Source: Neotamlana nanhaiensis (lineage in GTDB: Bacteria > Bacteroidota > Bacteroidia > Flavobacteriales > Flavobacteriaceae). Taken from it: 64,000 nucleotides of DNA. The stretch's first letter is position 1; each line of letters starts with the position of its first letter. The notes below the pieces were generated by a model. That model was not told where the DNA came from. It did no database searches and saw only the letters and a list, made by a program, of their open reading frames with translations. The stretch spans positions 124,001-188,000 of the forward strand of contig NZ_JTDV01000013.1 of assembly GCF_000943555.1 (NCBI RefSeq), in the 5' to 3' direction. The translations under genes and the position numbers were made by a program. This document shows positions 1 through 64,000 of the stretch, one piece after another.

Positions 1-584
1 GCATCGGTATGGCCTTCAATCATCACATCTAAACTAGGTTCAGAGTTTATTACATCGGCAAGTTTTTTAAGTACGTTATCGGCTTTATTGCTTAAACGGT
101 AGCTTCCGGTGTTAAATAACATATTGTCTGCAATAGATATCATTACAACAGTTTCGTTAATATCTACCGCAAAATCTTCATCTTCGTTAATATTATTGTC
201 GTTAATGGCTTTTTCAAGATTGTAAGCCACAGCTAAATTCATAGAATCTTTTAGGGTTTTAGCTTTGCTTAATTTGCTCGCATCAACGTGTTTTAACGTG
301 GCTCTCATTTGCGTTTTGGCATCGTTCGATATAAGTGTGCCATTTTGCGAAACTTCTAGCTTAGCATCGCTTTCTTCTTTAAGAGACATTATTTTATTGT
401 TGTAATTGGCAACACGAGCTTCAATTTTCGCAAATTTAGCCTCAAGGTCTTCTTTAGCAACTTTAGTTTTTAGTAGTTCGCTTTTTATTTCACCATTTTC
501 TTGTTGTAGTGCTACATATTTTTTCTTTGAAACACATGACACGGTAAAAATGGTTGCTAATAATAAAACTGAAAAGTTCTTCAT
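1..584 (-). CDS. OmpA-family lipoprotein, 3' part missing
   Basis: Reading frame on the minus strand from ATG at 584, open to the window edge, so the C-terminus is missing. Residues 1-17 form a lipoprotein signal ending in a lipobox-like TVSC, so the product is probably an outer-membrane lipoprotein facing the periplasm. Residues about 20-75 are charged and heptad-like (coiled coil). From about residue 145 the start of an OmpA C-terminal peptidoglycan-binding domain is visible (MLFNTGSYRLS, then DVMIEGHTD), and the sequence ends just after GHTD, before the second half of that domain. The family anchors the outer membrane to peptidoglycan. It lies 87 bp downstream of the PiT gene stop on the same strand, so read-through is possible. 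Confidence 0.85.
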   Translation of the reverse strand, partial: MKNFSVLLLATIFTVSCVSKKKYVALQQENGEIKSELLKTKVAKEDLEAKFAKIEARVANYNNKIMSLKEESDAKLEVSQNGTLISNDAKTQMRATLKHVDASKLSKAKTLKDSMNLAVAYNLEKAINDNNINEDEDFAVDINETVVMISIADNMLFNTGSYRLSNKADNVLKKLADVINSEPSLDVMIEGHTD

Positions 585-671
585 AATAATTTAATCTTAA
601 TGGTTTGTAATACTTACGAAGCAAAACCATTTATAGATGTTTAAATTATTATTTTAAGAATATTTTAGGAG

Positions 672-2939
672 TTATTCTTTTATGGTTGCAGGCTCAACAG
701 AGTCGTCGTGAGCACTGTAATATTCTTCTAAAAGTGTCATCATTGCCTTGAGTAAATCTTTGGTTTCTAATAAAATACTAAAATACAATGTCGTATTTTT
801 AGGGCTCGATTCTTCGGTGCGTGTGCGCTCAACTTGTTTTTGTATTTTGTCGTTAAGTAAATTAAAAATCTCTTGTTTTTTACTTAAAACGATGCCTATT
901 TCTTCAAAAGAATGCGAATTAAATGATGTTTTAGTACTTTCAAATAGGTTTTCTAAAACTTTATCAACCTCTTTTAATTCTTTAATTTGAGTGAATTTTA
1001 ACTTTTTATGATTGTTATTTACATGCTTATAACTCACATTTGAAATGTATTCGAGCGACTGCGTAATATCTTGTAAATGACTTAATATGGTAATGTAAAA
1101 GTTACTTGCTGTAGCACTTGGTTCGTCTAATTTTTTAATAAAATAGAAGATGTTATCACGAAGTTCTTCAATTTCTTCCGATAGTTTATTAATGTTGTTT
1201 TTATTCTTTTTAAGCTGTTTTAAGTTGTGGGTAGCCAAACCGTTTATAGCGCCACTGTAAATTTTGTTGCCACGTTTTACTACGTTAGCAATATTATTAG
1301 CACTTTCAACAATAACACCTTGTGTAGAGCTACTTTCTGCTTTTTTAAGACTGTCTTCAGCTTTTTGTTCTTTAGCCTTTTTACTATGTACAATAGAGTT
1401 TCTAATTAAAAGAATAACCGCAATAGTTAATAAGGCAGTTAACGCATAACCGCGCCCATAAAATAAAATTAATGCCATAACTGCGGCTGCTACAAAAGCA
1501 CTTAAAGCAGTAAAAAACCAACCACCAATTACATTAAGTACACCAGCAACACGATAAACAGCACTTTCGCTGCCCCAAGCTCTGTCGGCTAACGAGGTTC
1601 CCATAGCAACCATAAAAGTTACGTAAGTTGTAGAAAGCGGTAGTTTCATTGAGGTTGCAATAGAAATTAATACACTTGCAACCATTAGGTTTACGGCAGC
1701 TCGAACTAAATCGAATGCTGGTAAATCTTCCTTTTTTATTACTGTTGAAACCACTGGTTTTTTAAACTGTTGTTCAATTTTTTGTTTAAATGAATTAGGT
1801 AGCATGTTATTAAAACCTTCGGAAGCTACGATGCTATATCGAACAATACTTCTTGATAAAAAGTTGGGTTCAAAACGTTCTGAGCCTTCATCTTGACGCG
1901 ATAAATCAACCGATGTTTTTACAACCGCACGAGCTTTACTAGAAAACCATAAGGTTAACACCATAATAATACCTGCAATTAAAAGTAAATATGGTTTGGT
2001 TTGCACAGGTTCGCTAAGCGCCACCATAGGGAAATGCTGTGGTAAAATATTAGTAACCGACCAAGCTTCGTATGAGTTAAATGCCGCAATGGGTACACCA
2101 ATAAAGTTTACTAAGTCGTTACCAGCAAAGGCAACTGCAAGAGCAAAAGTACCTACAACAATAATAATTTTATAAATATTACTTTTTAAAGTCACCATAG
2201 CAACGTACGATAGAATGGTGAAAACAACAAAGCCAATGGCAAGAAGCGCAAGCGGATTTCCTGTTATTACGGCTTTAATAGAATCGTTCATAAACGTGGC
2301 GTTTTTTATCCCTTTTATAAGGATAAAATACATGATAGACGTAATAGCGAAACCACTAAAAACAGCACCAAATATTTTTGGTTTACTATTAAAATTGAAA
2401 GACAATAATAACCTGGAAACAAATTGAATTAGGGCACCAATACTAAAGGCTACAACAACCGATAGTAAAATACCAAGTATAATTTCAATGGCTTTTTCGT
2501 TGTTAATATAGTTTCCTAAGTTTAAAATAGATTGAGAATCATCGGCCGAAATTTTCATAATGGCAATACACACCGAAGCGCCTAAAAGCTCGAAAACAAT
2601 AGAAACTGTGGTCGATGTAGGTAAACCCATGGTGTTAAAAAAGTCGAGTAGAAGGATATCGGTAAGCATAACGGCCATGAAAATAATCATGATCTCGTCG
2701 AACATAAATTCGCTAGGGTTAAAAATACCTTTACGCGCTACTTCCATCATTCCGCTAGAAGACATGGCGCCAATAGCAACACCTAAACTAGCTACAATCA
2801 TAATGGTTTTAAACGAAACGGCTTTAGAGCCAATAGCTGAATTTAGAAAATTAACAGCATCGTTACTAACTCCAACAACTAAATCGGCAGCCGCTAATAC
2901 TGCTAAAGCTACCAACATATAGATGTAAATATCTCCCAT
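672..2939 (-). CDS. PiT-family inorganic phosphate transporter with PhoU-like C-terminal extension
   Basis: A 755-residue integral membrane protein of the PiT (PF01384) family, which imports phosphate or metal-phosphate with protons or sodium. The family signature GVSNDAVNF is at residues 23-31 and its second-repeat counterpart FAGNDLVNFIGVP is near the middle, in the usual inverted-repeat arrangement with about 11-12 hydrophobic segments up to residue ~535. Residues ~540-755 are hydrophilic, helical and charged, resembling the PhoU/DUF47 proteins that are usually separate partners of PiT transporters; here the domain is fused. ATGTTA repeats with 11-bp spacing upstream (2989-3005, 3076-3092, 3131-3158) suggest phosphate-responsive control. 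Transport of phosphate follows from family membership; regulation is inferred. Confidence 0.93.
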   Translation of the reverse strand: MGDIYIYMLVALAVLAAADLVVGVSNDAVNFLNSAIGSKAVSFKTIMIVASLGVAIGAMSSSGMMEVARKGIFNPSEFMFDEIMIIFMAVMLTDILLLDFFNTMGLPTSTTVSIVFELLGASVCIAIMKISADDSQSILNLGNYINNEKAIEIILGILLSVVVAFSIGALIQFVSRLLLSFNFNSKPKIFGAVFSGFAITSIMYFILIKGIKNATFMNDSIKAVITGNPLALLAIGFVVFTILSYVAMVTLKSNIYKIIIVVGTFALAVAFAGNDLVNFIGVPIAAFNSYEAWSVTNILPQHFPMVALSEPVQTKPYLLLIAGIIMVLTLWFSSKARAVVKTSVDLSRQDEGSERFEPNFLSRSIVRYSIVASEGFNNMLPNSFKQKIEQQFKKPVVSTVIKKEDLPAFDLVRAAVNLMVASVLISIATSMKLPLSTTYVTFMVAMGTSLADRAWGSESAVYRVAGVLNVIGGWFFTALSAFVAAAVMALILFYGRGYALTALLTIAVILLIRNSIVHSKKAKEQKAEDSLKKAESSSTQGVIVESANNIANVVKRGNKIYSGAINGLATHNLKQLKKNKNNINKLSEEIEELRDNIFYFIKKLDEPSATASNFYITILSHLQDITQSLEYISNVSYKHVNNNHKKLKFTQIKELKEVDKVLENLFESTKTSFNSHSFEEIGIVLSKKQEIFNLLNDKIQKQVERTRTEESSPKNTTLYFSILLETKDLLKAMMTLLEEYYSAHDDSVEPATIKE

Positions 2940-2988
2940 AAAACTATTAAATATTATTAGGCAAATGTCTCATTTTAAATTGAACTCT

Positions 2989-3005
2989 ATGTTAACCAAA
3001 TGTTA
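2989..3005. promoter_or_regulatory. Pho-box-like direct repeat upstream of the PiT gene
   Basis: Two exact ATGTTA hexamers at 2989-2994 and 3000-3005, spaced 11 bp start to start, about 50 bp upstream of the PiT start codon. The 11-bp repeat period matches PhoB/PhoP boxes known from other phyla. On the strand of the PiT gene the hexamer reads TAACAT. Function is inferred from spacing, sequence and the adjacent phosphate transporter. Confidence 0.5.
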
Positions 3006-3075
3006 TGTTCTTTTATAATGCTTACTTAAATTATACTGTTTTTACTGGTGTTGCCCATATTAACTGAATTAAGTA

Positions 3076-3092
3076 AAGTTAATAAAATGTTA
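3076..3092. promoter_or_regulatory. Second Pho-box-like repeat pair
   Basis: AAGTTA at 3076-3081 and ATGTTA at 3087-3092, again 11 bp apart, midway in the divergent intergenic region between the PiT gene and the YwqK-like gene. It could serve either gene. Confidence 0.4.
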
Positions 3093-3130
3093 TGTATTAA
3101 AATATTGATAATCAATTAAATATCGATTTA

Positions 3131-3185
3131 ATGTTAATTTAATGTTATGTAAATGTTTCATAATTGTAAAAATTGTGTATCTTTG
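3131..3185 (+). promoter_or_regulatory. Triple Pho-box-like repeat with TATCTTTG promoter
   Basis: Three hexamers ATGTTA (3131), ATGTTA (3142) and ATGTTT (3153) follow each other at exactly 11-bp intervals. The box TATCTTTG at 3178-3185 fits the Bacteroidota -7 consensus TAnnTTTG, and the third hexamer ends 19 bp before it, which is where the -33 TTTG should be; no good -33 is present. A missing -33 covered by an activator half-site is the classical layout of an activator-dependent Pho promoter. It drives the gene starting at 3216. Confidence 0.6.
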
Positions 3186-3215
3186 TAAAAGAAGATAACA
3201 TAAAATCCCCATATT

Positions 3216-3530
3216 ATGAAAACAATATTAAGTTTCGCAATGGCATTGTTTGTAACAGTGACTTTTGCACAAAAAGAAAAAAAGCTAACATTAAATGAAG
3301 ATACAAATTTAATTGATGTAGTTTATTATCATGACAACGGAGAAGTTAGTCAAACTGGATCGTTTACTTTAGAAGGTAAACTTGAAGGTAACTGGATTAG
3401 TTATGATAAAAAAGGAAACAAATTAGTATCGGCGTTTTACAACAACGGAAAAAAAGTGGGTAAGTGGATTCACTATATTGATGGCAAGCAGAAAGTTGTA
3501 AATTATAAAGATAATATTGCCTCGTTATAA
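3216..3530 (+). CDS. small secreted YwqK/MORN-like repeat protein
   Basis: A 104-residue protein with a typical signal peptide (MKTILSFAMALFVTVTFAQ) and a mature part made of about three short beta-hairpin repeats of the MORN/YwqK type, each containing a G-x-W-x-x-Y or related core (for example GNWISYDKKGN and GKWIHYIDGK). Such proteins are common in Flavobacteria but have no established biochemical role; many are labelled antitoxin YwqK from weak similarity, which I do not adopt. It is transcribed divergently from the phosphate transporter behind a triple Pho-box-like repeat and is followed by a strong terminator. A phosphate-starvation-induced exported protein is the likeliest reading. Confidence 0.8.
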   Translation: MKTILSFAMALFVTVTFAQKEKKLTLNEDTNLIDVVYYHDNGEVSQTGSFTLEGKLEGNWISYDKKGNKLVSAFYNNGKKVGKWIHYIDGKQKVVNYKDNIASL

Positions 3531-3560
3531 CTATATTATTTGTTAGTGTTTAAAAAAAAG

Positions 3561-3597
3561 AAAGCGTCTAAAACCAATGTTTTAGACGCTTTTTTTT
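3561..3597. terminator. bidirectional Rho-independent terminator
   Basis: A perfect 14-bp stem (3561-3574 with 3579-3592; core AAGCGTCTAAAAC) around a 4-nt CAAT loop, with A-runs before and T-runs after. It serves the small gene ending at 3530 on the plus strand and the TonB-receptor gene ending at 3618 on the minus strand. Confidence 0.92.
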
Positions 3598-3617
3598 ATT
3601 TGAGATATATTGTTTTT

Positions 3618-6443
3618 TTAGAACTTAAAAGTATATCCTAAAGAAAACTCGGTACCTGGTTGTCTTAATGAAAATATTTTGTCTTCGGCATTATAAGCTT
3701 CAAAAACACTTTCTTTTTCAGCACCTAAAATGTTGCTTACCTTAAAATCGATTGAAGAGCGTTTTTTCTCTCCAAAAGCCTTGTTTAAAGTAAAGTTTAA
3801 GCTTTCAAATGGGTTGGTGTATACATCTGGAACACCACCTAAACCTACAACCTCAAGTGTACGTCCTTGTACATTAAAGAATAAACCAGTTTGTAAGCCT
3901 AACTCGTCGTTAGTATAATTTAAACTGGTATTGATTAAGTAAGGAGCTTGACCTTGCATGTCGCGTTCTCTATAAATATTTTGTCCGGTTCTAGCATTGG
4001 CAACACGCGAAGTGTATTCACCTTCAGACATCGTTAATTCCGATTGTGTGTAAGAGGCATTAATGCTAAACTTTAAGTTGGTTAAATCTTCAGTAATAAA
4101 TCCTAAATTTTGTCTAAATTCTACTTCGGCACCGTAAACATTAGCATCACCTAAGTTAGCCACAGTTAATTGAGTTGGCGCACTAGCGAAGAACGATTTT
4201 TCAATAGGATCTTTAAACTTTTTGTAAAAACCACTTACAGCAAACATTTGTCCAGCTTCACCAAAACGCTCATATCTTAAATCGAAGTTATTCACGTAAG
4301 TTGGTACCACATCAATATTACCAATAAAAAGTCTATCGGTAATTGGATCGTAAATTTGTGAATACGACGATTCTTTAAACGACGGGCGAGCCGTAGTTCT
4401 ATAGTAAGAACCTCTAATATTTACAGCATCGGTTGCCGCAAAAATTAAGTTTGCCGATGGAAATAAATCGTGTTTATCGATAATTTTAGCACGTAAAAAG
4501 TCTTCGTTCGAGCTATTATTTCTTCCTGTGTAATACGATGTGAATATTTCGGCACGTAAACCAACTATGGTTTTAAGTTTTTCTGAAATGTTAAACTCGT
4601 TTGAAATGTAAGTAGAAGAAATATTTTGTTCACCTTCGTAAGCATCACCAGCATTAAAAATATCGGTAGATATTAAAGCAGTTCCGTTTTCATTATCGCG
4701 ATTCCATAAATTATCAGAAGCTAAGAAATTGTTAGGATCTCCATTTTCAATAGGTTCGTTGTTTTGAAAGGTCCAATCATCGATACTAAAATCTCTGAAT
4801 TTATATGTGTAACCACCACCAAATTTAAGTTTAGCAGGTCTTCCGCCTAATTCATATTTTTTATTAAAATCGAATTTAGTAGCCCAGTTTTCTTCTTGTA
4901 AGAATCTCCAAATGCGTATTGGGAATGTTGCAAACGATGGTGTAATTTGGTATCTGCCATCATCAAAACGTTGCAATGGTGTAATTTTATGGTCTTTATC
5001 GTGAACTTTAGAGAACGTTGGCGATAATTTCCATTCAAAATTCCAATCGTTTTTAGCGCCAAACGTATGGTCACCATTTATTAATAAATTGGTTACCGAA
5101 CGCTCGGTGTATGTAATCGCATCTTTTGTAATAGGCTCGAAACCAGAACCTGCTACTGCACCAGCAACCGATTGGTTAAAGAAACCACCAGTAGATTCAC
5201 CATTTTGAATGTGTAAAAGGTTTACTTTATATTTTGATAATTGCGTTTTAAAAGTTAAACCAATTAAACCATTAAGTAAAATGTTATTAATACCTTCTCT
5301 ACCATTCGATAAACGGCTAGCTTGTAATTCGTTGTTCGATTTATCTAAGAAATCGAAAGCATACGCACCATCAACGCGGTTTTCGTAAAACGTAGTGCTG
5401 TTTTTGTACGAAAACAAGGCCATGTAGCCAAGTTTGTTATCGCCAATGGCAAACTGATCGCCAAGTGTAAAACCAAAATCGAAATTAGGTTTACTTGTTT
5501 CTTCTTGCGCTCTTAATTCACTATCAAAACGACTCGTTAACGTGTTTAGTAAAAGTCTGTTATCGAAAGTACCAGGAATTTCTTGGTAACGATGTATTGG
5601 TCTAGAACGTGTACCATTGTCGTAACCCCAAAAATCGGTTTCGCTACCAGAACCAATAAGGTAATTACTTTTACCATGCATACTTGGATTAAAACCACCA
5701 CCTAAAGACACAGAAGCTTCAAATTTAGTAGGGAAATCTTTGGTAATAATATCTACAACACCACCAGTAAAATCAGCTGGATATTCGGCTGCTGCCGATT
5801 TAACAACAACAATATTGTCTAATATATTTGTTGGGAAAATATCCATTTGAATGGTGTTTCTATCTGGATCTAAACCAGGAATATCAACACCGTTTAATGT
5901 AGATTTAGTATAGCGATCTCCAAGACCACGAACGTAAACATATTTACCACCTTCAACAGATACACCAGGTACTGTTTTTACAGCACTTGCTAAGTTACCA
6001 GCACCACTAGCTTTTATAGTTTGCGCAGACATGGCATCTAAAAGTGTAGCCGATTTTTTTTGAAGTGCTAAAGCTGCACTTTCGGTATTTCTTTTAACAC
6101 TTGTAGTAATTACAATTTCATCTAACGCATTTGAAGCTAGAGTAATATCTAAATTTGTAACTTGGCCAGCATTAATTACAACACCACTAATTTCTTTGGT
6201 TTCGTAACCCACAAAAGAAAAAAGGATGGTATAGGTGCCAGCCTCTAAATCTAATTGGTATTTTCCATCAAAATCTGAAGTTGTACCTGTAGTAGTTCCT
6301 TTTACTAGAATGTTTGCAAATGCAAGAGGTTCATTGTTGTAATCACCATCAATTACATTACCAGCTAAAATACCAGATTGTGCGTTGGCTATGTTAAACG
6401 ATCCTATTACAAATAGAGTAAGAACTATTAAAATTTTTTTCAT
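3618..6443 (-). CDS. TonB-dependent outer-membrane receptor
   Basis: A 941-residue TonB-dependent transporter. The order is signal peptide (residues 1-21), CarboxypepD_reg-like domain (about 22-110, with GTTSDFDGKYQLDL), plug domain (about 120-245, GGKYVYVRGLGDRYTKSTLNG and a GGVVDI-type end), and a 22-strand barrel to the C-terminal FSLGYTFKF, ending in the aromatic residue expected of barrel proteins. It imports a large or scarce substrate across the outer membrane using ExbB/D-TonB energy. It is the second gene after a secreted lipoprotein gene (6513-7853) from which it is separated by a hairpin; the pair resembles receptor/surface-lipoprotein couples, but the lipoprotein is not SusD-like. 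Nearby Pho-box-like repeats suggest a phosphorus-containing substrate; this is inference. Confidence 0.92.
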   Translation of the reverse strand: MKKILIVLTLFVIGSFNIANAQSGILAGNVIDGDYNNEPLAFANILVKGTTTGTTSDFDGKYQLDLEAGTYTILFSFVGYETKEISGVVINAGQVTNLDITLASNALDEIVITTSVKRNTESAALALQKKSATLLDAMSAQTIKASGAGNLASAVKTVPGVSVEGGKYVYVRGLGDRYTKSTLNGVDIPGLDPDRNTIQMDIFPTNILDNIVVVKSAAAEYPADFTGGVVDIITKDFPTKFEASVSLGGGFNPSMHGKSNYLIGSGSETDFWGYDNGTRSRPIHRYQEIPGTFDNRLLLNTLTSRFDSELRAQEETSKPNFDFGFTLGDQFAIGDNKLGYMALFSYKNSTTFYENRVDGAYAFDFLDKSNNELQASRLSNGREGINNILLNGLIGLTFKTQLSKYKVNLLHIQNGESTGGFFNQSVAGAVAGSGFEPITKDAITYTERSVTNLLINGDHTFGAKNDWNFEWKLSPTFSKVHDKDHKITPLQRFDDGRYQITPSFATFPIRIWRFLQEENWATKFDFNKKYELGGRPAKLKFGGGYTYKFRDFSIDDWTFQNNEPIENGDPNNFLASDNLWNRDNENGTALISTDIFNAGDAYEGEQNISSTYISNEFNISEKLKTIVGLRAEIFTSYYTGRNNSSNEDFLRAKIIDKHDLFPSANLIFAATDAVNIRGSYYRTTARPSFKESSYSQIYDPITDRLFIGNIDVVPTYVNNFDLRYERFGEAGQMFAVSGFYKKFKDPIEKSFFASAPTQLTVANLGDANVYGAEVEFRQNLGFITEDLTNLKFSINASYTQSELTMSEGEYTSRVANARTGQNIYRERDMQGQAPYLINTSLNYTNDELGLQTGLFFNVQGRTLEVVGLGGVPDVYTNPFESLNFTLNKAFGEKKRSSIDFKVSNILGAEKESVFEAYNAEDKIFSLRQPGTEFSLGYTFKF

Positions 6444-6458
6444 AAATGTAATTTATAA

Positions 6459-6485
6459 ACAACTGCTCACAAGGTGAGCAGTTGT
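6459..6485 (-). other. intergenic hairpin between lipoprotein and TonB-receptor genes
   Basis: A perfect 12-bp stem (6459-6470 with 6474-6485, ACAACTGCTCAC) around a 3-nt loop in the 69-bp gap. On the minus (sense) strand only a weak U-rich tail follows, so it is more likely a partial terminator or RNA-stabilising element that lets the lipoprotein be made in excess of the receptor. Confidence 0.65.
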
Positions 6486-6512
6486 AAATTTTTATTTAAT
6501 AGAAATGTTTTT

Positions 6513-7853
6513 TTAGAAAACTAAACCACCAGCAGTTGCTGCGTAAGTCCAGCTTAATACAGACGTATCTGCACCAACTGTTTGAGCGCCTTCGGTTACT
6601 TGAGATGTCCAAGCAGCAGCTCTAGTAGTAAAGTCGTCGTTTTCAATAATTAAATCTTCAAAAACGTCGTTGCTAGAGTCATCGTCGTCACAATTTTGAA
6701 TACAACCACCTTTTTCTACAAAAATACTGTTATCGAAACCAACAACTTCCCAAGCAGAGAAAGTTAAGTTACCATCTAAGAAATTTTGTGAAACAGCGTT
6801 GTTATCTAATTCAACATCTTTTCCAGCAGGAAAACCTTTAGCGTAAACGTTGTTAGTAGCACCAGTAGCTAAACTTCTGTAATCGGCATATTCACCACCA
6901 GAAGTTGTGCTGTTACCAATTAAAGTTAAATCGTTAATAGTAAATTTACCGTCGAAATCTGCACTTAAAGTTGCTTCACTACCTTCTCTACCATCAATTT
7001 CTAAAGCGTGATCAGAAACATCACCTAAAACAACAACGGCATTAGTAATAGTTCCAGAGTAACCTTGGTCAATATCTAAAGCGTCATCACCTTGAGCCCA
7101 AACTAATAAGTTTGAAGCGTTAACGTTTCCGCCAAAAAATTCGATGCCATCATCAACGTTTGCGATAACTTCTACGTGATCAATTGTAGTACCAGCACCA
7201 ACACCACCTAAAGTTAAACCGTTAATTTCGTTTCCTTCACCAATTAAAGCACCACCGTGACGGATTGATACATATTGAATAGTTCCAGAGTTATCGTTAA
7301 TATTGTCACCACCATAAAGACCAAAAGTGTCATCGGCAGGAATACCTTCAATTTGAGTTTCGGTTAAATCACCTTTTAAAGAGCAAGGTGCATAACCAAG
7401 TACTAGGATACCACCCCAAAGACCTCTGTTAGCTTCAGATAAGTTAGTACCTGCAGTTTCACCTACTTCGATGTTATCGCTAGAAGATGTAAAGATAATT
7501 GGTTGGCTAGCCGTACCAACAGCGTTAATTTTAGCACCTCTTGCAATAATTAAGGCAGAAGCTAAAGAACCTGTACCAGGCTTACCTTTAATAATAGTTC
7601 CTGGGTTAATAGTTAATGTAACACCGCTTTCAACTACCACTTTTTGATTTAATTCGTAAATTTTGTCGTTGGTCCAAGTAACATCACTACTAATAATTCC
7701 TGTTACAGCAACAACCTCCGCACCGCTAGAACTTCCGCCTCCATCATTTATTATTGTAATTTCTTCAATAATAATAGGGGTGTCGTCATCTTTAAAACAT
7801 CCAGTAAACACTAATGTAGATGCAATTAAAGCAGTTAAGAATAGTTTTTTCAT
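6513..7853 (-). CDS. secreted lipoprotein with glycine-rich beta-helix-like body
   Basis: A 446-residue protein. I place the start at 7853, where MKKLFLTALIASTLVFTGC is a clean lipoprotein signal with lipobox FTGC; the frame stays open upstream to an ATG at 7952 but those 33 extra residues would bury the signal. After an Asp/Ile-rich linker the body has short repeated beta segments (GVTLTINPGTIIKG, then SQPIIFTSS, and a run of GTITNAVVV-like units), typical of a right-handed parallel beta-helix. Proteins of this kind are common in Flavobacteria next to TonB receptors and are often mislabelled multidrug transporter; there are no membrane helices to support that. It precedes the TonB receptor in the same direction, so it probably acts on the cell surface with it. 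Substrate unknown. Confidence 0.78.
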   Translation of the reverse strand: MKKLFLTALIASTLVFTGCFKDDDTPIIIEEITIINDGGGSSSGAEVVAVTGIISSDVTWTNDKIYELNQKVVVESGVTLTINPGTIIKGKPGTGSLASALIIARGAKINAVGTASQPIIFTSSSDNIEVGETAGTNLSEANRGLWGGILVLGYAPCSLKGDLTETQIEGIPADDTFGLYGGDNINDNSGTIQYVSIRHGGALIGEGNEINGLTLGGVGAGTTIDHVEVIANVDDGIEFFGGNVNASNLLVWAQGDDALDIDQGYSGTITNAVVVLGDVSDHALEIDGREGSEATLSADFDGKFTINDLTLIGNSTTSGGEYADYRSLATGATNNVYAKGFPAGKDVELDNNAVSQNFLDGNLTFSAWEVVGFDNSIFVEKGGCIQNCDDDDSSNDVFEDLIIENDDFTTRAAAWTSQVTEGAQTVGADTSVLSWTYAATAGGLVF

Positions 7854-7963
7854 GAGTATAAATTTTGTTTGATAATTTTTTTTAGATTTCAATTTTCTCA
7901 CCGCAAAGAAACCAACAGACTGTAAATAAAGTGTTATCTCAAGTTTAAACAACAGTAATAAAA

Positions 7964-8024
7964 AGGTTAGCTTAATGTTATTGAATTTGTGTTTTTGGCT
8001 AGGTAATTAACATTAAGTTAATAT
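7964..8024. promoter_or_regulatory. two opposed Pho-box-like repeats upstream of the lipoprotein/TonB operon
   Basis: AGGTTA (7964) and ATGTTA (7975) are 11 bp apart on the plus strand; TAACAT (8008) and TAATAT (8019) are the same motif on the minus strand, also 11 bp apart. The two cores CTTAATGTTA (7971-7980) and TAACATTAAG (8008-8017) are exact reverse complements. They lie 111-171 bp upstream of the lipoprotein start. I found no convincing TAnnTTTG box between them and the gene, so the promoter position is open. Confidence 0.42.
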
Positions 8025-8099
8025 TGGGTGATTTGAGTTAAACCAGACTATAATTCAGGCCAGCGAATTTTAAAAAATTAAGAAGTAAAAACTAAGTAA

Positions 8100-8480
8100 T
8101 TAGTTGTTTGGAGTAGTAGTTTTGTTTTCGGCTTTTGCTAGTGCCATAGCTAAATCTTCAAACGAAATAGTTTTAGCATGAAGCATAACTTTTAAGGTTT
8201 TGTTGCCTTTTGAAGCGGTTTTTATACTAACCTCTTTGTTGTCGTAACCTGCGAACGAAAAAACTAAAGTGTAGTCCGTGTTTTGCGTAGCATTAAGCTT
8301 AAATGAGCCTTCGGCATTGGTAAGTGTTTTTTCGCCAGTTTCTTTTATTAAAACTTCTGCGAAAGCCAAAGGAGTGTTTTCTAATTCAGCATCAAACAAT
8401 TCACCAGAAATGGTGTTGCTATTTTGGGCAAATAAAGTACCTGTAAAAACGAAGCTTAAAGCAATTAAAAAATGTTTCAT
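8100..8480 (-). CDS. stand-alone secreted CarboxypepD_reg-like domain protein
   Basis: A 126-residue protein with a signal peptide (MKHFLIALSFVFTGTLFAQ) followed by one CarboxypepD_reg-like beta-sandwich (residues ~20-105: NTISGELFDAELENTPLAFA, then TLTNAEGSF and FAGYDNKEV) and a short Ala/Lys-rich tail. The domain closely parallels the N-terminal domain of the TonB receptor at 3618-6443 (NEPLAFANILVKG, FVGYETKEI), but no plug or barrel follows. It is therefore either an evolved split-off or a fragment that became a gene. AAGTTA/AAGTTT/ATGTTA repeats at 8551-8579 lie upstream with 11- and 12-bp spacing. Role unknown; possibly a surface accessory of the neighbouring receptor. Confidence 0.8.
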   Translation of the reverse strand: MKHFLIALSFVFTGTLFAQNSNTISGELFDAELENTPLAFAEVLIKETGEKTLTNAEGSFKLNATQNTDYTLVFSFAGYDNKEVSIKTASKGNKTLKVMLHAKTISFEDLAMALAKAENKTTTPNN

Positions 8481-8638
8481 GAGTTGAATTAAAATTCGAC
8501 TACAAATAAAACGCTATCGCTCAAATGTAATGTTACCAAATCATCAACAAAAGTTAATTAAAAGTTTACCCTAATGTTAAGTCGTTTTTAGTTTTATGTT
8601 GCTAGGAAATGTTATCTTGCTTTCATTTTACTAAAACA

Positions 8639-9979
8639 ATGAACTGGGAACAATTATTATCTTTAAAACGATTTGGCGACACAACAGAACGATTACGTAT
8701 TGCGCAAGACGAAACTCGATTGGGCTTTGAGGTAGATTACGATCGCGTAATATTTTCGTCGGCCTTTCGCAGCTTGCAAGATAAAACACAGGTAATACCA
8801 TTATCTGAAACCGATTTTGTACACACGCGCTTAACACACAGTTTAGAAGTAAGTGTTGTTGGTCGCTCGTTAGGACGATTAGCAGGAAAAAAAATATTAG
8901 ATAAATATCCAGAATTACAATACGAATTAGGTTATAAAGCCAACGATTTTGGTGCCATTGTTGCTGCAGCGGCTTTGGCGCACGATATTGGTAATCCACC
9001 TTTTGGACATTCAGGAGAAAAAGCCATTGGCGAGTTTTTTATTAACGGAGAAGGCAACATTTATAAAAGCGAGCTAACCCCAAAAGAATATCAAGATTTA
9101 TGCGATTTTGAAGGTAACGCCAATGGATTTAAAATTTTAACCGAAACCCGCCAAGGTCGCCAAGGTGGTTTAAGACTTAGTTATGCCACATTAGGCGCCT
9201 TTACCAAATACCCCAAAGAGTCGCTGCCTAAAAAGCCAACATCGCATATAGCCGATAAAAAATACGGTTTTTTCCAAAGCGAAAAAGACGCCTTTATCGA
9301 TGTAGCTAATAGCTTAGGATTACAAAAGCGTAGTGATAGCGATGTGAGTTTTTCCCGCCATCCGCTAGCATTTTTAGTAGAAGCTGCCGACGATATTTGT
9401 TATACCATAATCGATTTTGAAGACGGTATAAACCTCGGCCTCATCCAAGAAGAATTTGCCTTAGAGTATTTGTCAAAAATTATTCGCAATACCATAAAAC
9501 CCGATAATTATTACGCCCTCGCCACTCGCGAAGACCGCATTGGTTACCTGCGCGCCTTAGCCATTGGTAGTTTAATAGACGATGCCGTTTCGGTATTTAT
9601 GGAACACGAAGATGCTATTTTAAAAGGCGAATTTAACTGCGCTTTACTCGATAAAAGTAAATATGATGCTCAAATAAAAGATATTATAAAAATTAGCGTC
9701 GATAATATTTACCAATCAAAAGAAGTTATCGACAAAGAAATTGTGGGCTACGGTGTTATAAAAACCTTACTTACAGCTTACACGCATGCCGTAAACAATA
9801 GTTTTAAAAACCAGGCATCAAACTACGACAAGCTTATTTTAAAAAGTCTACCAGCCAGTTTGCAAACCAATCAAACCAGTTTATACAAACGTTTGTTAAG
9901 CGTGTGCCATTACGTAGCCTCGTTATCCGACAGTAAGGCTATTTTAGAGTATAAAAAAATAAAAGGTATCGGGTTTTAA
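8639..9979 (+). CDS. dgt: deoxyguanosinetriphosphate triphosphohydrolase
   Basis: A 446-residue HD-domain dNTP triphosphohydrolase. I choose ATG at 8639 (MNWEQLLSLKRFGD); an upstream ATG at 8609 adds ten residues not usual for the family. Metal-binding residues are visible: H67 in TRLTHSLE and H115-D116 in AHDIGNPPFGHSGE, plus a later Asp in the ADDICYTIIDFEDG stretch. The enzyme cleaves dGTP, and in this subfamily often other dNTPs, to the nucleoside and tripolyphosphate, controlling dNTP pools. It stands alone between divergent and convergent neighbours; a dispersed repeat (9989-10065) begins 9 bp after the stop. Confidence 0.93.
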   Translation: MNWEQLLSLKRFGDTTERLRIAQDETRLGFEVDYDRVIFSSAFRSLQDKTQVIPLSETDFVHTRLTHSLEVSVVGRSLGRLAGKKILDKYPELQYELGYKANDFGAIVAAAALAHDIGNPPFGHSGEKAIGEFFINGEGNIYKSELTPKEYQDLCDFEGNANGFKILTETRQGRQGGLRLSYATLGAFTKYPKESLPKKPTSHIADKKYGFFQSEKDAFIDVANSLGLQKRSDSDVSFSRHPLAFLVEAADDICYTIIDFEDGINLGLIQEEFALEYLSKIIRNTIKPDNYYALATREDRIGYLRALAIGSLIDDAVSVFMEHEDAILKGEFNCALLDKSKYDAQIKDIIKISVDNIYQSKEVIDKEIVGYGVIKTLLTAYTHAVNNSFKNQASNYDKLILKSLPASLQTNQTSLYKRLLSVCHYVASLSDSKAILEYKKIKGIGF

Positions 9980-9988
9980 AAATTGTTT

Positions 9989-10065
9989 GGGCGTTACCAC
10001 AAGGGTCGGGCTTTACGTTACAAGTCCTCGCAAGCTGCGGGCTTTCCACTGCAATCCCTAACGCC
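9989..10065 (+). repeat. dispersed intergenic repeat, copy 1 (GGGCGTTACC...TAACGCC type)
   Basis: A 77-bp GC-richer element directly downstream of dgt. It opens with GGGCGTTACC-ACAAGGGTCGGGCT and ends with TAACGCC, so its ends form an inverted repeat (GGCGTTA/TAACGCC). The same opening (GGCGTTACCCAAGGGTCG) is found inverted at 13351-13433, after another gene 3' end. I recall similar elements between genes of many Flavobacteria; a non-autonomous REP-like or MITE-like origin is plausible but unproven. Confidence 0.7.
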
Positions 10066-10125
10066 GCGTATCATATAAGTTCAGAGTTTTAACAAAACTA
10101 AAATGCTATTTTGGTATGTATTCTG

Positions 10126-10881
10126 TTAATCTACCCGAAGTTTATCAATAACCTTTCCTACCGCTTTAACCTCAAAATAGGCAATTATTTTAATCGCAAA
10201 CCCAATAATTTTCGATTTTGGGTTTTTAATAATTTTGGCAATTTTAACCACTAAATTATCAATATTGTTTATTGCATCAGTATTGTAATTATCTCCCAAC
10301 GACCAAAGTAGGTTAGCCGAATTCCAAGCTTGTTCTCTGGCTTTTCGCATGCTAAAATCAATAATCATTTCATCGCTATTTTTTCCGAACCAATCTAATA
10401 AAAACATAATTGGCGACACCCGACTTAACCGAGCCTGTAGCTCATCTGTTATTCTAAATAAAATATCGTTTACTTTATTAAAATCGTTTTCAATCGCAGT
10501 GATATCTTTTCCGTTCATAGTAGCCGCTGTTGCAATAGCCAAATCTAAATTAATATGCGCATTCATGCCCAACATAATATGTTGTAAAATACTAAGCGAT
10601 TCGTTGGCATGATTAAAAGCAAAAGCCCAAGATTTCGATATTTCTTGGTTGTTTTTATAACGCTTGTAAGCCTCTAAATATAGATTTGCAAAAGCAACAT
10701 CCATAATTTCTAATCGTTGGTTGTCCTCAAAATGCTCGAGGCTAATTTCTAAAGCAATTTCGGCAGTAGTACGGCGGTAAACATAAGCAAACAAGCCCAT
10801 GCGATTATTGGTTGCAATGCACTCGTTAATAATTTCGTCGAGTTGCTCTAAAACCTCATTTATGGTGGTGGCAGTTGGCAT
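10126..10881 (-). CDS. DUF5995 family protein
   Basis: A 251-residue soluble helical protein that I recognise as DUF5995: MDEIINECIATNNRMGLFAYVYRR-like opening (conserved G-FA-VYR-T), the middle AFAFNHANESLSILQHIMLGMNAHINLDLAIA with the N-AHI-DL core, and LLDWFGKNSDE. The conserved His and Asp residues in HIMLGMNAHINLDL could bind a metal, but no reaction is known. No signal peptide. Its 3' end faces the dgt repeat region and it starts 188 bp downstream of the dxs stop codon, so it may have its own promoter. Confidence 0.8.
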   Translation of the reverse strand: MPTATTINEVLEQLDEIINECIATNNRMGLFAYVYRRTTAEIALEISLEHFEDNQRLEIMDVAFANLYLEAYKRYKNNQEISKSWAFAFNHANESLSILQHIMLGMNAHINLDLAIATAATMNGKDITAIENDFNKVNDILFRITDELQARLSRVSPIMFLLDWFGKNSDEMIIDFSMRKAREQAWNSANLLWSLGDNYNTDAINNIDNLVVKIAKIIKNPKSKIIGFAIKIIAYFEVKAVGKVIDKLRVD

Positions 10882-10940
10882 GATAATTAACCTTAAGAAT
10901 GGTTAACTAAGTTAGTTAAATTTTTGGTAATCACATAGTT

Positions 10941-12692
10941 TTAAGCAAATTTAAGAAACTCTGTTCTTAAGCTTTCAACATCCAATCCAACCAATTTCTG
11001 CAACTCATCAACACTACCATGTTCAATAAAATTATCGGGGATACCTTTAAGTTTAATAGTGTTTTTGTAATCGTGCTTCGCTGCAAATTCTAAAATTGCC
11101 GATCCAAAACCACCGTTTACAGTGCCGTCTTCAATAGTCCATATAGTATTGTGGTTTTTAAAAATATGGTGAAGTAATGTTTCGTCTAAAGGTTTAACAA
11201 AACGCATATCGTAATGCGAAATTTCTAAATGTTCAATGGCCTTGGTAACATTATTTGCTATGGTTCCAATGCTTAAAACGGCTAAGTTTTTACCTTGTTT
11301 TAAGGGTTCACCTTTACCAATTTCAATTGGTTTAAAAGGTCCTTTCCAATGGAGTATATTTCCTGTTCCGCGAGGATAACGAATAGCTATGGGTTGCTTT
11401 AATCCCAATTGAGCAGTGTACATTATGTTTCGTAATTCTACCTCGTTTCTAGGCGCAAAAATTATAAGGTTTGGTATACAGCATGAGTAGCTTAAATCGA
11501 AAACACCGTGGTGTGTTGCACCGTCTTCACCAACCAAACCAGCACGATCTAAACAAAAAATTACAGGCAGATTTTGTAATGCTACGTCGTGAATAATTTG
11601 GTCGTAGGCACGTTGCATAAACGTAGAGTAAATGTTACAAAACGGTATTAAACCTTGACTAGCCATTCCTGCAGCCAAAGTAACCGCGTGCTGTTCGGCA
11701 ATACCAACATCGAAAGCGCGATCAGGCATTTCGTCCATCATGTATTTAAGCGAACTTCCAGTTGGCATTGCAGGAGTTATTCCTACTATTTTAGGATTTT
11801 CTTTAGCGAGTTCAACAATGGTTTCTCCAAAAACATCCTGAAATTTGGTGTAACCCGATTCTGTTTTTGGTACAAGTTCGCCAGTTTTAGCATCAAATTT
11901 ACCAGGAGCGTGATATTTTACTTGGTCTTTTTCGGCTTGTTTTAAGCCTTTGCCTTTGGTAGTTATTACATGTAAAAGCTTAGGGCCTTTTACTGTTTTT
12001 AGTCGGTTTAATTCAGAAATAAGTGCTTCTAAATTATGCCCGTCTATTGGACCAGAATAGTTAAAATTTAAGGCTTCAAAAATATTATCTTGTTTTTGCG
12101 TGCCTTTTTTAACATTGGTTAAATATTGTTTTAATGCACCAACACTTGGGTCTATACCAATAGCATTATCGTTTAAAATAACTAATAAGTTAGCATTGGT
12201 AACACCGGCATGGTTTAAGCCTTCAAAAGCCATTCCGCTGGCAATACTCGCATCTCCAATAACAGCAATATGGTGTTTGTTATCGCCATTTAGCTGCGAC
12301 GCAATGGCCATTCCTAATGCTGCTGAAATTGAAGTTGAAGAATGCCCAACGCCAAAGGCATCGTATTCACTTTCGTCGCGTTTTGGGAAGCCGCTAATGC
12401 CGTGTAACTGACGGTTTGTGTGGAAAATTTCTTTTCGGCCAGTTAAAATTTTATGTCCGTAGGCTTGGTGTCCAACATCCCAAATAAGTTGGTCGGTTGG
12501 GGTGTTAAACACATAATGTAAGGCAATGGTAAGTTCTACCACGCCTAAACTAGCTCCTAAATGACCTTGTTTTGTAGCTACTATATTAATGATAAATTCA
12601 CGTAATTCTTGGGCAAGTAAGTTGAGGTCTTCTTGTGGTAAAAGACGTAGTTCTTTGGGTGAATTTATATGTTTTAAAATTGATTTTTGCAC
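10941..12692 (-). CDS. dxs: 1-deoxy-D-xylulose-5-phosphate synthase
   Basis: First enzyme of the MEP isoprenoid pathway: condenses pyruvate and glyceraldehyde 3-phosphate using thiamine diphosphate. Visible are WDVGHQAYGHKILTGR, the ThDP motif starting AVIGDASIASGMAFEGLN and ending NDNAIGIDPSVG, a Pyr-domain VGIAEQHAVTLAAGMA with the catalytic Glu, and GATHHGVFDLSY. I place the start at the GTG at 12692 (VQKSILKHINSP), giving 583 residues: this matches family N-termini, and the promoter box TACTTTTG lies on the minus strand at 12697-12704. A start at the ATG at 12740 would precede that promoter and overlap tadA. tadA is divergent. Confidence 0.94.
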   Translation of the reverse strand: MQKSILKHINSPKELRLLPQEDLNLLAQELREFIINIVATKQGHLGASLGVVELTIALHYVFNTPTDQLIWDVGHQAYGHKILTGRKEIFHTNRQLHGISGFPKRDESEYDAFGVGHSSTSISAALGMAIASQLNGDNKHHIAVIGDASIASGMAFEGLNHAGVTNANLLVILNDNAIGIDPSVGALKQYLTNVKKGTQKQDNIFEALNFNYSGPIDGHNLEALISELNRLKTVKGPKLLHVITTKGKGLKQAEKDQVKYHAPGKFDAKTGELVPKTESGYTKFQDVFGETIVELAKENPKIVGITPAMPTGSSLKYMMDEMPDRAFDVGIAEQHAVTLAAGMASQGLIPFCNIYSTFMQRAYDQIIHDVALQNLPVIFCLDRAGLVGEDGATHHGVFDLSYSCCIPNLIIFAPRNEVELRNIMYTAQLGLKQPIAIRYPRGTGNILHWKGPFKPIEIGKGEPLKQGKNLAVLSIGTIANNVTKAIEHLEISHYDMRFVKPLDETLLHHIFKNHNTIWTIEDGTVNGGFGSAILEFAAKHDYKNTIKLKGIPDNFIEHGSVDELQKLVGLDVESLRTEFLKFA

Positions 12693-12696
12693 AGCA

Positions 12697-12726
12697 CAAA
12701 AGTACAAGTTTGAATTTGTATTTTTG
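12697..12726. promoter_or_regulatory. divergent dxs/tadA promoters giving leaderless transcripts
   Basis: Minus-strand box TACTTTTG (12697-12704) ends 4 nt before the dxs GTG at 12692; plus-strand box TATTTTTG (12719-12726) ends 5 nt before the tadA ATG at 12732. Both fit TAnnTTTG. With initiation a few bases past the box, both mRNAs would begin at or next to the start codon. Confidence 0.6.
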
Positions 12727-12731
12727 CTAAC

Positions 12732-13181
12732 ATGATACAACCTTTTGATGATAATTATTTTATGAAAAAAGCGCTACAGGAAGCTGAGGCTGCTTTTGAT
12801 AAAGGAGAAATTCCTGTTGGTGCCATAATTGTTGTAGAGGATAGAATTATTGCGCGAGGGCATAATTTAACTGAAACTTTAAACGATGTTACGGCTCATG
12901 CTGAAATGCAAGCCATTACTGCTGCTGCTAATTTTTTAGGAGGTAAGTATTTAAAAAAATGCACGTTATATGTTACTTTAGAGCCCTGCCAAATGTGTGC
13001 TGGTGCTTTGTATTGGAGCCAGATAGGTAAGATTGTTTATGGCGCCAGAGATGAAGAACGTGGTTGTATAAATTTGAATACCAAATTGCATCCAAAAACT
13101 AAAATGATTGGTGGTATAATGGCCGAAGAAGCTGCCAGTTTATTGAAACGTTTTTTTGTAGAAAAGCGGAATCTTAATTAA
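12732..13181 (+). CDS. tadA: tRNA(Arg) adenosine-34 deaminase
   Basis: A 149-residue zinc deaminase of the TadA type, which converts A34 to inosine in tRNA-Arg(ACG). The catalytic HAEMQAI (His ligand and proton-shuttle Glu) and zinc ligands PCQMCAGAL are intact, and length is normal for the family. The ATG at 12732 lies 5 nt after a TATTTTTG promoter box, so the message is probably leaderless. Other cytidine/guanine deaminases share the fold, but the N-terminal MKKALQEAEAAFDKGEIPVGA block is typical of TadA. Confidence 0.92.
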   Translation: MIQPFDDNYFMKKALQEAEAAFDKGEIPVGAIIVVEDRIIARGHNLTETLNDVTAHAEMQAITAAANFLGGKYLKKCTLYVTLEPCQMCAGALYWSQIGKIVYGARDEERGCINLNTKLHPKTKMIGGIMAEEAASLLKRFFVEKRNLN

Positions 13182-13195
13182 CAGCTTTTGTCTGG

Positions 13196-13256
13196 TTGAG
13201 CGCAGTCGAAACCAAATTGATTTAATGTTATTTGGAAACCTTTCGACTGCGCTCAA
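13196..13256. repeat. inverted repeat of the TTGAGCGCAGTCGAAA family
   Basis: Two perfect 16-bp arms, TTGAGCGCAGTCGAAA (13196-13211) and its reverse complement (13241-13256), separated by 29 bp, just after tadA. The arm plus the following GGTGACA is a unit I recognise as recurring between genes of Flavobacteria. As RNA it could fold and act as a 3'-end stabiliser, but it has no T-run. Confidence 0.75.
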
Positions 13257-13350
13257 GGTGACAAGTAACTGTTTCATTGAGTTTTTGACTGCTTTTTTAT
13301 GAGTTTTATATCGGACTCGGGTTAATTAAAGCCTATTGTAATGCTGGTTA

Positions 13351-13433
13351 GTGCGTTAGCGATGGAATGGCATGTTTGAGCTCGCCGACGTAGGAGGTAG
13401 CGAGTAATGACAGCGCGACCCTTGGGTAACGCC
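13351..13433 (-). repeat. dispersed intergenic repeat, copy 2
   Basis: Inverted relative to copy 1 at 9989-10065. On the minus strand it begins GGCGTTACCCAAGGGTCGCG and ends GCTAACGCAC, keeping the GCGTTA/TAACGC terminal inverted repeats while the centre differs. It lies 7 bp downstream of the stop of the 79-residue gene (13441). Between it and the 13196-13256 repeat I see nothing else of note. Confidence 0.68.
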
Positions 13434-13440
13434 AAAAAAA

Positions 13441-13680
13441 TTATAGTTTACGTTTATCGCCTTCGCGCTTACGCATTTCTTCTAAGTTTTCTTTGGTAAG
13501 CATATAATCTTTTACATTTTTATCTTTCCAGTGGCGGTAGGTAAACATAGGTATAACCACAAAAAATAAGCCTACAACACCAAAGCCAATAAGTTTTTCG
13601 GCGTAAGCTACTTGTAAAACAAATCCGCAAATAATGCTGGTAAGAACGGCTATAAAGGCGATAGCTATAAAATATTTCAT
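13441..13680 (-). CDS. small two-helix membrane protein, unknown function
   Basis: A 79-residue protein with two hydrophobic segments (about residues 3-24 and 29-48) and a charged C-terminal tail rich in Lys, Glu and Arg. It starts 8 bp downstream of the ClC-family gene stop on the same strand, so the two are surely co-transcribed, and the small protein may be an accessory of the channel or simply a passenger. I do not recognise a family. Confidence 0.72.
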   Translation of the reverse strand: MKYFIAIAFIAVLTSIICGFVLQVAYAEKLIGFGVVGLFFVVIPMFTYRHWKDKNVKDYMLTKENLEEMRKREGDKRKL

Positions 13681-13687
13681 GCTAAAA

Positions 13688-15478
13688 TTACGATTTGGTA
13701 AAATTAATTAATTGGCGGCGGTATGCTGTTAGTAATTTAGATTTTGATACGAAACCTACATACTTGCCATCTTTTATTACGGGTAAATTCCAAGCGTTGG
13801 AATCTTGAAATTTGTTCATTATGGTTTTCATAGAATCGTTTTTATAATCGATTATATCTGGTGCGTTGTGCATTAAATCTTCAACAAATGTACAGTCGTA
13901 TAGTTTTTGTTTAAACATAATATCGCGTACGTCGTCGAGTAAAATTACACCAACTAAAGCACCTTCGTTGTCGGTTACGGGAAATAAATTTCGGGTAGAT
14001 TTAGCAACACCTTCGTGAAGCATATCGCCCAAGCTCATTTCGGGTTTTAGTGCTACAAAATTGGTTTCAATAACCTTATCGATGTTTAAAAACATAAGCA
14101 CGTTTTGGTCTTTATCGTGCGTCATTAATTCCCCACGTTTAGCTAATTTTAAGGTGTAAATAGAATGGGAAATATAGTATTTTGTTATGGCAAACGATAT
14201 AGCAGAAACTAGCATTAACGGCACAAAAAGTTCGTAACCTCCAGTAATTTCTGCAATTAAGAATATGGCCGTTAGTGGCGCATGTAGCACACCTGCCATT
14301 AACCCCGTCATTCCAATTAAGGTGAAATTGGATTCTGAAACATGAAACCCAAAGCCTATATTATTAATAATTTTGGCAAAGGCGTTGCCTAATGCGCTTC
14401 CCATTACTAAGGTTGGAATAAAAACACCACCAACACCACCAGCGCCAAAGGTTGTAGTCATGGCTATGGCTTTAAAAATTGAAATGCCTAAAAGTAGTGC
14501 AATTACAATCCAGATATTGTTTAAATCTAAATTAAAAGGTGTTGTACCAATAGCGGCAAGATGGTCGCCTTTTAGCAGGTTGTTCATAATACCATAACCT
14601 TCACCATAAAGCGGCGGAATAAAATACAATATCGTACCAATGGCTAAACCACCAATAAGGAGACGTTTTGCGCGACTTTCAAATTGTTTGAAAAAATTGG
14701 TTATAGCGAAAAACACTTTTGAAAAATAGACCGATGCAAAAGCGGTTACCAAACCCAAAATAATATAAAAGGCGATATCGTTTATTTGAAATTTATCGGT
14801 GAGTTGAAAGCGTAGTAAAAAATCGGTTCCTAAGAAAAAGTAAGACGTTATTACTGCTGAAATCGATGCAAGTAATAACGGAATTAAAGACGCGAAAGCA
14901 ATATCTAAACTAAATACTTCTACCGCAAAAATAATAGCTGCAATAGGCGCTTTAAACATTGATGCCATGGCACCTGCTGCGGCACAACTTATTAAAAGCA
15001 TGCGCGTGTTGGTGTTTACGTGTAGCAGTCGTCCTAAATTGGAGCCTAAGGCAGAACCAACACTTACGGCTGGACCTTGTAACCCAACCGAACCACCAAA
15101 ACCAACAGTTAAAGGCGCTGTTATTAATGCGGCGTAAATGTTATAACGCGGAATGATGCCTTTTAGCTTGGAAATGGCATGTAAGGTTGATGATATACCG
15201 TGACCAATATGTTTTTTTAACCAAGTTTGCTTAATAATATAAACCAATAGCAGTCCAATAATTGGAAAGATAAAATACAGTGAATTTTGGTAGTTTTTAA
15301 AAAAACTAATTTCAAAAAGCAACCTGATGTAATGGGTAAGGTTACGTAAGGTTACAGTGCCTAAACCTGCTAAAAAACCAACAAGTATGCTTAAAATATA
15401 AATAAAGTTACGCTCGGGAATATGTTTATATTTCCAGATAAGAAACTTGCGTAAAAGACCTTGTATGTTGGTAGGCAT
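13688..15478 (-). CDS. ClC-family chloride channel with CBS pair, atypical pore residues
   Basis: A 596-residue ClC membrane protein with a C-terminal CBS pair (about residues 450-590). I start it at 15478 (MPTNIQGLLRK); an ATG at 15505 lies inside the aspS terminator. Around 10-12 transmembrane segments are visible. The pore motifs differ from ClC transporters: the GSGIP site reads GHGIS; the GREGP motif reads GLQGP, so the gating glutamate is Gln; and the inner proton glutamate of the FIIEEM region is replaced (FAVEVF, Glu to Val at the second position by hand alignment). Together these suggest a passive anion channel rather than a proton-coupled exchanger. The 79-residue gene follows. Confidence 0.88.
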   Translation of the reverse strand: MPTNIQGLLRKFLIWKYKHIPERNFIYILSILVGFLAGLGTVTLRNLTHYIRLLFEISFFKNYQNSLYFIFPIIGLLLVYIIKQTWLKKHIGHGISSTLHAISKLKGIIPRYNIYAALITAPLTVGFGGSVGLQGPAVSVGSALGSNLGRLLHVNTNTRMLLISCAAAGAMASMFKAPIAAIIFAVEVFSLDIAFASLIPLLLASISAVITSYFFLGTDFLLRFQLTDKFQINDIAFYIILGLVTAFASVYFSKVFFAITNFFKQFESRAKRLLIGGLAIGTILYFIPPLYGEGYGIMNNLLKGDHLAAIGTTPFNLDLNNIWIVIALLLGISIFKAIAMTTTFGAGGVGGVFIPTLVMGSALGNAFAKIINNIGFGFHVSESNFTLIGMTGLMAGVLHAPLTAIFLIAEITGGYELFVPLMLVSAISFAITKYYISHSIYTLKLAKRGELMTHDKDQNVLMFLNIDKVIETNFVALKPEMSLGDMLHEGVAKSTRNLFPVTDNEGALVGVILLDDVRDIMFKQKLYDCTFVEDLMHNAPDIIDYKNDSMKTIMNKFQDSNAWNLPVIKDGKYVGFVSKSKLLTAYRRQLINFTKS

Positions 15479-15491
15479 ATTTAAAATTACT

Positions 15492-15520
15492 AAAAAATCC
15501 CGCAAGAAGCAGGATTTTTT
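15492..15520 (-). terminator. aspS terminator
   Basis: Stem AAAAAATCC (15492-15500) with GGATTTTTT (15512-15520) plus an inner GC pair, followed on the minus strand by the T-run. It lies 2 bp after the aspS stop codon, so aspS and the ClC gene are separate units. Confidence 0.85.
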
Positions 15521-15522
15521 AT

Positions 15523-17277
15523 TTATGATTGTAAATTAAGTTTTAAACTTAATTCTGTGAGTTGTTCATCGTCAATTGGTGCGGGTGCATCAATCATTAC
15601 ATCTCGACCTGCATTGTTTTTAGGGAATGCAATAAAATCGCGAATGGTTTCTTGTCCGCCTAAAATAGCAACCAATCTATCTAAACCAAAAGCTAGTCCG
15701 CCATGTGGAGGCGCACCGTATTGAAACGCATCCATTAAAAAGCCAAATTGCGCTTTAGCTTCTTCTTCGGTAAAGCCTAAATAATCGAACATTAAAGCTT
15801 GGGTTTCTTTATCATGAATTCTTATAGAACCACCACCAATTTCGTTTCCGTTTAAAACTAAATCGTAAGCATTTGCTTTAACTTCACCAGGGTTTGTTTT
15901 TAATAATTCAATTTGTCCAGGTTTTGGAGAGGTGAACGGGTGGTGCATGGCGTGGTAACGTTCGGTATCTTCGTCCCATTCTAAAAGCGGGAAGTCTATT
16001 ACCCAAAGTGGTGCAAATTCGTTTGGTTTACGTAAACCTAAACGTTCGGCTAATTCCATACGTAATGCGCTTAATTGTGCACGGACTTTATTTTTGTCGC
16101 CCGAAAGCACACAAATTAAATCACCTGGTTTAGCGCCTGTTGTTTCTGCCCATTTAGCTAAATCGTCTTGATCGTAAAATTTATCGACTGATGATTTATA
16201 ACAGCCATCGTCGTTACATCTACAATATACCATACCTAAAGCACCAACTTGCGGACGCTTCACCCAATCAATAAGTTTATCTATTTCTTTTCTGGTGTAA
16301 CTATTTCCACCAGGAACAGCAATACCAACAACAAGTTCGGCATTGTTAAACACACCAAAATCTTTATGTTGGGCCACGGCGTTTAATTCGCCAAATTGCA
16401 TGCCAAAACGAATGTCTGGTTTATCGTTACCATATAAACGCATGGCATCGTCGTATAACATTCTTGGGAATTTATCGACTTCAACACCATTAATTTCTTT
16501 TAATAGGTGTCGCGTTAAACCTTCAAAGGTGTTTAAAATATCTTCTTGCTCAATAAAGGCCATTTCGCAGTCTATTTGCGTAAACTCTGGCTGTCTATCG
16601 GCACGTAAATCTTCATCTCTAAAACATTTTACAATCTGGAAATATTTATCCATGCCACCTACCATAAGCAATTGCTTAAAGGTTTGTGGCGATTGTGGTA
16701 AGGCATAAAATTGCCCTTCATTCATGCGGCTTGGTACAACAAAATCACGCGCACCTTCTGGTGTCGATTTTATTAAATAAGGTGTTTCAACCTCAATAAA
16801 ACTGGCGTTAGATAAGTAATTGCGAACTTCCTGCGTTACTTTGTGTCTAAAAATCAAGCTGTTTTTTACTGGATTACGACGAATATCTAAGTAGCGATAT
16901 TTCATACGAATGTCTTCACCGCCATCGGTTTTATCTTCTATAGTAAAAGGAGGAAGTTTGGCTTTGTTTAAAATAGTGAGTTCTGTAACAAGTAATTCAA
17001 TATCACCTGTTGGGATATTAGGATTTTTAGAAGCGCGTTCTTGTACTTTTCCTTTAACTTGAATTACAAATTCACGCCCTAATTTTTGAGCGGTTTCTAA
17101 CACAAGTTTGTCGGTTTGCTCTTCATCAAAATATAATTGAGTAATGCCATAACGGTCTCGTAAATCTACGTAAACCATAAAACCTTTATCTCTTACACCT
17201 TGTACCCAACCCGCTAAGGTTACTTCTGTATTTGTATGTGATGCTCTTAATTCACCACAGTTGTGACTTCTATACAT
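15523..17277 (-). CDS. aspS: aspartate--tRNA ligase
   Basis: A 584-residue class II aminoacyl-tRNA synthetase charging tRNA-Asp. Layout: N-terminal OB-fold anticodon domain ([20 protein letters not shown]), catalytic core with motif 2 ([18 protein letters not shown]), the GAD insertion of bacterial AspRS (about residues 285-420), and motif 3 ([14 protein letters not shown]). Length is normal for the bacterial type. On the minus strand a TAAATTTG box about 18 bp before the ATG is the probable -7 element. It is monocistronic, with a terminator at 15492-15520. Confidence 0.96.
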
Positions 17278-17613
17278 ATCGATATTTTAATCGTGCAAAT
17301 TTAATGAAATAGCTTTTAGTAAAAATTGATATCTACCTTTTTTTCGGCAGATAGGGATATATTTTTTTGCCTAATGTTTAACTAATAACTGTTGAAAAGT
17401 TTATTTTTTAAGAATTTTCTTCACTGTTTTTGCGAATTTAATACTTTGAAGCTGAGTGGTTTACTCTAAATTATATGATGCTTATTAAAGTGTGTTGAAA
17501 ATTTTCATATTCGTAATTTTAGTGTTCTTTAAATAAGAAATTGCTAATTGTTGTGCTTTTTTTTAAGTAAAAGTATGTATCTTAGGAACAAACTAATTTA
17601 AAACTTTAGTAAT
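17278..17613. other. intergenic region between aspS and a TonB-receptor gene
   Basis: 336 bp, very AT-rich, between divergent genes. The left end holds the probable aspS promoter. Near the right end TATCTTAG at 17578-17585 is a weak -7 candidate for the receptor gene, with no clear -33 at the proper spacing. I see no small gene or structured element. Confidence 0.5.
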
Positions 17614-20496
17614 ATGAGTAAACTGTTACACGAAAAATTATTGTTGGTTCTTATGTTTCTAGGAATCTCAGGAGCTTTAGTAGCACAAGAAGTTTCAGGA
17701 ATAGTAAAGGACGATTCAGGACCTTTACCAGGTGTTTCCATTGTACTTAAAGGTACAACAACGGGTACAACTACCGATTTTGACGGGAAGTATTTGGTTA
17801 AAGCTAATAACGGAGATGTTTTAGTGTTTTCTTATGTGGGTTACGATTCGCAGGAAATTACAGTAACAGGAAGCACATTAAATGTTACCTTAAAAGCAGG
17901 TGTAGCTTTAGATGAAGTTGTGCTTGTTGGATCGAGAAACCCAAGTAGAACAGCTGTCGATACGCCTGTTCCTGTGGATGTTATCGATATTACAGAGTTG
18001 TCCTCAGCTGGTCCTCAAGTTAACTTAAACCAGATTTTAAATTTTGTGGCGCCTTCCTTCACATCGAACACGCAAACCATTTCCGATGGTACCGATCATA
18101 TCGATCCAGCATCATTGCGTGGGCTAGGTCCAGACCAAGTGTTGGTTTTAATTAATGGAAAAAGAAGACACAATTCTTCTTTAGTAAACGTAAATGGTAC
18201 GTTTGGTAGAGGTAGTGTGGGTACCGATTTAAATGCTATTCCATCAGGAGCTATAAAGCGTTTAGAGGTACTTCGCGACGGTGCAGCTGCCCAATATGGA
18301 TCGGACGCTATTGCCGGTGTTATTAATATTGTATTAAAAAGTAATGTAAACGAGTTAACGTTTAATGTTACTACTGGCGCTAACTTTACTAAAAATGCTA
18401 ATAACCAAACTGGTGGTGTTGATGGAGGAACAGTTAATGTAAGTGCCAACTATGGTATTGCTTTAGGCGATAATGGTGGTTTTATAAATTTTACAGGAGA
18501 TTTTGATTATCGCGACTATTACAGCCGAATGAAAGAATGGGAAGGTGATGTATTTAATTTGTATAACACCGTAGAGCGTTTTGCAAATAACGATGGATAT
18601 AACTTAGCTAATTTACTAGATGATGATGTTGATGATGTAATTCAATACGGAAATCAAGCTGGTTTAGGGTTAAGCCCTACAGCAACAAAAGAAGAGTTGC
18701 AAGCCATTTTAAGTGCCGATAATACGACTGCTGAATTAGCAGCAAGAGGCTTAACGCGAAGCGATTTTAATATGCGTGTTGGCCAAAGTGAAGTTAGAGG
18801 TGGTCGCTTTTTTGCAAACCTTTCATTACCTTTAGATGACTATGGCACCGAATTGTATTCGTTTGCTGGTGTGAGTTCAAGAAAGGGAAATTCGGCAGGG
18901 TTTTATAGATTGCCAAACCAAAGTAGAACGTATACGCCTGCTTATATAAACGGATTTTTACCAGAAATTAATTCTACAATAACAGATAGATCGTTTGCTG
19001 TTGGTATTAAAGGAAAAGTAAACGATTGGAATGTAGATTTAAGTAATACTTATGGTAAAAACTCATTTTTATATGTTATAGGTAATACTTACAATGCATC
19101 GTTGCAAAATGCATCACCATTTACGTTTGATGCTGGTGGCTTTAGCTTTGCGCAAAACACCGTGAATTTAGATATTAATAAGTTTCATGATGATATTTTA
19201 AACGGATTAAATGTTGCATTTGGTGCCGAATACCGTTTAGAGAATTACGAAATTGTTGCAGGCGAAGAAGCCTCATACGGACAATACACGGCAGATGGCG
19301 CTTTAATTACCGTGCCTTCGCAAAGTGCTTCGGTAGATTTCTTTGGAAATTCAAGACCTGGTGGCGCACAAGTGTTTCCTGGTTTTAGACCAACAAACGA
19401 GCTGTCGAGAGGCCGTAACAGTGTAGCCGCATATTTCGATTTAGAAGCCGATTTCTCTGAAACTTTTCTGGCAAGTTTCGCAACACGTTACGAGAATTAT
19501 TCCGATTTTGGTTCTACAACAAACTTTAAGTTAGCAACACGCTTAAAAGTAAGTGATAATGTAAATTTTAGAGCTGCCGTAAATACTGGTTTTAGAGCAC
19601 CATCCTTACATCAGTTAAACTATAATTCGGTGTCAACTATTTTTGTAGATGGCATTGCCCAAGAGGTTGGTACATTTTCTAACGATAGTAAAGTAGCAAG
19701 TTTACTAGGTATTCCGCAGTTAAAACAAGAAACATCAAAAAGTGTAAGTTTTGGGGTTACAGCTAAAATTCCAGATGCGAATTTAAGTATTACTGCTGAT
19801 GCATATTTTGTAGCGATTGATGACCGTGTGGTTTATACCGGAACTTTTGAGCCACAGCTTGATGGTAGTGGCGAATATATTGACGATGCTAATGCCGAAT
19901 TAGGAGGTTTATTAGAGCAAGCCAATGCATCTGGAGTCGCGTTTTTTGCCAATGCAATCGATACCGAATCTAAAGGTTTAGATGTTGTTATTACGCATAA
20001 AGCTAATGTTGGTACTAATGGTAGATTGGTAACCGATTTATCGGGTACCTTTTCTAAAACAAAAAGAGTAGGAGGTGTTAAATCATCCGATGTTTTAGAG
20101 GAAGCAGGTCTTGTAGATACTTATTTTGATGAAACTAGTAGAATTTATTTAGAGGAAGCTGTGCCGCGTACTAAAATAAATTTAACTAATAATTATACCG
20201 TAAATAAGTTTAATGTTTTCTTGAGAAATGTGTATTTCGGACCCGTTTCTGAAGCTACCAACAACATAGCAAACCAACAAGAATTTGCTTCGAAGTTAGT
20301 AACCGATTTGTCTTTTGGATATCAAGCTTCAGAATCATTAACACTTACTGTAGGAGCTAATAATTTATTCGATATTTATCCAGATAGAGCCATTGAAGCG
20401 AATAGAAGTGGCGGTCGATTCGATTGGTCTAGACGCTCGCAACAATTTGGTGTAGGCGGTCGTTTCCTTTTTGCCCGATTAAGTTTTAAACTGTAA
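17614..20496 (+). CDS. TonB-dependent outer-membrane receptor
   Basis: A 960-residue TonB-dependent receptor: signal peptide to about residue 25 (LGISGALVAQ), CarboxypepD_reg-like domain (about 27-105, GTTTGTTTDFDGKYLVKA), plug (about 115-240, with SLRGLGPDQVLVLINGKRRH and LEVLRDGAAAQYGSDAIAGV), then the barrel ending in FARLSFKL. The plug is of the classical siderophore/vitamin-type receptor and not of the SusC type, and there is no SusD partner. The substrate is unknown; the length, longer than simple siderophore receptors, suggests a bulky ligand. It stands alone and is closed by a perfect terminator. No Fur-like or Pho-like site was seen upstream. Confidence 0.92.
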   Translation: MSKLLHEKLLLVLMFLGISGALVAQEVSGIVKDDSGPLPGVSIVLKGTTTGTTTDFDGKYLVKANNGDVLVFSYVGYDSQEITVTGSTLNVTLKAGVALDEVVLVGSRNPSRTAVDTPVPVDVIDITELSSAGPQVNLNQILNFVAPSFTSNTQTISDGTDHIDPASLRGLGPDQVLVLINGKRRHNSSLVNVNGTFGRGSVGTDLNAIPSGAIKRLEVLRDGAAAQYGSDAIAGVINIVLKSNVNELTFNVTTGANFTKNANNQTGGVDGGTVNVSANYGIALGDNGGFINFTGDFDYRDYYSRMKEWEGDVFNLYNTVERFANNDGYNLANLLDDDVDDVIQYGNQAGLGLSPTATKEELQAILSADNTTAELAARGLTRSDFNMRVGQSEVRGGRFFANLSLPLDDYGTELYSFAGVSSRKGNSAGFYRLPNQSRTYTPAYINGFLPEINSTITDRSFAVGIKGKVNDWNVDLSNTYGKNSFLYVIGNTYNASLQNASPFTFDAGGFSFAQNTVNLDINKFHDDILNGLNVAFGAEYRLENYEIVAGEEASYGQYTADGALITVPSQSASVDFFGNSRPGGAQVFPGFRPTNELSRGRNSVAAYFDLEADFSETFLASFATRYENYSDFGSTTNFKLATRLKVSDNVNFRAAVNTGFRAPSLHQLNYNSVSTIFVDGIAQEVGTFSNDSKVASLLGIPQLKQETSKSVSFGVTAKIPDANLSITADAYFVAIDDRVVYTGTFEPQLDGSGEYIDDANAELGGLLEQANASGVAFFANAIDTESKGLDVVITHKANVGTNGRLVTDLSGTFSKTKRVGGVKSSDVLEEAGLVDTYFDETSRIYLEEAVPRTKINLTNNYTVNKFNVFLRNVYFGPVSEATNNIANQQEFASKLVTDLSFGYQASESLTLTVGANNLFDIYPDRAIEANRSGGRFDWSRRSQQFGVGGRFLFARLSFKL

Positions 20497-20520
20497 CATA
20501 ACACAGTTCAAATAAAATTG

Positions 20521-20548
20521 AAAAGCCTCAACAATTGTTGAGGCTTTT
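20521..20548. terminator. bidirectional Rho-independent terminator
   Basis: A perfect 28-bp palindrome (arm AAAAGCCTCAACAA) between the convergent TonB-receptor and RND-permease genes. A- and T-flanks make it usable in both directions. Confidence 0.92.
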
Positions 20549-20600
20549 CTGCTACTAATCAATATTTTTAATAGGGATTAAAAATATTAAAGCTTTAAAA

Positions 20601-23600
20601 TTATTCTGTTTTCATTACATGGCTTTTATCGTCGTAGGCTTCTGCAACTCGGTCTTTAAACAACCACATTTTAAATTTAGTTACTAAGAAAAATAATAGC
20701 GGTACAATAATTAAAGTTAAAAATGTTGCTATTATTAATCCGTAAATAACAGTCCAAGCTAGAGGTCCCCAGAAAATTACGTTGTCTCCACCCATGTAAA
20801 TATGTGGGTTGAATTCTGAGAACAATGTAAAGAAATTAATGTTTAAACCAATCGCTAAAGGTACTAAGCCTAAAACCGTGGTAATGGCCGTTAGTAATAC
20901 AGGACGTAAACGAGCTTTACCTGCACGAACAATACACTCGTATAAATCGTGCGCATTTAAATACTGTTCTTCATCGAGGTTTAACTCTAATTTTTTACGA
21001 TCAATAAGTAATTGAGCATAATCTAATAGTACCACACCGTTATTTACAACAACACCTGCAAGCGAAATAATACCTACCATTGTCATCATTATAACAAAGG
21101 AGCTACCAGTAACTACAATACCACCAAATACTCCAATTAAACTTAAAAATATGGCCAACATAATAATAGTTGGTTTAGATATAGAGTTAAACTGGAAAAT
21201 TAAAATGAAGAAAATTAAACCTAAACCTGTAAAGAATGCACCCATTAAAAAGGCCATTTGTTTGTTTTGTTCTTCAATTTGCCCTGTGTAATCTATTTTA
21301 ATGTTGTCTGGCATGTCTTCAAAGCCTTGCATTTCACTTTGAATTTGACTTACAACTGCGCCAGCATCAGTAAACCCTGGGGATAGTGCGGAATATACAG
21401 TTACCACACGTTTAGTGTCTTTGTGTTTAATAGCGCTAAATCCAGAAGTGTTTTCGGCATGAGCAATAGCAGATACGGGAATTTCTCGTATTTGTCCGCT
21501 TGCCATATCTCTAAATGTAATTTTCTGGTTAAATAAGGCACTTGTGTTATAGCGGTTTTCTTCATTAAAACGCACGTAAATATCATAATCGTCACCATCT
21601 TCTTTATAAATTCCAGCTTTCGACCCAAAAATAGAGTTACGTAATTGCTGTCCTACTTGCGATGCGCTTACCCCTAATTCTCCAGCCTTTTTACGGTCTA
21701 CAACAACGCGCATTACAGGCTTGTCTTTATTTACATCAATTTTAAGTTCGTCTACACCACCAACATTTTTACTGTTAATAAACTCACGCATGCGTTCGGC
21801 TATGTTAATTAACTCGTTGTAATCATCACCTTCAATTTCAATGTTTATTGGCGCTCCAGCAGGTGGTCCTGCGGCATCTTTTTCAACAGAAATTAAAACA
21901 CCTGGAAAAATACCAACCAAAGCCTTTTGTACTTTCTGGCGTAACAATTCGCTGTTTTCGCCTTCGCGATATTTAAACTCGCGCATAGAAGCCGTTATTT
22001 TTGCTTTATGTGGCATTTCTGCAGCCGAACCACCATCGGTTTGTGGGTTTCCGGCACCTTCACCAACTTGAGATACGGCACTTTCTACCATAAAATTGTA
22101 ATCGCCATTTTTGTATTGGCTATCATCTAAAACATCGTAAACAATAGTTTCAATTTCTTTAGTAATGGTATTTGTTTTTTCAATGGCAGTTCCTTCAGGA
22201 TATTCGATATAAACAATAATTTGATTAGGAATATTATCTGGGAAAAACTCCACTTTTGTACGTTGCGACACTAAAGAACCTCCAAAAGCCATAAAGGCAA
22301 GAATGAGTAGAGCGAATGTACCTATGGTAAAAAAGTACGGACGTCGCCCTTTAAAGGCATTTCGTAACTGGCGTTCGTAAAAGTTTTCAAGCTTTACTAA
22401 AGTTTTGGTTTGGAAATTATTGGCCCATTTACGTAAAAGTAAACGGTATACCCAAAGCATAATAGCTGTAAATACCATAAGTGTTCCTAAACCACGATAG
22501 GCACCACCAACAATAATAACTAATAAACCTATACCAGCCATAATACCAGTTAAGGTAATAATGCTTTTTAGAGGCATATCTTTATCTTCGGTACTCATAA
22601 ATTTTGATACTAGAACCGAGTTAAAAAAGATAGCTACAAATAAAGATGACCCTAAAACTATAGATAAGGTTTGTGGTAAAATTTTCATGAATTCACCCAT
22701 AATTCCTGGCCATAGTCCTAATGGAATAAAAGCAGCTACTGTAGTTGCTGTAGAGATAATAATTGGAAATGCAATTTCGCCAATACCCTTTTTTGCAGCT
22801 TCAATACGGCTCATGCCTTCTTCTTCCATTAATCGGTAAACGTTTTCAACTACAACAATACCGTTGTCTACCAGCATTCCTAGTCCCATAATTAGTCCAA
22901 AAAGTACCATGGTGTTTAGGGTTATGCCAAACATGTTTAATATCATTAACGACATTAGCATTGACATAGGAATTGCAAAACCTACAAAAATGGCATTTTT
23001 AAAGCCTAAAAAGAACATTAAAACGGTTACTACCAGAATAACACCAAAAATAATGTTGTTTACAAGGTCGTCTACCTGCCCAATGGTTACCGAAGATTGA
23101 TCGTTAGTTATGCTAATTTCTAAATCTTGCGGAAAATCTTCCGATTTAGCTTTTTCAACAATAGCACGTACTTGTTCGGCCGCGTCAACCATGTTTTTAC
23201 CGGCACGTTTTTTAACATCGAGCATAACAACTGGATGTCCGTACTCGCGCGCAAATGTGGTTTTATCTTCTTCGTGAAAGGTAACCGTAGCGACATCTTT
23301 TAAATAAATAGGAAAATTGTTTTCAGATTTTACTACGAAATTTTCTAGTTCCGATGGTTTTTCAATTTCACCTAAAACACGAATGGTTCTACGTTGTCCG
23401 CTTGCTTTAATATTACCTGCCGACATGGTTACGTTACCGCCGTTTATAGCATTTATAATATCGCTAAAGGTAACTTGAGCTGCCGTCATTTTATAAATAT
23501 CTACAGCAACTTCAACTTCTTTTTCTTGAGCACCGCGAATGGCTACTTCTTTAATTTCAAGTAAATCTTCAATTTCATCTTGTAAAAATTCGCCGTATTC

Positions 23601-24110
23601 TTTTAATCTTTCAACCGTATAATCGCCCGAAATATTAATGTTAAGAATTGGCATTTCTTCCGATAGGCTTAACTCGAAAACATCTGGCTCTACTTTGGCA
23701 CCGTTAAAGGTTGGCCAATCTTCGCTAGCGGTTTCGCTTTCAATTTCGTCTTTTACCTTTTGTTTGGCTTGCTCAACGGTTAAATTTTCATCAAACTCTA
23801 CAATTACCATCGCGTAATCTTCGGTTGAGGTTGATGTAATTTCAACAACGTTACTTACGGTTTTAAGCTGATCTTCTAGCGGATCGGTAATTAACTTCTC
23901 GATATCTTCGGCCGTATTACCAGGAAAAATGGTGCTTACGTATATTTTAGTTTCGTTAACTTCGGGAAAGTTTTCGCGAGGCATATCGAAAAACGCCGAA
24001 ATCCCTAGGTAAAATATTACCGCAATGAGTACATACATTGTGGTTTTATTGTTGATTGCCCATGAAGACAATACAAACTCTTTATTGACTTTTTTCTGAT
24101 TATCAGTCAT
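20601..24110 (-). CDS. RND-family efflux permease
   Basis: A 1169-residue inner-membrane pump of the AcrB/HAE1 superfamily. The N-terminus has the first helix followed by periplasmic PN1 (YVSTIFPGNTAEDIEKLITDPLEDQL); TM4 carries LVDNGIVVVENVYR, where the usual Asp-Asp pair reads Asp-Asn. It is longer than the usual 1030-1050 residues because of an insert of about 80 residues with two more hydrophobic stretches near residues 515-565. The second half repeats the fold (VVVNNGVVLLDYAQ). It exports drugs or toxic compounds with proton antiport in complex with the adaptor and TolC proteins encoded just upstream in the same operon. Substrate unknown. Confidence 0.93.
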   Translation of the reverse strand: MTDNQKKVNKEFVLSSWAINNKTTMYVLIAVIFYLGISAFFDMPRENFPEVNETKIYVSTIFPGNTAEDIEKLITDPLEDQLKTVSNVVEITSTSTEDYAMVIVEFDENLTVEQAKQKVKDEIESETASEDWPTFNGAKVEPDVFELSLSEEMPILNINISGDYTVERLKEYGEFLQDEIEDLLEIKEVAIRGAQEKEVEVAVDIYKMTAAQVTFSDIINAINGGNVTMSAGNIKASGQRRTIRVLGEIEKPSELENFVVKSENNFPIYLKDVATVTFHEEDKTTFAREYGHPVVMLDVKKRAGKNMVDAAEQVRAIVEKAKSEDFPQDLEISITNDQSSVTIGQVDDLVNNIIFGVILVVTVLMFFLGFKNAIFVGFAIPMSMLMSLMILNMFGITLNTMVLFGLIMGLGMLVDNGIVVVENVYRLMEEEGMSRIEAAKKGIGEIAFPIIISTATTVAAFIPLGLWPGIMGEFMKILPQTLSIVLGSSLFVAIFFNSVLVSKFMSTEDKDMPLKSIITLTGIMAGIGLLVIIVGGAYRGLGTLMVFTAIMLWVYRLLLRKWANNFQTKTLVKLENFYERQLRNAFKGRRPYFFTIGTFALLILAFMAFGGSLVSQRTKVEFFPDNIPNQIIVYIEYPEGTAIEKTNTITKEIETIVYDVLDDSQYKNGDYNFMVESAVSQVGEGAGNPQTDGGSAAEMPHKAKITASMREFKYREGENSELLRQKVQKALVGIFPGVLISVEKDAAGPPAGAPINIEIEGDDYNELINIAERMREFINSKNVGGVDELKIDVNKDKPVMRVVVDRKKAGELGVSASQVGQQLRNSIFGSKAGIYKEDGDDYDIYVRFNEENRYNTSALFNQKITFRDMASGQIREIPVSAIAHAENTSGFSAIKHKDTKRVVTVYSALSPGFTDAGAVVSQIQSEMQGFEDMPDNIKIDYTGQIEEQNKQMAFLMGAFFTGLGLIFFILIFQFNSISKPTIIMLAIFLSLIGVFGGIVVTGSSFVIMMTMVGIISLAGVVVNNGVVLLDYAQLLIDRKKLELNLDEEQYLNAHDLYECIVRAGKARLRPVLLTAITTVLGLVPLAIGLNINFFTLFSEFNPHIYMGGDNVIFWGPLAWTVIYGLIIATFLTLIIVPLLFFLVTKFKMWLFKDRVAEAYDDKSHVMKTE

Positions 24111-24137
24111 AATTTAATAGGTAATTAATATGATTAA

Positions 24138-25307
24138 TTAATCGTTTATAACCTTAACAGGTTGGTCGTTTTTTACACTTCTGGCACCTTCTTGAATAAC
24201 TTCGGTTCCTTTTTCTAAGCCAGAAAGTACTTCAATAACATCACCTTGCGTTTTTCCTGTTTTAATAATTACTTTTTTAGCGACACCTTGGTTGTTTTCA
24301 TCTTTATTTTCTACAACATAAATGTATTGCTCACCTTCGGCATTTTCAGAAATAACACTTTGTGGTATTAAAAATGTATTGTTGTTGGTGTAATCGTTAA
24401 TTTTAAGTTTTGCTGTAAGGTTTGGTTTTATTGAAGCATCTTTGTTTGGAATACCAACTTCAACCTTAAATGTGCGGTTTGCAGGATTAATAAAGTTACC
24501 TGCTTGACGTACTTTAGCATCAATTGTTTTTCCTAAAATAGGGAATTCAACTTCAACCGCTTTACCAACTACAATATCCGATACGTAACGTTCTGGTACA
24601 TCGGTTTTAATATACATGTTGCTTAAGTTTACAATACGGAATAATTGCGATTGCCCAGGAGCTACTACCGAGCCTTGTTCGGTAATGACATCATCAATTG
24701 TTCCAGAAAAAGGTGCTTTTACAATTGTTTTTCCTACTTGTTGCTCTAATTGGTTTACCGCTTCTTGTTGGGCTTGATAATTAGATTTTGCTTGTAAAAA
24801 TTCAATTTCACTGCCTATTTTTTGATTCCATAAACGCTCTTGACGCTCAAAGGTAGTTTTAGCTAATGCCGTTTGAATTTTAAGTTGTGCTAATTGCTGG
24901 CTTAAACCACCATCATCAATTTTTGCTAAAGTTTGCCCTTTGCTTACTTTTTGGCCTTCCTTAACATATACTCTAGATAATACGCCAGAGTATTCTGGAA
25001 AAATAACTAAGTTCTCTTTAGTGTCAACACTTCCTTGAAGCTCTACAAAATGTGTAAATACTTCTTCTTTGGCATTAAAAGTTGTAATTAATGGGATTTT
25101 TTCTTGCGGATCTAAAGCTTTTATTTTGGCTTGTAATTGCTTTAATTGAGCCGCTATGGCTTGCGCAGAAGCATCAAGCTCGGTTTTCTTTTTTCTTATA
25201 AGTGTTAAATCGTTTGTTGCAATAACATCTTCAACCGATTGATTCTTTTTACCACCACAAGATGCTAAAAGAAGGGTAACAATAATTAATGGATATATAT
25301 GTTTCAT
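24138..25307 (-). CDS. RND efflux periplasmic adaptor (membrane fusion) lipoprotein
   Basis: A 389-residue HlyD/AcrA-type adaptor. The signal ends in a lipobox (LLLASCGGKK), so it is membrane-anchored by lipid. A short coiled-coil region precedes the barrel-sandwich hybrid (YSGVLSRVYVKEGQKVSKGQTLAKID), followed by the hairpin helices (LAKTTFERQERLWNQKIGS), the second lipoyl half (VKAPFSGTIDDV) and beta-barrel and membrane-proximal domains. It bridges the permease and TolC. It lies 27 bp upstream of the permease gene and 21 bp downstream of the TolC gene. Confidence 0.93.
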   Translation of the reverse strand: MKHIYPLIIVTLLLASCGGKKNQSVEDVIATNDLTLIRKKKTELDASAQAIAAQLKQLQAKIKALDPQEKIPLITTFNAKEEVFTHFVELQGSVDTKENLVIFPEYSGVLSRVYVKEGQKVSKGQTLAKIDDGGLSQQLAQLKIQTALAKTTFERQERLWNQKIGSEIEFLQAKSNYQAQQEAVNQLEQQVGKTIVKAPFSGTIDDVITEQGSVVAPGQSQLFRIVNLSNMYIKTDVPERYVSDIVVGKAVEVEFPILGKTIDAKVRQAGNFINPANRTFKVEVGIPNKDASIKPNLTAKLKINDYTNNNTFLIPQSVISENAEGEQYIYVVENKDENNQGVAKKVIIKTGKTQGDVIEVLSGLEKGTEVIQEGARSVKNDQPVKVIND

Positions 25308-25328
25308 TGTATGAATTGGTTTTTAGTT

Positions 25329-26669
25329 TTAAATGGTGTTTAAAATGGTTTCTAATGCCGCTTTTGTATTTATAACATCTAGCATGGCTTGTAAAAATTC
25401 TTGTTGCGCTGTGTATAGCTGAGTTTGCGCTTGTCGGAGTTCGAAACTAGAACCTACACCTTCAAAAAATTTCGATTGGTTTTTTTTCTCAATGCGCTCA
25501 GCTAAGTTTAAATTTTGCTTTTTATTGTCGTAATCTTCAATGGCGAATTGATAATCGCTTTTAGCCGATGCAATTTGAAGTTTTAATTTTTGCTCGGTTT
25601 CAATTAAATCGTTTTCGGCTTTCGATAGGTTAATTTTAGCGCGTTGTGTAGCAGCACTTCTTCCTAAAGAACTAAAAATAGGGATGTTTAAGCTTACACC
25701 AAATAGCGACGAACCAAACCATTTTTTATCGCTGTCAAGAAAATCGAATTCGTTGCTAAATGCCGAATAGCCACCATTTATAAAACCATTTAAGGTTGGT
25801 AAAGCTTTGCTTTTTTCTAATTTTAAAAGCAATTCTTTCGAGGTTTTATCGTTGGCGGCAATTTTATAATCTATTGTATTTTCAATATCTACGTTGTTTT
25901 CAAGCAGTTCTAAAGATATGTTCTGGCTTGTTAAACTAGGTAAATTATCAGTTAACGTTGTGTTTGCATTTATGTCGATACCCAAAGTAATGTTAAACAT
26001 TTGATAGGCTAAAGATTTTAGTCGCTCAACGTTTTTTAAATTACTTTTTACGCCAGATAATGTAATTTGCAATTGCTCAACACTTTCTTGCTCTTCTAAA
26101 CCGTTTTCAAATATTTTAGTTGTATCGTCTAGGTTTTTTTGCAGTGTTTCAAGGTTTTTTTGCAGAATTTTTACACTTTCTTCTGAAAGTAAAACATTTC
26201 CATAGGCATCAATTACCGCTTTTCTAACTTCTAAATCGGTTTTTTGTTTTGCATTTTTAGAAATTTGAAGATACACTTTAGCCGATTGTAAACCAACAAG
26301 GTACGAGCCATCAAATATTTTTTGCGACAAAGTAGCTATAGCCGATGCGTTTTGTTTTGTGCCAAAAGCTACTTCGGTAAATTCGCCAGGGTTGCCATCA
26401 AAAAACTCTGCTGGTATGGCCGATACTTGTTGTTTTAAAAAGTTTTGATAATCTACGGTAGCACTTATTTGAGGTAAACCAGTTGCGGTGGTTTCCCACT
26501 TTTGTTTTTCTGCCGCAGCAATATCGTGCTGGGCATTTTTTGCAGTTCTATTGTTTTGTAAAGCATAGTCTATGGCTTCGGTTAAACTAAAACTGTACGA
26601 GTTGTTTTCCTGCGCTAATACATGCATTGAGAAAAATAACCCGAAAACAACGATTGAGATCTGTTTCAT
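25329..26669 (-). CDS. TolC-family outer-membrane efflux protein
   Basis: A 446-residue outer-membrane channel protein with a signal peptide (MKQISIVVFGLFFSMHVLAQ) and the two-fold repeat of long amphipathic helices typical of TolC (SLTEAIDYALQNNRTAKNAQ in the first half; FELRQAQTQLYTAQQEFLQA near the C-terminus). It forms the exit duct for the adjacent RND pump. Its ATG shares one base with the stop codon of the tetR gene (TAATG), so the two are translationally coupled. Confidence 0.92.
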   Translation of the reverse strand: MKQISIVVFGLFFSMHVLAQENNSYSFSLTEAIDYALQNNRTAKNAQHDIAAAEKQKWETTATGLPQISATVDYQNFLKQQVSAIPAEFFDGNPGEFTEVAFGTKQNASAIATLSQKIFDGSYLVGLQSAKVYLQISKNAKQKTDLEVRKAVIDAYGNVLLSEESVKILQKNLETLQKNLDDTTKIFENGLEEQESVEQLQITLSGVKSNLKNVERLKSLAYQMFNITLGIDINANTTLTDNLPSLTSQNISLELLENNVDIENTIDYKIAANDKTSKELLLKLEKSKALPTLNGFINGGYSAFSNEFDFLDSDKKWFGSSLFGVSLNIPIFSSLGRSAATQRAKINLSKAENDLIETEQKLKLQIASAKSDYQFAIEDYDNKKQNLNLAERIEKKNQSKFFEGVGSSFELRQAQTQLYTAQQEFLQAMLDVINTKAALETILNTI

Positions 26670-27280
26670 TAATTGTTATTTTGATTGATTTGTAAATAGT
26701 TGTTTAAATAATCTAGCCCTTTCGTGGTGCAAATACCACGTAAATGGTATTCTAAATAATTATTCATAAGCATTTTCATTGAAAAATTTTCGAGTGGGAA
26801 AGTCGATTTATCCTTTAGTAGCATCATGCAGTTAAAGTATATTTTCGAAATAAAGTCTATATTAATGTCGTCTCTAAAAAGGCCTTGGTTAATACCGCGC
26901 GATAAGTTGCAATGCACGCAATCGTCCATAACACACATTTGTTTTTCTTTTACGTCGTGAAAAATTTTGGGGTAATACTTTTCAAGTTGATATTGCGGTG
27001 ACGATTTTTCTTCATTAAGATTACGCATTAAAAACTGCTTAATCTCGTAAATCTCGTCAATTGGATTTTTTTCGTGTTTACGTATTTCTTCAATACCAGA
27101 CGAAATAGTGTGGTATACAAACATCACTGTTTCTTGTACAAGTACTGTTTTATTGGCAAAATGCTGATAAATGGTTTTTTTAGATATGCCCATTTCGTTG
27201 GCAATATCATCCATGGTAACGCTTTTAAAACCTAGGTTTATAAACATTTCTGCCGATTTATGTATAATCTTTTCTCTCAT
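26669..27280 (-). CDS. TetR/AcrR-family repressor of the efflux operon
   Basis: A 203-residue regulator with an N-terminal TetR DNA-binding domain (residues ~14-50, VTMDDIANEMGISKKTIYQHF) and a helical ligand domain. Three cysteines, C116-x4-C121-x2-C124, sit together in the ligand domain and might sense metal or redox-active compounds; this is a guess. It is the first gene of the tetR-tolC-adaptor-RND operon and its promoter contains a 28-bp inverted repeat fitting a TetR operator, so it probably represses itself and the pump until a ligand binds. Confidence 0.92.
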   Translation of the reverse strand: MREKIIHKSAEMFINLGFKSVTMDDIANEMGISKKTIYQHFANKTVLVQETVMFVYHTISSGIEEIRKHEKNPIDEIYEIKQFLMRNLNEEKSSPQYQLEKYYPKIFHDVKEKQMCVMDDCVHCNLSRGINQGLFRDDINIDFISKIYFNCMMLLKDKSTFPLENFSMKMLMNNYLEYHLRGICTTKGLDYLNNYLQINQNNN

Positions 27281-27290
27281 AATTAGGGCA

Positions 27291-27331
27291 CAAATCTACA
27301 ACAGGAAACTTTTAAAACAAAAAAAGTTTCC
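27291..27331 (-). promoter_or_regulatory. tetR-efflux promoter with overlapping operator
   Basis: A perfect Bacteroidota promoter on the minus strand: TTTG (27318-27321), 19 bp, TAGATTTG (27291-27298), about 10 bp before the ATG. A perfect inverted repeat GGAAACTTTT (27304-27313) / AAAAGTTTCC (27322-27331) with an 8-bp spacer covers the -33 element and the upstream part of the spacer. Size and position fit a TetR-family operator that blocks polymerase. Confidence 0.75.
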
Positions 27332-27393
27332 ATCGTTTTACAATTATTTAACATTAATTTTTGATATGCTCATTTTTAAAATAGATTTTCGTT

Positions 27394-27401
27394 TATTTTT
27401 G
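27394..27401 (+). promoter_or_regulatory. promoter box of the polyprenyl synthase gene
   Basis: TATTTTTG matching TAnnTTTG, ending 4 nt before the ATG at 27406, so the transcript is predicted to be leaderless. No TTTG is present at the ideal -33 spacing. Confidence 0.5.
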
Positions 27402-27405
27402 CCCT

Positions 27406-28380
27406 ATGCAATCAATAGACGACTACCGAGACCATTTTGTTTCATTTTTAGAAAAATTTGTTACACTTAACGAACCTCAAAACCTTTACAATCCTATAAA
27501 TTACATTTTAAATTTGGGCGGAAAACGCTTGAGGCCTGTACTTACCTTAATGACAGCGGATATTTTTAATGTAGACTATAAACATGCTTTAAATGCGGCT
27601 TTAAGTATTGAAGTTTTTCATAATTTTTCGCTGGTTCACGACGATATTATGGATGATGCGCCGTTGCGTCGCGGTCACCAAACCGTACACGAAAAATGGG
27701 ATGTTAACACAGGAATTTTGTCGGGCGATGCCATGTTAATTATGGCTTATCAGCTTTTTGAAAATTATGAAGCCGATGTATTTCAAGATTTAGCAAAACT
27801 ATTTAGTAAAACGGCACTCGAAGTTTGCGAAGGCCAGCAATACGATGTCGATTTTGAAACCAGAAACGATGTTACTATTCCAGAATATTTAAAAATGATT
27901 GAATATAAAACAGCCGTTTTAGTTGGTGCCGCCATGAAAATGGGTGCTATTGTTGCAAAAGCTTCAGCAAGCGAGCAAAATAATATTTATGAGTTTGGTA
28001 GAAATTTAGGCATAGCCTTCCAGCTACAAGATGATTATTTAGATGCTTTTGGCGATCCTAAAACATTTGGGAAACAAGTTGGAGGTGATATTATTGAAAA
28101 CAAAAAAACATACTTATATCTTAAAGCGCTCGAGTTTTTAAATGATGACGATAAAGCGATACTTGTGGCGTTGTTTTCTTCGCAACCCGAACAAGTTGAA
28201 GAAAAAATAGACACGGCAAAACGCTTATTTGAATCTTCGGGTGCAGCTAAAGCTACTAAAGAAGCTATTCAGGTTTACACCCAAAAAGCTTTTGATAATC
28301 TGGAAAGTTTAAATATTTCTGACGATAAAAAAGCACTTTTAAAAACCTTTGGTAGTAGTTTAATGAATAGAACGGTATAA
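27406..28380 (+). CDS. polyprenyl diphosphate synthase (trans-prenyltransferase)
   Basis: A 324-residue all-helical prenyltransferase that elongates allylic diphosphates with IPP. The first Asp-rich motif is in LVHDDIMDDAPLRRG and the second in FQLQDDYLDAFGD; GGKRLRP and the KTA lysine (IEYKTAVLVGAA) are present. The residues before the first motif (FHNFSLVHDD) allow a chain longer than C10, but the exact product (geranylgeranyl versus octaprenyl) cannot be read from sequence. It starts a three-gene run: the next ORF overlaps its stop by one base. It works downstream of the MEP pathway (dxs in this window). Confidence 0.9.
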   Translation: MQSIDDYRDHFVSFLEKFVTLNEPQNLYNPINYILNLGGKRLRPVLTLMTADIFNVDYKHALNAALSIEVFHNFSLVHDDIMDDAPLRRGHQTVHEKWDVNTGILSGDAMLIMAYQLFENYEADVFQDLAKLFSKTALEVCEGQQYDVDFETRNDVTIPEYLKMIEYKTAVLVGAAMKMGAIVAKASASEQNNIYEFGRNLGIAFQLQDDYLDAFGDPKTFGKQVGGDIIENKKTYLYLKALEFLNDDDKAILVALFSSQPEQVEEKIDTAKRLFESSGAAKATKEAIQVYTQKAFDNLESLNISDDKKALLKTFGSSLMNRTV

Positions 28381-28727
28381 TGCAACTTCCCGCAACTTTT
28401 AATGATTTAATTACGGAGGCTAATCAATTAAATTTATATAAAAATTTAGTGCAACAGCTTAATAAAGATTTTCTTTTGGCTAATATCGATTTAGATTTTC
28501 ATGATGATATTTTGCCGTCTAGTCTTAAACTCATGTTGCATGAAACGGTGTTTAAACTTATTCAAGAAAAATTTACCGCATATTTAAATTTGCTTTATAT
28601 AATTGATGTATCTGAAACTGCGGTTAAAGCTTTAAATGGCGATGATGTTTTAAAGCTATCGGAAGACGTTACATTTTTAATTTTAAAACGCGAATGGCAA
28701 AAAGTGTGGTTTCGAAATAAATATTAA
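28380..28727 (+). CDS. conserved small protein of unknown function
   Basis: A 115-residue soluble, mostly helical protein with no signal peptide. Its ATG overlaps the prenyltransferase stop (TAATG), indicating translational coupling, and the pentapeptide gene starts right after its stop. I do not recognise a domain; the sequence is rich in Leu, Lys and Asp. The tight coupling suggests that it is expressed in fixed ratio with the prenyltransferase. Confidence 0.7.
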   Translation: MQLPATFNDLITEANQLNLYKNLVQQLNKDFLLANIDLDFHDDILPSSLKLMLHETVFKLIQEKFTAYLNLLYIIDVSETAVKALNGDDVLKLSEDVTFLILKREWQKVWFRNKY

Positions 28728-29303
28728 ATGATGACTGATGTTTTTGTAGATGAAAAGGAATTTATAGGTTCAAACTTTAGTAAGGAAACCTTTTTAAAAG
28801 GAACCTACGAATATTGTAGCTTTAAAAATTGCGATTTTAACAATGTTAATATGGCTGGATTTCAGTTTACCGATTGCCAGTTTATTGATTGTGATTTTAG
28901 TTTAGCTAATGTTTTTGCTACTATTTTTCAAGATGTGGTTTTCAATTCTTGTAAGATGTTGGGGTTACAATTCGATACATGCGATGCGTTTGGTTTAGCG
29001 GTAAGTTTTAACGATTGCCAATTAAATCATACTTCATTTAGAAGTTTAAAGCTCAATAAAACCCATTTTACAAATTGCAAATTACAAGAGGTAGATTTTT
29101 CTGAAACTCATTTGTCACAATCTTATTTTTCTAATTGCGATTTACAAGGTGCTATTTTCGAAAATACCAACTTAGAAAAAGCGAATTTTAAAACCGCTTT
29201 TAATTACACTATAAATCCAGAAAATAATAAAATTAAAGGTGCGCAGTTTTCACTAAAAGATGTTGCGGGTTTACTTACGCAGTATAAAATACAAATAGTT
29301 TAA
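28728..29303 (+). CDS. pentapeptide-repeat protein
   Basis: A 191-residue protein built almost wholly of pentapeptide repeats (A/C-D/N-L/F-x-x), for example CSFKNCDFNNVNMAGF, CQFIDCDFSLAN and CDLQGAIFENTNLEKANF, giving a right-handed quadrilateral beta-helix. Many repeats carry Cys in place of Ala. Related proteins of the Qnr/MfpA type protect DNA gyrase, but the whole superfamily is much wider and I cannot assign that role. Either of two adjacent ATGs (28728 or 28731) can be the start. Third gene of the prenyltransferase run. Confidence 0.88.
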   Translation: MMTDVFVDEKEFIGSNFSKETFLKGTYEYCSFKNCDFNNVNMAGFQFTDCQFIDCDFSLANVFATIFQDVVFNSCKMLGLQFDTCDAFGLAVSFNDCQLNHTSFRSLKLNKTHFTNCKLQEVDFSETHLSQSYFSNCDLQGAIFENTNLEKANFKTAFNYTINPENNKIKGAQFSLKDVAGLLTQYKIQIV

Positions 29304-29306
29304 CTC

Positions 29307-29825
29307 TTAAAAATAAACCCTTACAAAAGGCATCCACGCATTAGCGTAAATGCTTCTATTGGTGTTGTAAAGTATGTCGTATCGTACACCAAGCGTTATA
29401 TTATTATTTCGGTAACCAGCGCCTAAAAATAATGCTGGCGTCCAATAAGTATCTTTCAACAAATTAGGATTATCAAAATTTGTACTTACATGCAACTGCT
29501 CAAACTCTGCCGAAAGTTGTAGTTGGGGTATAACATTAGCAAGTCCAATTAAACTGCCTCCTAAAATAGTGGATTTATAGGTGTTTTTCTGGCTGTTATA
29601 AGTCGCATTTAAGCCAAGGCCAAAAGCAAAAATAGCATCAACTTCATAAATAGCACTCGGAGCTAAAGTGCCACTAAAAAATCCGTTACCAAAATTTAAA
29701 CCAATGCCACCACCAATTCTAACTTTATTCCAAAAATTAGTATTACTAATTTGAGCGTTTAAAATAGAATTTCCGCATAAAAAAAGAAGCATCATAATAA
29801 TATTTTGCAATTTTTTGGTTTTCAT
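29307..29825 (-). CDS. small secreted barrel-like protein next to sucA
   Basis: A 172-residue protein with a signal peptide (to about residue 25, CGNSILNAQ) and alternating amphipathic strands rich in Gly, Asn and aromatic residues, ending in FVRVYF. This looks like an 8-stranded outer-membrane barrel. Homologues in Flavobacteria sit beside sucA and have been labelled alpha-ketoglutarate decarboxylase by transfer of the neighbour's name; nothing in the sequence supports an enzyme. Convergent with the pentapeptide gene with only 3 bp between stops, divergent from sucA. Confidence 0.75.
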   Translation of the reverse strand: MKTKKLQNIIMMLLFLCGNSILNAQISNTNFWNKVRIGGGIGLNFGNGFFSGTLAPSAIYEVDAIFAFGLGLNATYNSQKNTYKSTILGGSLIGLANVIPQLQLSAEFEQLHVSTNFDNPNLLKDTYWTPALFLGAGYRNNNITLGVRYDILYNTNRSIYANAWMPFVRVYF

Positions 29826-29971
29826 TCTATTAAAAATTTAACAGTTTTATAATATCAATAAATAATATTAAAATATAAGTTATAAATATAGTTAAACAAA
29901 GCCCTAATTTTACTAAATGTTGTATTTTTGAAAAATATTTTTACTAAACCTACAAGGTATTAAATAAAACA

Positions 29972-32713
29972 ATGGATAAATATTCCTTTTTAAATGCAGC
30001 TCATACAGCATTTTTTGCTGAGTTATATGAACAATATTTACATAATCCCGATGCCGTAGAACCTAGTTGGAGAGCCTTTTTTCAAGGTTACGATTTTGGA
30101 AGTGAAAACTATGGTTTAAATGGCGAAATCGTTGAGGGTGTTAGCACACAAATCCCAGAACAATTACAAAAAGAATTTCAGGTTGTAAAACTTATAGATG
30201 GTTATCGCATGCGCGGGCATTTGTTTACAAGAACAAACCCAGTGCGTGATCGACGTACTTATAAACCAACATTAGAATTACAAAATTTCGGTCTTAACGA
30301 AAACGATTTAGATACCGTTTTTAACGCTGGTGAAATTTTAGGTATAGGAGCGCAACCGCTACGCGAAATATTAAAACATTTAAATAGTATTTATTGCGAT
30401 TCTATTGGTGTAGAATACATGTATTTGCGTAACCCAGAAGTTATTGGGTGGTGGCAAGAGCAGTTGAATAGAAACGATAATCAACCAAGTTTCTCGCCCG
30501 ATACTAAAAAATATATTCTTTCAAAATTAAATCAGGCCGTAACCTTCGAGAACTTTTTGCAAACCAAGTATGTCGGTCAAAAGCGCTTTTCGTTAGAGGG
30601 TGGCGAGTCGTTAATTCCCGCCATTAGCAACGTGTTGTTTTATGCATCGTTAAAGTACGATGTTAAAGAATGTGTTTTAGGAATGGCGCACCGTGGGCGT
30701 TTAAGTACATTAGTTAATATTTTTAGAAAGCCTTTACGCGAATTATTTAACGAGTTTGATGGTAAAGATTTTGAAGATGAAAATATTGATGGAGACGTAA
30801 AATACCATTTAGGTTTAACACTCGATAAAACCTACCAAAACGGTAAAACCATTAAAATGAATTTGGTGCCAAACCCGTCACACCTAGAAACGGTAGCACC
30901 AGTAGCAGAGGGGATTACCCGTGCTAAAATTGATGAAGATTATGGTGGCGACGACTCAAAAATTATTCCAATAGTTGTGCATGGTGATGCTGCAATTGCA
31001 GGTCAAGGCATTGTTTACGAAGTCGCTCAAATGAGTCGCTTAAACGGTTACAAAACTGGAGGAACCATTCATATTGTAGTAAATAACCAAGTTGGTTTTA
31101 CAACTAACTATCTCGATGCGCGCTCAAGTACTTATTGTACCGATGTGGCTAAAGTTACCTTATCGCCAGTGTTACACGTAAATTCTGATGATGCTGAAGC
31201 TGTGGTACATGCCGTAGAAATGGCTTTAGAGTACAGAATGCGTTATAAAAAAGATGTTTATATCGATTTATTAGGATACAGAAAATATGGGCATAACGAA
31301 GGTGATGAACCACGCTTTACCCAACCAAAGCTTTATAAATACATCTCGAAGCATCCTAATCCGTTTAAAATTTATTCCGATAAGTTAATAGCTGAAGGTA
31401 CTATCGATAAAACATATGTTGACGGTATAGTAGCGGAGTTTAGAGAAACACTTGAAAGCGAATACGAAAAATCGAAAGAAGCCGATTCGTCGAAAGTGCG
31501 TGAATTTATGCAAGAACGTTGGGATAAGTTTACACGACGCGGGGTTGATGCTATGTTAAGCCCAGTTGAAACAAATTATCCAAAAGATAAATTAGAACAT
31601 ATATCAAAAGTTGTTTCTACGGTTCCAGAAGGTGTTAAGTTTTTACGTAAAGCCGAACGTATTCTTGAAGGTAGAAAGAAAATGGTTTTTGAAACCGATA
31701 CGTTGGATTGGGGAATGGCCGAAACCTTAGCTTATGGTAGTTTACTAGAAGAAGGGTTTAACGTGCGTATCTCTGGTCAAGATGTTGAGCGTGGTACGTT
31801 TAGTCACCGTCATGCGATTCTTCGTGATGAAAAATCGGAAGAGCGTATTAACCTGCTAAATACCAATCCAGAGAATAAAGGAAATATGGATATTTTCAAT
31901 TCCTTTTTATCTGAATATGGGGTGTTAGGTTTCGATTATGGTTATGCTATGGCAAACCCAAACACATTAACCATTTGGGAAGCCCAGTTTGGTGATTTTA
32001 GTAATGGTGCTCAAATTATATTCGACCAATATTTGTCGGCTGCCGAAGATAAATGGAAAGTACAAAATGGTATTGTGGTATTGTTGCCGCATGGTTACGA
32101 GGGGCAAGGTTCCGAGCATTCTTCTGCAAGAATGGAGCGTTACTTACAGTTGTGTGCCAATGATAATATGATTGTAGCCGATTGTACTACACCAGCAAAC
32201 TTTTTCCACTTATTACGTCGCCAAATGAAACGCGATTTCCGTAAACCGCTTGTAGTTTTAACTCCAAAAAGTTTACTGCGTCATCCAAAGGCTGTGTCAT
32301 CAATTAACGAGTTAGCTTCAGGGCAATTCCAAGAGATAATTGACGATACTATTGAGGCTTCAAAAGTTAAAAAATTAGTGTTCTGTACGGGTAAATTCTA
32401 TTACGATTTATTAGCGGAACGCGAGGAGTTAAATAGAGACGATGTTGCGTTAGTGCGTATTGAGCAGTTATTCCCGCTTCATTTAGATAAAATTCAAGAG
32501 ATAATTAATAAATATCCAAATGTATCAAAATATGTTTGGGCACAAGAAGAACCTAAAAATATGGGTGCTTGGAGTTTTATGGCAGAGCGTTTAAATTTAG
32601 TGAAATTAGAAGTTTGCTCCCGTGCTTACAGCTCGGTACCTGCACCTGGTTCTAGCACAAGAGATAAAAACAGACAAAGACGTGTAATTGATGCCGTTTT
32701 TGCAAACGAATAA
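29972..32713 (+). CDS. sucA: 2-oxoglutarate dehydrogenase E1 component
   Basis: A 913-residue thiamine diphosphate enzyme that decarboxylates 2-oxoglutarate in the TCA cycle and passes the succinyl group to E2. Landmarks: N-terminal FFAELYEQYLHNPDAVEPSW; active-site SHLETVAPVAEG; ThDP-binding GDAAIAGQGIVYE with VVNNQVGFTT; GHNEGDEPRFTQP; and the C-terminal domain with VRIEQLFPLH. Length is normal. A TATTTTTG box at 29923-29930 is the probable -7 element. The E2 gene follows after 41 bp; the shared E3 is not in this window. Confidence 0.97.
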   Translation: MDKYSFLNAAHTAFFAELYEQYLHNPDAVEPSWRAFFQGYDFGSENYGLNGEIVEGVSTQIPEQLQKEFQVVKLIDGYRMRGHLFTRTNPVRDRRTYKPTLELQNFGLNENDLDTVFNAGEILGIGAQPLREILKHLNSIYCDSIGVEYMYLRNPEVIGWWQEQLNRNDNQPSFSPDTKKYILSKLNQAVTFENFLQTKYVGQKRFSLEGGESLIPAISNVLFYASLKYDVKECVLGMAHRGRLSTLVNIFRKPLRELFNEFDGKDFEDENIDGDVKYHLGLTLDKTYQNGKTIKMNLVPNPSHLETVAPVAEGITRAKIDEDYGGDDSKIIPIVVHGDAAIAGQGIVYEVAQMSRLNGYKTGGTIHIVVNNQVGFTTNYLDARSSTYCTDVAKVTLSPVLHVNSDDAEAVVHAVEMALEYRMRYKKDVYIDLLGYRKYGHNEGDEPRFTQPKLYKYISKHPNPFKIYSDKLIAEGTIDKTYVDGIVAEFRETLESEYEKSKEADSSKVREFMQERWDKFTRRGVDAMLSPVETNYPKDKLEHISKVVSTVPEGVKFLRKAERILEGRKKMVFETDTLDWGMAETLAYGSLLEEGFNVRISGQDVERGTFSHRHAILRDEKSEERINLLNTNPENKGNMDIFNSFLSEYGVLGFDYGYAMANPNTLTIWEAQFGDFSNGAQIIFDQYLSAAEDKWKVQNGIVVLLPHGYEGQGSEHSSARMERYLQLCANDNMIVADCTTPANFFHLLRRQMKRDFRKPLVVLTPKSLLRHPKAVSSINELASGQFQEIIDDTIEASKVKKLVFCTGKFYYDLLAEREELNRDDVALVRIEQLFPLHLDKIQEIINKYPNVSKYVWAQEEPKNMGAWSFMAERLNLVKLEVCSRAYSSVPAPGSSTRDKNRQRRVIDAVFANE

Positions 32714-32754
32714 ACAACAAATAAAAACATAGAATACTATAAAATTTATAACCA

Positions 32755-33963
32755 ATGATTTTAGAAATGAAAGTCCCTTCTCCAGGGGAATCTATTACTG
32801 AGGTAGAAATAGCAACATGGCTAGTTGAAGATGGCGATTATGTTGAAAAGGATCAGGCCATTGCAGAGGTGGATAGCGATAAAGCAACGTTAGAATTACC
32901 TGCAGAGGTTAGCGGAACCATTACATTAAAAGCTGAAGAAGGTGATGCGGTTGCTGTTGGGGCTGTAGTTTGTTTAATTGATACGGATGCAGAAAAACCT
33001 GAAGGAGGCGATGCACCTGCTGCTAAAAAGGTAGAAGAAACTCCAAAAACGGAAGCTGCTAAACCAACAACAGATGAAAAAACGTATGCTACAGGAAGTG
33101 CTAGTCCTGCCGCAAAGAAAATATTAGCTGAAAAAGGTATTGAAGCTTCATCTATTTCTGGAACAGGAAAAGATGGTAGAGTTACAAAAGAAGATGCTGT
33201 AAAAGCAGTGCCATCAATGGGAACACCAACAGGTGGTTCTAGAGGTGAATCGCGTAGTAAAATGTCGATGTTACGTCGTAAAGTGGCAGAGCGTTTAGTA
33301 GAAGCTAAAAATACAACTGCAATGTTAACTACGTTTAACGAGGTTAACATGACACCTATTTTTGAGTTGCGTAATGAGTATAAAGAAACCTTTAAAGCAA
33401 AGCATGGTGTTGGTTTAGGGTTTATGTCATTCTTTACGTTAGCTGTAGTACGTGCTTTAAAAATGTATCCTGCAGTTAACTCTATGATTGATGGTAAGGA
33501 AATGATTTCTTACGATTTCTGCGATATTAGTATTGCGGTTTCTGGACCAAAAGGATTAATGGTTCCAGTAATTAGAAACGCCGAAAATTTAACTTTTAGA
33601 GGTGTAGAGTCTGAAGTAAAACGTTTAGCTTTACGTGCTCGCGATGGTCAAATTACGGTTGATGAAATGACAGGTGGTACTTTTACTATTACTAATGGTG
33701 GTGTTTTTGGTAGTATGTTATCTACACCAATTATTAACCCGCCTCAAAGTGGTATTTTAGGAATGCACAATATTATACAACGCCCAATAGCTGTTGATGG
33801 TAATGTTGAAATTCATCCAATGATGTACGTAGCATTATCTTACGATCATAGAATTATTGATGGTAAAGAAAGTGTAGGTTTTTTAGTAGCTGTTAAAGAA
33901 GCTTTAGAGAGTCCTGTTGAACTTTTAATGAACAATGATGTTAAAAAGGCTTTAGAGTTGTAA
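32755..33963 (+). CDS. sucB: dihydrolipoyllysine-residue succinyltransferase (E2 of 2-oxoglutarate dehydrogenase)
   Basis: A 402-residue E2 protein: one lipoyl domain (residues 1-78, lipoyl Lys43 in DSDKATLEL), a flexible Ala/Pro/Lys/Glu linker, a peripheral subunit-binding domain (about 115-155, [13 protein letters not shown] and [13 protein letters not shown]), and the catalytic domain with the [12 protein letters not shown] active-site His near the C-terminus. It transfers succinyl to CoA and forms the complex core. Operon with sucA; closed by a perfect terminator. Confidence 0.97.
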
Positions 33964-33984
33964 GTTACTTTAATGATTTAATAT

Positions 33985-34020
33985 AAAAAAAGGTGTTGTT
34001 TTAAAACAACACCTTTTTTT
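33985..34020. terminator. bidirectional terminator
   Basis: A perfect 36-bp palindrome (arm AAAAAAAGGTGTTGTTTT). It ends sucAB on the plus strand and, read on the minus strand, the transcript of the 33-residue peptide gene (stop at 34037). Confidence 0.93.
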
Positions 34021-34036
34021 TGTAGTGAAAAACTAA

Positions 34037-34138
34037 CTAATAAAAGAACATCATAATGTTAAAAGCAATAGTCATGATTATTATTATGGCTAAGCCAATA
34101 AATAAACATTTGTTGATTGTTTTGTTTTCTTCTCCCAT
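34037..34138 (-). CDS. 33-residue single-helix membrane peptide (too short for routine calling)
   Basis: ATG at 34138 to TAG at 34037-34039. The product begins with a charged, hydrophilic MGEENKTINK and continues with a stretch of Ile, Leu, Met and Phe (CLFIGLAIIIIMTIAFN) to the C-terminus, so it should be a tail-anchored inner-membrane peptide. Upstream is a promoter-like unit (TAAAGTTA on the plus strand at 34227-34234 with an inverted repeat centred 31 bp further up), an 85-nt leader with a 9-bp hairpin, and downstream is a terminator at the right place. The complete transcription unit is the main support; there is no Shine-Dalgarno, which is normal here. No homologue can be named. Confidence 0.6.
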   Translation of the reverse strand: MGEENKTINKCLFIGLAIIIIMTIAFNIMMFFY

Positions 34139-34158
34139 AAAGCTTTGTTTTATAAACC

Positions 34159-34181
34159 CTGCGTTAAACGAATTAACGCAG
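34159..34181 (-). other. hairpin in the leader of the 33-residue peptide gene
   Basis: A 9-bp perfect stem, CTGCGTTAA / TTAACGCAG with a 5-nt loop, 21 nt before the start codon on the minus strand. It has no long T-run after it, so it is more likely a leader structure affecting translation or stability than a terminator. Confidence 0.6.
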
Positions 34182-34226
34182 AGTTTCAAAAAATCTCTCA
34201 ACTAGATATTGTGATTAATAGCACTG

Positions 34227-34277
34227 TAAAGTTAGGTAGTAATGAGATGATATAAAATAAGCAGTTCTACGTATTTT
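34227..34277 (-). promoter_or_regulatory. promoter unit C (for the 33-residue peptide)
   Basis: Minus-strand box TAACTTTA (34227-34234) followed by CAGTGCTATTAAT, and an inverted repeat AAAATAAG / CGTATTTT (34254-34277, one mismatch) centred 31 bp upstream of the box. The same arrangement occurs in units A and B. Confidence 0.55.
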
Positions 34278-34300
34278 TAATCGATTTTTTATGAGTACAT

Positions 34301-34370
34301 AAAAAAAGGCTTCAGATTAATAAAAACCTAAAGCCTCCTATAATTCTCCCTAAGAACTAATTAATAGCAC
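34301..34370 (-). ncRNA. candidate small RNA A
   Basis: Minus strand, predicted start near 34367, end at the T-run 34307-34301, about 65 nt. A terminator hairpin GGCTTCAG/CTAAAGCC (34308-34315 with 34328-34335) closes it. The first 29 nt or so are identical to RNA B and include the single-stranded, GGA-containing TTAGGGAGAATTATA. It has no ORF longer than six codons. Promoter unit A is directly upstream. Evidence is comparative within this locus only. Confidence 0.55.
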
Positions 34371-34381
34371 TGTAAAGATAT
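34339..34381. repeat. 43-bp direct repeat, copy A
   Basis: Identical over 43 bp to 34476-34518, 137 bp apart. The repeat covers the -7 box and the 5' half of the candidate small RNA. An 18-bp piece of it (ATTAATAGCACTGTAAAG) recurs at 34214-34231 in unit C. Confidence 0.95.
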
Positions 34382-34425
34382 ATTATGTTGCCGAATTAAA
34401 AAATACGTACTTCTGCGTATTTTTT
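34373..34425 (-). promoter_or_regulatory. promoter unit A
   Basis: Minus-strand box TATCTTTA (34373-34380) with an inverted repeat AAAAAATACG / CGTATTTTTT (34398-34407 and 34416-34425) centred 31 bp upstream. With initiation 5-6 nt past the box the repeat is centred near -43, the usual place for an activator touching polymerase. Confidence 0.55.
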
Positions 34426-34437
34426 TATAATTGGTAT

Positions 34438-34507
34438 AAAAAAAAGGCCTAAACTTTTCAATTTAGAACCTTTTTTATAATTCTCCCTAAGAACTAATTA
34501 ATAGCAC
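34438..34507 (-). ncRNA. candidate small RNA B
   Basis: Minus strand, predicted start near 34504, end at the A/T-run 34445-34438, about 67 nt. Terminator hairpin with paired AAAAAAGG/CCTTTTTT (34440-34447, 34469-34476) and CTAAA/TTTAG. Same 5' half as RNA A, different 3' hairpin, which is the pattern of duplicated sibling small RNAs. Confidence 0.55.
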
Positions 34508-34518
34508 TGTAAAGATAT
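34476..34518. repeat. 43-bp direct repeat, copy B
   Basis: Exact copy of 34339-34381. Confidence 0.95.
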
Positions 34519-34560
34519 GTTTTATTACCGAATAATAAAATACGTACATATACGTATTTT
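34510..34560 (-). promoter_or_regulatory. promoter unit B with perfect AAAATACGTA palindrome
   Basis: Minus-strand box TATCTTTA (34510-34517); arms AAAATACGTA (34537-34546) and TACGTATTTT (34551-34560) form a perfect inverted repeat with a 4-bp spacer, centred 31 bp upstream of the box. The outer arm overlaps the stop codon of the response-regulator gene. Confidence 0.58.
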
Positions 34561-35188
34561 ATAAAAAATGTTTATTTAATGTTGCCCAAATCGATAATGA
34601 TGTGGGTTTGTTATCTAAACCAAGTTTTGCCACAATATTACTACGGTGTTTATCTACCGTTCTAACCGATATAGATAGCTCGTTTGCAATATCTTGGCTA
34701 GTGTGTTTGTTGGCAATTAGCTTCACGATTTTTAATTCAGATTTTGTGAGATTATCAATTTCTTTAGGCCTTTCGTTATGTGAGTTTTGTAAATACGATG
34801 CTATTTCATCGCTAAAATATGGGGTGTCGTTTATTACGCTTTTAATACAAGCTTCAATTTCTTCAATGGCAAATTCTTTTAAAATATAGCCATAAACATT
34901 AAAGGCTTTGGCTTGGTCGTAAAGTTCTTCTTCTTTATCGAAGGTAATCAGGATAATCTTGGTGTCTAGGTTGTTTTTTTTGCAGGCTTCGGCTACTTCT
35001 AATCCTGTCATATGTGGCATTCTAATATCTAGAATGGCTATTTCGGGTTTTTGTTTTACTATTAAATTATAGGCACTTTTACCGTCGGTAGCACTCCCAA
35101 TTATATTAAAACCTTTTGAGTTTAAAAAATCGGTAAGACCACGTAGCATTAAAGGATGATCGTCTGCAATTACTATGGAATTGGTCAT
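34559..35188 (-). CDS. LuxR/NarL-type response regulator
   Basis: A 209-residue two-component regulator: receiver domain residues 4-120 (acidic pocket D9-D10, phosphoacceptor D54 in IAILDIRMP, conserved Thr/Lys region LITF and GYILK) and a GerE/LuxR HTH (about 143-205, LTKSELKIVKLIANKHTSQD and ISVRTVDKHRSNI). No histidine kinase gene lies nearby, so it is an orphan regulator in this window. It is the last gene of the PKD-CHAT-protease operon (35 bp after the protease) and is directly followed by three promoter units with inverted repeats of the kind such regulators bind. Control of those units is inferred. Confidence 0.92.
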   Translation of the reverse strand: MTNSIVIADDHPLMLRGLTDFLNSKGFNIIGSATDGKSAYNLIVKQKPEIAILDIRMPHMTGLEVAEACKKNNLDTKIILITFDKEEELYDQAKAFNVYGYILKEFAIEEIEACIKSVINDTPYFSDEIASYLQNSHNERPKEIDNLTKSELKIVKLIANKHTSQDIANELSISVRTVDKHRSNIVAKLGLDNKPTSLSIWATLNKHFL

Positions 35189-35223
35189 TAATTAGAGAGG
35201 GAAATTATTTTTTTGCTATTTTA

Positions 35224-35667
35224 TTATAATTTTAAATATAAATATTTCTTTTCATAATCTATAACGGCTTTACCTTTTTTTAGTATATCGGCACCAATAA
35301 TGCCATCAACAGGTTTGGAATTATGATTTTTTAAAGCTGTATTTACATGTGTTAGGTTAAATAGAACTAAAACCACTTTATTGTTGGTCCATTTTCCTAT
35401 TTTAATTTTATTTCGTTTCGACATTTTGGTGTCCATATCGGTAGCACCAGCACCAGCTGCTTTAATTATTGAATCTTCGGCCTTAAGTTTAAAGGTTTCA
35501 ATGGCTTCAAAACCTACACAAGAATTTGATGCGCCTGTATCTAGAATAAATAGCCCTTTTTTACCGTTAATGGTAGCTTTTATTTCAAAATGATTGGTTT
35601 TGGTAAGGTGTAATTTAACCTTTGAGTAACCTTTGTTTAGAAGAAATTCTTGCAAATTAGCTTGCAT
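35224..35667 (-). CDS. retropepsin-like aspartic protease
   Basis: A 147-residue protein of the clan AA (retropepsin-like) fold: active-site ILDTGAS with Asp43, the flap region, and the hydrophobic-hydrophobic-Gly motif DGIIGADIL near residue 125. Such single-lobed proteases work as homodimers. There is no signal peptide, so it is probably cytoplasmic, unlike the CHAT protein encoded just upstream whose stop codon it overlaps by 11 bp. The overlap implies coupled translation and a shared task, perhaps a processing cascade. Confidence 0.85.
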   Translation of the reverse strand: MQANLQEFLLNKGYSKVKLHLTKTNHFEIKATINGKKGLFILDTGASNSCVGFEAIETFKLKAEDSIIKAAGAGATDMDTKMSKRNKIKIGKWTNNKVVLVLFNLTHVNTALKNHNSKPVDGIIGADILKKGKAVIDYEKKYLYLKL

Positions 35668-38212
35668 GTCTTTTTAGTTTTCTCCTCAAAAATACTACAA
35701 ACAGAATAATTATACTACCAAATACAATATAAATTGTAGTATAATTTTTGCTAGGTTTGGTAAGTTTACCATAATACACAAAAGCACTCCAGTAATATGG
35801 TGACTTTTTAAAGTTGGCTATGTTTTTATTATTTAAATAGCCTATTTTAGAACTATGATTAGCATGAAAAGCCGATTTTGAAATTTCAAGATTCTCATAA
35901 AATAATTGCATAATTTTCGAGGTCGATAAATCGTTAATTTGCCAAAGTGAAAATAGCAGGTTTTCGGCACCAGCATATTGAAAACCACGAGCCATACTCA
36001 TAGCGCCAGCACCTTTGTACAATTTGCCAATACCTGTTTCGCAGGCACTTAAAACCACGAGGTTTGGTTTTAGATTTAACGCATATAATTCGTTTAAATA
36101 CAAGGTATCGTTAATAAACGAAATGTTTGCTGGAAGTGAAAAATCACCACTACTAGCGTGGGTTGATAAATGAATAATTCCAAAATTGTTGGCGTATTTC
36201 AAAAATTTTTGTTTTGTAGCTTCTTGTTTCAGTAGAAATTCACCAGTAAATATTCTTTTTATGTATTCAGCTTCATCTTTAGAGTAGCCGAGTTCTTGTT
36301 TCTTACCTTCAAAAACAGGAAAAATACCTAAAATATTAGTGTTATTTTTGGTTTGAAGCTGCTGTGTGTAAAATGCAGCACTCGAGTTATATGCTATGTT
36401 ATGCTGTTTCACCAAAAAGGGCACGTTTTGGTATTGTGTGGTATTGGTTTCTTGATGTAAAAGTGCTTCAAAAGGCACAAAATTCAACAGTCCATCAGGA
36501 ATTATTATGAGGTTTTTGCTTTCAATAGCATCAATTTTTAACAGATTAAATAAGTTGTAGGCTTGCGAAGTGAAATTTGCAATGTTGTTGTTTATAATCG
36601 AAGCATTGTCAAAAAGATGAATAAAGTTTTTTATTTGATTTGATACGGCTTCGTTAAGTTCAATTTTATCAAAGGATGTATCGTTTTCAGTGATTTTAAA
36701 TATGAAAATGGCTTCCCTTCCGAAGAAAAATTCCAAACAAGTTGCTTTGTCAATATTTAATTGTTTTTGAAGCTTTTCTAATGAAAACGGATTAGTTTCA
36801 AAACGTCCGTATTTTTTGTTAATTTCAGGTTGCAATCGTTTTAAATCAATAGAAACCGTATTTAAAGCTGTACTTATTTTATTAAGTTTTTTGGTGTCGT
36901 CGTTATTAATTTCGGCGTGAATTAATTGACTGGTTAAGCGTTCTTGTTCGGCTAATAGTTTAAATTCTTTTATAAGTAAAGTGTCGTTTGGAAATTGTTG
37001 TAAACGTAGTTTTTTGCTTGCAATTGTTTTTAAAACTCCAGATTTGTTGTTTTCGGCGTAATGTAATGCTTTCGTAATATTGTTTTTATTACCAGAATGT
37101 TTAAACTGATTGTAAAGTAAATTTATACAGGTTTCACTTCGTAATCTGTCGGTAGCTTGATGCTGAATTTTATTTTCCTGCGAAGTTGAATTATTTTGAA
37201 GCAATTGCGAAACATAAAAACTTAAATCGAGATAATTTAAGGCTGTTTTTCTGTTGGTTTCAATAGATGCTAATACATCAAAAATATCAATAAATGTGTT
37301 TTCGGCGTAAAGCAAATTTTTGTCTGGTAACTCATTTGTATTTTGGTTTGGTAGTAAAATTTGTAGCGCCTGTTGTAAACTCGCTTTGGCTAAGGTATCG
37401 TTTTTATTGATAATATGAAGTTGGGCTTCTTCCAAATAGAATTTAGCCAAAAATCTATCAGAAAACGTTTGATTGCCAATTAGCGTTTTCGCTTTTTGAA
37501 ATTCTGAAATCGCTAGCTTAACTTCATTTTGTTTCAACGCAACAGCGTAATTGTTTTTATGTTTTTCAAAAGTTGATTGAAGTTGATTGTTTAATAAAAA
37601 CGCTTTTTCGAAATTATTTAATTCAATTAAACTTTTAATTTTTAGTTGGAGCAATAATTGTTTTTGCTGATTGTTATTAGCGTTAGCTTGTTCTAGAATG
37701 TCTATAGCATTTTTATGTTTACCAATAGTTTGGTATAGAATAGCCAAATTTATATAGCCACTTGTTTGATGTTTTGCATTTTCTTGAGTTTTTGCCAGTA
37801 AAATATAATTGTTAATAGTACTTATGGCATTGGTATAATCGTTTATTTGAATGTATAAATTACCAAGAGGTTTTAAGCAACTTTCAATAATATCGAAATC
37901 TGAAATTGCAGCGAGATTGTTGTTAAAAAACCGTTTTGAAGCATCTTCGAAGCTTAAAATACTTTGGGTTAAATGCCCTATTTCTTTTAAATAATATGCT
38001 TTATTGCATTGCAAAAAAACGAAGGCTAATTGCTCGTCGCTGGTTTTAAGTTGTGTTTTAAAATAATGTTCTTTTTGTAATAAGGTGTTTAGCGTAGTTT
38101 CATTTTTGTTGGCTATAAAGGTTTCGGTGGCAACATAAATGTCTTCTTCTAAATTTTGCGAAAGCAAAACAGAAGTTATAAAAAAGAGCAGCCAACTAAG
38201 TTTTTTCATCAT
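35657..38212 (-). CDS. membrane-anchored TPR-CHAT protein (caspase-like protease)
   Basis: An 851-residue protein from ATG at 38212 (MMKKLSWLLFFITSVLLSQ, a signal peptide); an ATG at 38251 would overlap the upstream gene and hide the signal. Residues ~20-430 form helical TPR-like repeats; residues ~530-830 form a CHAT domain of the caspase clan, with the catalytic His685 in HLSTHASSGD and Cys724 in LSACETGIG, both present. A transmembrane helix follows (TIYIVFGSIIILFVVFL) and a basic tail RRKLKRH. The protease should thus face the periplasm, anchored at its C-terminus. CHAT proteins cleave partner proteins on a signal sensed by the repeats. It overlaps the aspartic-protease gene by 11 bp. Confidence 0.88.
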   Translation of the reverse strand: MMKKLSWLLFFITSVLLSQNLEEDIYVATETFIANKNETTLNTLLQKEHYFKTQLKTSDEQLAFVFLQCNKAYYLKEIGHLTQSILSFEDASKRFFNNNLAAISDFDIIESCLKPLGNLYIQINDYTNAISTINNYILLAKTQENAKHQTSGYINLAILYQTIGKHKNAIDILEQANANNNQQKQLLLQLKIKSLIELNNFEKAFLLNNQLQSTFEKHKNNYAVALKQNEVKLAISEFQKAKTLIGNQTFSDRFLAKFYLEEAQLHIINKNDTLAKASLQQALQILLPNQNTNELPDKNLLYAENTFIDIFDVLASIETNRKTALNYLDLSFYVSQLLQNNSTSQENKIQHQATDRLRSETCINLLYNQFKHSGNKNNITKALHYAENNKSGVLKTIASKKLRLQQFPNDTLLIKEFKLLAEQERLTSQLIHAEINNDDTKKLNKISTALNTVSIDLKRLQPEINKKYGRFETNPFSLEKLQKQLNIDKATCLEFFFGREAIFIFKITENDTSFDKIELNEAVSNQIKNFIHLFDNASIINNNIANFTSQAYNLFNLLKIDAIESKNLIIIPDGLLNFVPFEALLHQETNTTQYQNVPFLVKQHNIAYNSSAAFYTQQLQTKNNTNILGIFPVFEGKKQELGYSKDEAEYIKRIFTGEFLLKQEATKQKFLKYANNFGIIHLSTHASSGDFSLPANISFINDTLYLNELYALNLKPNLVVLSACETGIGKLYKGAGAMSMARGFQYAGAENLLFSLWQINDLSTSKIMQLFYENLEISKSAFHANHSSKIGYLNNKNIANFKKSPYYWSAFVYYGKLTKPSKNYTTIYIVFGSIIILFVVFLRRKLKRHAS

Positions 38213-38238
38213 AAGGTATTGCCAATTGAAGTTTGATT

Positions 38239-40191
38239 TCAAAATTTCCAAATGGCATAAAATTGCCAGTAGCTAAAATCGTTATCAAAATTCATAATAT
38301 ATCTTGCGCCTAAACTTGGACCAATTCTGGCAAAACCTGCAGTAGCTTCAAACAGTAAACCAGTGCGTAAATTAGTGAAGCTGTTGGTGGTTTCTTGCGA
38401 GTCTTCAATGGTGTTAAAAACGGGAGCATCGGGTTCGGTGCCTTCAAATTGTTCAATTAAAATATCTTGATTTTGCTTTTCTGAAACCGAAATGGTGTTA
38501 TGTAAACCCGCTCCAAGACCAAAATAGTTATTTATGTTGTAACGCATAAGTAATGGTACATCCCAATCAATATTGTTATATGATGTGTTTGTTGTTGTAC
38601 GTTGTCTAAACCGAAATCCTTGAGGGTCTTGAACAAATTCTTCTTGAACTTGGGTGTCTCCGTTATATTTATGAAAATTATTTTCCAATTCTACCTGCCA
38701 ATACCAACGGTAAGATTTGTATGGCGATAAGGTAATGCCAAAAAAGTAACTTTCAGAATCGTTTAATTTACTAAAAGAGTTTACACCAGCTTTAACGCCA
38801 ACAGAAATACCAGGTGTAAACCGCGTGGTAGAGTAGTTGGTAATTATGGGATCGTTTTTATCGAAAATAATGGCGGTTCTGCTCTTGGTTTTTTTCTTAT
38901 GAAAATCTTTAGCAAACTTAATGCTGTATTTTACAAAGCCTTTTGTGCTGTCGTATTCCTTAACATTTTTTTGTTCGCTTCCTGGTAAATAGATGTTTTT
39001 AAAAGTGAAAATAGCCTGAGAATCTGTAAACGTTGTATCTAAACAACTGTAAATAACATCGCGCTTTGGGCAGATATCACATTTAGGATACATGTCTAGA
39101 ATTTTTATTGAAGATTTATCAAGCATTTCTGGAATATCGGTTTCAAGACGGATGGTTCGCGCAGGACCTTCACCATTATTTTGAAACTTTATTTTATACT
39201 TTAAGTTTTTAAAACGTACTAAACGATAATTCATTAGCGTGCCGTTTGATGACATTTTATTAGGATCGTGCGAGGTTACAATCTCCATTTCCATGTCTTT
39301 TACTTTATGGTTGTCGTAGTTGCTATCTGGTACATAAACACCACGCACCGAAATTATAGCGCTGGTGTCTTTAACCATTTCGGGAGTTGTTTTTAGGCTT
39401 ACAAAAATGTTGCGTTCTTCTTCGGGTTGCATATTATCGAACTCAATAACCTGCCAGTTTTTATATAGAAATTCCGATTCTTTTAAGGTAAGCGGTAAGT
39501 TAGTTTTTATAGTAGTGTCTTGTAATTGCTGGTGGTTTTCAATATTAAAATGCTTTGCTGAAGCTAAATCGTTTACATCGGTATCTATTTTGCCTGTATA
39601 AGCAAACGTGTTTACATCGATGTTTTTTTCGTTGTGATAGGTGCGTGTTTCAAGAATTTCAAAATTATCGGCTTTAAATTGGTTTTCGTTGTAAAACAGA
39701 TAAATTTTGCCGTTAGTTGTGTAGTTTTTGGTGTTTTTATAGCGAATAATAGTTACCAATTCTTCATCTGGTATAGGTTCGCGATTGCGTTTTAAAATAA
39801 AATCATCGTCCATGGTTGCCAAATCTTCCGAAGGTATATTTGCCGCATTTATAGCTACTTTTTTAGGTCTCGATGTTGGTGGTTTTCCCGTGTCGTAATT
39901 ATTGGTTGCCCATAAGCGTACTTCGTATTCGCCTGTTGCTTTATAAATATGTTTTGGGTTTTTCTCGGTGCTGTAATGGCCATCTCCAAATTCCCAGTAA
40001 TGGGTATAAAAAGCTTTGGGTGCACCAGCAATTTGATTGAGTTGTGGCGTTTTTGGTGTAAAAATAACTTCGTTTTGGTTTATGTAGGGAACTATGTTGG
40101 CAACTCTAACCGAATCGGTTTCCACGATGTCTTGAGAAAAACTGTAAAAACTTATTAAGTAGATAAAAAGGAGGTGTTTATTTTTTAACAT
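38239..40191 (-). CDS. PKD-domain outer-membrane protein with C-terminal barrel
   Basis: A 650-residue exported protein: signal peptide (to about residue 19, YSFSQ), one PKD domain (about 55-115, HYWEFGDGHYSTEKNPKHIY), a long beta-rich middle with a cysteine cluster (PKCDICPKRDVIYSC, residues ~370), and from about residue 470 alternating amphipathic strands ending in YAIWKF, as in an outer-membrane barrel. It starts the operon with CHAT, aspartic protease and response regulator, so it may be the surface or periplasmic sensor or the target of the CHAT protein. No function known. Confidence 0.8.
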   Translation of the reverse strand: MLKNKHLLFIYLISFYSFSQDIVETDSVRVANIVPYINQNEVIFTPKTPQLNQIAGAPKAFYTHYWEFGDGHYSTEKNPKHIYKATGEYEVRLWATNNYDTGKPPTSRPKKVAINAANIPSEDLATMDDDFILKRNREPIPDEELVTIIRYKNTKNYTTNGKIYLFYNENQFKADNFEILETRTYHNEKNIDVNTFAYTGKIDTDVNDLASAKHFNIENHQQLQDTTIKTNLPLTLKESEFLYKNWQVIEFDNMQPEEERNIFVSLKTTPEMVKDTSAIISVRGVYVPDSNYDNHKVKDMEMEIVTSHDPNKMSSNGTLMNYRLVRFKNLKYKIKFQNNGEGPARTIRLETDIPEMLDKSSIKILDMYPKCDICPKRDVIYSCLDTTFTDSQAIFTFKNIYLPGSEQKNVKEYDSTKGFVKYSIKFAKDFHKKKTKSRTAIIFDKNDPIITNYSTTRFTPGISVGVKAGVNSFSKLNDSESYFFGITLSPYKSYRWYWQVELENNFHKYNGDTQVQEEFVQDPQGFRFRQRTTTNTSYNNIDWDVPLLMRYNINNYFGLGAGLHNTISVSEKQNQDILIEQFEGTEPDAPVFNTIEDSQETTNSFTNLRTGLLFEATAGFARIGPSLGARYIMNFDNDFSYWQFYAIWKF

Positions 40192-40261
40192 GGCGATTTA
40201 GTTTAGTAGTTTAAATATAGCAAAATCCGTTTTAGGTGGGCAAAAATTTATTTTGAAGCAC

Positions 40262-40291
40262 AAAAACCAGAGACCGAAAAGCCTCTGGTTT
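40262..40291 (-). terminator. terminator of the 40348-41337 lipoprotein gene
   Basis: Stem AAACCAGAG (40264-40272) with CTCTGGTTT (40283-40291) around an 10-nt loop, followed by T-run on the minus strand. Confidence 0.8.
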
Positions 40292-40347
40292 AAAAAGTAG
40301 ATTAATACTTTGGAACAAAAAAAGTAGGTGAAAACATGGGTAGATGT

Positions 40348-41337
40348 TTACGGTAATGCGTTTATTGCTGCTTCAAGTTGTGCTTGCGTAGCGATTGATG
40401 TATCGCCTTCGGTAATTGTAATTACGCCATCTTCAACAATAGTTGCTGCTTTTATAGCGTATTTCCAGTCGTTGGCTTCTTCGGTTACAAAAATTACATG
40501 ACACTCTAAACCAATAGGGATTTGTCCGTAATGCTCACTAAATAATTCTCCAACTGGGTCGTAAGTATCTAAGTTAGCTAAACCAGTGTCTTCGCCATCG
40601 TACGATAAAAATACCGAACAGTTCGTATTGTCGTAACCTTCTGGTACATCAACTAAAATGGTGGTTTTTGGTCTTGGGTCATTATAAAAACGGTCAACGT
40701 TACTCCAACCAAAATCGCCAATAAATGCGTAATATTGATTGCCTTCCGTAAAAACACCGCCACCATCACCTTGTGGTCCATCGCGTTTATCTTCTTCCCA
40801 AGCAAGGTTGCCTTCGTCGTCTATAATTCCGTTCCATAAAGTCATGTCGTTATCGGCGCCACCGGTTAAATCGGTAGGAATTCCTAATTGAATGTTACAA
40901 GTAGTTTCAAGCACTTCGCCGTTTTGGGTGGCTTCAATAAAAAACTCACCTCCAGAAATTAATAAGGCTTTATCGCCATTTGGTAAAATACCCATAGTAG
41001 GTTTGTTTGTGGTAAGCATGCTACCTTTGTCGAATAATTCAACAAATTCTAAATCTACAGTTCCGGTAACGGCATTCCCGTTTAGTGTTAAACAAGAACC
41101 GTTGATTCCTATATTTACGCCGTTTTCAGAGGTTAAGTTAATCCAGCCATCTTCGGCATTAAACTCAAAATTTTGTGTTATGCTTTCAAGTGCTTCGTCT
41201 TGTAGGTTTGCAAATTCTTCAGCTGTTGGATATATTTTTATATCGGCATCGTCGTTGTTTTTATTACAACTTGTAAAAAGTAAGGTTGTTAAAACTAAGG
41301 TTCCTAAAATGTGTTTAATAGAGTTCATAATATTCAT
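40348..41337 (-). CDS. secreted lipoprotein, unknown function, under ECF-type promoter
   Basis: A 329-residue protein with lipoprotein signal (TLVLTTLLFTSCNKNNDD). An alternative ATG at 41328 (MNSIKH) is equally good. The body is acidic, beta-rich, with many Asp/Glu/Gly and no family that I recognise; residues ~60-190 contain NGVNIGINGSCLTLNG and FFIEATQNGEV, which recall domains seen in Bacteroidota surface lipoproteins. Directly upstream is a bipartite promoter GGGTAACAAA-N12-TTGATATAA shared with the next gene, so it likely belongs to the regulon of the adjacent sigma factor. Confidence 0.78.
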   Translation of the reverse strand: MNIMNSIKHILGTLVLTTLLFTSCNKNNDDADIKIYPTAEEFANLQDEALESITQNFEFNAEDGWINLTSENGVNIGINGSCLTLNGNAVTGTVDLEFVELFDKGSMLTTNKPTMGILPNGDKALLISGGEFFIEATQNGEVLETTCNIQLGIPTDLTGGADNDMTLWNGIIDDEGNLAWEEDKRDGPQGDGGGVFTEGNQYYAFIGDFGWSNVDRFYNDPRPKTTILVDVPEGYDNTNCSVFLSYDGEDTGLANLDTYDPVGELFSEHYGQIPIGLECHVIFVTEEANDWKYAIKAATIVEDGVITITEGDTSIATQAQLEAAINALP

Positions 41338-41358
41338 GTTTTAAATTGTTATTCGTGT

Positions 41359-41389
41359 TTATATCAACAGGGCAAGTTTTTTGTTACCC
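41359..41389 (-). promoter_or_regulatory. ECF-type promoter, copy 1
   Basis: On the minus strand GGGTAACAAA (41380-41389), 12 bp, TTGATATAA (41359-41367), 22 bp upstream of the ATG at 41337. Both blocks and the spacer length are the same as at 41939-41969, and differ completely from TTTG/TAnnTTTG. Read by an alternative sigma factor, most simply the one encoded at 42015. Confidence 0.72.
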
Positions 41390-41398
41390 TGTTTTTGA

Positions 41399-41417
41399 TT
41401 TTTTTTTTTTTTTTTTT
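41399..41417. repeat. 19-nt homopolymer (T on the plus strand)
   Basis: An uninterrupted run of 19 T just behind the stop codon of the 147-residue gene (A-run on its sense strand) and upstream of the ECF-type promoter copy 1. It is long enough to vary by slippage; it does not lie in a coding sequence. Confidence 0.9.
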
Positions 41418-41419
41418 GA

Positions 41420-41863
41420 TTATTGCTGAGGTTGACTGATAATAATTTTTGAAACAACCGCATCGCCAGTAGCTACTAAGGCTATCATTTTTTCGGCGTA
41501 AGCTTTATTTGAAGCATAACCTTTTGCTTTGCCTGTTTTGGTTTCTACTTCCCAGAAATAATTGCGATTTTCGGTTTTGTTTATTTCAGATTTTAATACA
41601 AAATAACTTTGTATCGATTTGCTCATTACAATTTCGCCAGAGGTTGAAAGTGTCATTAATTTCTCGGCTTCCTTTAACGATAATGCGGTGCCTGCATATG
41701 CGCCTTTGTTGGTTTTTACTTGCCACTCAAAAACTTGGGCAATGGCATTTTTTGTAATGTTTACAACTTCAATAGAAGTGTTTAAGGTCTTGTTTGTGTT
41801 TGTAGCGTTTATATTTACTATTGATAGTGCTACTAGTGCGAATGTTAAAATTGAATGTCTCAT
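41420..41863 (-). CDS. secreted protein with two tandem repeats, unknown function
   Basis: A 147-residue exported protein: signal peptide (to about residue 20, ALVALSIVNINA) followed by two homologous units of about 45 residues: FEWQVKTNKGAYAGTALSLK and YFWEVETKTGKAKGYASNKA, each continuing with a LMTLSTSGEIVMSKS / MIALVATGDAVVSKI strand. The pair W-V/T-K-G...A-E-K-M/L...G-x-x-V is conserved in both. Not a family I recognise. It diverges from the ECF sigma gene and has an ECF-type promoter at 41939-41969, so it is the prime candidate target of that sigma factor. Confidence 0.78.
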   Translation of the reverse strand: MRHSILTFALVALSIVNINATNTNKTLNTSIEVVNITKNAIAQVFEWQVKTNKGAYAGTALSLKEAEKLMTLSTSGEIVMSKSIQSYFVLKSEINKTENRNYFWEVETKTGKAKGYASNKAYAEKMIALVATGDAVVSKIIISQPQQ

Positions 41864-41938
41864 AATTTCTAAGTTTTTATGGATTAATTAAATTTTGTTT
41901 TACAGTTCTAATTTGTTTTTTTTTTGACTGTTACACCC

Positions 41939-41969
41939 TTATATCAAAACCCTTTAAAATTTGTTACCC
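41939..41969 (-). promoter_or_regulatory. ECF-type promoter, copy 2
   Basis: GGGTAACAAA (41960-41969), 12 bp, TTGATATAA (41939-41947) on the minus strand, with a predicted leader of about 70 nt to the ATG at 41863. It lies in the intergenic region shared with the sigma gene (starts at 42015). Confidence 0.72.
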
Positions 41970-42014
41970 ATTTTTTTGAAAGTTTTTTTACATTAGTAGA
42001 AAATACAAGGCTTA

Positions 42015-42596
42015 ATGGGCGAAAAAAAAATTCATGAAGACCAGAAATACATAAACGGATTGCTTCAAAACAACTCCTTTATAATACAAGCGATTTACGA
42101 TAAGTTTGTGCCTAAAGTGGTTAATTACATAAAGCAGAATAGCGGAAGTAGTGCCGAAGCCCAAGATGTTATCCAAGACACTATAATGACTATTTATAAC
42201 CAAGCGAGCCAAAAAAGCTTACAGCTTACTTGTCCGTTTGATGCGTATTTTTTCCTGTTGTGTAAACGTAAATGGTTGAATGAATTAAAAAAATCTTCTA
42301 ATAAAGAGGTAACAATTAACGAGGAAGTATTATCTAAAGATGACGAGGCTCACGAACTGGCTTTCGAAACTTCGGTATTTGGCGAAAAACAAGCTTTATT
42401 TACCGAAATGTTTGCCAAACTTGGCGATGCTTGTAAAGATTTACTCAAAGCTACGTTTAAAACCAAATCCATGGAAGATGTTGCTAAAAGTTTGGGTGTA
42501 ACCTATGCTTATGCCCGCAAGAAAAAATCGTTGTGCATTGGTAAATTAACCGAATTGGTTCGAAACTCGCCAAAATTTAACCAAATTAAAATGTAG
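42015..42596 (+). CDS. ECF-type RNA polymerase sigma factor
   Basis: A 193-residue sigma-70-family protein with region 2 (about residues 20-90, AEAQDVIQDTIMTIYNQ, CPFDAYFFLLCKRKWLNEL) and region 4 (about 130-185, KSMEDVAKSLGVTYAYARKKK). It lacks region 1 and 3, as expected for an ECF factor. The next gene starts 5 bp after its stop and encodes a membrane TPR protein that may be its anti-sigma partner. Likely target promoters are at 41359-41389 and 41939-41969. Confidence 0.9.
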   Translation: MGEKKIHEDQKYINGLLQNNSFIIQAIYDKFVPKVVNYIKQNSGSSAEAQDVIQDTIMTIYNQASQKSLQLTCPFDAYFFLLCKRKWLNELKKSSNKEVTINEEVLSKDDEAHELAFETSVFGEKQALFTEMFAKLGDACKDLLKATFKTKSMEDVAKSLGVTYAYARKKKSLCIGKLTELVRNSPKFNQIKM

Positions 42597-42600
42597 CCCA

Positions 42601-43338
42601 ATGGAAGACGAAAAGTATATACAATTTGAAGCGTATTTAGCGAATGAATTGAGTGAAGTAGAGCAGGAAGCTTTCGAAAATCAATTAAAAAATGATGCCG
42701 ATTTTAATGAAGCGTTCCAAACCTACAAATCGCTAAATCAGTTTTTAGATTATAAATTTAATAACGAAGACGCTTCAGCAGCGTTTAAAACTAATTTAGA
42801 AGGTATATCGAATACTTATTTTAACAAAGAAGAAGCTTCAGCTGAAAAACCGAAATCCTTCAACTTTTATAAGTATGCCGTTGCTGCCTGTGTTGTGGCG
42901 TTGTTAGGTTTCTTTGTTCTTAATCAATTTTCAACACCAACATTTTCAGATTTTAATAATTACGACACCATCAGTTTAACTGTGCGAGGTGAAAATGATG
43001 ACCTTTTAAATACAGCAGAAACAGCTTTTAATACAAAAGATTTCGTTAAAGCGGAAGAAGCTTTTAGTGCGTTATTGAAGTTAGATGAAACTAATGCAGA
43101 ATACAAACTTTATAAAGCTATTTCAAATATTGAGTTGAGTCATTTTGAAACCGCTGAAGCTTTGTTGAATGAAGTGAAAAACGGAAATTCGGTATATAAA
43201 AATAAGGCCATTTGGTATTTGGGTTTAAGTCAATTAAAGCAAGAAAATTTTAAAGCTTGCATAGCTATTTTGAAAACTATCCCTGAAGATGCAGAAGACT
43301 ACAAGCGCGCTCAAAAGCTTATAAAAAAACTAGATTAA
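42601..43338 (+). CDS. membrane TPR protein, probable anti-sigma or sensor partner
   Basis: A 245-residue protein in the sigma-factor operon. N-terminal cytoplasmic part (about 1-85) has YIQFEAYLANELSEVEQEAFENQL-like sequence resembling the N-terminal segment of Bacteroidota anti-sigma factors; one transmembrane helix (about 92-110, YAVAACVVALLGFFVL); then, on the periplasmic side, TPR-like repeats (AETAFNTKDFVKAEEAFSALL, KAIWYLGLSQLKQENFKACI). This is the topology of an anti-sigma factor with a periplasmic sensor. Function is inferred from context; a TPR scaffold without anti-sigma activity is possible. Confidence 0.8.
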   Translation: MEDEKYIQFEAYLANELSEVEQEAFENQLKNDADFNEAFQTYKSLNQFLDYKFNNEDASAAFKTNLEGISNTYFNKEEASAEKPKSFNFYKYAVAACVVALLGFFVLNQFSTPTFSDFNNYDTISLTVRGENDDLLNTAETAFNTKDFVKAEEAFSALLKLDETNAEYKLYKAISNIELSHFETAEALLNEVKNGNSVYKNKAIWYLGLSQLKQENFKACIAILKTIPEDAEDYKRAQKLIKKLD

Positions 43339-43400
43339 TGTATTTTTGTATTATGAGAAAGATTTGTAGAGAGAAATAGAAATTTGGCAACTACAAAGTT

Positions 43401-43640
43401 CTCGATACAATTTTTCGTGCCTCAAAATCACTCGAACTGACAATCAAATTAGTTGAGTTTATTTGTCATCCCGAACTTGTTGCGGGATCTTATTAGTATA
43501 AAAACTAAAAGAATCTGAAACGAGTTCAGATTGACAAAAATGTGACTTTTTAGCAAGTTTCCTCATTAATTTAAACTCAATAGAATCTGAAATAAGTTCA
43601 GATAAACAATTACTTGATAATCTCGATTCGCTCAGTTACT
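43401..43640. repeat. cluster of dispersed intergenic repeats
   Basis: The 310-bp gap before tatD holds several repeat units: TGTCATCCCGAACTTGTTGC (minus orientation, 43464-43491), GAATCTGAAACGAGTTCAGA (43509-43536) and GAATCTGAAATAAGTTCAGA (43582-43608), which are versions of one 28-bp element, plus a CTCGATACAATTTTTCGTGC unit (43401-43443) and a related TCTCGATTCGCTCAG at 43621. Similar strings are widespread between Bacteroidota genes. No gene is seen. Confidence 0.75.
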
Positions 43641-43644
43641 TTTG
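43637..43644 (+). promoter_or_regulatory. tatD promoter box
   Basis: TACTTTTG (TAnnTTTG), 4 nt before the ATG at 43649; TTG at 43614-43616 is close to the -33 position. The message is predicted to be leaderless. Confidence 0.5.
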
Positions 43645-43648
43645 CTCC

Positions 43649-44416
43649 ATGATTATTACAGACACGCACACGCATTTATACAGCGAAGCTTTCGATGAAG
43701 ATCGAACAGAAATGATTAACAGAGCCATTGATGCTGGGGTTACAAGGTTTTTTATTCCAGCAATCGATTCTACTTATACCGAAAGTATGCTTCAGCTGGA
43801 AAGCGATTTTCCAGACCATGTGTTTTTAATGACGGGCTTGCATCCAACACACGTAAAAGATAATTATAAAGATGAGCTGCAACATGTTGAAGAGATGTTG
43901 GCTTCACGAAAATTTTATGCTGTTGGAGAAATTGGTATCGATTTATACTGGGATAAAAGCACGCTAGGCATTCAGAAAGAAGCGTTTAAACAGCAAATAC
44001 AATTAGCGAAAAAACACAAATTACCCATTGTAATTCATTGTCGCGAGGCTTTTAATGAGGTTTTTGAAGTTTTAGAAGAAGAAAAAGGTGATAATTTATT
44101 CGGAATTTTTCACTGTTTTACTGGAACTTTAGAGCAAGCGCATCAAGCTATTTCGTATAATATGAAACTGGGTATAGGTGGTGTAGCAACTTTTAAAAAC
44201 GGGAAAATTGATAAGTTTTTAAATCAAATAGACTTAAAACATATTGTTTTAGAAACAGATGCGCCGTATTTAGCACCTACGCCTTTCCGCGGTAAGCGAA
44301 ACGAAAGTGTATATATATTAAAGGTATTAGAAAAATTAGCTACCATATATAATGTATCTTTAGAAACATTAGCCGAAATAACCACAAATAATTCTAAAGC
44401 TGTATTTGGTATATAA
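43649..44416 (+). CDS. TatD-family metal-dependent hydrolase
   Basis: A 255-residue TIM-barrel hydrolase. Metal ligands are visible as DTHTHLYSE (residues 4-9), Glu in VGEIGIDLYWD, HCREAF, HCFTGTL and ETDAPYLAPTPFRGKRNE. The family includes 3'-5' exonucleases (TatD) and D-aminoacyl-tRNA deacylase-like members; the exact substrate cannot be read. It precedes ansA by 2 bp and is surely co-transcribed with it. Confidence 0.92.
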   Translation: MIITDTHTHLYSEAFDEDRTEMINRAIDAGVTRFFIPAIDSTYTESMLQLESDFPDHVFLMTGLHPTHVKDNYKDELQHVEEMLASRKFYAVGEIGIDLYWDKSTLGIQKEAFKQQIQLAKKHKLPIVIHCREAFNEVFEVLEEEKGDNLFGIFHCFTGTLEQAHQAISYNMKLGIGGVATFKNGKIDKFLNQIDLKHIVLETDAPYLAPTPFRGKRNESVYILKVLEKLATIYNVSLETLAEITTNNSKAVFGI

Positions 44417-44418
44417 AT

Positions 44419-45450
44419 ATGACTGAACAAAAACCAAACATACTACTTATTTATACTGGCGGAACCATTGGTATGATTCGCGATTTTGAAACAGGAGCAT
44501 TAAAAGCTTTCGATTTTAAAAATTTACTCGAGAAAATACCCGAATTGCAACTTTTAGATTGTAATATAGATACGGTATCGTTTAAAGAACCTATAGATTC
44601 TAGTAACATGAATCCGGATTATTGGGTTCAAATTGCCGAAATTATTGAAGATAATTACAATGCTTTTGATGGTTTTGTAATTTTACACGGTAGCGATACC
44701 ATGAGTTATACAGCATCGGCATTAAGTTTTATGTTGGAGAATTTAGCCAAACCAGTAATTTTTACAGGATCGCAATTGCCTATTGGCGATTTACGAACCG
44801 ATGCTAAAGAAAATTTAATCACTTCTATACAAATCGCATCAAAGCAGGAGCAAGGTAAACCTATTATAAAAGAAGTTTGCTTGTATTTTGAGTATAAGCT
44901 GTATCGTGGCAATCGCACTACAAAAATAAATGCCGAACATTTTCAGGCATTTGCCTCATTAAATTATCCCGATTTAGCCGAATCTGGTGTACATTTAAAA
45001 ATAAATAATGAGTATTTGTATCGTCCCAATTTAGAAAAAGCACTTGTAGTTAGGAAAAATTTGGATAGCAATATTGCCATCATTAAATTGTTTCCGGGCA
45101 TTTCGCCCGAGGTTTTTCAAAGTATTTTTAGTATTCAAAACTTAAAAGCTGTTATTATTGAAACTTACGGTGCAGGAAATTGCACCACCGAAACTTGGTT
45201 TATTAATATGATTACCGAAACCATAAATAAAGGTATTCATATAATAAATATTACCCAATGTAGTGGCGGAAGTGTTATTATGGGGCACTACGAAACCAGT
45301 AGCGCACTTAAAAAAGCCGGTGTAATTTCGGGAAATGATATCACTACCGAAGCAGCAGTAGCCAAAACTATGTACCTATTAGGACAAAATATTTCAGGTA
45401 AAAGCTTCAAAACCATGTACGAAACGAGTCTGCGAGGAGAAATCACTTAA
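44419..45450 (+). CDS. ansA: type I (cytoplasmic) L-asparaginase
   Basis: A 343-residue enzyme that hydrolyses asparagine to aspartate and ammonia. Catalytic Thr in IYTGGTIGM and the second Thr/Asp pair in LHGSDTM are present, with Lys in DLRTDAKEN; no signal peptide, which fits the low-affinity cytoplasmic type I. C-terminal part includes the allosteric-type NITQCSGGSV. Overlapping context with tatD suggests co-expression. Confidence 0.93.
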   Translation: MTEQKPNILLIYTGGTIGMIRDFETGALKAFDFKNLLEKIPELQLLDCNIDTVSFKEPIDSSNMNPDYWVQIAEIIEDNYNAFDGFVILHGSDTMSYTASALSFMLENLAKPVIFTGSQLPIGDLRTDAKENLITSIQIASKQEQGKPIIKEVCLYFEYKLYRGNRTTKINAEHFQAFASLNYPDLAESGVHLKINNEYLYRPNLEKALVVRKNLDSNIAIIKLFPGISPEVFQSIFSIQNLKAVIIETYGAGNCTTETWFINMITETINKGIHIINITQCSGGSVIMGHYETSSALKKAGVISGNDITTEAAVAKTMYLLGQNISGKSFKTMYETSLRGEIT

Positions 45451-45530
45451 AATTAACTCTTAAAATTTTAGTGTTAAAAGATTTTTTTGTTATTTGAGCC
45501 TCCAAAAATTAGGGTAATTAAAAGTGCTAT

Positions 45531-45618
45531 AGAGAGGTGGCCGAGTGGTCGAAGGCGCACGCCTGGAAAGTGTGTATACCTCAAAAGGGTATCGAGGGTT
45601 CGAATCCCTTCCTCTCTG
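45531..45618 (+). tRNA. tRNA-Ser (anticodon GGA)
   Basis: An 88-nt class II tRNA: acceptor stem AGAGAGG with CCTCTCT and discriminator G at 45618; anticodon GGA at 45565-45567 in loop CTGGAAA; stem CACGC/GTGTG with one G-U pair; a long variable arm (TATACCTCAAAAGGGTAT) typical of tRNA-Ser; T-loop GTTCGAATC. CCA is not encoded. It reads UCC and UCU codons. Confidence 0.95.
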
Positions 45619-45690
45619 CTGAATTTTTATTTTTAATTGCTTTTTTTTTATATCTTTAACACTTTAACTAATAAAATTAAGATCGAGAAC

Positions 45691-46464
45691 ATGAAAAGAT
45701 TATTTTCTATCCTTGCCATAACAGGAATGATGGCATTTGGAACTGCTAATGCAACTACAATTGCAAACACAACTACGGCAGTAACTACAACAGTTACTAC
45801 AGCCCAAGAAGATGAAGCTGCTGCTGAAGAAAGCTTAACATTTCACCAGGAATTAAAAAAACGTTTTATAGAAGGAGGCCCTGAGTTTATGGGGATTGTA
45901 TTGTTATGTTTAATATTAGGATTAGCAATTGCAATAGAAAGAATTATCTTTTTAAACCTTTCTACAACTAACACTAAAAAATTAACTCAAAGTGTTGAAG
46001 ACGCTTTAGCATCTGGAGGTGTAGAAGCAGCAAAAGAAGTTTGTAGAAACACAAAAGGTCCAATCGCATCTATTTACTACCAAGGTTTAGATAGAACAGA
46101 TGAAGGTATTGAAGCTGCCGAAAAAGCGGTTGTAGCTTACGGTGGTGTGCAAATGGGACAATTAGAGAAAAACGTTTCTTGGATTTCTTTATTTATCGCA
46201 CTTGCGCCAATGCTTGGTTTCATGGGTACAGTAATTGGTATGATTCAAGCATTCGATAAAATTGAAGCAGCTGGAGATATGCAACCTTCTCTTGTAGCAG
46301 GTGGTATTAAAGTAGCACTTTTAACAACAGTATTTGGTCTTGTTGTGGCTATTATTCTTCAAATTTTCTACAATTATATTATTGCTAAAATTGATAGTAT
46401 CGTTAACGATATGGAAGATGCTTCTATCACGTTAATGGATCTATTAATTAGACACAAAAAATAA
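45691..46464 (+). CDS. exbB: MotA/TolQ/ExbB proton-channel protein
   Basis: A 257-residue membrane protein from ATG at 45691; an upstream ATG at 45637 precedes the promoter box TATCTTTA (45651-45658). It has a cleavable-looking N-terminal signal (MKRLFSILAITGMMAFGTANA), an acidic Ala-rich stretch, and then three TM segments (about 55-80, 150-170, 185-210) with the family's APMLGFMGTVIGMIQAF and the Thr-rich TM3. It conducts protons that drive TonB, so it energises receptors such as those at 3618 and 17614. Operon with a 143-residue membrane protein and two ExbD proteins. Confidence 0.92.
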   Translation: MKRLFSILAITGMMAFGTANATTIANTTTAVTTTVTTAQEDEAAAEESLTFHQELKKRFIEGGPEFMGIVLLCLILGLAIAIERIIFLNLSTTNTKKLTQSVEDALASGGVEAAKEVCRNTKGPIASIYYQGLDRTDEGIEAAEKAVVAYGGVQMGQLEKNVSWISLFIALAPMLGFMGTVIGMIQAFDKIEAAGDMQPSLVAGGIKVALLTTVFGLVVAIILQIFYNYIIAKIDSIVNDMEDASITLMDLLIRHKK

Positions 46465-46490
46465 TAATATAATTATAAAGAAAACAAATT

Positions 46491-46922
46491 ATGAATTTAC
46501 ATAAAGTATTAAAAATAGTAGCTTTCGCTCTTGCTATTATTGGTGCCATTTTTGCACTAATGATTATGGGTGGAGATGAAGAAAGCGCACAAAGTATGAG
46601 CGGTAATATGCTGTACGTGGCTTACGCCGTATTGGGTATAGTGGTATTACTAGTAGTACTTTTTGTAATAAAAGGTTTATTTGCTGGAGATATTAAAAAG
46701 ACCTTACTAACGGTAGGGGCATTTTTAATAATTATTGCTATTTCTTTTGGTATATCTTCTGGATCAGATTTAGACTTACAACCTTTTATTCAAAAAGGAA
46801 CGGACGTAACAGAATCTACATCAAAAACTGTTGGAGCTGGTTTAATTGCTTTTTACATATTAGCAGTATTAGCCATTGGTTCAATGTTAGTAGGTGGAGC
46901 TAAAAAAATATTAAATAGATAG
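46491..46922 (+). CDS. membrane protein in the exb operon, unknown function
   Basis: A 143-residue protein with four hydrophobic segments (about 7-27, 41-62, 72-92 and 116-136) and a short loop with Ser/Asp residues. It lies 26 bp after exbB and 3 bp before exbD, and such a gene is regular in Bacteroidota exb operons, so it may be an additional subunit of the ExbB/ExbD motor. Sequence alone does not say what it does. Confidence 0.8.
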   Translation: MNLHKVLKIVAFALAIIGAIFALMIMGGDEESAQSMSGNMLYVAYAVLGIVVLLVVLFVIKGLFAGDIKKTLLTVGAFLIIIAISFGISSGSDLDLQPFIQKGTDVTESTSKTVGAGLIAFYILAVLAIGSMLVGGAKKILNR

Positions 46923-46925
46923 ATT

Positions 46926-47510
46926 ATGGCAAAAAGAGCAGCACCAGAAGTAAATGCAGGCTCTATGGCCGATATTGCTTTCTTATTATTAATTTTCTTC
47001 TTAGTTACAACAACTATTGAGGTAGACTCTGGATTAAACCGAAAGTTACCACCAATTGAAGAAACTGAGCCACCAATCATTAAACAAAAGAACATCTTTA
47101 CCGTACTTTTAAACGGTAACGACGATTTACTTGTTGAAGATGAGACTATGGAGCTTAAAGATTTAAGACAAGCCGCTATAGAGTTTTTAGACAATGGAGG
47201 AGATGGATCATGTGATTTCTGTAAAGGAAAGAAAGATCCTGAATCATCAGATAATCCTGGAAAAGCCATTATTTCGTTAAAAAACGAGCGTGAAACTACA
47301 TATAAAACATACATTGCTGTGCAAAACGAATTAGTTGCAGCTTATAATGTTTTAAGAAATAACAGAGCGCAAGCCTTATACGGAATGTCGTTTACAGAAA
47401 TGGAAGCTAATGCTAACGATGTAAACTGGCCAGGGAATAAAACGAAGCTAAAGGATCAAATCGAGCAAATTAAGCTAGATTATCCTCAAAAGCTTTCGGA
47501 AGTACAATAA
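46926..47510 (+). CDS. exbD: ExbD/TolR biopolymer-transport protein, first copy, with CxxC insert
   Basis: A 194-residue single-pass protein. The TM segment carries the proton-path Asp (SMADIAFLLLIFFLVTTTI). The periplasmic domain follows (RKLPPIEETEPPII...FTVLLNGNDDLLVEDE). It is longer than the usual 130-150 residues: an insert near residues 90-115 contains CDFCKGKKDPESSDNPGK, a CxxC pair that could bind metal or form a disulphide. It works with ExbB to move energy to TonB. Confidence 0.9.
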   Translation: MAKRAAPEVNAGSMADIAFLLLIFFLVTTTIEVDSGLNRKLPPIEETEPPIIKQKNIFTVLLNGNDDLLVEDETMELKDLRQAAIEFLDNGGDGSCDFCKGKKDPESSDNPGKAIISLKNERETTYKTYIAVQNELVAAYNVLRNNRAQALYGMSFTEMEANANDVNWPGNKTKLKDQIEQIKLDYPQKLSEVQ

Positions 47511-47531
47511 CATTAAAATTTAACATAAACT

Positions 47532-48005
47532 ATGTCTAAATTTAAAAAGAAAAAAGACGGAGGAATACCTGCAGTTAATACTGCAGCCTTACCGGATATT
47601 GTATTTATGCTTTTATTCTTCTTTATGGTTGCCACAGTAATGAGGCAAAATAGCTTAAAGATTGAAAACAACTTACCTTTTGCAGATCAAGTTGAAAAGT
47701 TAGATAAAAAAGATTTGGTAATGTATATTTATGCAGGTAAGCCAAGTGATAACTACAAACAATACGGTACTCAGGCAAGAATACAATTAAACGACGATTT
47801 TGCTAACGTTAGTGATATTGCATCGTTTATTGCTGCCGAACGTGCTTCAAAACGTGAAGAGTTGGTGCCATTTTTAACAACTGCGTTAAAAGTTGATGGC
47901 GAAACTAACATGGGTATTGTTGGTGATATTAAACAAGAACTACGTAAAGTTAATGCGTTAAAAATTAATTATACTACTAAAAAAGGTAGTGTTCTTAATC
48001 AATAA
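47532..48005 (+). CDS. exbD: ExbD/TolR biopolymer-transport protein, second copy
   Basis: A 157-residue protein with N-terminal cytoplasmic basic stretch (MSKFKKKKDGG), TM with Asp (ALPDIVFMLLFFFMVATVM) and a periplasmic domain (LKIENNLPFADQVEKLDKKDLVMYIYAG). Two different ExbD proteins in one operon is normal in Bacteroidota; the motor may be a heteromer or switch partners. Closed by a terminator at 48028-48060. Confidence 0.9.
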   Translation: MSKFKKKKDGGIPAVNTAALPDIVFMLLFFFMVATVMRQNSLKIENNLPFADQVEKLDKKDLVMYIYAGKPSDNYKQYGTQARIQLNDDFANVSDIASFIAAERASKREELVPFLTTALKVDGETNMGIVGDIKQELRKVNALKINYTTKKGSVLNQ

Positions 48006-48027
48006 TTTTACATTCTTAATTTTATTT

Positions 48028-48064
48028 AAAAGGCGTTTTGAGTGTTTCAAAACGCCTTTTAATT
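48028..48064 (+). terminator. terminator of the exb operon
   Basis: Stem AAAAGGCGTTTTGA (48028-48041) with TCAAAACGCCTTTT (48047-48060) around a 5-nt loop, followed by T-rich sequence. Confidence 0.92.
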
Positions 48065-48124
48065 TTATGGTGTTTTAAATTATTATCTTTATTCCAAAAA
48101 ATATTAAAACGTTTATTCGTTACA

Positions 48125-48814
48125 ATGAAACACCTTGTTCTACTCTTTATTTGTTTTACCTTTTGTTGTGGATTTGCTCAAAATGATGAGGCCAATACGG
48201 TTATAGATTCACTTTATAAGGAAGATCAGTTTTATGCCGCTATAACTTACAATGTGCTTCATAAAGTACCCGATAATTTAAAACAAAGTGGTTTTTCATT
48301 AGGGTTTCATATCGGATTTATAAAAGATATGCCTATTAATTCTCGCCGTAATTGGGCCATTGGGGTTGGTTTGGGCTATTCTACAAATTCGTTTAATCAA
48401 AATTTATTAATCAATACCAATGAGAATAAAGATTTTGTTTACGATATAGTAAATGAGAATACATATTCTAAAAATAAATTCTCAAATCATGTTATAGAAC
48501 TTCCTATTGAGTTAAGGTGGCGTACATCAACAGCTAGCGATTATAATTTTTGGCGTATTTATGCTGGATTTAAGCTTGGTTATATGTTCTTGAATAACAC
48601 GAAATACGATGGTGATTTAGGGCGTATTAAACACGCTAATATTAATGAATTTAATAAGCTTCAGTACGGTTTAACTTTAAGTGCAGGCTACAATACCTGG
48701 AACTTTTATGCGTATTATGGTTTAAATCCTATTTTAAAAGACGCTGCTTTAAGCAATGGCACAACCTTAGATATGACCGATATTAAACTGGGTTTAATTT
48801 TCTACATTTTATAA
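48125..48814 (+). CDS. PorT-like outer-membrane beta-barrel protein
   Basis: A 229-residue secreted protein from ATG at 48125 (signal MKHLVLLFICFTFCCGFAQ). The open frame reaches an ATG at 48038, but that lies in the exb terminator; a TATCTTTA box at 48084-48091 supports the later start. The rest is Gly/aromatic-alternating strands ending in LGLIFYIL, as in OMP_b-brl_2/PorT-type barrels. PorT itself is a type IX secretion protein, but this is only a family-level resemblance. Convergent with the next gene, overlapping by 6 bp. Confidence 0.82.
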   Translation: MKHLVLLFICFTFCCGFAQNDEANTVIDSLYKEDQFYAAITYNVLHKVPDNLKQSGFSLGFHIGFIKDMPINSRRNWAIGVGLGYSTNSFNQNLLINTNENKDFVYDIVNENTYSKNKFSNHVIELPIELRWRTSTASDYNFWRIYAGFKLGYMFLNNTKYDGDLGRIKHANINEFNKLQYGLTLSAGYNTWNFYAYYGLNPILKDAALSNGTTLDMTDIKLGLIFYIL

Positions 48815-49414
48815 CCAATGGTTAACCAGTATTAACTGTGGTATAACCCCAATAAAAACCCCAATTAAAAGCTCGATATAAGAATGTGCTTTTACGTGAA
48901 TTCGCGATGTAGCAATGGCTCCAATTAGTAAAAACATAAGAGCTAATGTGAGATTAATATTGATGCTAAAATGAATGCTTAATGCTATAAAAAACATGGA
49001 TAATCCAGCGATAGCCATCATGTGAATACTAGCTTTAAATTTAAAAATAGCGAGTATTAAACAGGCCATAGTTGAAATTAAAATACCCAAAAAGAAAAAA
49101 TAAAGCTCAATGTCTTGAGAAGGTGATATAATACGTTTCAAAACCATCAAAGTAATTACACCATTTAAAATTAGGGGGTAAATACGTTCGCGAGCGCTTT
49201 CTAGTTTTATTGAATTTACTTTATTTAAGGTTTTTAATAGGAAATAGAGCAGAATAGGAAGTAGTACGGTAAGGATAAATAAGGCCATTAACTTGCCTTT
49301 TATAACATCATAATCAATAAAACGGGGCGATTTAGTGAAATAAAAAATAACCCCAGCAATTGGCATAAAAATGGGGTGAAAAATATATGAGATGCTTTTT
49401 AGTAGCTTATCCAT
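48809..49414 (-). CDS. PAP2-like membrane phosphatase or inactive relative
   Basis: A 201-residue protein with about six TM segments. The third PAP2 motif (SR-x5-H) is seen as SRIHVKAHSYIELLIG, and a partial second motif as KASIHMMAIAGLSMF, where PSGH reads ASIH, so one conserved residue set is changed; the first motif (K-x6-RP) is not clear. It may be an inactive or altered lipid-phosphate phosphatase. It overlaps the rpoN stop by one base (49414), so it is coupled to rpoN. Confidence 0.72.
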   Translation of the reverse strand: MDKLLKSISYIFHPIFMPIAGVIFYFTKSPRFIDYDVIKGKLMALFILTVLLPILLYFLLKTLNKVNSIKLESARERIYPLILNGVITLMVLKRIISPSQDIELYFFFLGILISTMACLILAIFKFKASIHMMAIAGLSMFFIALSIHFSININLTLALMFLLIGAIATSRIHVKAHSYIELLIGVFIGVIPQLILVNHWL

Positions 49415-50871
49415 TAGATTTTTTTACGAAGTCTAGCCACTGGAATATCGAGTTGTTCGCGGTATTTTGCAACGGTTCGTCTGGCAATGGGGTATCCTTT
49501 TTCTTTTAAAATTGAAGCTAAAGTTTCATCAGTAAGTGGTTTTTTCTTGTCTTCTTCTTCAATTACGGTTTCAAGAATTTTTTTAATTTCTCGGGTTGAA
49601 ACATCTTCTCCTTGATCGTTTTTCATAGATTCTGAAAAGAACTCCTTAATAAGCTTTGTGCCATAAGGGGTATCAACATATTTACTATTGGCCACACGTG
49701 AAACAGTTGAAACATCCATGTTAATTTCGTCGGCAATATCTTTTAAAATCATCGGTTTTAAATTGCGCTCATCGCCCGATAAAAAATACTCCTTTTGGTA
49801 GTGCATTATGGCACTCATGGTTACAAAAAGCGTTTGCTGGCGTTGTTTTATAGCTTCAATAAACCATTTTGCGGCATCAAGTTTTTGTTTAATAAAAACA
49901 ATAGCATCTTTTTGCGATTTCGATTTGTCTTTAGCGTCTTTATAACCTTTTAACATGTTATTATACTCGCGCGATACATGTAACTCGGGAGCATTTCTTC
50001 CGTTTAGGGTTAACTCTAACTCACCATCAACAATTTTAATAGCAAAATCAGGTACAATATGTTCCACAATTTTGTTGTTTCCGGCATACGAACCACCTGG
50101 TTTAGGATTTAAATGTTCAATTTCGGAAATAGCATCTTTTAATTGTTCTTCGGTAATACTAAACTTTTGAAGTAATTTTTTATAATGCTTTTTTGTAAAC
50201 TGCTCAAAGGCGTTATCAATAATAGCGGTAGCTAATTCTACTTCGGCTGTTTTGTTTTTTCGTTGTAACTGAATACTTAAACACTCTTGTAAATTGCGAG
50301 CGCCAACACCTGCTGGATCTAATTGGTGTACAATTTTTAGAACCTTTTCAATATTGTCTTCGGTAGTGTAAACGTTTTGCGTAAACGCTAAATCGTCCAT
50401 GATATCACTTAACTCACGGCGTATATAACCGCTTTCATCAACACTTCCTACTAAAAATTCGGCAATATCGCGTTCTTCATCATTTAGACGATAAGTGTTT
50501 AATTGATTTTTTAGGTGTTGCGTAAACGAGGTTCCAGCCGCATACGGCATGGTTTTTTCTTCGTCGTCACTACTGTAATTATTGGCTTGGGTGCGGTAGT
50601 CTGGAATTTCGTCGTCGCTTAAATATTCGTCAACATTTATGTCGTCGTTTCCAATAGATTCACTGTCGTTGTAATCGTCGGCAGAATTATCGAAATCGGC
50701 ATCTAAATCATCATTTTTATCTTTACCACCTTCTAAGGCTGGATTTTCCTCAAGTTCTTGCTTTAAACGTTGCTCAAAAGCTTGCGTAGGCAGTTGTATC
50801 AATTTCATTAATTGAATTTGCTGCGGCGAAAGCTTCTGCGATAATTTAAATTGTAAATGTTGTTTAAGCAT
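49414..50871 (-). CDS. rpoN: RNA polymerase sigma-54 factor
   Basis: A 485-residue sigma-54: N-terminal activator-interaction region rich in Gln and Leu (LSQKLSPQQIQLMKLIQLPTQ), acidic linker (about 50-110), core-binding domain, HTH, and RpoN box (ARRTVAKYRE) near the C-terminus. Length is normal. It needs AAA+ activators that hydrolyse ATP; none is in this window. Confidence 0.96.
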   Translation of the reverse strand: MLKQHLQFKLSQKLSPQQIQLMKLIQLPTQAFEQRLKQELEENPALEGGKDKNDDLDADFDNSADDYNDSESIGNDDINVDEYLSDDEIPDYRTQANNYSSDDEEKTMPYAAGTSFTQHLKNQLNTYRLNDEERDIAEFLVGSVDESGYIRRELSDIMDDLAFTQNVYTTEDNIEKVLKIVHQLDPAGVGARNLQECLSIQLQRKNKTAEVELATAIIDNAFEQFTKKHYKKLLQKFSITEEQLKDAISEIEHLNPKPGGSYAGNNKIVEHIVPDFAIKIVDGELELTLNGRNAPELHVSREYNNMLKGYKDAKDKSKSQKDAIVFIKQKLDAAKWFIEAIKQRQQTLFVTMSAIMHYQKEYFLSGDERNLKPMILKDIADEINMDVSTVSRVANSKYVDTPYGTKLIKEFFSESMKNDQGEDVSTREIKKILETVIEEEDKKKPLTDETLASILKEKGYPIARRTVAKYREQLDIPVARLRKKI

Positions 50872-50987
50872 GTTTCGATTTAAGGTATTTGCTTTATAAA
50901 TAGATTAAAAAGCCGATGTATTAATGTCGCGCTTCTTTAATCAAATATATAAAAAAGCATTAAGCTTAACAAAGTAATGTGTGCGAC

Positions 50988-52421
50988 TTAAAACTCCGCA
51001 TTTTGAGGTGTTCGTGGAAACGGAATAACATCACGAATATTGCTCATGCCTGTAGCAAACATAACTAAACGCTCAAACCCTAAACCAAAGCCAGAATGCA
51101 CGGCGGTACCAAATTTACGTAAATCGAGATACCACCAAAGGTCTTCTTCAGGAATATCAATGGCTGCCATTTTTTCTTTTAAAACGTCTAAACGTTCTTC
51201 GCGTTGTGCACCACCTACAATTTCGCCAATGCCTGGGAATAAAATATCCATTGCACGAACCGTTTTACCATCGTCGTTAAGGCGCATGTAAAAGGCTTTA
51301 ATATTTGCAGGATAATCAAATAAAATTACAGGGCATTTAAAGTGTTTTTCAACTAAAAAACGTTCGTGTTCGCTTTGTAAATCGGCACCCCATTCATCAA
51401 TAATATATTTGAATTTTTTCTTTTTGTTGGGTTTCGAGTTGCGTAAAATATCAATAGCTTCGGTATAACTTACGCGTTTAAAGTTGTTTTCGGTAACAAA
51501 GTTTAGTTTTTCAATTAACCCCATTGGGCTACGTTCGGCTTGAGGTTTCTTTTTGTCTTCGTCGGCCAAACGCTTATCTAAAAATTCTAAATCTTCTTTG
51601 TTGTTTTCAAGCACGTAATTTATAACCGATTTCATAAAGTCTTCAGCTAAATCCATATTTCCAGCTAAATCCATAAAAGCAACTTCGGGTTCAATCATCC
51701 AAAATTCGGCTAAATGACGCGATGTATTCGAATTTTCGGCTCTAAAAGTAGGGCCGAAAGTATAAACTTTACCTAACGACATGGCGTAAGTTTCGGCTTC
51801 TAATTGCCCAGAAACAGTAAGGTTGGTTTCTTTGCCAAAAAAATCTTGCGCGTAATCTACTTTGCCATCGTCGGTTTTTGGGGTGTTAGCAACATCTAAG
51901 TTGGTTACTTGAAACATTTCTCCAGCACCTTCGGCATCGCTACCCGTAATAATTGGTGCGTGCATGTAGTAAAATCCGTTTTCATTAAAATATTTATGAA
52001 TGGCGAACGATAGGGCAGAGCGCAAGCGCATTACGGCGCTAAATGTGTTGGTTCGGGTGCGTAAATGTGCGTTTTCACGTAAAAACTCAAAAGAGTGTTT
52101 TTTAGGCTGAATTGGGTAGGTTTCTGGGTCGGAATCTCCTAAAACATCAAGTTCTTTTACCTGAATTTCTACGGTTTGTCCTTTGCCTTGACTTTCTACT
52201 AAATCGCCTTTTACATAAATGGCTGCACCTGTTGTAATACGTTTTAATAAAGCTTCATCAAAATTTTCGAAATCTACTACACATTGTATATTATTAATGG
52301 TCGATCCATCATTTAAAGCTATAAAACGATTGGCACGAAAGGTGCGTACCCATCCTTTTACTTCTACTTCTTGTAATAAAATGTCTTGGTTTAGTAAATC
52401 TGAAACTGTTTTTGATTGCAT
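50988..52421 (-). CDS. asnS: asparagine--tRNA ligase
   Basis: A 477-residue class II synthetase. I start at 52421 ([13 protein letters not shown]); a box TATCTTTA on the minus strand (52440-52447) 18 bp upstream supports it over an ATG at 52472. N-terminal OB domain with [20 protein letters not shown]; motif 2 in [21 protein letters not shown]; motif 3 GFGLGFERL. It charges tRNA-Asn; ansA and asnS are both here, but not linked. The MMPL gene stops 55 bp upstream. Confidence 0.95.
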
Positions 52422-52476
52422 ATAGTTAAATTTATAATGTAAAGATAAAAAAAAGCCTGATTTTATAACCAAGTAA

Positions 52477-54864
52477 TTATTCTTCTTCGTCTTCTTTTGG
52501 AATAATATTTATTGATGGCTCTCGCAACACCTCTTTGTTCGCAATATTTCGCTCTAACGATAGTAGAAGGGACGGTAATAACAGTAAGTTAGACAACATA
52601 GCGAAAAGTAGGGTTGTAGACACCAACGCGCCTAAGGCTACGGTGCCACCAAAGTTAGAAATGGTAAATACCGAAAACCCAAAAAATAACACAATTGACG
52701 TGTAAAACATACTCACACCGGTTTCACGCAAGGCACCATAAACAGACACTTTTATTTTCCAGTGGTTGGCTTGTAGTTCTTGACGGTATTTTGCTAAAAA
52801 ATGGATAGTATCATCAACCGAAATACCAAAAGCAATACTAAACACAAGTATAGTTGAAGGTTTTATAGGAACACCCAAATAGCCCATTAAACCTGCTGTT
52901 ACAAGCAAAGGCAACAAGTTTGGAATTAACGAAACTATTATCATTCTGCCCGAGCGAAACATATACGCCATAAAAAGTGCAATAAGCACAATGGCTAAAG
53001 AGAGTGAAATAGCTAAGTTTTTAACCAAGTATTTTGTGCCTTTTTGAAACACTAAAGCTTTACCTGTCATGGTTACGTTGTAACGCTCTTTTGGGAAAAC
53101 TTTGTTTACTTTAGTTTGAATATCTTCTTCTATGCGCTCCATTTTATCGGTGCCAATATCTTTCATAAAGGTTGTAATACGCGCGTATTGCCCTGTGCTA
53201 TCCACAAAATTCTGTAATAAATTTACATTAGATGTTGAGTTTTTAGCGTACGATAAAATAAAACTATTTTCTTGTGAGGTTGGCAATTGATAAAATTTAG
53301 GATTACCATTGTAATAAGCCTGTTTACTATACTTTACCAAACTTACCACTGATATGGGTTTGGAGAGCTCTGGAATTTCAATAATTAAATCTTCAAGCTC
53401 GTTCATACGTTTTAAGGTAGACAATTTCATAACGCCTTTTTTACGTTTTGTGTCTATTACAAACTCTAAAGGCATAATGCCGTTAAATTCTTTTTCGAAA
53501 AAACGGATATCGTTAACAAATTCGGAGTTTTGTGGCATGTCTTCAATTAAACTTCCCGAAATGCGAATTTGGTAAATGCCAATCATGCTTACTATTAGCA
53601 GTACCACCGCTGTAAAGTAAATAGTGATGCGACGTTGTTTAACCATGCGCTCCATCCAATTTACAAAACCACCAATCCAACGTTTATTTAAATGCTCTAA
53701 ATGACGTTCTTTTGGGTAAGGTAAAAAGGTGTAAATTATTGGAATAATGAGTAAACAAAGAATAAAAATAGCCAGAATACTAAGCGAAGCAACAATACCA
53801 AACTCTTTTAAAAGTTTACTTTCGGTTAAAATGAAGGTAGCAAAACCCGAAGCCGTTGTAACGTTGGTCATTAAAGTGGCATTTCCAATTTTAGTAATAA
53901 CACGTTGTAACGATTTTACTTTATTACCGTGTAATTTTACTTCGTGCTGATATTTATTAATTAAGAAAATACAGTTTGGAATACCAATTACAATAATTAA
54001 TGGGGGAATTAATGCCGTTAAGACTGTGATTTCGTAATTAAGCGCTCCAATTATTCCGAGCGTCCACATAACTCCAATAGAAACGACGATTAGAGAAATA
54101 AATGTAGCCCTAAACGACCTGAAAAATAAAAAGAATATTAAGGAGGTTACTAACAAAGCAGCACCAACAAATTTGCCAATTTCATCTACAATATTTTGGG
54201 CGTTTAGCGAGCGCACATAGGGCATTCCAGAAACGCGAACATCTAGGTTGTTGGTGGTTTCAAAGGCTTCGATTTTTGTAACCAGCTCGTTAAGTACAAA
54301 GTTTTTTCTAGCCGATGTATTTACAATATCCTTTTTTAAATAAATGGCGGTTCTAACTGTTTTGGTCTTGCTATTAAATAAAAAGTTATCGTAAAACGGA
54401 TATTTTTTAAAAAGCTCTTCTTGTAAAGTTTCAATCTGATTTAATGAAGCAATAGAATCTTTTATAAAAGGCTGTAGGTTAAATTTTTGGTTTTCAGAAT
54501 CTTTTATAAGCTTCTGCAGGTCTTTTATAGAAACAACGGTTTCAACTTCGTTATAACTTTTAAAACTATCGGCAAGTTTATTCCAGGCGTTAATTTTTTC
54601 AACAGTAAAAAGTGTACTGTCTTTTACACCTAAAATTATAAGGTTTCCTTCTTCGCCAAATATCTTTAAAAAATTGTTATAGGTAACATTTACCTCATGA
54701 TCGTCAGGTAATAAATTCGCTTCGGTATTACTAAAACGCATGTTTTCCCACTTTGTACTAAACAAAAATGTAACAATAACGATGCTTACAAGAATTACAA
54801 TTTTATTACGTAAAATTAATCTTGCAATAACGTCCCAAAAATCCGTGGTAAAAAGTTTTAACAT
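52477..54864 (-). CDS. MMPL-type RND exporter
   Basis: A 795-residue membrane protein with two repeats, each an N-terminal TM, large periplasmic domain and sterol-sensing-like TM bundle (first [23 protein letters not shown], second [20 protein letters not shown]). It has about 12 TM segments. Eukaryotic Patched and bacterial MmpL/hopanoid exporters share this layout, and lipids are likely substrates. The N-terminal periplasmic domain has [23 protein letters not shown], common to this subfamily in Bacteroidota. Confidence 0.9.
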
Positions 54865-54911
54865 GCCAAAAATATAAGCTGCGCAAAGGTAGAAAAAAGC
54901 GACAGATTACC

Positions 54912-56183
54912 TCATAACGAGACGTTAAATGTGAATTTTAAGGCTACATTATCGCTAATATCTGGTAAGTGGTAAGCACCATAGCGGTAAGTAAAACTTA
55001 AACCAAAACCAAAAAGCAGTTTGTTAAGTTCGAAACCAGACTCGGTATAGCCTTTATTTAAGGTGCTAAAACTAATGTTTTCGTGTTGTTCTGGATGCTG
55101 CATATTACCAATAGCATAGCGAGAAATTAGTACTACTTGTGGTTTAAATCGCTGACTAATTTTAAAGGGTTTTAAAAAATATTTATATTGAAGTGTAGCA
55201 AATTTATCAGAAAAAAATTCGTTAAAATACATAGTTTCAAAACTTGTTAACCCAGCAACCGAAAAGCGTTGCATAATGGTTTGTTTAGTAATGTTGTTTG
55301 GGTAAGCATGATACAAATGAGTTAAAGGAGCGTTGCCATTTGCAATACCAGACACTAAAGTAATTTCGGAGAAAGATTGATTGGCGCTACCTAGCCTAAA
55401 AATACTTTTAAAATCGATTTTTGAAAAGTTGAAATCACTACTTAAAACATCTTTAAAACTTTTAGTATACTGCAAAGTAAATTGTGGGAAACCTGGTTTT
55501 ATAGTTGATTTATCTTCGGAAAGCTGTACGGTTTTATTAAACGGATTCCAATTTAAAGCTAATTTAGCATAACTAATATCGAAGTTTGTAAATTGGTTTC
55601 CATTTAAGTTGAAGTTATACGCGTATGTGGGTTCTATTTTACTTGTGGCAAATTCTGATTCAAAAATAAGGGTATTATGTAATTCGTGCTCTATCGAGAT
55701 TTTTTTAGTAATGTGCTTATGAAATAAATCGATGTTTAATAAGCGAGGCTCGAAAAATTGAAAAAACCGTCCGTCGGTAATAAATTTAGTACTTCCGGTT
55801 TCTTGTAAATCATCTGTATAGGCTAAATTAATCCAAGTATTTGTGTTTTCTGAAACTCGAAAACCACCACCAATACTGTATTTAAAGCGATGGTCGCGAA
55901 AACCATAAACCAAGTAACTGTTAATGCGGTAACGTTCGGAAAAGTTGTTGTTGGTTACAAAGCCTAGTCCTGTTCGAATACCTTCATACTGGTTAAATTT
56001 AATAAGATAGCGTAAATCTAAATCTAGAAATCGAGTAGGGAAGTAGCCTTGGCCCAAATGCTGCATAAACTCTTTTCGTTTTATAGAGTCTTGCTGAATT
56101 TTTGTACTGCTTTCAGTGTCATATTGAGCTTGAGAGAAGTAAAAACAAAAAATACAAACTAATAAAATGCAGCGTTTAAACAT
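54912..56183 (-). CDS. outer-membrane barrel protein resembling the C-terminal part of DUF5686
   Basis: A 423-residue exported protein with its own signal peptide (MFKRCILLVCIFCFYFSQAQ) and a beta-barrel body: alternating strands with aromatic girdles (YLIKFNQYEGIRTGLGFVTNN, FRYSIGGGFRVSENTNTWINLAY) ending in LKFTFNVSL. I recognise the C-terminal barrel of DUF5686/CarboxypepD-type proteins, which are usually about 800 residues; the N-terminal half is absent, but the signal peptide means it is a complete short form and not a broken gene. It probably sits in the outer membrane. Function unknown. It follows frr after an unusual long hairpin. Confidence 0.78.
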   Translation of the reverse strand: MFKRCILLVCIFCFYFSQAQYDTESSTKIQQDSIKRKEFMQHLGQGYFPTRFLDLDLRYLIKFNQYEGIRTGLGFVTNNNFSERYRINSYLVYGFRDHRFKYSIGGGFRVSENTNTWINLAYTDDLQETGSTKFITDGRFFQFFEPRLLNIDLFHKHITKKISIEHELHNTLIFESEFATSKIEPTYAYNFNLNGNQFTNFDISYAKLALNWNPFNKTVQLSEDKSTIKPGFPQFTLQYTKSFKDVLSSDFNFSKIDFKSIFRLGSANQSFSEITLVSGIANGNAPLTHLYHAYPNNITKQTIMQRFSVAGLTSFETMYFNEFFSDKFATLQYKYFLKPFKISQRFKPQVVLISRYAIGNMQHPEQHENISFSTLNKGYTESGFELNKLLFGFGLSFTYRYGAYHLPDISDNVALKFTFNVSL

Positions 56184-56198
56184 TTGGTTTTATGAAAC

Positions 56199-56301
56199 AA
56201 AAAAGCTGTTTTAAAAAGTGGCTTTGCATAAGCGAGAAAACAAACTATACGAAGCACCCGTATTGTAGTTTACGGGTTAAGCCTTTTAAAACAGCTTTTT
56301 T
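56199..56301 (-). other. long nested hairpin between frr and the barrel gene
   Basis: Outer arms AAAAAAGCTGTTTTAAAA (56199-56216) and TTTTAAAACAGCTTTTTT (56284-56301) are perfect 18-bp complements; inside them GGCTT/AAGCC pair, and an inner hairpin ACCCGTA/TACGGGT fits within an AAACTA/TAGTTT pairing option. The whole 103-bp region can fold as one structured RNA. It begins 8 bp after the frr stop and ends with U-rich sequence, so it works as the frr terminator, but the large loop is far beyond a plain terminator. Confidence 0.7.
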
Positions 56302-56308
56302 AGAGTTT

Positions 56309-56866
56309 TTATACGGTCATAATTTCCTTTTCTTTTATAGCGAAAAGGTCGTCAACCTTTTTAACGAAATTATCTGTCATTTGTTGCACGTCAATTTCGG
56401 CGTTACTTTTAACATCATCCGATACGTCGTCGGTTTTTTTAATTTCGTTATTGGCATCTTTTCTAGCCGATCGAATACTAACTTTAGCATCTTCGGCTTC
56501 AGCTTTAGCCTGTTTAGCTAAATCTTTACGACGCTCCTCAGTTAAAGGTGGTACGTTAATAATAATGGTTTCACCATTGTTCATTGGGTTAAAACCAAGG
56601 TTGGCATACATAATGCCTCGCTCAATTTCTTGAAGCATACTTTTTTCCCAAGGCTGCACCGTTATGGTTCTACCATCGGGAGTATTTACGTTTGCTACTT
56701 GGCTAAGTGGTGTTTGCGAACCGTAATAGTCTACCAATACACTACCTAACATTGCAGGAGAAGCTTTTCCTGCTCTAATATTTACAAATTGTTTTTCTAA
56801 GTGCTTAATGGAGTTATCCATAGCCTCTTTAGTACTATCTAATATAAATTTAATGTCCTCGTTCAT
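56309..56866 (-). CDS. frr: ribosome recycling factor
   Basis: A 185-residue protein with the family start (NEDIKFILDSTKEAMDNSIKHLEKQ), NIRAGKASPAMLGSVLVDYYGS, and the C-terminal coiled helices (KKTDDVSDDVKSNAEIDVQQ). It releases ribosomes after termination with EF-G. Last gene of rplM-rpsI-rpsB-tsf-pyrH-frr, 53 bp after pyrH. Confidence 0.96.
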   Translation of the reverse strand: MNEDIKFILDSTKEAMDNSIKHLEKQFVNIRAGKASPAMLGSVLVDYYGSQTPLSQVANVNTPDGRTITVQPWEKSMLQEIERGIMYANLGFNPMNNGETIIINVPPLTEERRKDLAKQAKAEAEDAKVSIRSARKDANNEIKKTDDVSDDVKSNAEIDVQQMTDNFVKKVDDLFAIKEKEIMTV

Positions 56867-56919
56867 AGCTTTTCTTTTATAGAATTATAAAATACGCTTT
56901 TTCAAAAATTAAGCCAAAT

Positions 56920-57627
56920 TTATAGGTTTACTTCGGTACCTACTTTTTCACCCGATACTACTTTTAGTAAATTTCCTTTTTTGTTCATATCGAAAACAAT
57001 AATAGGAAGTTTGTTTTCTTGACTTAAGGTAAAAGCTGTAGTGTCCATTACTTTTAGACCTTTGCGAAGTACATCGTCAAACGTTATGTTGTTGAATTTT
57101 ACAGCTTTCGAATCTTTTTCAGGGTCGGCATTGTAAATACCATCTACGCGCGTACCTTTTAAAATAACATCGGCTTCAATTTCGATGGCACGAAGTACAG
57201 CAGCCGAGTCTGTGGTGAAATAAGGATTTCCAGTACCACCACCAAAAATAACAACACGACCTTTTTCAAGATGGCGCATGGCGCGACGTCGAATAAACGG
57301 TTCGGCAACTTCGTTAATTTTTATAGCCGATTGTAGACGAGTTGGAATATCGGCATCTTCTAAGGCACTTTGTAATGCTAAACCATTAATTACAGTGGCC
57401 AGCATACCCATGTGATCGCCTTGTACACGATCCATACCATTACTAGCACCAGCAAGACCTCTAAAAATGTTGCCACCACCAATTACTATGGCTACTTCAA
57501 CACCTTTATCGGTTATGGTTTTAATATCTTGAGCATATTCGGCTAAGCGTTCTGGATCAATACCGTATTGGCGATTGCCCATTAGGGCTTCACCAGAAAG
57601 TTTTAAAAGGATTCTTTTATATTTCAT
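56920..57627 (-). CDS. pyrH: UMP kinase
   Basis: A 235-residue enzyme that phosphorylates UMP to UDP. Start chosen at 57627 ([15 protein letters not shown]), as an upstream ATG at 57651 lies in the TAGTTTTG promoter box (minus strand, 57649-57656). Family landmarks: [29 protein letters not shown], and [13 protein letters not shown]. Own promoter and the tsf terminator upstream suggest that pyrH-frr is a separate transcript. Confidence 0.96.
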
Positions 57628-57683
57628 TTGTGCATTCTGAAGGTTGAGCAAAACTACATAAAATTTTTATTTTTTGTACAAAA

Positions 57684-57714
57684 AAACCACTACCTAAAAA
57701 ATAAGTAGTGGTTT
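57684..57714 (-). terminator. tsf terminator
   Basis: Stem AAACCACTAC (57684-57693) with GTAGTGGTTT (57705-57714), followed on the minus strand by T-run (complement of A's at 57680-57686). Confidence 0.9.
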
Positions 57715-57756
57715 ATGTATGGTTTTAATTTCTAGAATTCTAGAAACCAGAATTTA

Positions 57757-58728
57757 TTAACCTACAGAAGCACGTTTAAAACCTGCAATAGCAACTTCAC
57801 CATAAGATGAAACGTATTCTGCTACAGTTTTCTTCTCGTCTTTAATGAATTTTTGGTCTAATAAACATTGCTCTTGATCTAAAGTCGTGTTATCAGAAAC
57901 AAAACGATCCATTTTACCTGGTAAAATTCTATCCCAGATTTGCTCTGGTTTACCTTCAGCTTTTAATTCAGCTTTTGCATCTTCTTCAGCTTGAGCTAAA
58001 ACTTCAGGCGTTAATTGAGCCATAGAGATGTATTTAGGAACATTTTTTAAAGTTTTCCCTAAACGTGCTAACTCTTCATTATCTTTTTCAATTACAGCAA
58101 TTCTAGCTTCAGTTTCGCTAGCGATGTATGCCGGATCAAAATCTTTGTAAGATAAAGTAGTTGCTCCCATTGAAGCTACTTGCATAGCAACGTCTTTTAC
58201 TAAAACGTCTGCGTTATCAACACTTGCAGTTAAACCAACTAAAGCAGCAATTTTGTTAATGTGAACATAAGAACCAACATAAGCAGCTTCTAATTTTTCA
58301 AAAGAAGTGATGTCTAATTTCTCACCAATTACACCAGTTTGCTCAACTAATTTTTCAGCAACAGTCATACCACCAAAATCGGCCGCTAAAAAGTCTTCTT
58401 TAGAGTTGAAGTTTAATGCGATATCGGCTAATTGGTTAGCTAATGCTAAGAAATTTTCGTTTTTACCAACAAAGTCAGTTTCACAACCTAAAACAATAGC
58501 AACACCAGCAGTTTGTGCTTCGTTAACCTTAGCAACAGCAGCACCTTCAGAAGAATCTCTGTCGGCTCTTTTTTCTGCTACTTTTTGTCCTTTTTTACGT
58601 AACACTTCGATAGCTTTATCGAAATCTCCTTCGGCTTCAACTAAAGCTTTTTTGCAGTCCATCATTCCTGCGCCAGTTGCTTGTCTTAATTTATTTACTT
58701 CAGCAGCTGTAACTTTTACTGTACTCAT
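57757..58728 (-). CDS. tsf: elongation factor Ts
   Basis: A 323-residue EF-Tu exchange factor: N-terminal UBA-like domain (AEVNKLRQATGAGMMDCKKALVEAEGD), the TDFV motif (CETDFVGKNENF), two core subdomains with long insert, and C-terminal module. Longer than the 280-300 of many bacteria, as usual in Bacteroidota. It follows rpsB with a terminator between. Confidence 0.96.
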   Translation of the reverse strand: MSTVKVTAAEVNKLRQATGAGMMDCKKALVEAEGDFDKAIEVLRKKGQKVAEKRADRDSSEGAAVAKVNEAQTAGVAIVLGCETDFVGKNENFLALANQLADIALNFNSKEDFLAADFGGMTVAEKLVEQTGVIGEKLDITSFEKLEAAYVGSYVHINKIAALVGLTASVDNADVLVKDVAMQVASMGATTLSYKDFDPAYIASETEARIAVIEKDNEELARLGKTLKNVPKYISMAQLTPEVLAQAEEDAKAELKAEGKPEQIWDRILPGKMDRFVSDNTTLDQEQCLLDQKFIKDEKKTVAEYVSSYGEVAIAGFKRASVG

Positions 58729-58747
58729 AGTAATTTATAATTTAAAA

Positions 58748-58790
58748 AAGTCGTTCAATTTATTTCACAAAGAAAAGAACTAAACGACTT
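58748..58790 (-). terminator. hairpin between rpsB and tsf
   Basis: Arms AAGTCGTT (58748-58755) and AACGACTT (58783-58790), with T-run on the minus strand. The long loop makes it a weak terminator or attenuator, which would tune tsf output. Confidence 0.65.
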
Positions 58791-58818
58791 ATTTATGTTT
58801 TGTTAATGTTATTTTATT

Positions 58819-59589
58819 TTATTCTTCTTCTTCGTTAGCTGCAACAGCTTTTTTAGCTTTAGGTTTTGCATCACCTTTTGCAGCTGCAGAAGCTTCTTTC
58901 TCAGCTTTACGCTCAGCTAAACCTCCAGCGATTGCAGAAGAAACGTAAGTTAAAATCTTATCGATAGATTTAGAAGCATCATCGTTTGCAGGGATAACAT
59001 AATCTACTTGACGTGGATCTGAGTTTGTATCAACCATTGCAAAGATTGGAATGTTTAATTTTTGTGCTTCTTTAATCGCGATGTGCTCACGTTTAATATC
59101 TACAACAAAAAGCGCACCTGGTAAACGTGTCATGTCGCTAATAGAACCTAAGTTTTTTTCTAACTTAGCTCTTAAACGATCTACTTGTAAACGTTCTTTT
59201 TTAGATAACGTGTTGAAAGTACCGTCTTTCTTCATTCTATCGATAGAAGCCATTTTTTTAACAGCTTTTCTAATAGTAACGAAGTTAGTTAACATACCAC
59301 CTGGCCAACGCTCAGTAATGTAAGGCATGTTAATGTCGCCAGCTTTTTCAGCAACTACATCTTTAGCTTGCTTTTTAGTTGCAACGAATAAAATTTTACG
59401 TCCAGAAGCTGCAATTTTAGCAAGAGCTGCTCCGGCTTCATCAATTTTAGCCGCTGTTTTGTAAAGGTTTATAATATGGATGCCGTTACGCTCCATATAT
59501 ACGTAAGGTGCCATGTTTGGGTCCCACTTACGTGTAAGGTGTCCAAAATGTACACCTGCTTCAAGTAATTCTTTTACTTCTACTGCCAT
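58819..59589 (-). CDS. rpsB: 30S ribosomal protein S2
   Basis: A 256-residue S2 protein, with standard landmarks (LLEAGVHFGHLTRKWDPNM, ATKKQAKDVVAEKA, PYITERWPGGMLTNFVTI, LFVVDIKREHIAIKEA, PVDTNSDP-like). C-terminal Lys/Ala-rich tail. Gap of 227 bp to rpsI, so it likely has its own promoter. Confidence 0.97.
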   Translation of the reverse strand: MAVEVKELLEAGVHFGHLTRKWDPNMAPYVYMERNGIHIINLYKTAAKIDEAGAALAKIAASGRKILFVATKKQAKDVVAEKAGDINMPYITERWPGGMLTNFVTIRKAVKKMASIDRMKKDGTFNTLSKKERLQVDRLRAKLEKNLGSISDMTRLPGALFVVDIKREHIAIKEAQKLNIPIFAMVDTNSDPRQVDYVIPANDDASKSIDKILTYVSSAIAGGLAERKAEKEASAAAKGDAKPKAKKAVAANEEEE

Positions 59590-59708
59590 GTTTGTAATAG
59601 TTTACGTTCTGTTGATTAGCAATGTTCCAATGTTATTGGCTTCATTTAGATGCTAAACTAAACCTGCTTTTTAAGCTAGGTACAACAATAACTGTTTTTT
59701 AATTTAAT

Positions 59709-59742
59709 CTTAAGTTTTGAAGATAAGTCTCCAAAACTTAAG
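59709..59742 (-). terminator. hairpin after rpsI
   Basis: Arms CTTAAGTTTTG (59709-59719) and CAAAACTTAAG (59732-59742) form an 11-bp stem; A/T-rich sequence with T's follows on the minus strand. Probable end of rplM-rpsI. Confidence 0.7.
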
Positions 59743-59816
59743 AATTTATGTGTTTTAATGTTTTGAAAATGTTGGAGTATCTGGTAAACAGGTACTGTAA
59801 CAAGTTCAGGGTAAAA

Positions 59817-60203
59817 TTAACGTTTAGAGAATTGGAATTTCTTACGCGCTTTCTTCTGACCGAATTTCTTGCGCTCAACCATTCTTGGGTCTCTAGTTAA
59901 TAATCCTTCTGGCTTAAGAGTTAATCTGTTCTCAGCATCAACTTCGCACATTGCACGAGAAATTGCTAAACGAACAGCTTCTGCTTGTCCAGTAATACCA
60001 CCTCCATATACATTTACTGTAATATCAAAGTTGCCATCATTGTTAGTCAAAACTAAAGGTTGCTTTACTTTGTACTGTAATGGAGCCGTAGTAAAGTAAT
60101 TAGTTAAGTCTTTTTTGTTAATCGTTATGTTTCCGCTACCAGCAGCAACATATACACGAGCAACAGCCGTCTTTCTACGGCCGATTTTGTGAATTACTTC
60201 CAT
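59817..60203 (-). CDS. rpsI: 30S ribosomal protein S9
   Basis: A 128-residue S9: IGRRKTAVARVYVAAGSGNI at the start and the C-terminal FGQKKARKKFQFSKR, typical of S9 which reaches the P-site tRNA. Its ATG overlaps the rplM stop by one base. Confidence 0.97.
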   Translation of the reverse strand: MEVIHKIGRRKTAVARVYVAAGSGNITINKKDLTNYFTTAPLQYKVKQPLVLTNNDGNFDITVNVYGGGITGQAEAVRLAISRAMCEVDAENRLTLKPEGLLTRDPRMVERKKFGQKKARKKFQFSKR

Positions 60204-60658
60204 TAATTAAATTCGTTTAAGTTTATTGTTTTTGGTTTTTGAGCGTCGTGTTTGTGCTCTGTACCAACAACAACAGTTAGATTACGGAATAAATCTGCAC
60301 CTAATTTGTTTTTAGGTAACATTCCTTTTACTGATTTTTCAACAACGCGAGTTGGGTTTTTACCATACAACTCAGTCGCTGTTAAACTTCTTTGACCTCC
60401 TGGGTATCCAGTGTGACGAATGTACGTTTTATCGTTCCATTTGTTACCAGATAACGTGATTTTGTCTGCATTGATAATAATTACATTATCTCCGCAATCA
60501 ACATGAGGTGTGAAGTTTGGCTTGTGTTTACCTCTTAATAGCTTTGCTACTTTAGAAGCTAAACGACCAAGCGGCTGTCCTTCAGCATCAACTAAAACCC
60601 ACTCTTTATTTACAGTAGCTTTGTTTGCTGAAATCGTTTTGTAGCTTAATGTATCCAC
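60203..60658 (-). CDS. rplM: 50S ribosomal protein L13
   Basis: A 151-residue L13: [49 protein letters not shown] and [17 protein letters not shown]. First gene of rplM-rpsI. Its promoter is at 60707-60737. Confidence 0.97.
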
Positions 60659-61041
60659 ACTAATTGATTTTTAATTATTAAACATTCCTCTCTTAAAAAG
60701 AGTTTGCAAATGTACGATAAACAATTGGATTAGCAAATTCTAATTAAATGTTTTTTTAGTTGAAAATCAGGGCTTTTAATCTAAAGAAATATGATCATTA
60801 TATATACGTGTGCTGTAATTTGGATTTTATGGCATTCATTCCTTAAAAAAATGACTACAAATTCATGTAATTGCGAGTTGAGATATTTTGTTATCTGGTT
60901 TGTAAACGTGTCAGTATTACTATGATCATATTATTAATAGTGATGTAATTGAATGTCATGTTTCAAAAGTATTATTCCTCAAAAAAAATCTAACATTTAT
61001 CTGTTGGCTTTTAGTAGTTTTGCGCCATTAAATTTGAAGTT
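60659..61041. other. intergenic region between rplM and the ABC-F gene
   Basis: 383 bp between divergent genes. The rplM promoter lies at the left end, the ABC-F box TAGTTTTG (61015-61022) at the right. Between them two ATGATCAT palindromes (at 60791 and 60922) delimit a 44-codon frame which I do not believe is a gene. Nothing else found. Confidence 0.5.
60707..60737 (-). promoter_or_regulatory. rplM promoter
   Basis: Perfect TTTG (60734-60737), 19 bp, TACATTTG (60707-60714) on the minus strand: the cleanest vegetative promoter in the window. A short CTCTT/AAGAG hairpin follows in the leader. Confidence 0.85.
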
Positions 61042-62673
61042 ATGATTTCTGTAGATAATTTAGTTGTAGAATTTAGTGGTCACACCTTATTCAGTGATGT
61101 GTCTTTTACTATAAATGAAAATGATAAAATAGCCCTCATGGGTAAAAATGGTGCTGGAAAATCTACAATGATGAAAATTATTGCAGGAGTACAAAACCCA
61201 ACTAAAGGTCATGTTAGAGCTCCAAAGGATGCTGTAATTGCTTATTTGCCACAGCATTTATTAACCGAAGATGATACCTCAGTTTTAGAAGAAGCCTCAA
61301 AAGCATTTAGTCATGTTTTTGAAATGCGTGATGAAATGGATGCGTTAAACAAGCAGCTTGAAACACGAACCGATTACGAATCTGATGAGTATATGAAAAT
61401 CATTGAGCGCGTATCAGATTTAGGTGAAAAATATTATGCTTTAGAAGAGGTAAATTATACTGCCGAAGTTGAAAAAGCTTTGAAAGGTTTAGGTTTTAAA
61501 CCTGAAGATTTTAATAAACCAACAAGCGAGTTTTCTGGTGGATGGCGTATGCGAATTGAATTGGCGAAAATTTTACTTCAAAAACCTGATTTAATTCTAC
61601 TTGATGAGCCAACCAACCATATAGATATTGAATCGGTAATTTGGTTGGAAGATTTTCTAGTAAATAAAGCTAAAGCAGTAGTGGTTATTTCGCACGATAG
61701 AGCGTTTGTAGATAACATTACAAACCGTACTATAGAAGTGACGATGGGCCGTATTTACGATTATAAAGCAAATTATACCCATTATTTGCAGCTTCGGGAA
61801 GACAGGAGAGCGCATCAAATAAAAGCATATCAAGAACAACAGAAATTTATAGCGGACAATCAAGCGTTTATCGACCGTTTTAAAGGCACCTATTCCAAAA
61901 CCAACCAGGTAGCATCTCGAGAGCGTATGCTAGAAAAGCTTGAAATTATTGAAATTGATGAAATCGATACATCAGCATTAAAACTGCGTTTTCCAAAAAC
62001 ACAGCGTTCGGGCGATTATCCGGTAACGGTAAAAGATGTCTCTAAATCGTACGATGACCATGTGGTGTTTAAAAATGCAAATATGTCTATTGCACGTGGC
62101 GAAAAAGTATGTTTTGTAGGTAGAAATGGTGAAGGAAAATCAACTATGATAAAAGCCATAATGGGACAAATTGATGTGGAAGGCACTTGCTCATTAGGTC
62201 ATAATGTACAAGTGGGTTATTTTGCGCAAAATCAAGCCGCTCTTTTAGATGAAGACTTAACTATTTTTCAAACGGTTGATGAAGTTGCGAAAGGCGATAT
62301 TCGTACACAAATAAAAAATATTTTAGGTCGTTTTATGTTTAAAGGCGACGATATCGACAAAAAAGTTGGTGTGCTTTCTGGTGGTGAAAAAACCAGATTA
62401 GCCATGGTAAAGTTACTATTAGAACCTGTAAACCTATTGATTCTAGATGAGCCAACTAATCATCTCGATTTAAAATCGAAAGACGTTCTAAAAGATGCTT
62501 TAAAAGAATTTGACGGTACCTTAATTTTAGTATCTCACGACCGCGATTTTCTTCAAGGCTTATCAAAAAAAGTGTTCGAATTTAAAAATCAACGGGTTAT
62601 TGAACATTTTGAAACTATTGATGATTTTCTAGAGCGTAACCGTATAGAAAACATTAAAGCCCTCGATTTATAA
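61042..62673 (+). CDS. ABC-F family ATPase
   Basis: A 543-residue protein with two ABC domains and no TM segments. Domain 1: Walker A GKNGAGKST (about 34-42), signature FSGGWRMR, Walker B LILLDEPTNH. Linker of about 80 residues with the P-site tRNA interaction motif position. Domain 2: GRNGEGKST, LSGGEKTRLAM, LLILDEPTNH. Members of this family act on the ribosome (EttA/Uup/YbiT-like) and some protect from antibiotics; the linker length fits the YbiT group rather than a resistance protein, but this is not certain. TAGTTTTG box 20 bp upstream. Confidence 0.93.
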   Translation: MISVDNLVVEFSGHTLFSDVSFTINENDKIALMGKNGAGKSTMMKIIAGVQNPTKGHVRAPKDAVIAYLPQHLLTEDDTSVLEEASKAFSHVFEMRDEMDALNKQLETRTDYESDEYMKIIERVSDLGEKYYALEEVNYTAEVEKALKGLGFKPEDFNKPTSEFSGGWRMRIELAKILLQKPDLILLDEPTNHIDIESVIWLEDFLVNKAKAVVVISHDRAFVDNITNRTIEVTMGRIYDYKANYTHYLQLREDRRAHQIKAYQEQQKFIADNQAFIDRFKGTYSKTNQVASRERMLEKLEIIEIDEIDTSALKLRFPKTQRSGDYPVTVKDVSKSYDDHVVFKNANMSIARGEKVCFVGRNGEGKSTMIKAIMGQIDVEGTCSLGHNVQVGYFAQNQAALLDEDLTIFQTVDEVAKGDIRTQIKNILGRFMFKGDDIDKKVGVLSGGEKTRLAMVKLLLEPVNLLILDEPTNHLDLKSKDVLKDALKEFDGTLILVSHDRDFLQGLSKKVFEFKNQRVIEHFETIDDFLERNRIENIKALDL

Positions 62674-62754
62674 TTTTTCACTAAAATATACTTCTATTGT
62701 GTTGCATTTGTGTGGTTTAACAGGTGTATTTGCAATTAAGTAGTAATTTCTATT

Positions 62755-62762
62755 TACCTTTG
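62755..62762 (+). promoter_or_regulatory. promoter box of the YgiQ-like gene
   Basis: TACCTTTG (TAnnTTTG), 7 nt before the ATG at 62770, so the leader should be nearly absent. Confidence 0.5.
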
Positions 62763-62769
62763 TGCCGTT

Positions 62770-64000
62770 ATGCAAGAAGAATTAAGACTTTCTAGTTGGT
62801 TACCTACCACAAATAAAGAGGTGAAAATTCGCGGATGGGAAGAACTTGACGTTATCCTATTTAGCGGTGATGCCTATGTAGATCATCCAACCTTTGGTCC
62901 AGCAGTAATTGGGCGTTTATTAGAAAGCTTTGGGCTTAAAGTGGCTATTGTGCCACAGCCTAATGTTAACGATAATCTTCAGGATTTTGTTAAGTTGGGT
63001 AAGCCACGTTTATTCTTCGGTGTTACTGGTGGTTGTATGGATCCTATGATTAGTAACTACAATGCTAACAAAAAACGTCGCGATAAAGATGCTTACACGC
63101 CAAATGGCGAAATTGGTTTTAGACCAGATTATGCATCGACGGTTTATAGTAAAATTTTAAAAGAAAAATGGCCAGATACACCAGTTTTAATTGGTGGTAT
63201 TGAAGGTTCATTACGTCGTGTAACACATTACGATTATTGGAGCGACCAACTAATGCCAACTATTTTAGAAACCTCTAAAGCCGATATGTTGGTGTACGGA
63301 ATGGGCGAGCAGCCACTTCGTGAAATTGTCCGTTTACTAGAACGTGGTGTACCTTTTAATAGTATTAATACGGTAAACCAAACGGCGATTCTTATTAATG
63401 ATGAAAACGATATCCCAAAAAACAAGAATTGGGAAGATGTTGAAATCGCTTCTCACGAAACCTGTTTAAAAGATAAAAAGGCTTACGCATCTAACTTTAA
63501 AGTAATAGAACAGGAGTCTAATAAATTAGCTGCAAGACGAATTTTCCAAAAAGTAGGTAATAAGATGCTGATGATTAATCCGCCGTATCCTACCATGACG
63601 GAAGCCGAAATTGATGCCTCTTTCGATTTACCGTACACACGTTTACCGCATCCAAAATACAATAAGCGTGGACCAATTCCTGCTTACGAGATGATAAAAA
63701 CGTCTATAAACATTCATCGTGGTTGTTTTGGTGGATGCAGCTTTTGTACCATTTCGGCACATCAAGGAAAATTTATAGCGAGTCGCAGTAAAGAGTCTAT
63801 ATTAAGAGAAGTTGATAAAGTGGCGAATATGCCCGACTTTAAAGGCTATTTGTCTGATATTGGTGGACCAAGTGCCAATATGTATCAAATGAAAGGTAAA
63901 GTACAATCTATTTGCGATAAATGTGTTGCGCCAAGTTGTATTTCGCCAGTAATTTGTAGCAACTTAGATACGTCTCATAAACCGTTAACTGAATTATACC
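62770..64000 (+). CDS. YgiQ-family radical SAM protein, 3' end missing
   Basis: Reading frame of 410 codons from ATG at 62770 with no stop before the window end. N-terminal domain typical of YgiQ (LSSWLPTTNKEVKIRGWEELD, FSGDAYVDHPTFGPAVIGRL, GGIEGSLRRVTHYDYW), then the radical SAM cluster motif RGCFGGCSFC (C-x3-C-x2-C) near residue 320, binding a 4Fe-4S cluster. Reaction unknown for the family. Family length is about 600-700 residues, so roughly a third is missing. Confidence 0.92.
   Translation, partial: MQEELRLSSWLPTTNKEVKIRGWEELDVILFSGDAYVDHPTFGPAVIGRLLESFGLKVAIVPQPNVNDNLQDFVKLGKPRLFFGVTGGCMDPMISNYNANKKRRDKDAYTPNGEIGFRPDYASTVYSKILKEKWPDTPVLIGGIEGSLRRVTHYDYWSDQLMPTILETSKADMLVYGMGEQPLREIVRLLERGVPFNSINTVNQTAILINDENDIPKNKNWEDVEIASHETCLKDKKAYASNFKVIEQESNKLAARRIFQKVGNKMLMINPPYPTMTEAEIDASFDLPYTRLPHPKYNKRGPIPAYEMIKTSINIHRGCFGGCSFCTISAHQGKFIASRSKESILREVDKVANMPDFKGYLSDIGGPSANMYQMKGKVQSICDKCVAPSCISPVICSNLDTSHKPLTELY

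Follow-up and report, generated by a model that had tools for sequence, protein, structure and literature searches.

The window, that is, the whole stretch of 64,000 nucleotides of DNA that was analysed, carries a response regulator gene (RR) on its minus strand, followed by three short promoter units. The product combines a REC domain with a GerE helix-turn-helix (HTH) and belongs, by these Pfam domains, to the NarL/FixJ response regulators with a LuxR-type HTH. The features of the locus are as follows, with the evidence for each in brackets.

35186 to 35220, minus strand: RR leader with predicted complementarity to the small RNAs (sRNAs) (sequence, duplex energy, leader signature across loci)
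35215 to 35220, minus strand: site AATAGC in the RR leader, complementary to the sRNA tail (sequence)
35186 to 35204, minus strand: site TTTCCCTCTCTAATTAATG in the RR leader, overlapping the start codon (sequence)
34559 to 35188, minus strand: RR gene, REC plus GerE/LuxR-type HTH, 209 aa (Pfam Response_reg 2.4e-25, GerE 8.5e-12)
34539 to 34558, minus strand: operator 1, AATACGTATATGTACGTATT (sequence, genome repeat search)
34510 to 34517, minus strand: promoter box 1, TATCTTTA (sequence)
34433 to 34507, minus strand: sRNA unit 1 with tail, UAGGG hairpin and terminator, ends inferred (RNA model match, fold z -2.9)
34402 to 34421, minus strand: operator 2, AATACGCAGAAGTACGTATT (sequence, genome repeat search)
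34373 to 34380, minus strand: promoter box 2, TATCTTTA (sequence)
34299 to 34370, minus strand: sRNA unit 2, ends inferred (RNA model, terminator by scan, fold z -4.0)
34256 to 34275, minus strand: operator 3, AATACGTAGAACTGCTTATT (sequence, genome repeat search)
34227 to 34234, minus strand: promoter box 3, TAACTTTA (sequence)
34139 to 34224, minus strand: leader of the mini-protein mRNA, beginning GTGCTATTAAT, with a strong hairpin at 34148-34192 (sequence, fold z -3.5)
34037 to 34138, minus strand: mini-protein gene, MGEENKTINKCLFIGLAIIIIMTIAFNIMMFFY, 33 aa with one hydrophobic segment (homologues, family dN/dS 0.22)

An earlier note on this DNA had described the three units from the letters alone, and its measurements were confirmed. 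The three 20-bp repeats, centred at 34548.5, 34411.5 and 34265.5, were correct to the base, in all three units 31 bp separate the centre from the nearer edge of the box that goes with it, and the minus-strand boxes at 34510, 34373 and 34227 were rightly placed. The box nearest to the RR (34510) and the middle one (34373) lead to the sRNA units, which have 43 bp in common and then differ in their terminator hairpins, and the far box (34227) leads to the mini-protein unit, where the 33-codon open reading frame (ORF) was found at 34037-34138 on the minus strand, as claimed. The sequence CAGTGCTATTAAT is present after the box in all three. The RNA model match for sRNA unit 1 corresponds to positions 158435-158507 of contig C5. 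Upstream of the RR, at 35224-38251, lie a gene for a retropepsin-like aspartyl protease and a TPR-CHAT gene, in the place that is occupied by a TPR histidine kinase in distant relatives. Beyond the CHAT gene, further upstream and in the same orientation, the region 38239-40191 encodes a protein with PKD, DUF7619 and DUF7849 domains.

In the Flavobacteriaceae set of 299 genomes, RR orthologues (E<=1e-45) were found in 139 genomes. The promoter units were analysed behind 139 distinct RR loci, a number that equals the former by coincidence; 40 of these loci were added from genomes without the sRNA 21-mer (see below) at the RR locus, and they represent a part of such loci, mostly the better-scoring ones. 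At least one repeat-plus-box unit was present within 1 kb downstream in 135 of the 139 loci, and 251 units were found in total, with TTT[AG] at offset 45 in 246; shuffled sequence yielded 0.024 units per locus. Two of the four remaining loci have an operator that overlaps the RR stop codon and was excluded by slicing, one has an operator without a box, and one, L288, lacks any repeat. The repeat and its spacing persist even where the RR orthologue has an identity of only about 50%. Since 135 of 139 loci carry units against 0.024 per locus in shuffled sequence, the comparison indicates that the three-unit design is far beyond chance. It is important to mention that the repeat alone is not rare in the window's genome, where 49 sites with up to three mismatches were found against 54 for the reversed control, and this chance level is what an origin by accidental repeats, or by a decaying and functionless tandem duplication, could draw on; among the ten best repeat sites (L005-L014), only the three in the window are followed by a TAnnTTT[AG] box with the expected spacing. 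With the fixed spacing and the RR linkage in 135/139 loci, such an origin is a negligible prospect. The proposal of the earlier note that the RR drives sibling RNAs and a peptide had been exposed to the loss of the repeats in relatives that keep the RR, and with L288 as the only repeat-free case among 139 RR loci it was not refuted. This conservation strongly supports the module of promoter, RNA and peptide as well as its association with the RR.

The RNA itself is found well beyond the window. The 21-mer TTAATTAGTTCTTAGGGAGAA was detected, with at most one mismatch, in 67/299 Flavobacteriaceae genomes, against one match for its reversed control. At least 115 stretches with the RNA were found in named genomes, the 80 listed among them including Algibacter, Hyunsoonleella, Flavivirga, Olleya, Formosa, Tamlana, Seonamhaeicola, Mangrovimonas, Xanthomarina and other genera, and the RNA body is nearly unchanged across many genera. 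In a scan at the level of the order, in which 12 candidates per genome were scored, 11/395 genomes gave a match, all of them from the family of the window; L117, one order-level match, is without the sRNA core. The comparison thus shows the window units as one instance of a widespread module. Rfam (release 15) gave no match at the gathering score over the sRNA units of the window and matched only tRNAs in 20 further loci, and no description of this RNA was found in the literature, judging by titles and the openings of abstracts.

In an alignment of 56 sequences the RNA consists of a 5' tail, a hairpin with a UAGGG loop and a terminator. The terminator helices show strong covariation. In the 5' stem 96.7% of the possible standard pairs are formed, and double changes are seen in two of its seven pairs; the covariation support for this stem is modest in the alignment because the sequence hardly varies. 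More divergent copies retain UAGGG while changes in their stems are compensated, as in L128 (AUACU/AGUAU) or in L084, where U-A takes the place of a C-G pair. Among 325 bodies chosen by the box and a GCTA start, some of which are leaders of mini-protein mRNAs or coding sequences matched by chance, TAGGG was present in 149, and in 134 of these five or six contiguous pairs stand beside it; a few bodies have longer loops ending in AGGG.

In order to relate the operators to their regulators, 191 distinct RNA copies were compared, with identical 120-bp sequences counted once (some named loci come from the same genomes as G-labelled ones). The operators were TACGTA-n4-TACGTA (class 1) in 134 copies, TACTCA-n3-TGAGTA (class 2) in 44, TTACGG-n4-CCGTAA (class 3) in 3, of a TACC type (class 4) in 7, and of other types in 3. 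The operator centre lies at -47.0 from the TTAATTAG element in 129/134 class-1 and 7/7 class-4 copies, and at -46.5 in 41/44 class-2 copies. Eleven class-1 and class-2 copies were too close to a sequence edge for the regulator test. An RR lies upstream, on the same strand and within 700 bp, in 118 of the 126 testable class-1 copies (two of the 118 are edge-cut fragments), and four of the eight misses belong to one locus, L233, whose RR sits farther upstream. A PAS-LuxR gene lies upstream in 39 of the 41 testable class-2 copies, and one of the two misses, L143, has a degenerate class-1 operator adjoining an RR. Class 4 has varied LuxR-type neighbours, with none within 700 bp in 2/6 testable copies; a LuxR-type gene was found within 700 bp in 1/3 class-3 copies and in none of the three with other operators. 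Operator type thus follows regulator type in these comparisons, class 1 going with the RR and class 2 with PAS-LuxR. Additionally, the RNA body occurs once more in the genome of the window, on a separate contig and directly behind a PAS-LuxR gene (PAS_3 plus GerE), with an inverted repeat different from that of the RR-linked copies. By this sequence linkage, and beyond what the earlier note had proposed, the same RNA also goes with a second class of regulator.

Several loci show particular arrangements. L233 has at least four class-1 sRNA copies behind a single RR (2939-4400), L056, L067 and L200 have copies with the third operator type, and in L054 and L058 copies with the TACC-type operator stand opposite pairs of divergently oriented LuxR-type genes. 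In L091 (G278:C34) an RR and its sRNA lie beside a PAS-LuxR and its sRNA.

LuxR/NarL activators usually bind near -41, and the operator would lie near this position if transcription starts at the G of GTGCTA, which fits activation. We infer from this layout that the RR binds the repeats and activates the units. It is improbable that the repeats are bound instead by another LuxR-type protein, or act in repression, with an RR linkage that is purely positional: the operator class changes with the regulator class, the operator keeps its place behind the RR even where sequences have diverged widely and the neighbouring genes differ, and its position near -41 suits an activator. What speaks for another binder is that in the clade of the window the ancestral kinase is not beside the RR and no close orthologue was found in the genomes searched. 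A histidine kinase directly precedes the RR in 14/14 distant RR loci examined that are without a retropepsin neighbour, and the retropepsin family is present in 100/114 class-1 loci. The best match to the ancestral TPR kinase in the window's genome, with three other genomes of the clade also searched, had 33% identity; it was rejected as an orthologue, since the genome of the query itself contains a paralogue that matches at least as well (36%).

The third output, the membrane mini-protein, was followed through the same loci. Of the 251 units, 91 have an sRNA only, 88 a peptide only, 36 both and 36 neither, by loose criteria that for the peptide admitted some unrelated frames (e.g. in L057 and L257). 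A profile of six mini-protein sequences, including that of the window, matched 44/90 loci at E<1e-3, the six seeds counted, and the matches span all regulator classes. The dN/dS was 0.22 over 126 pairs, in a set selected for an Asn close to the C-terminal end, so that the presence of this Asn in 100% is by construction; this ratio shows purifying selection. Pfam and NCBIfam gave no match near the cut-off for the mini-proteins. In this comparison the mini-protein of about 33 residues is the most widely kept output, more so than the sRNA, which also goes beyond the earlier note. In many kinase-type RR loci the operator appears to drive the mini-protein only, which often starts a few bases past the box, and the sRNA model still recognises some leaders of mini-protein mRNAs (L126, L127). 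From these two observations we infer that the mini-protein may have come first and that its leader gave rise to the sRNA.

The start of the RR mRNA is complementary to the RNA, a feature that the earlier note did not contain and that emerges from comparison of the leaders. Sites complementary to the sRNA tail (AATAGC, often TAATTAATAGC) were present in 50/98 distinct RR leaders, where 4.7 were expected, and loop-complementary sites of the CCCT type, close to the ATG, in 44/98 (6.4 expected). Nine neighbouring gene families showed no comparable excess; the largest excess was that of retropepsin, with tail sites in 4/96 (1.9 expected) and loop sites in 6/96 (3.2 expected). Duplex energies reached p<=0.05 in 40/98 RR leaders (4.9 expected), 17 of them at p<=0.01, and 58/98 were above 0.05; the nine neighbouring families, most of them represented by up to 40 leaders, stayed near nominal. 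The duplex of the window's RR leader, at -17.1 kcal/mol (shuffle p 0.04), lies over the start codon. Moreover, a site was found in 84/116 distinct 60-nt RR leaders with an sRNA core downstream against 6/25 without one (Fisher p 1.3e-5, although the RNA copies are related by descent, so that p-values here overstate independence). Among the sRNA-free loci a site was present in 2/18 of the kinase type, which have almost no leader and are thus a weak control, and in 4/7 of the retropepsin type; one of these four, L261 (G084), has a class-2 copy elsewhere in its genome. L292, with a tail site and no core, stands outside the negatives of this comparison.

In leaders with both sites, the tail site precedes the loop site in 24/30 and follows it in 6/30. 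The former order makes one continuous duplex over both sites impossible, and only the reverse order, seen in L277, L284, L289 and L290, allows it. Leaders of the tail-then-loop type would either engage two sRNA molecules or have the loop site pair together with the AT-rich start region, and the latter pairing is seen in predicted duplexes. As a class, the complementarity to the RR's own mRNA is significant in these statistics, and feedback on this mRNA is predicted with good support.

The PAS-LuxR leader showed no comparable complementarity, with 2/41 at p<=0.05, and feedback on the PAS-LuxR mRNA was set aside on this ground. Leaders of CHAT genes, considered as a second target, gave 2/16 at p<=0.05 and a mean energy of -12.7 versus -11.5. 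A 9-mer complementary to the loop occurred outside the RNA copies twice in the window's genome and once in a genome of the same genus, against 5 and 2 for the control, and wide use of loop complements was rejected for lack of enrichment in these two genomes. A dual-site pattern gave 73 match rows in six genomes against 36 for the reversed control, an excess not accounted for by the RR. Among 42 dual-pattern loci inspected (30 from the search and 12 fetched), the RR was the only ORF of at least 40 codons whose start was matched in more than one genome; it was matched in five of the six, three of the five by coordinates only, and some matches away from gene starts also look homologous between genomes.

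We favour, with a probability of about 0.65, a reading in which, in these marine Flavobacteriaceae, the RR activates the sibling sRNAs and the mini-protein while translation of the RR is in turn controlled by the sRNAs. The claim of an RR driving these outputs has gained backing from the tracking of operator and regulator, the retained repeat and spacing, and the selection on the mini-protein. The RR, probably phosphorylated, would bind the AATACGTA-n4-TACGTATT repeats and activate three short transcripts, namely two sibling sRNAs of about 70 nt and the mRNA of the 33-aa membrane mini-protein. Each sRNA would comprise the 5' tail (GCUAUUAAUUA), the small UAGGG-loop hairpin and the terminator, and its tail and loop would base-pair with the RR mRNA around the start codon. 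This pairing would most likely repress the RR and so close a feedback loop. Because the PAS-LuxR-linked copy in this genome has a different operator, a second signal could act through the same RNA.

The RR could also activate the units while the main targets of the sRNAs are other mRNAs and pairing to the RR leader plays a minor part; we regard this as unlikely. The RNA body is near-constant in many genera, as for multi-target sRNAs, and the genome-wide search covered one loop-centred 9-mer and one dual pattern; against this stand the 9-mer sites at or below their control and the recurrence of the dual pattern at an ORF start for the RR only. Less probable still is that the RNAs, like the GacA-driven RsmY/Z, act as sponges for an RNA-binding protein with affinity for the AGGGA loop. 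The CsrA core is A-N-G-G-A, the loop reads the same and stays constant while the stems change, and the RR has a similarity to UvrY/SirA/GacA that is below threshold (94 bits, cut-off 280). Each RNA carries a single motif, however, and the proteins were not found in the 10 RNA-bearing genomes searched: CsrA (PF02599) was found in 0/10, with 3/14 control genomes positive, RRM_1 (PF00076) in 0/10, with 2/14 controls positive, and Hfq (PF17209) in 0/10, with control genomes positive. A CsrA sponge and an RRM partner were therefore both set aside as unsupported. Under the preferred reading, in which the sRNAs feed back on the RR, the pairing would be chaperone-free or proceed via another protein.

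A broader idea, which we hold tentatively and at somewhat less than even odds, is that one sRNA serves as a common currency. LuxR-type sensors (the RR, PAS-LuxR and probably others) would each own a copy with its own operator, all converging on one RR-mRNA start codon without Hfq, CsrA or RRM proteins, and the sRNA would have been born by duplication from the mini-protein mRNA leader. To our knowledge, few sRNA systems of Bacteroidota outside Bacteroides have been described, and regulation without Hfq or CsrA is largely open in this phylum. The module is a compact, conserved and testable case, which supplies defined operators, a regulator, an RNA and a predicted start-codon target with natural variation, together with a mini-protein family that is without a curated model. 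It also suggests the birth of an sRNA from an mRNA leader, followed by its sharing among regulators.

Among known systems, GacA-RsmX/Y/Z joins a NarL-type response regulator to several small RNAs with a GGA-containing loop, and all three traits are shared by the present module. Unlike the Rsm/Csr sponges, the RNA has one AGGGA hairpin in the 56-sequence alignment, not several GGA hairpins, and its genomes lack CsrA/RsmA (0/10); unlike GacA-RsmX/Y/Z, it is complementary to the RR mRNA. Rfp18 of Flavobacterium psychrophilum is, as here, a conserved sRNA of Flavobacteriaceae, with a third stem-loop predicted to pair with metalloprotease mRNAs; the RNA described here, compared with Rfp18 by description, has two hairpins, and LuxR is not mentioned in the part of that account considered here (PMC9723704). 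FopS/GibS of Bacteroides thetaiotaomicron are a multicopy family that pairs near start codons, and the FopS members bind RbpB, an RRM protein, and repress the mRNAs of SusC-like transporters (PMC11697453). The likeness, judged by the excerpted description and not by sequence, lies in a multicopy Bacteroidota sRNA with predicted start-codon pairing, and the difference in the missing RRM partner (RRM_1 in 0/10 genomes). LuxO is a regulator of the sigma-54 type and the Qrr sRNAs use Hfq; here the RR is of the NarL/LuxR type and Hfq dependence is not indicated, the gene being found in 0/10 genomes. In the account of Vibrio LuxO-Qrr available to us, a response regulator controls several sibling sRNAs, which in turn repress the mRNA that encodes it, in negative feedback (PMC3262071), and sibling sRNAs likewise stand behind a response regulator in the present module, as seen by genomic linkage and fixed operator spacing. 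For this module, of which no earlier description was found, the layout thus appears to resemble LuxO-Qrr but to differ in the type of response regulator and in Hfq; unlike LuxO-Qrr, it also has a mini-protein behind the same type of promoter and a second regulator class that carries the same RNA.
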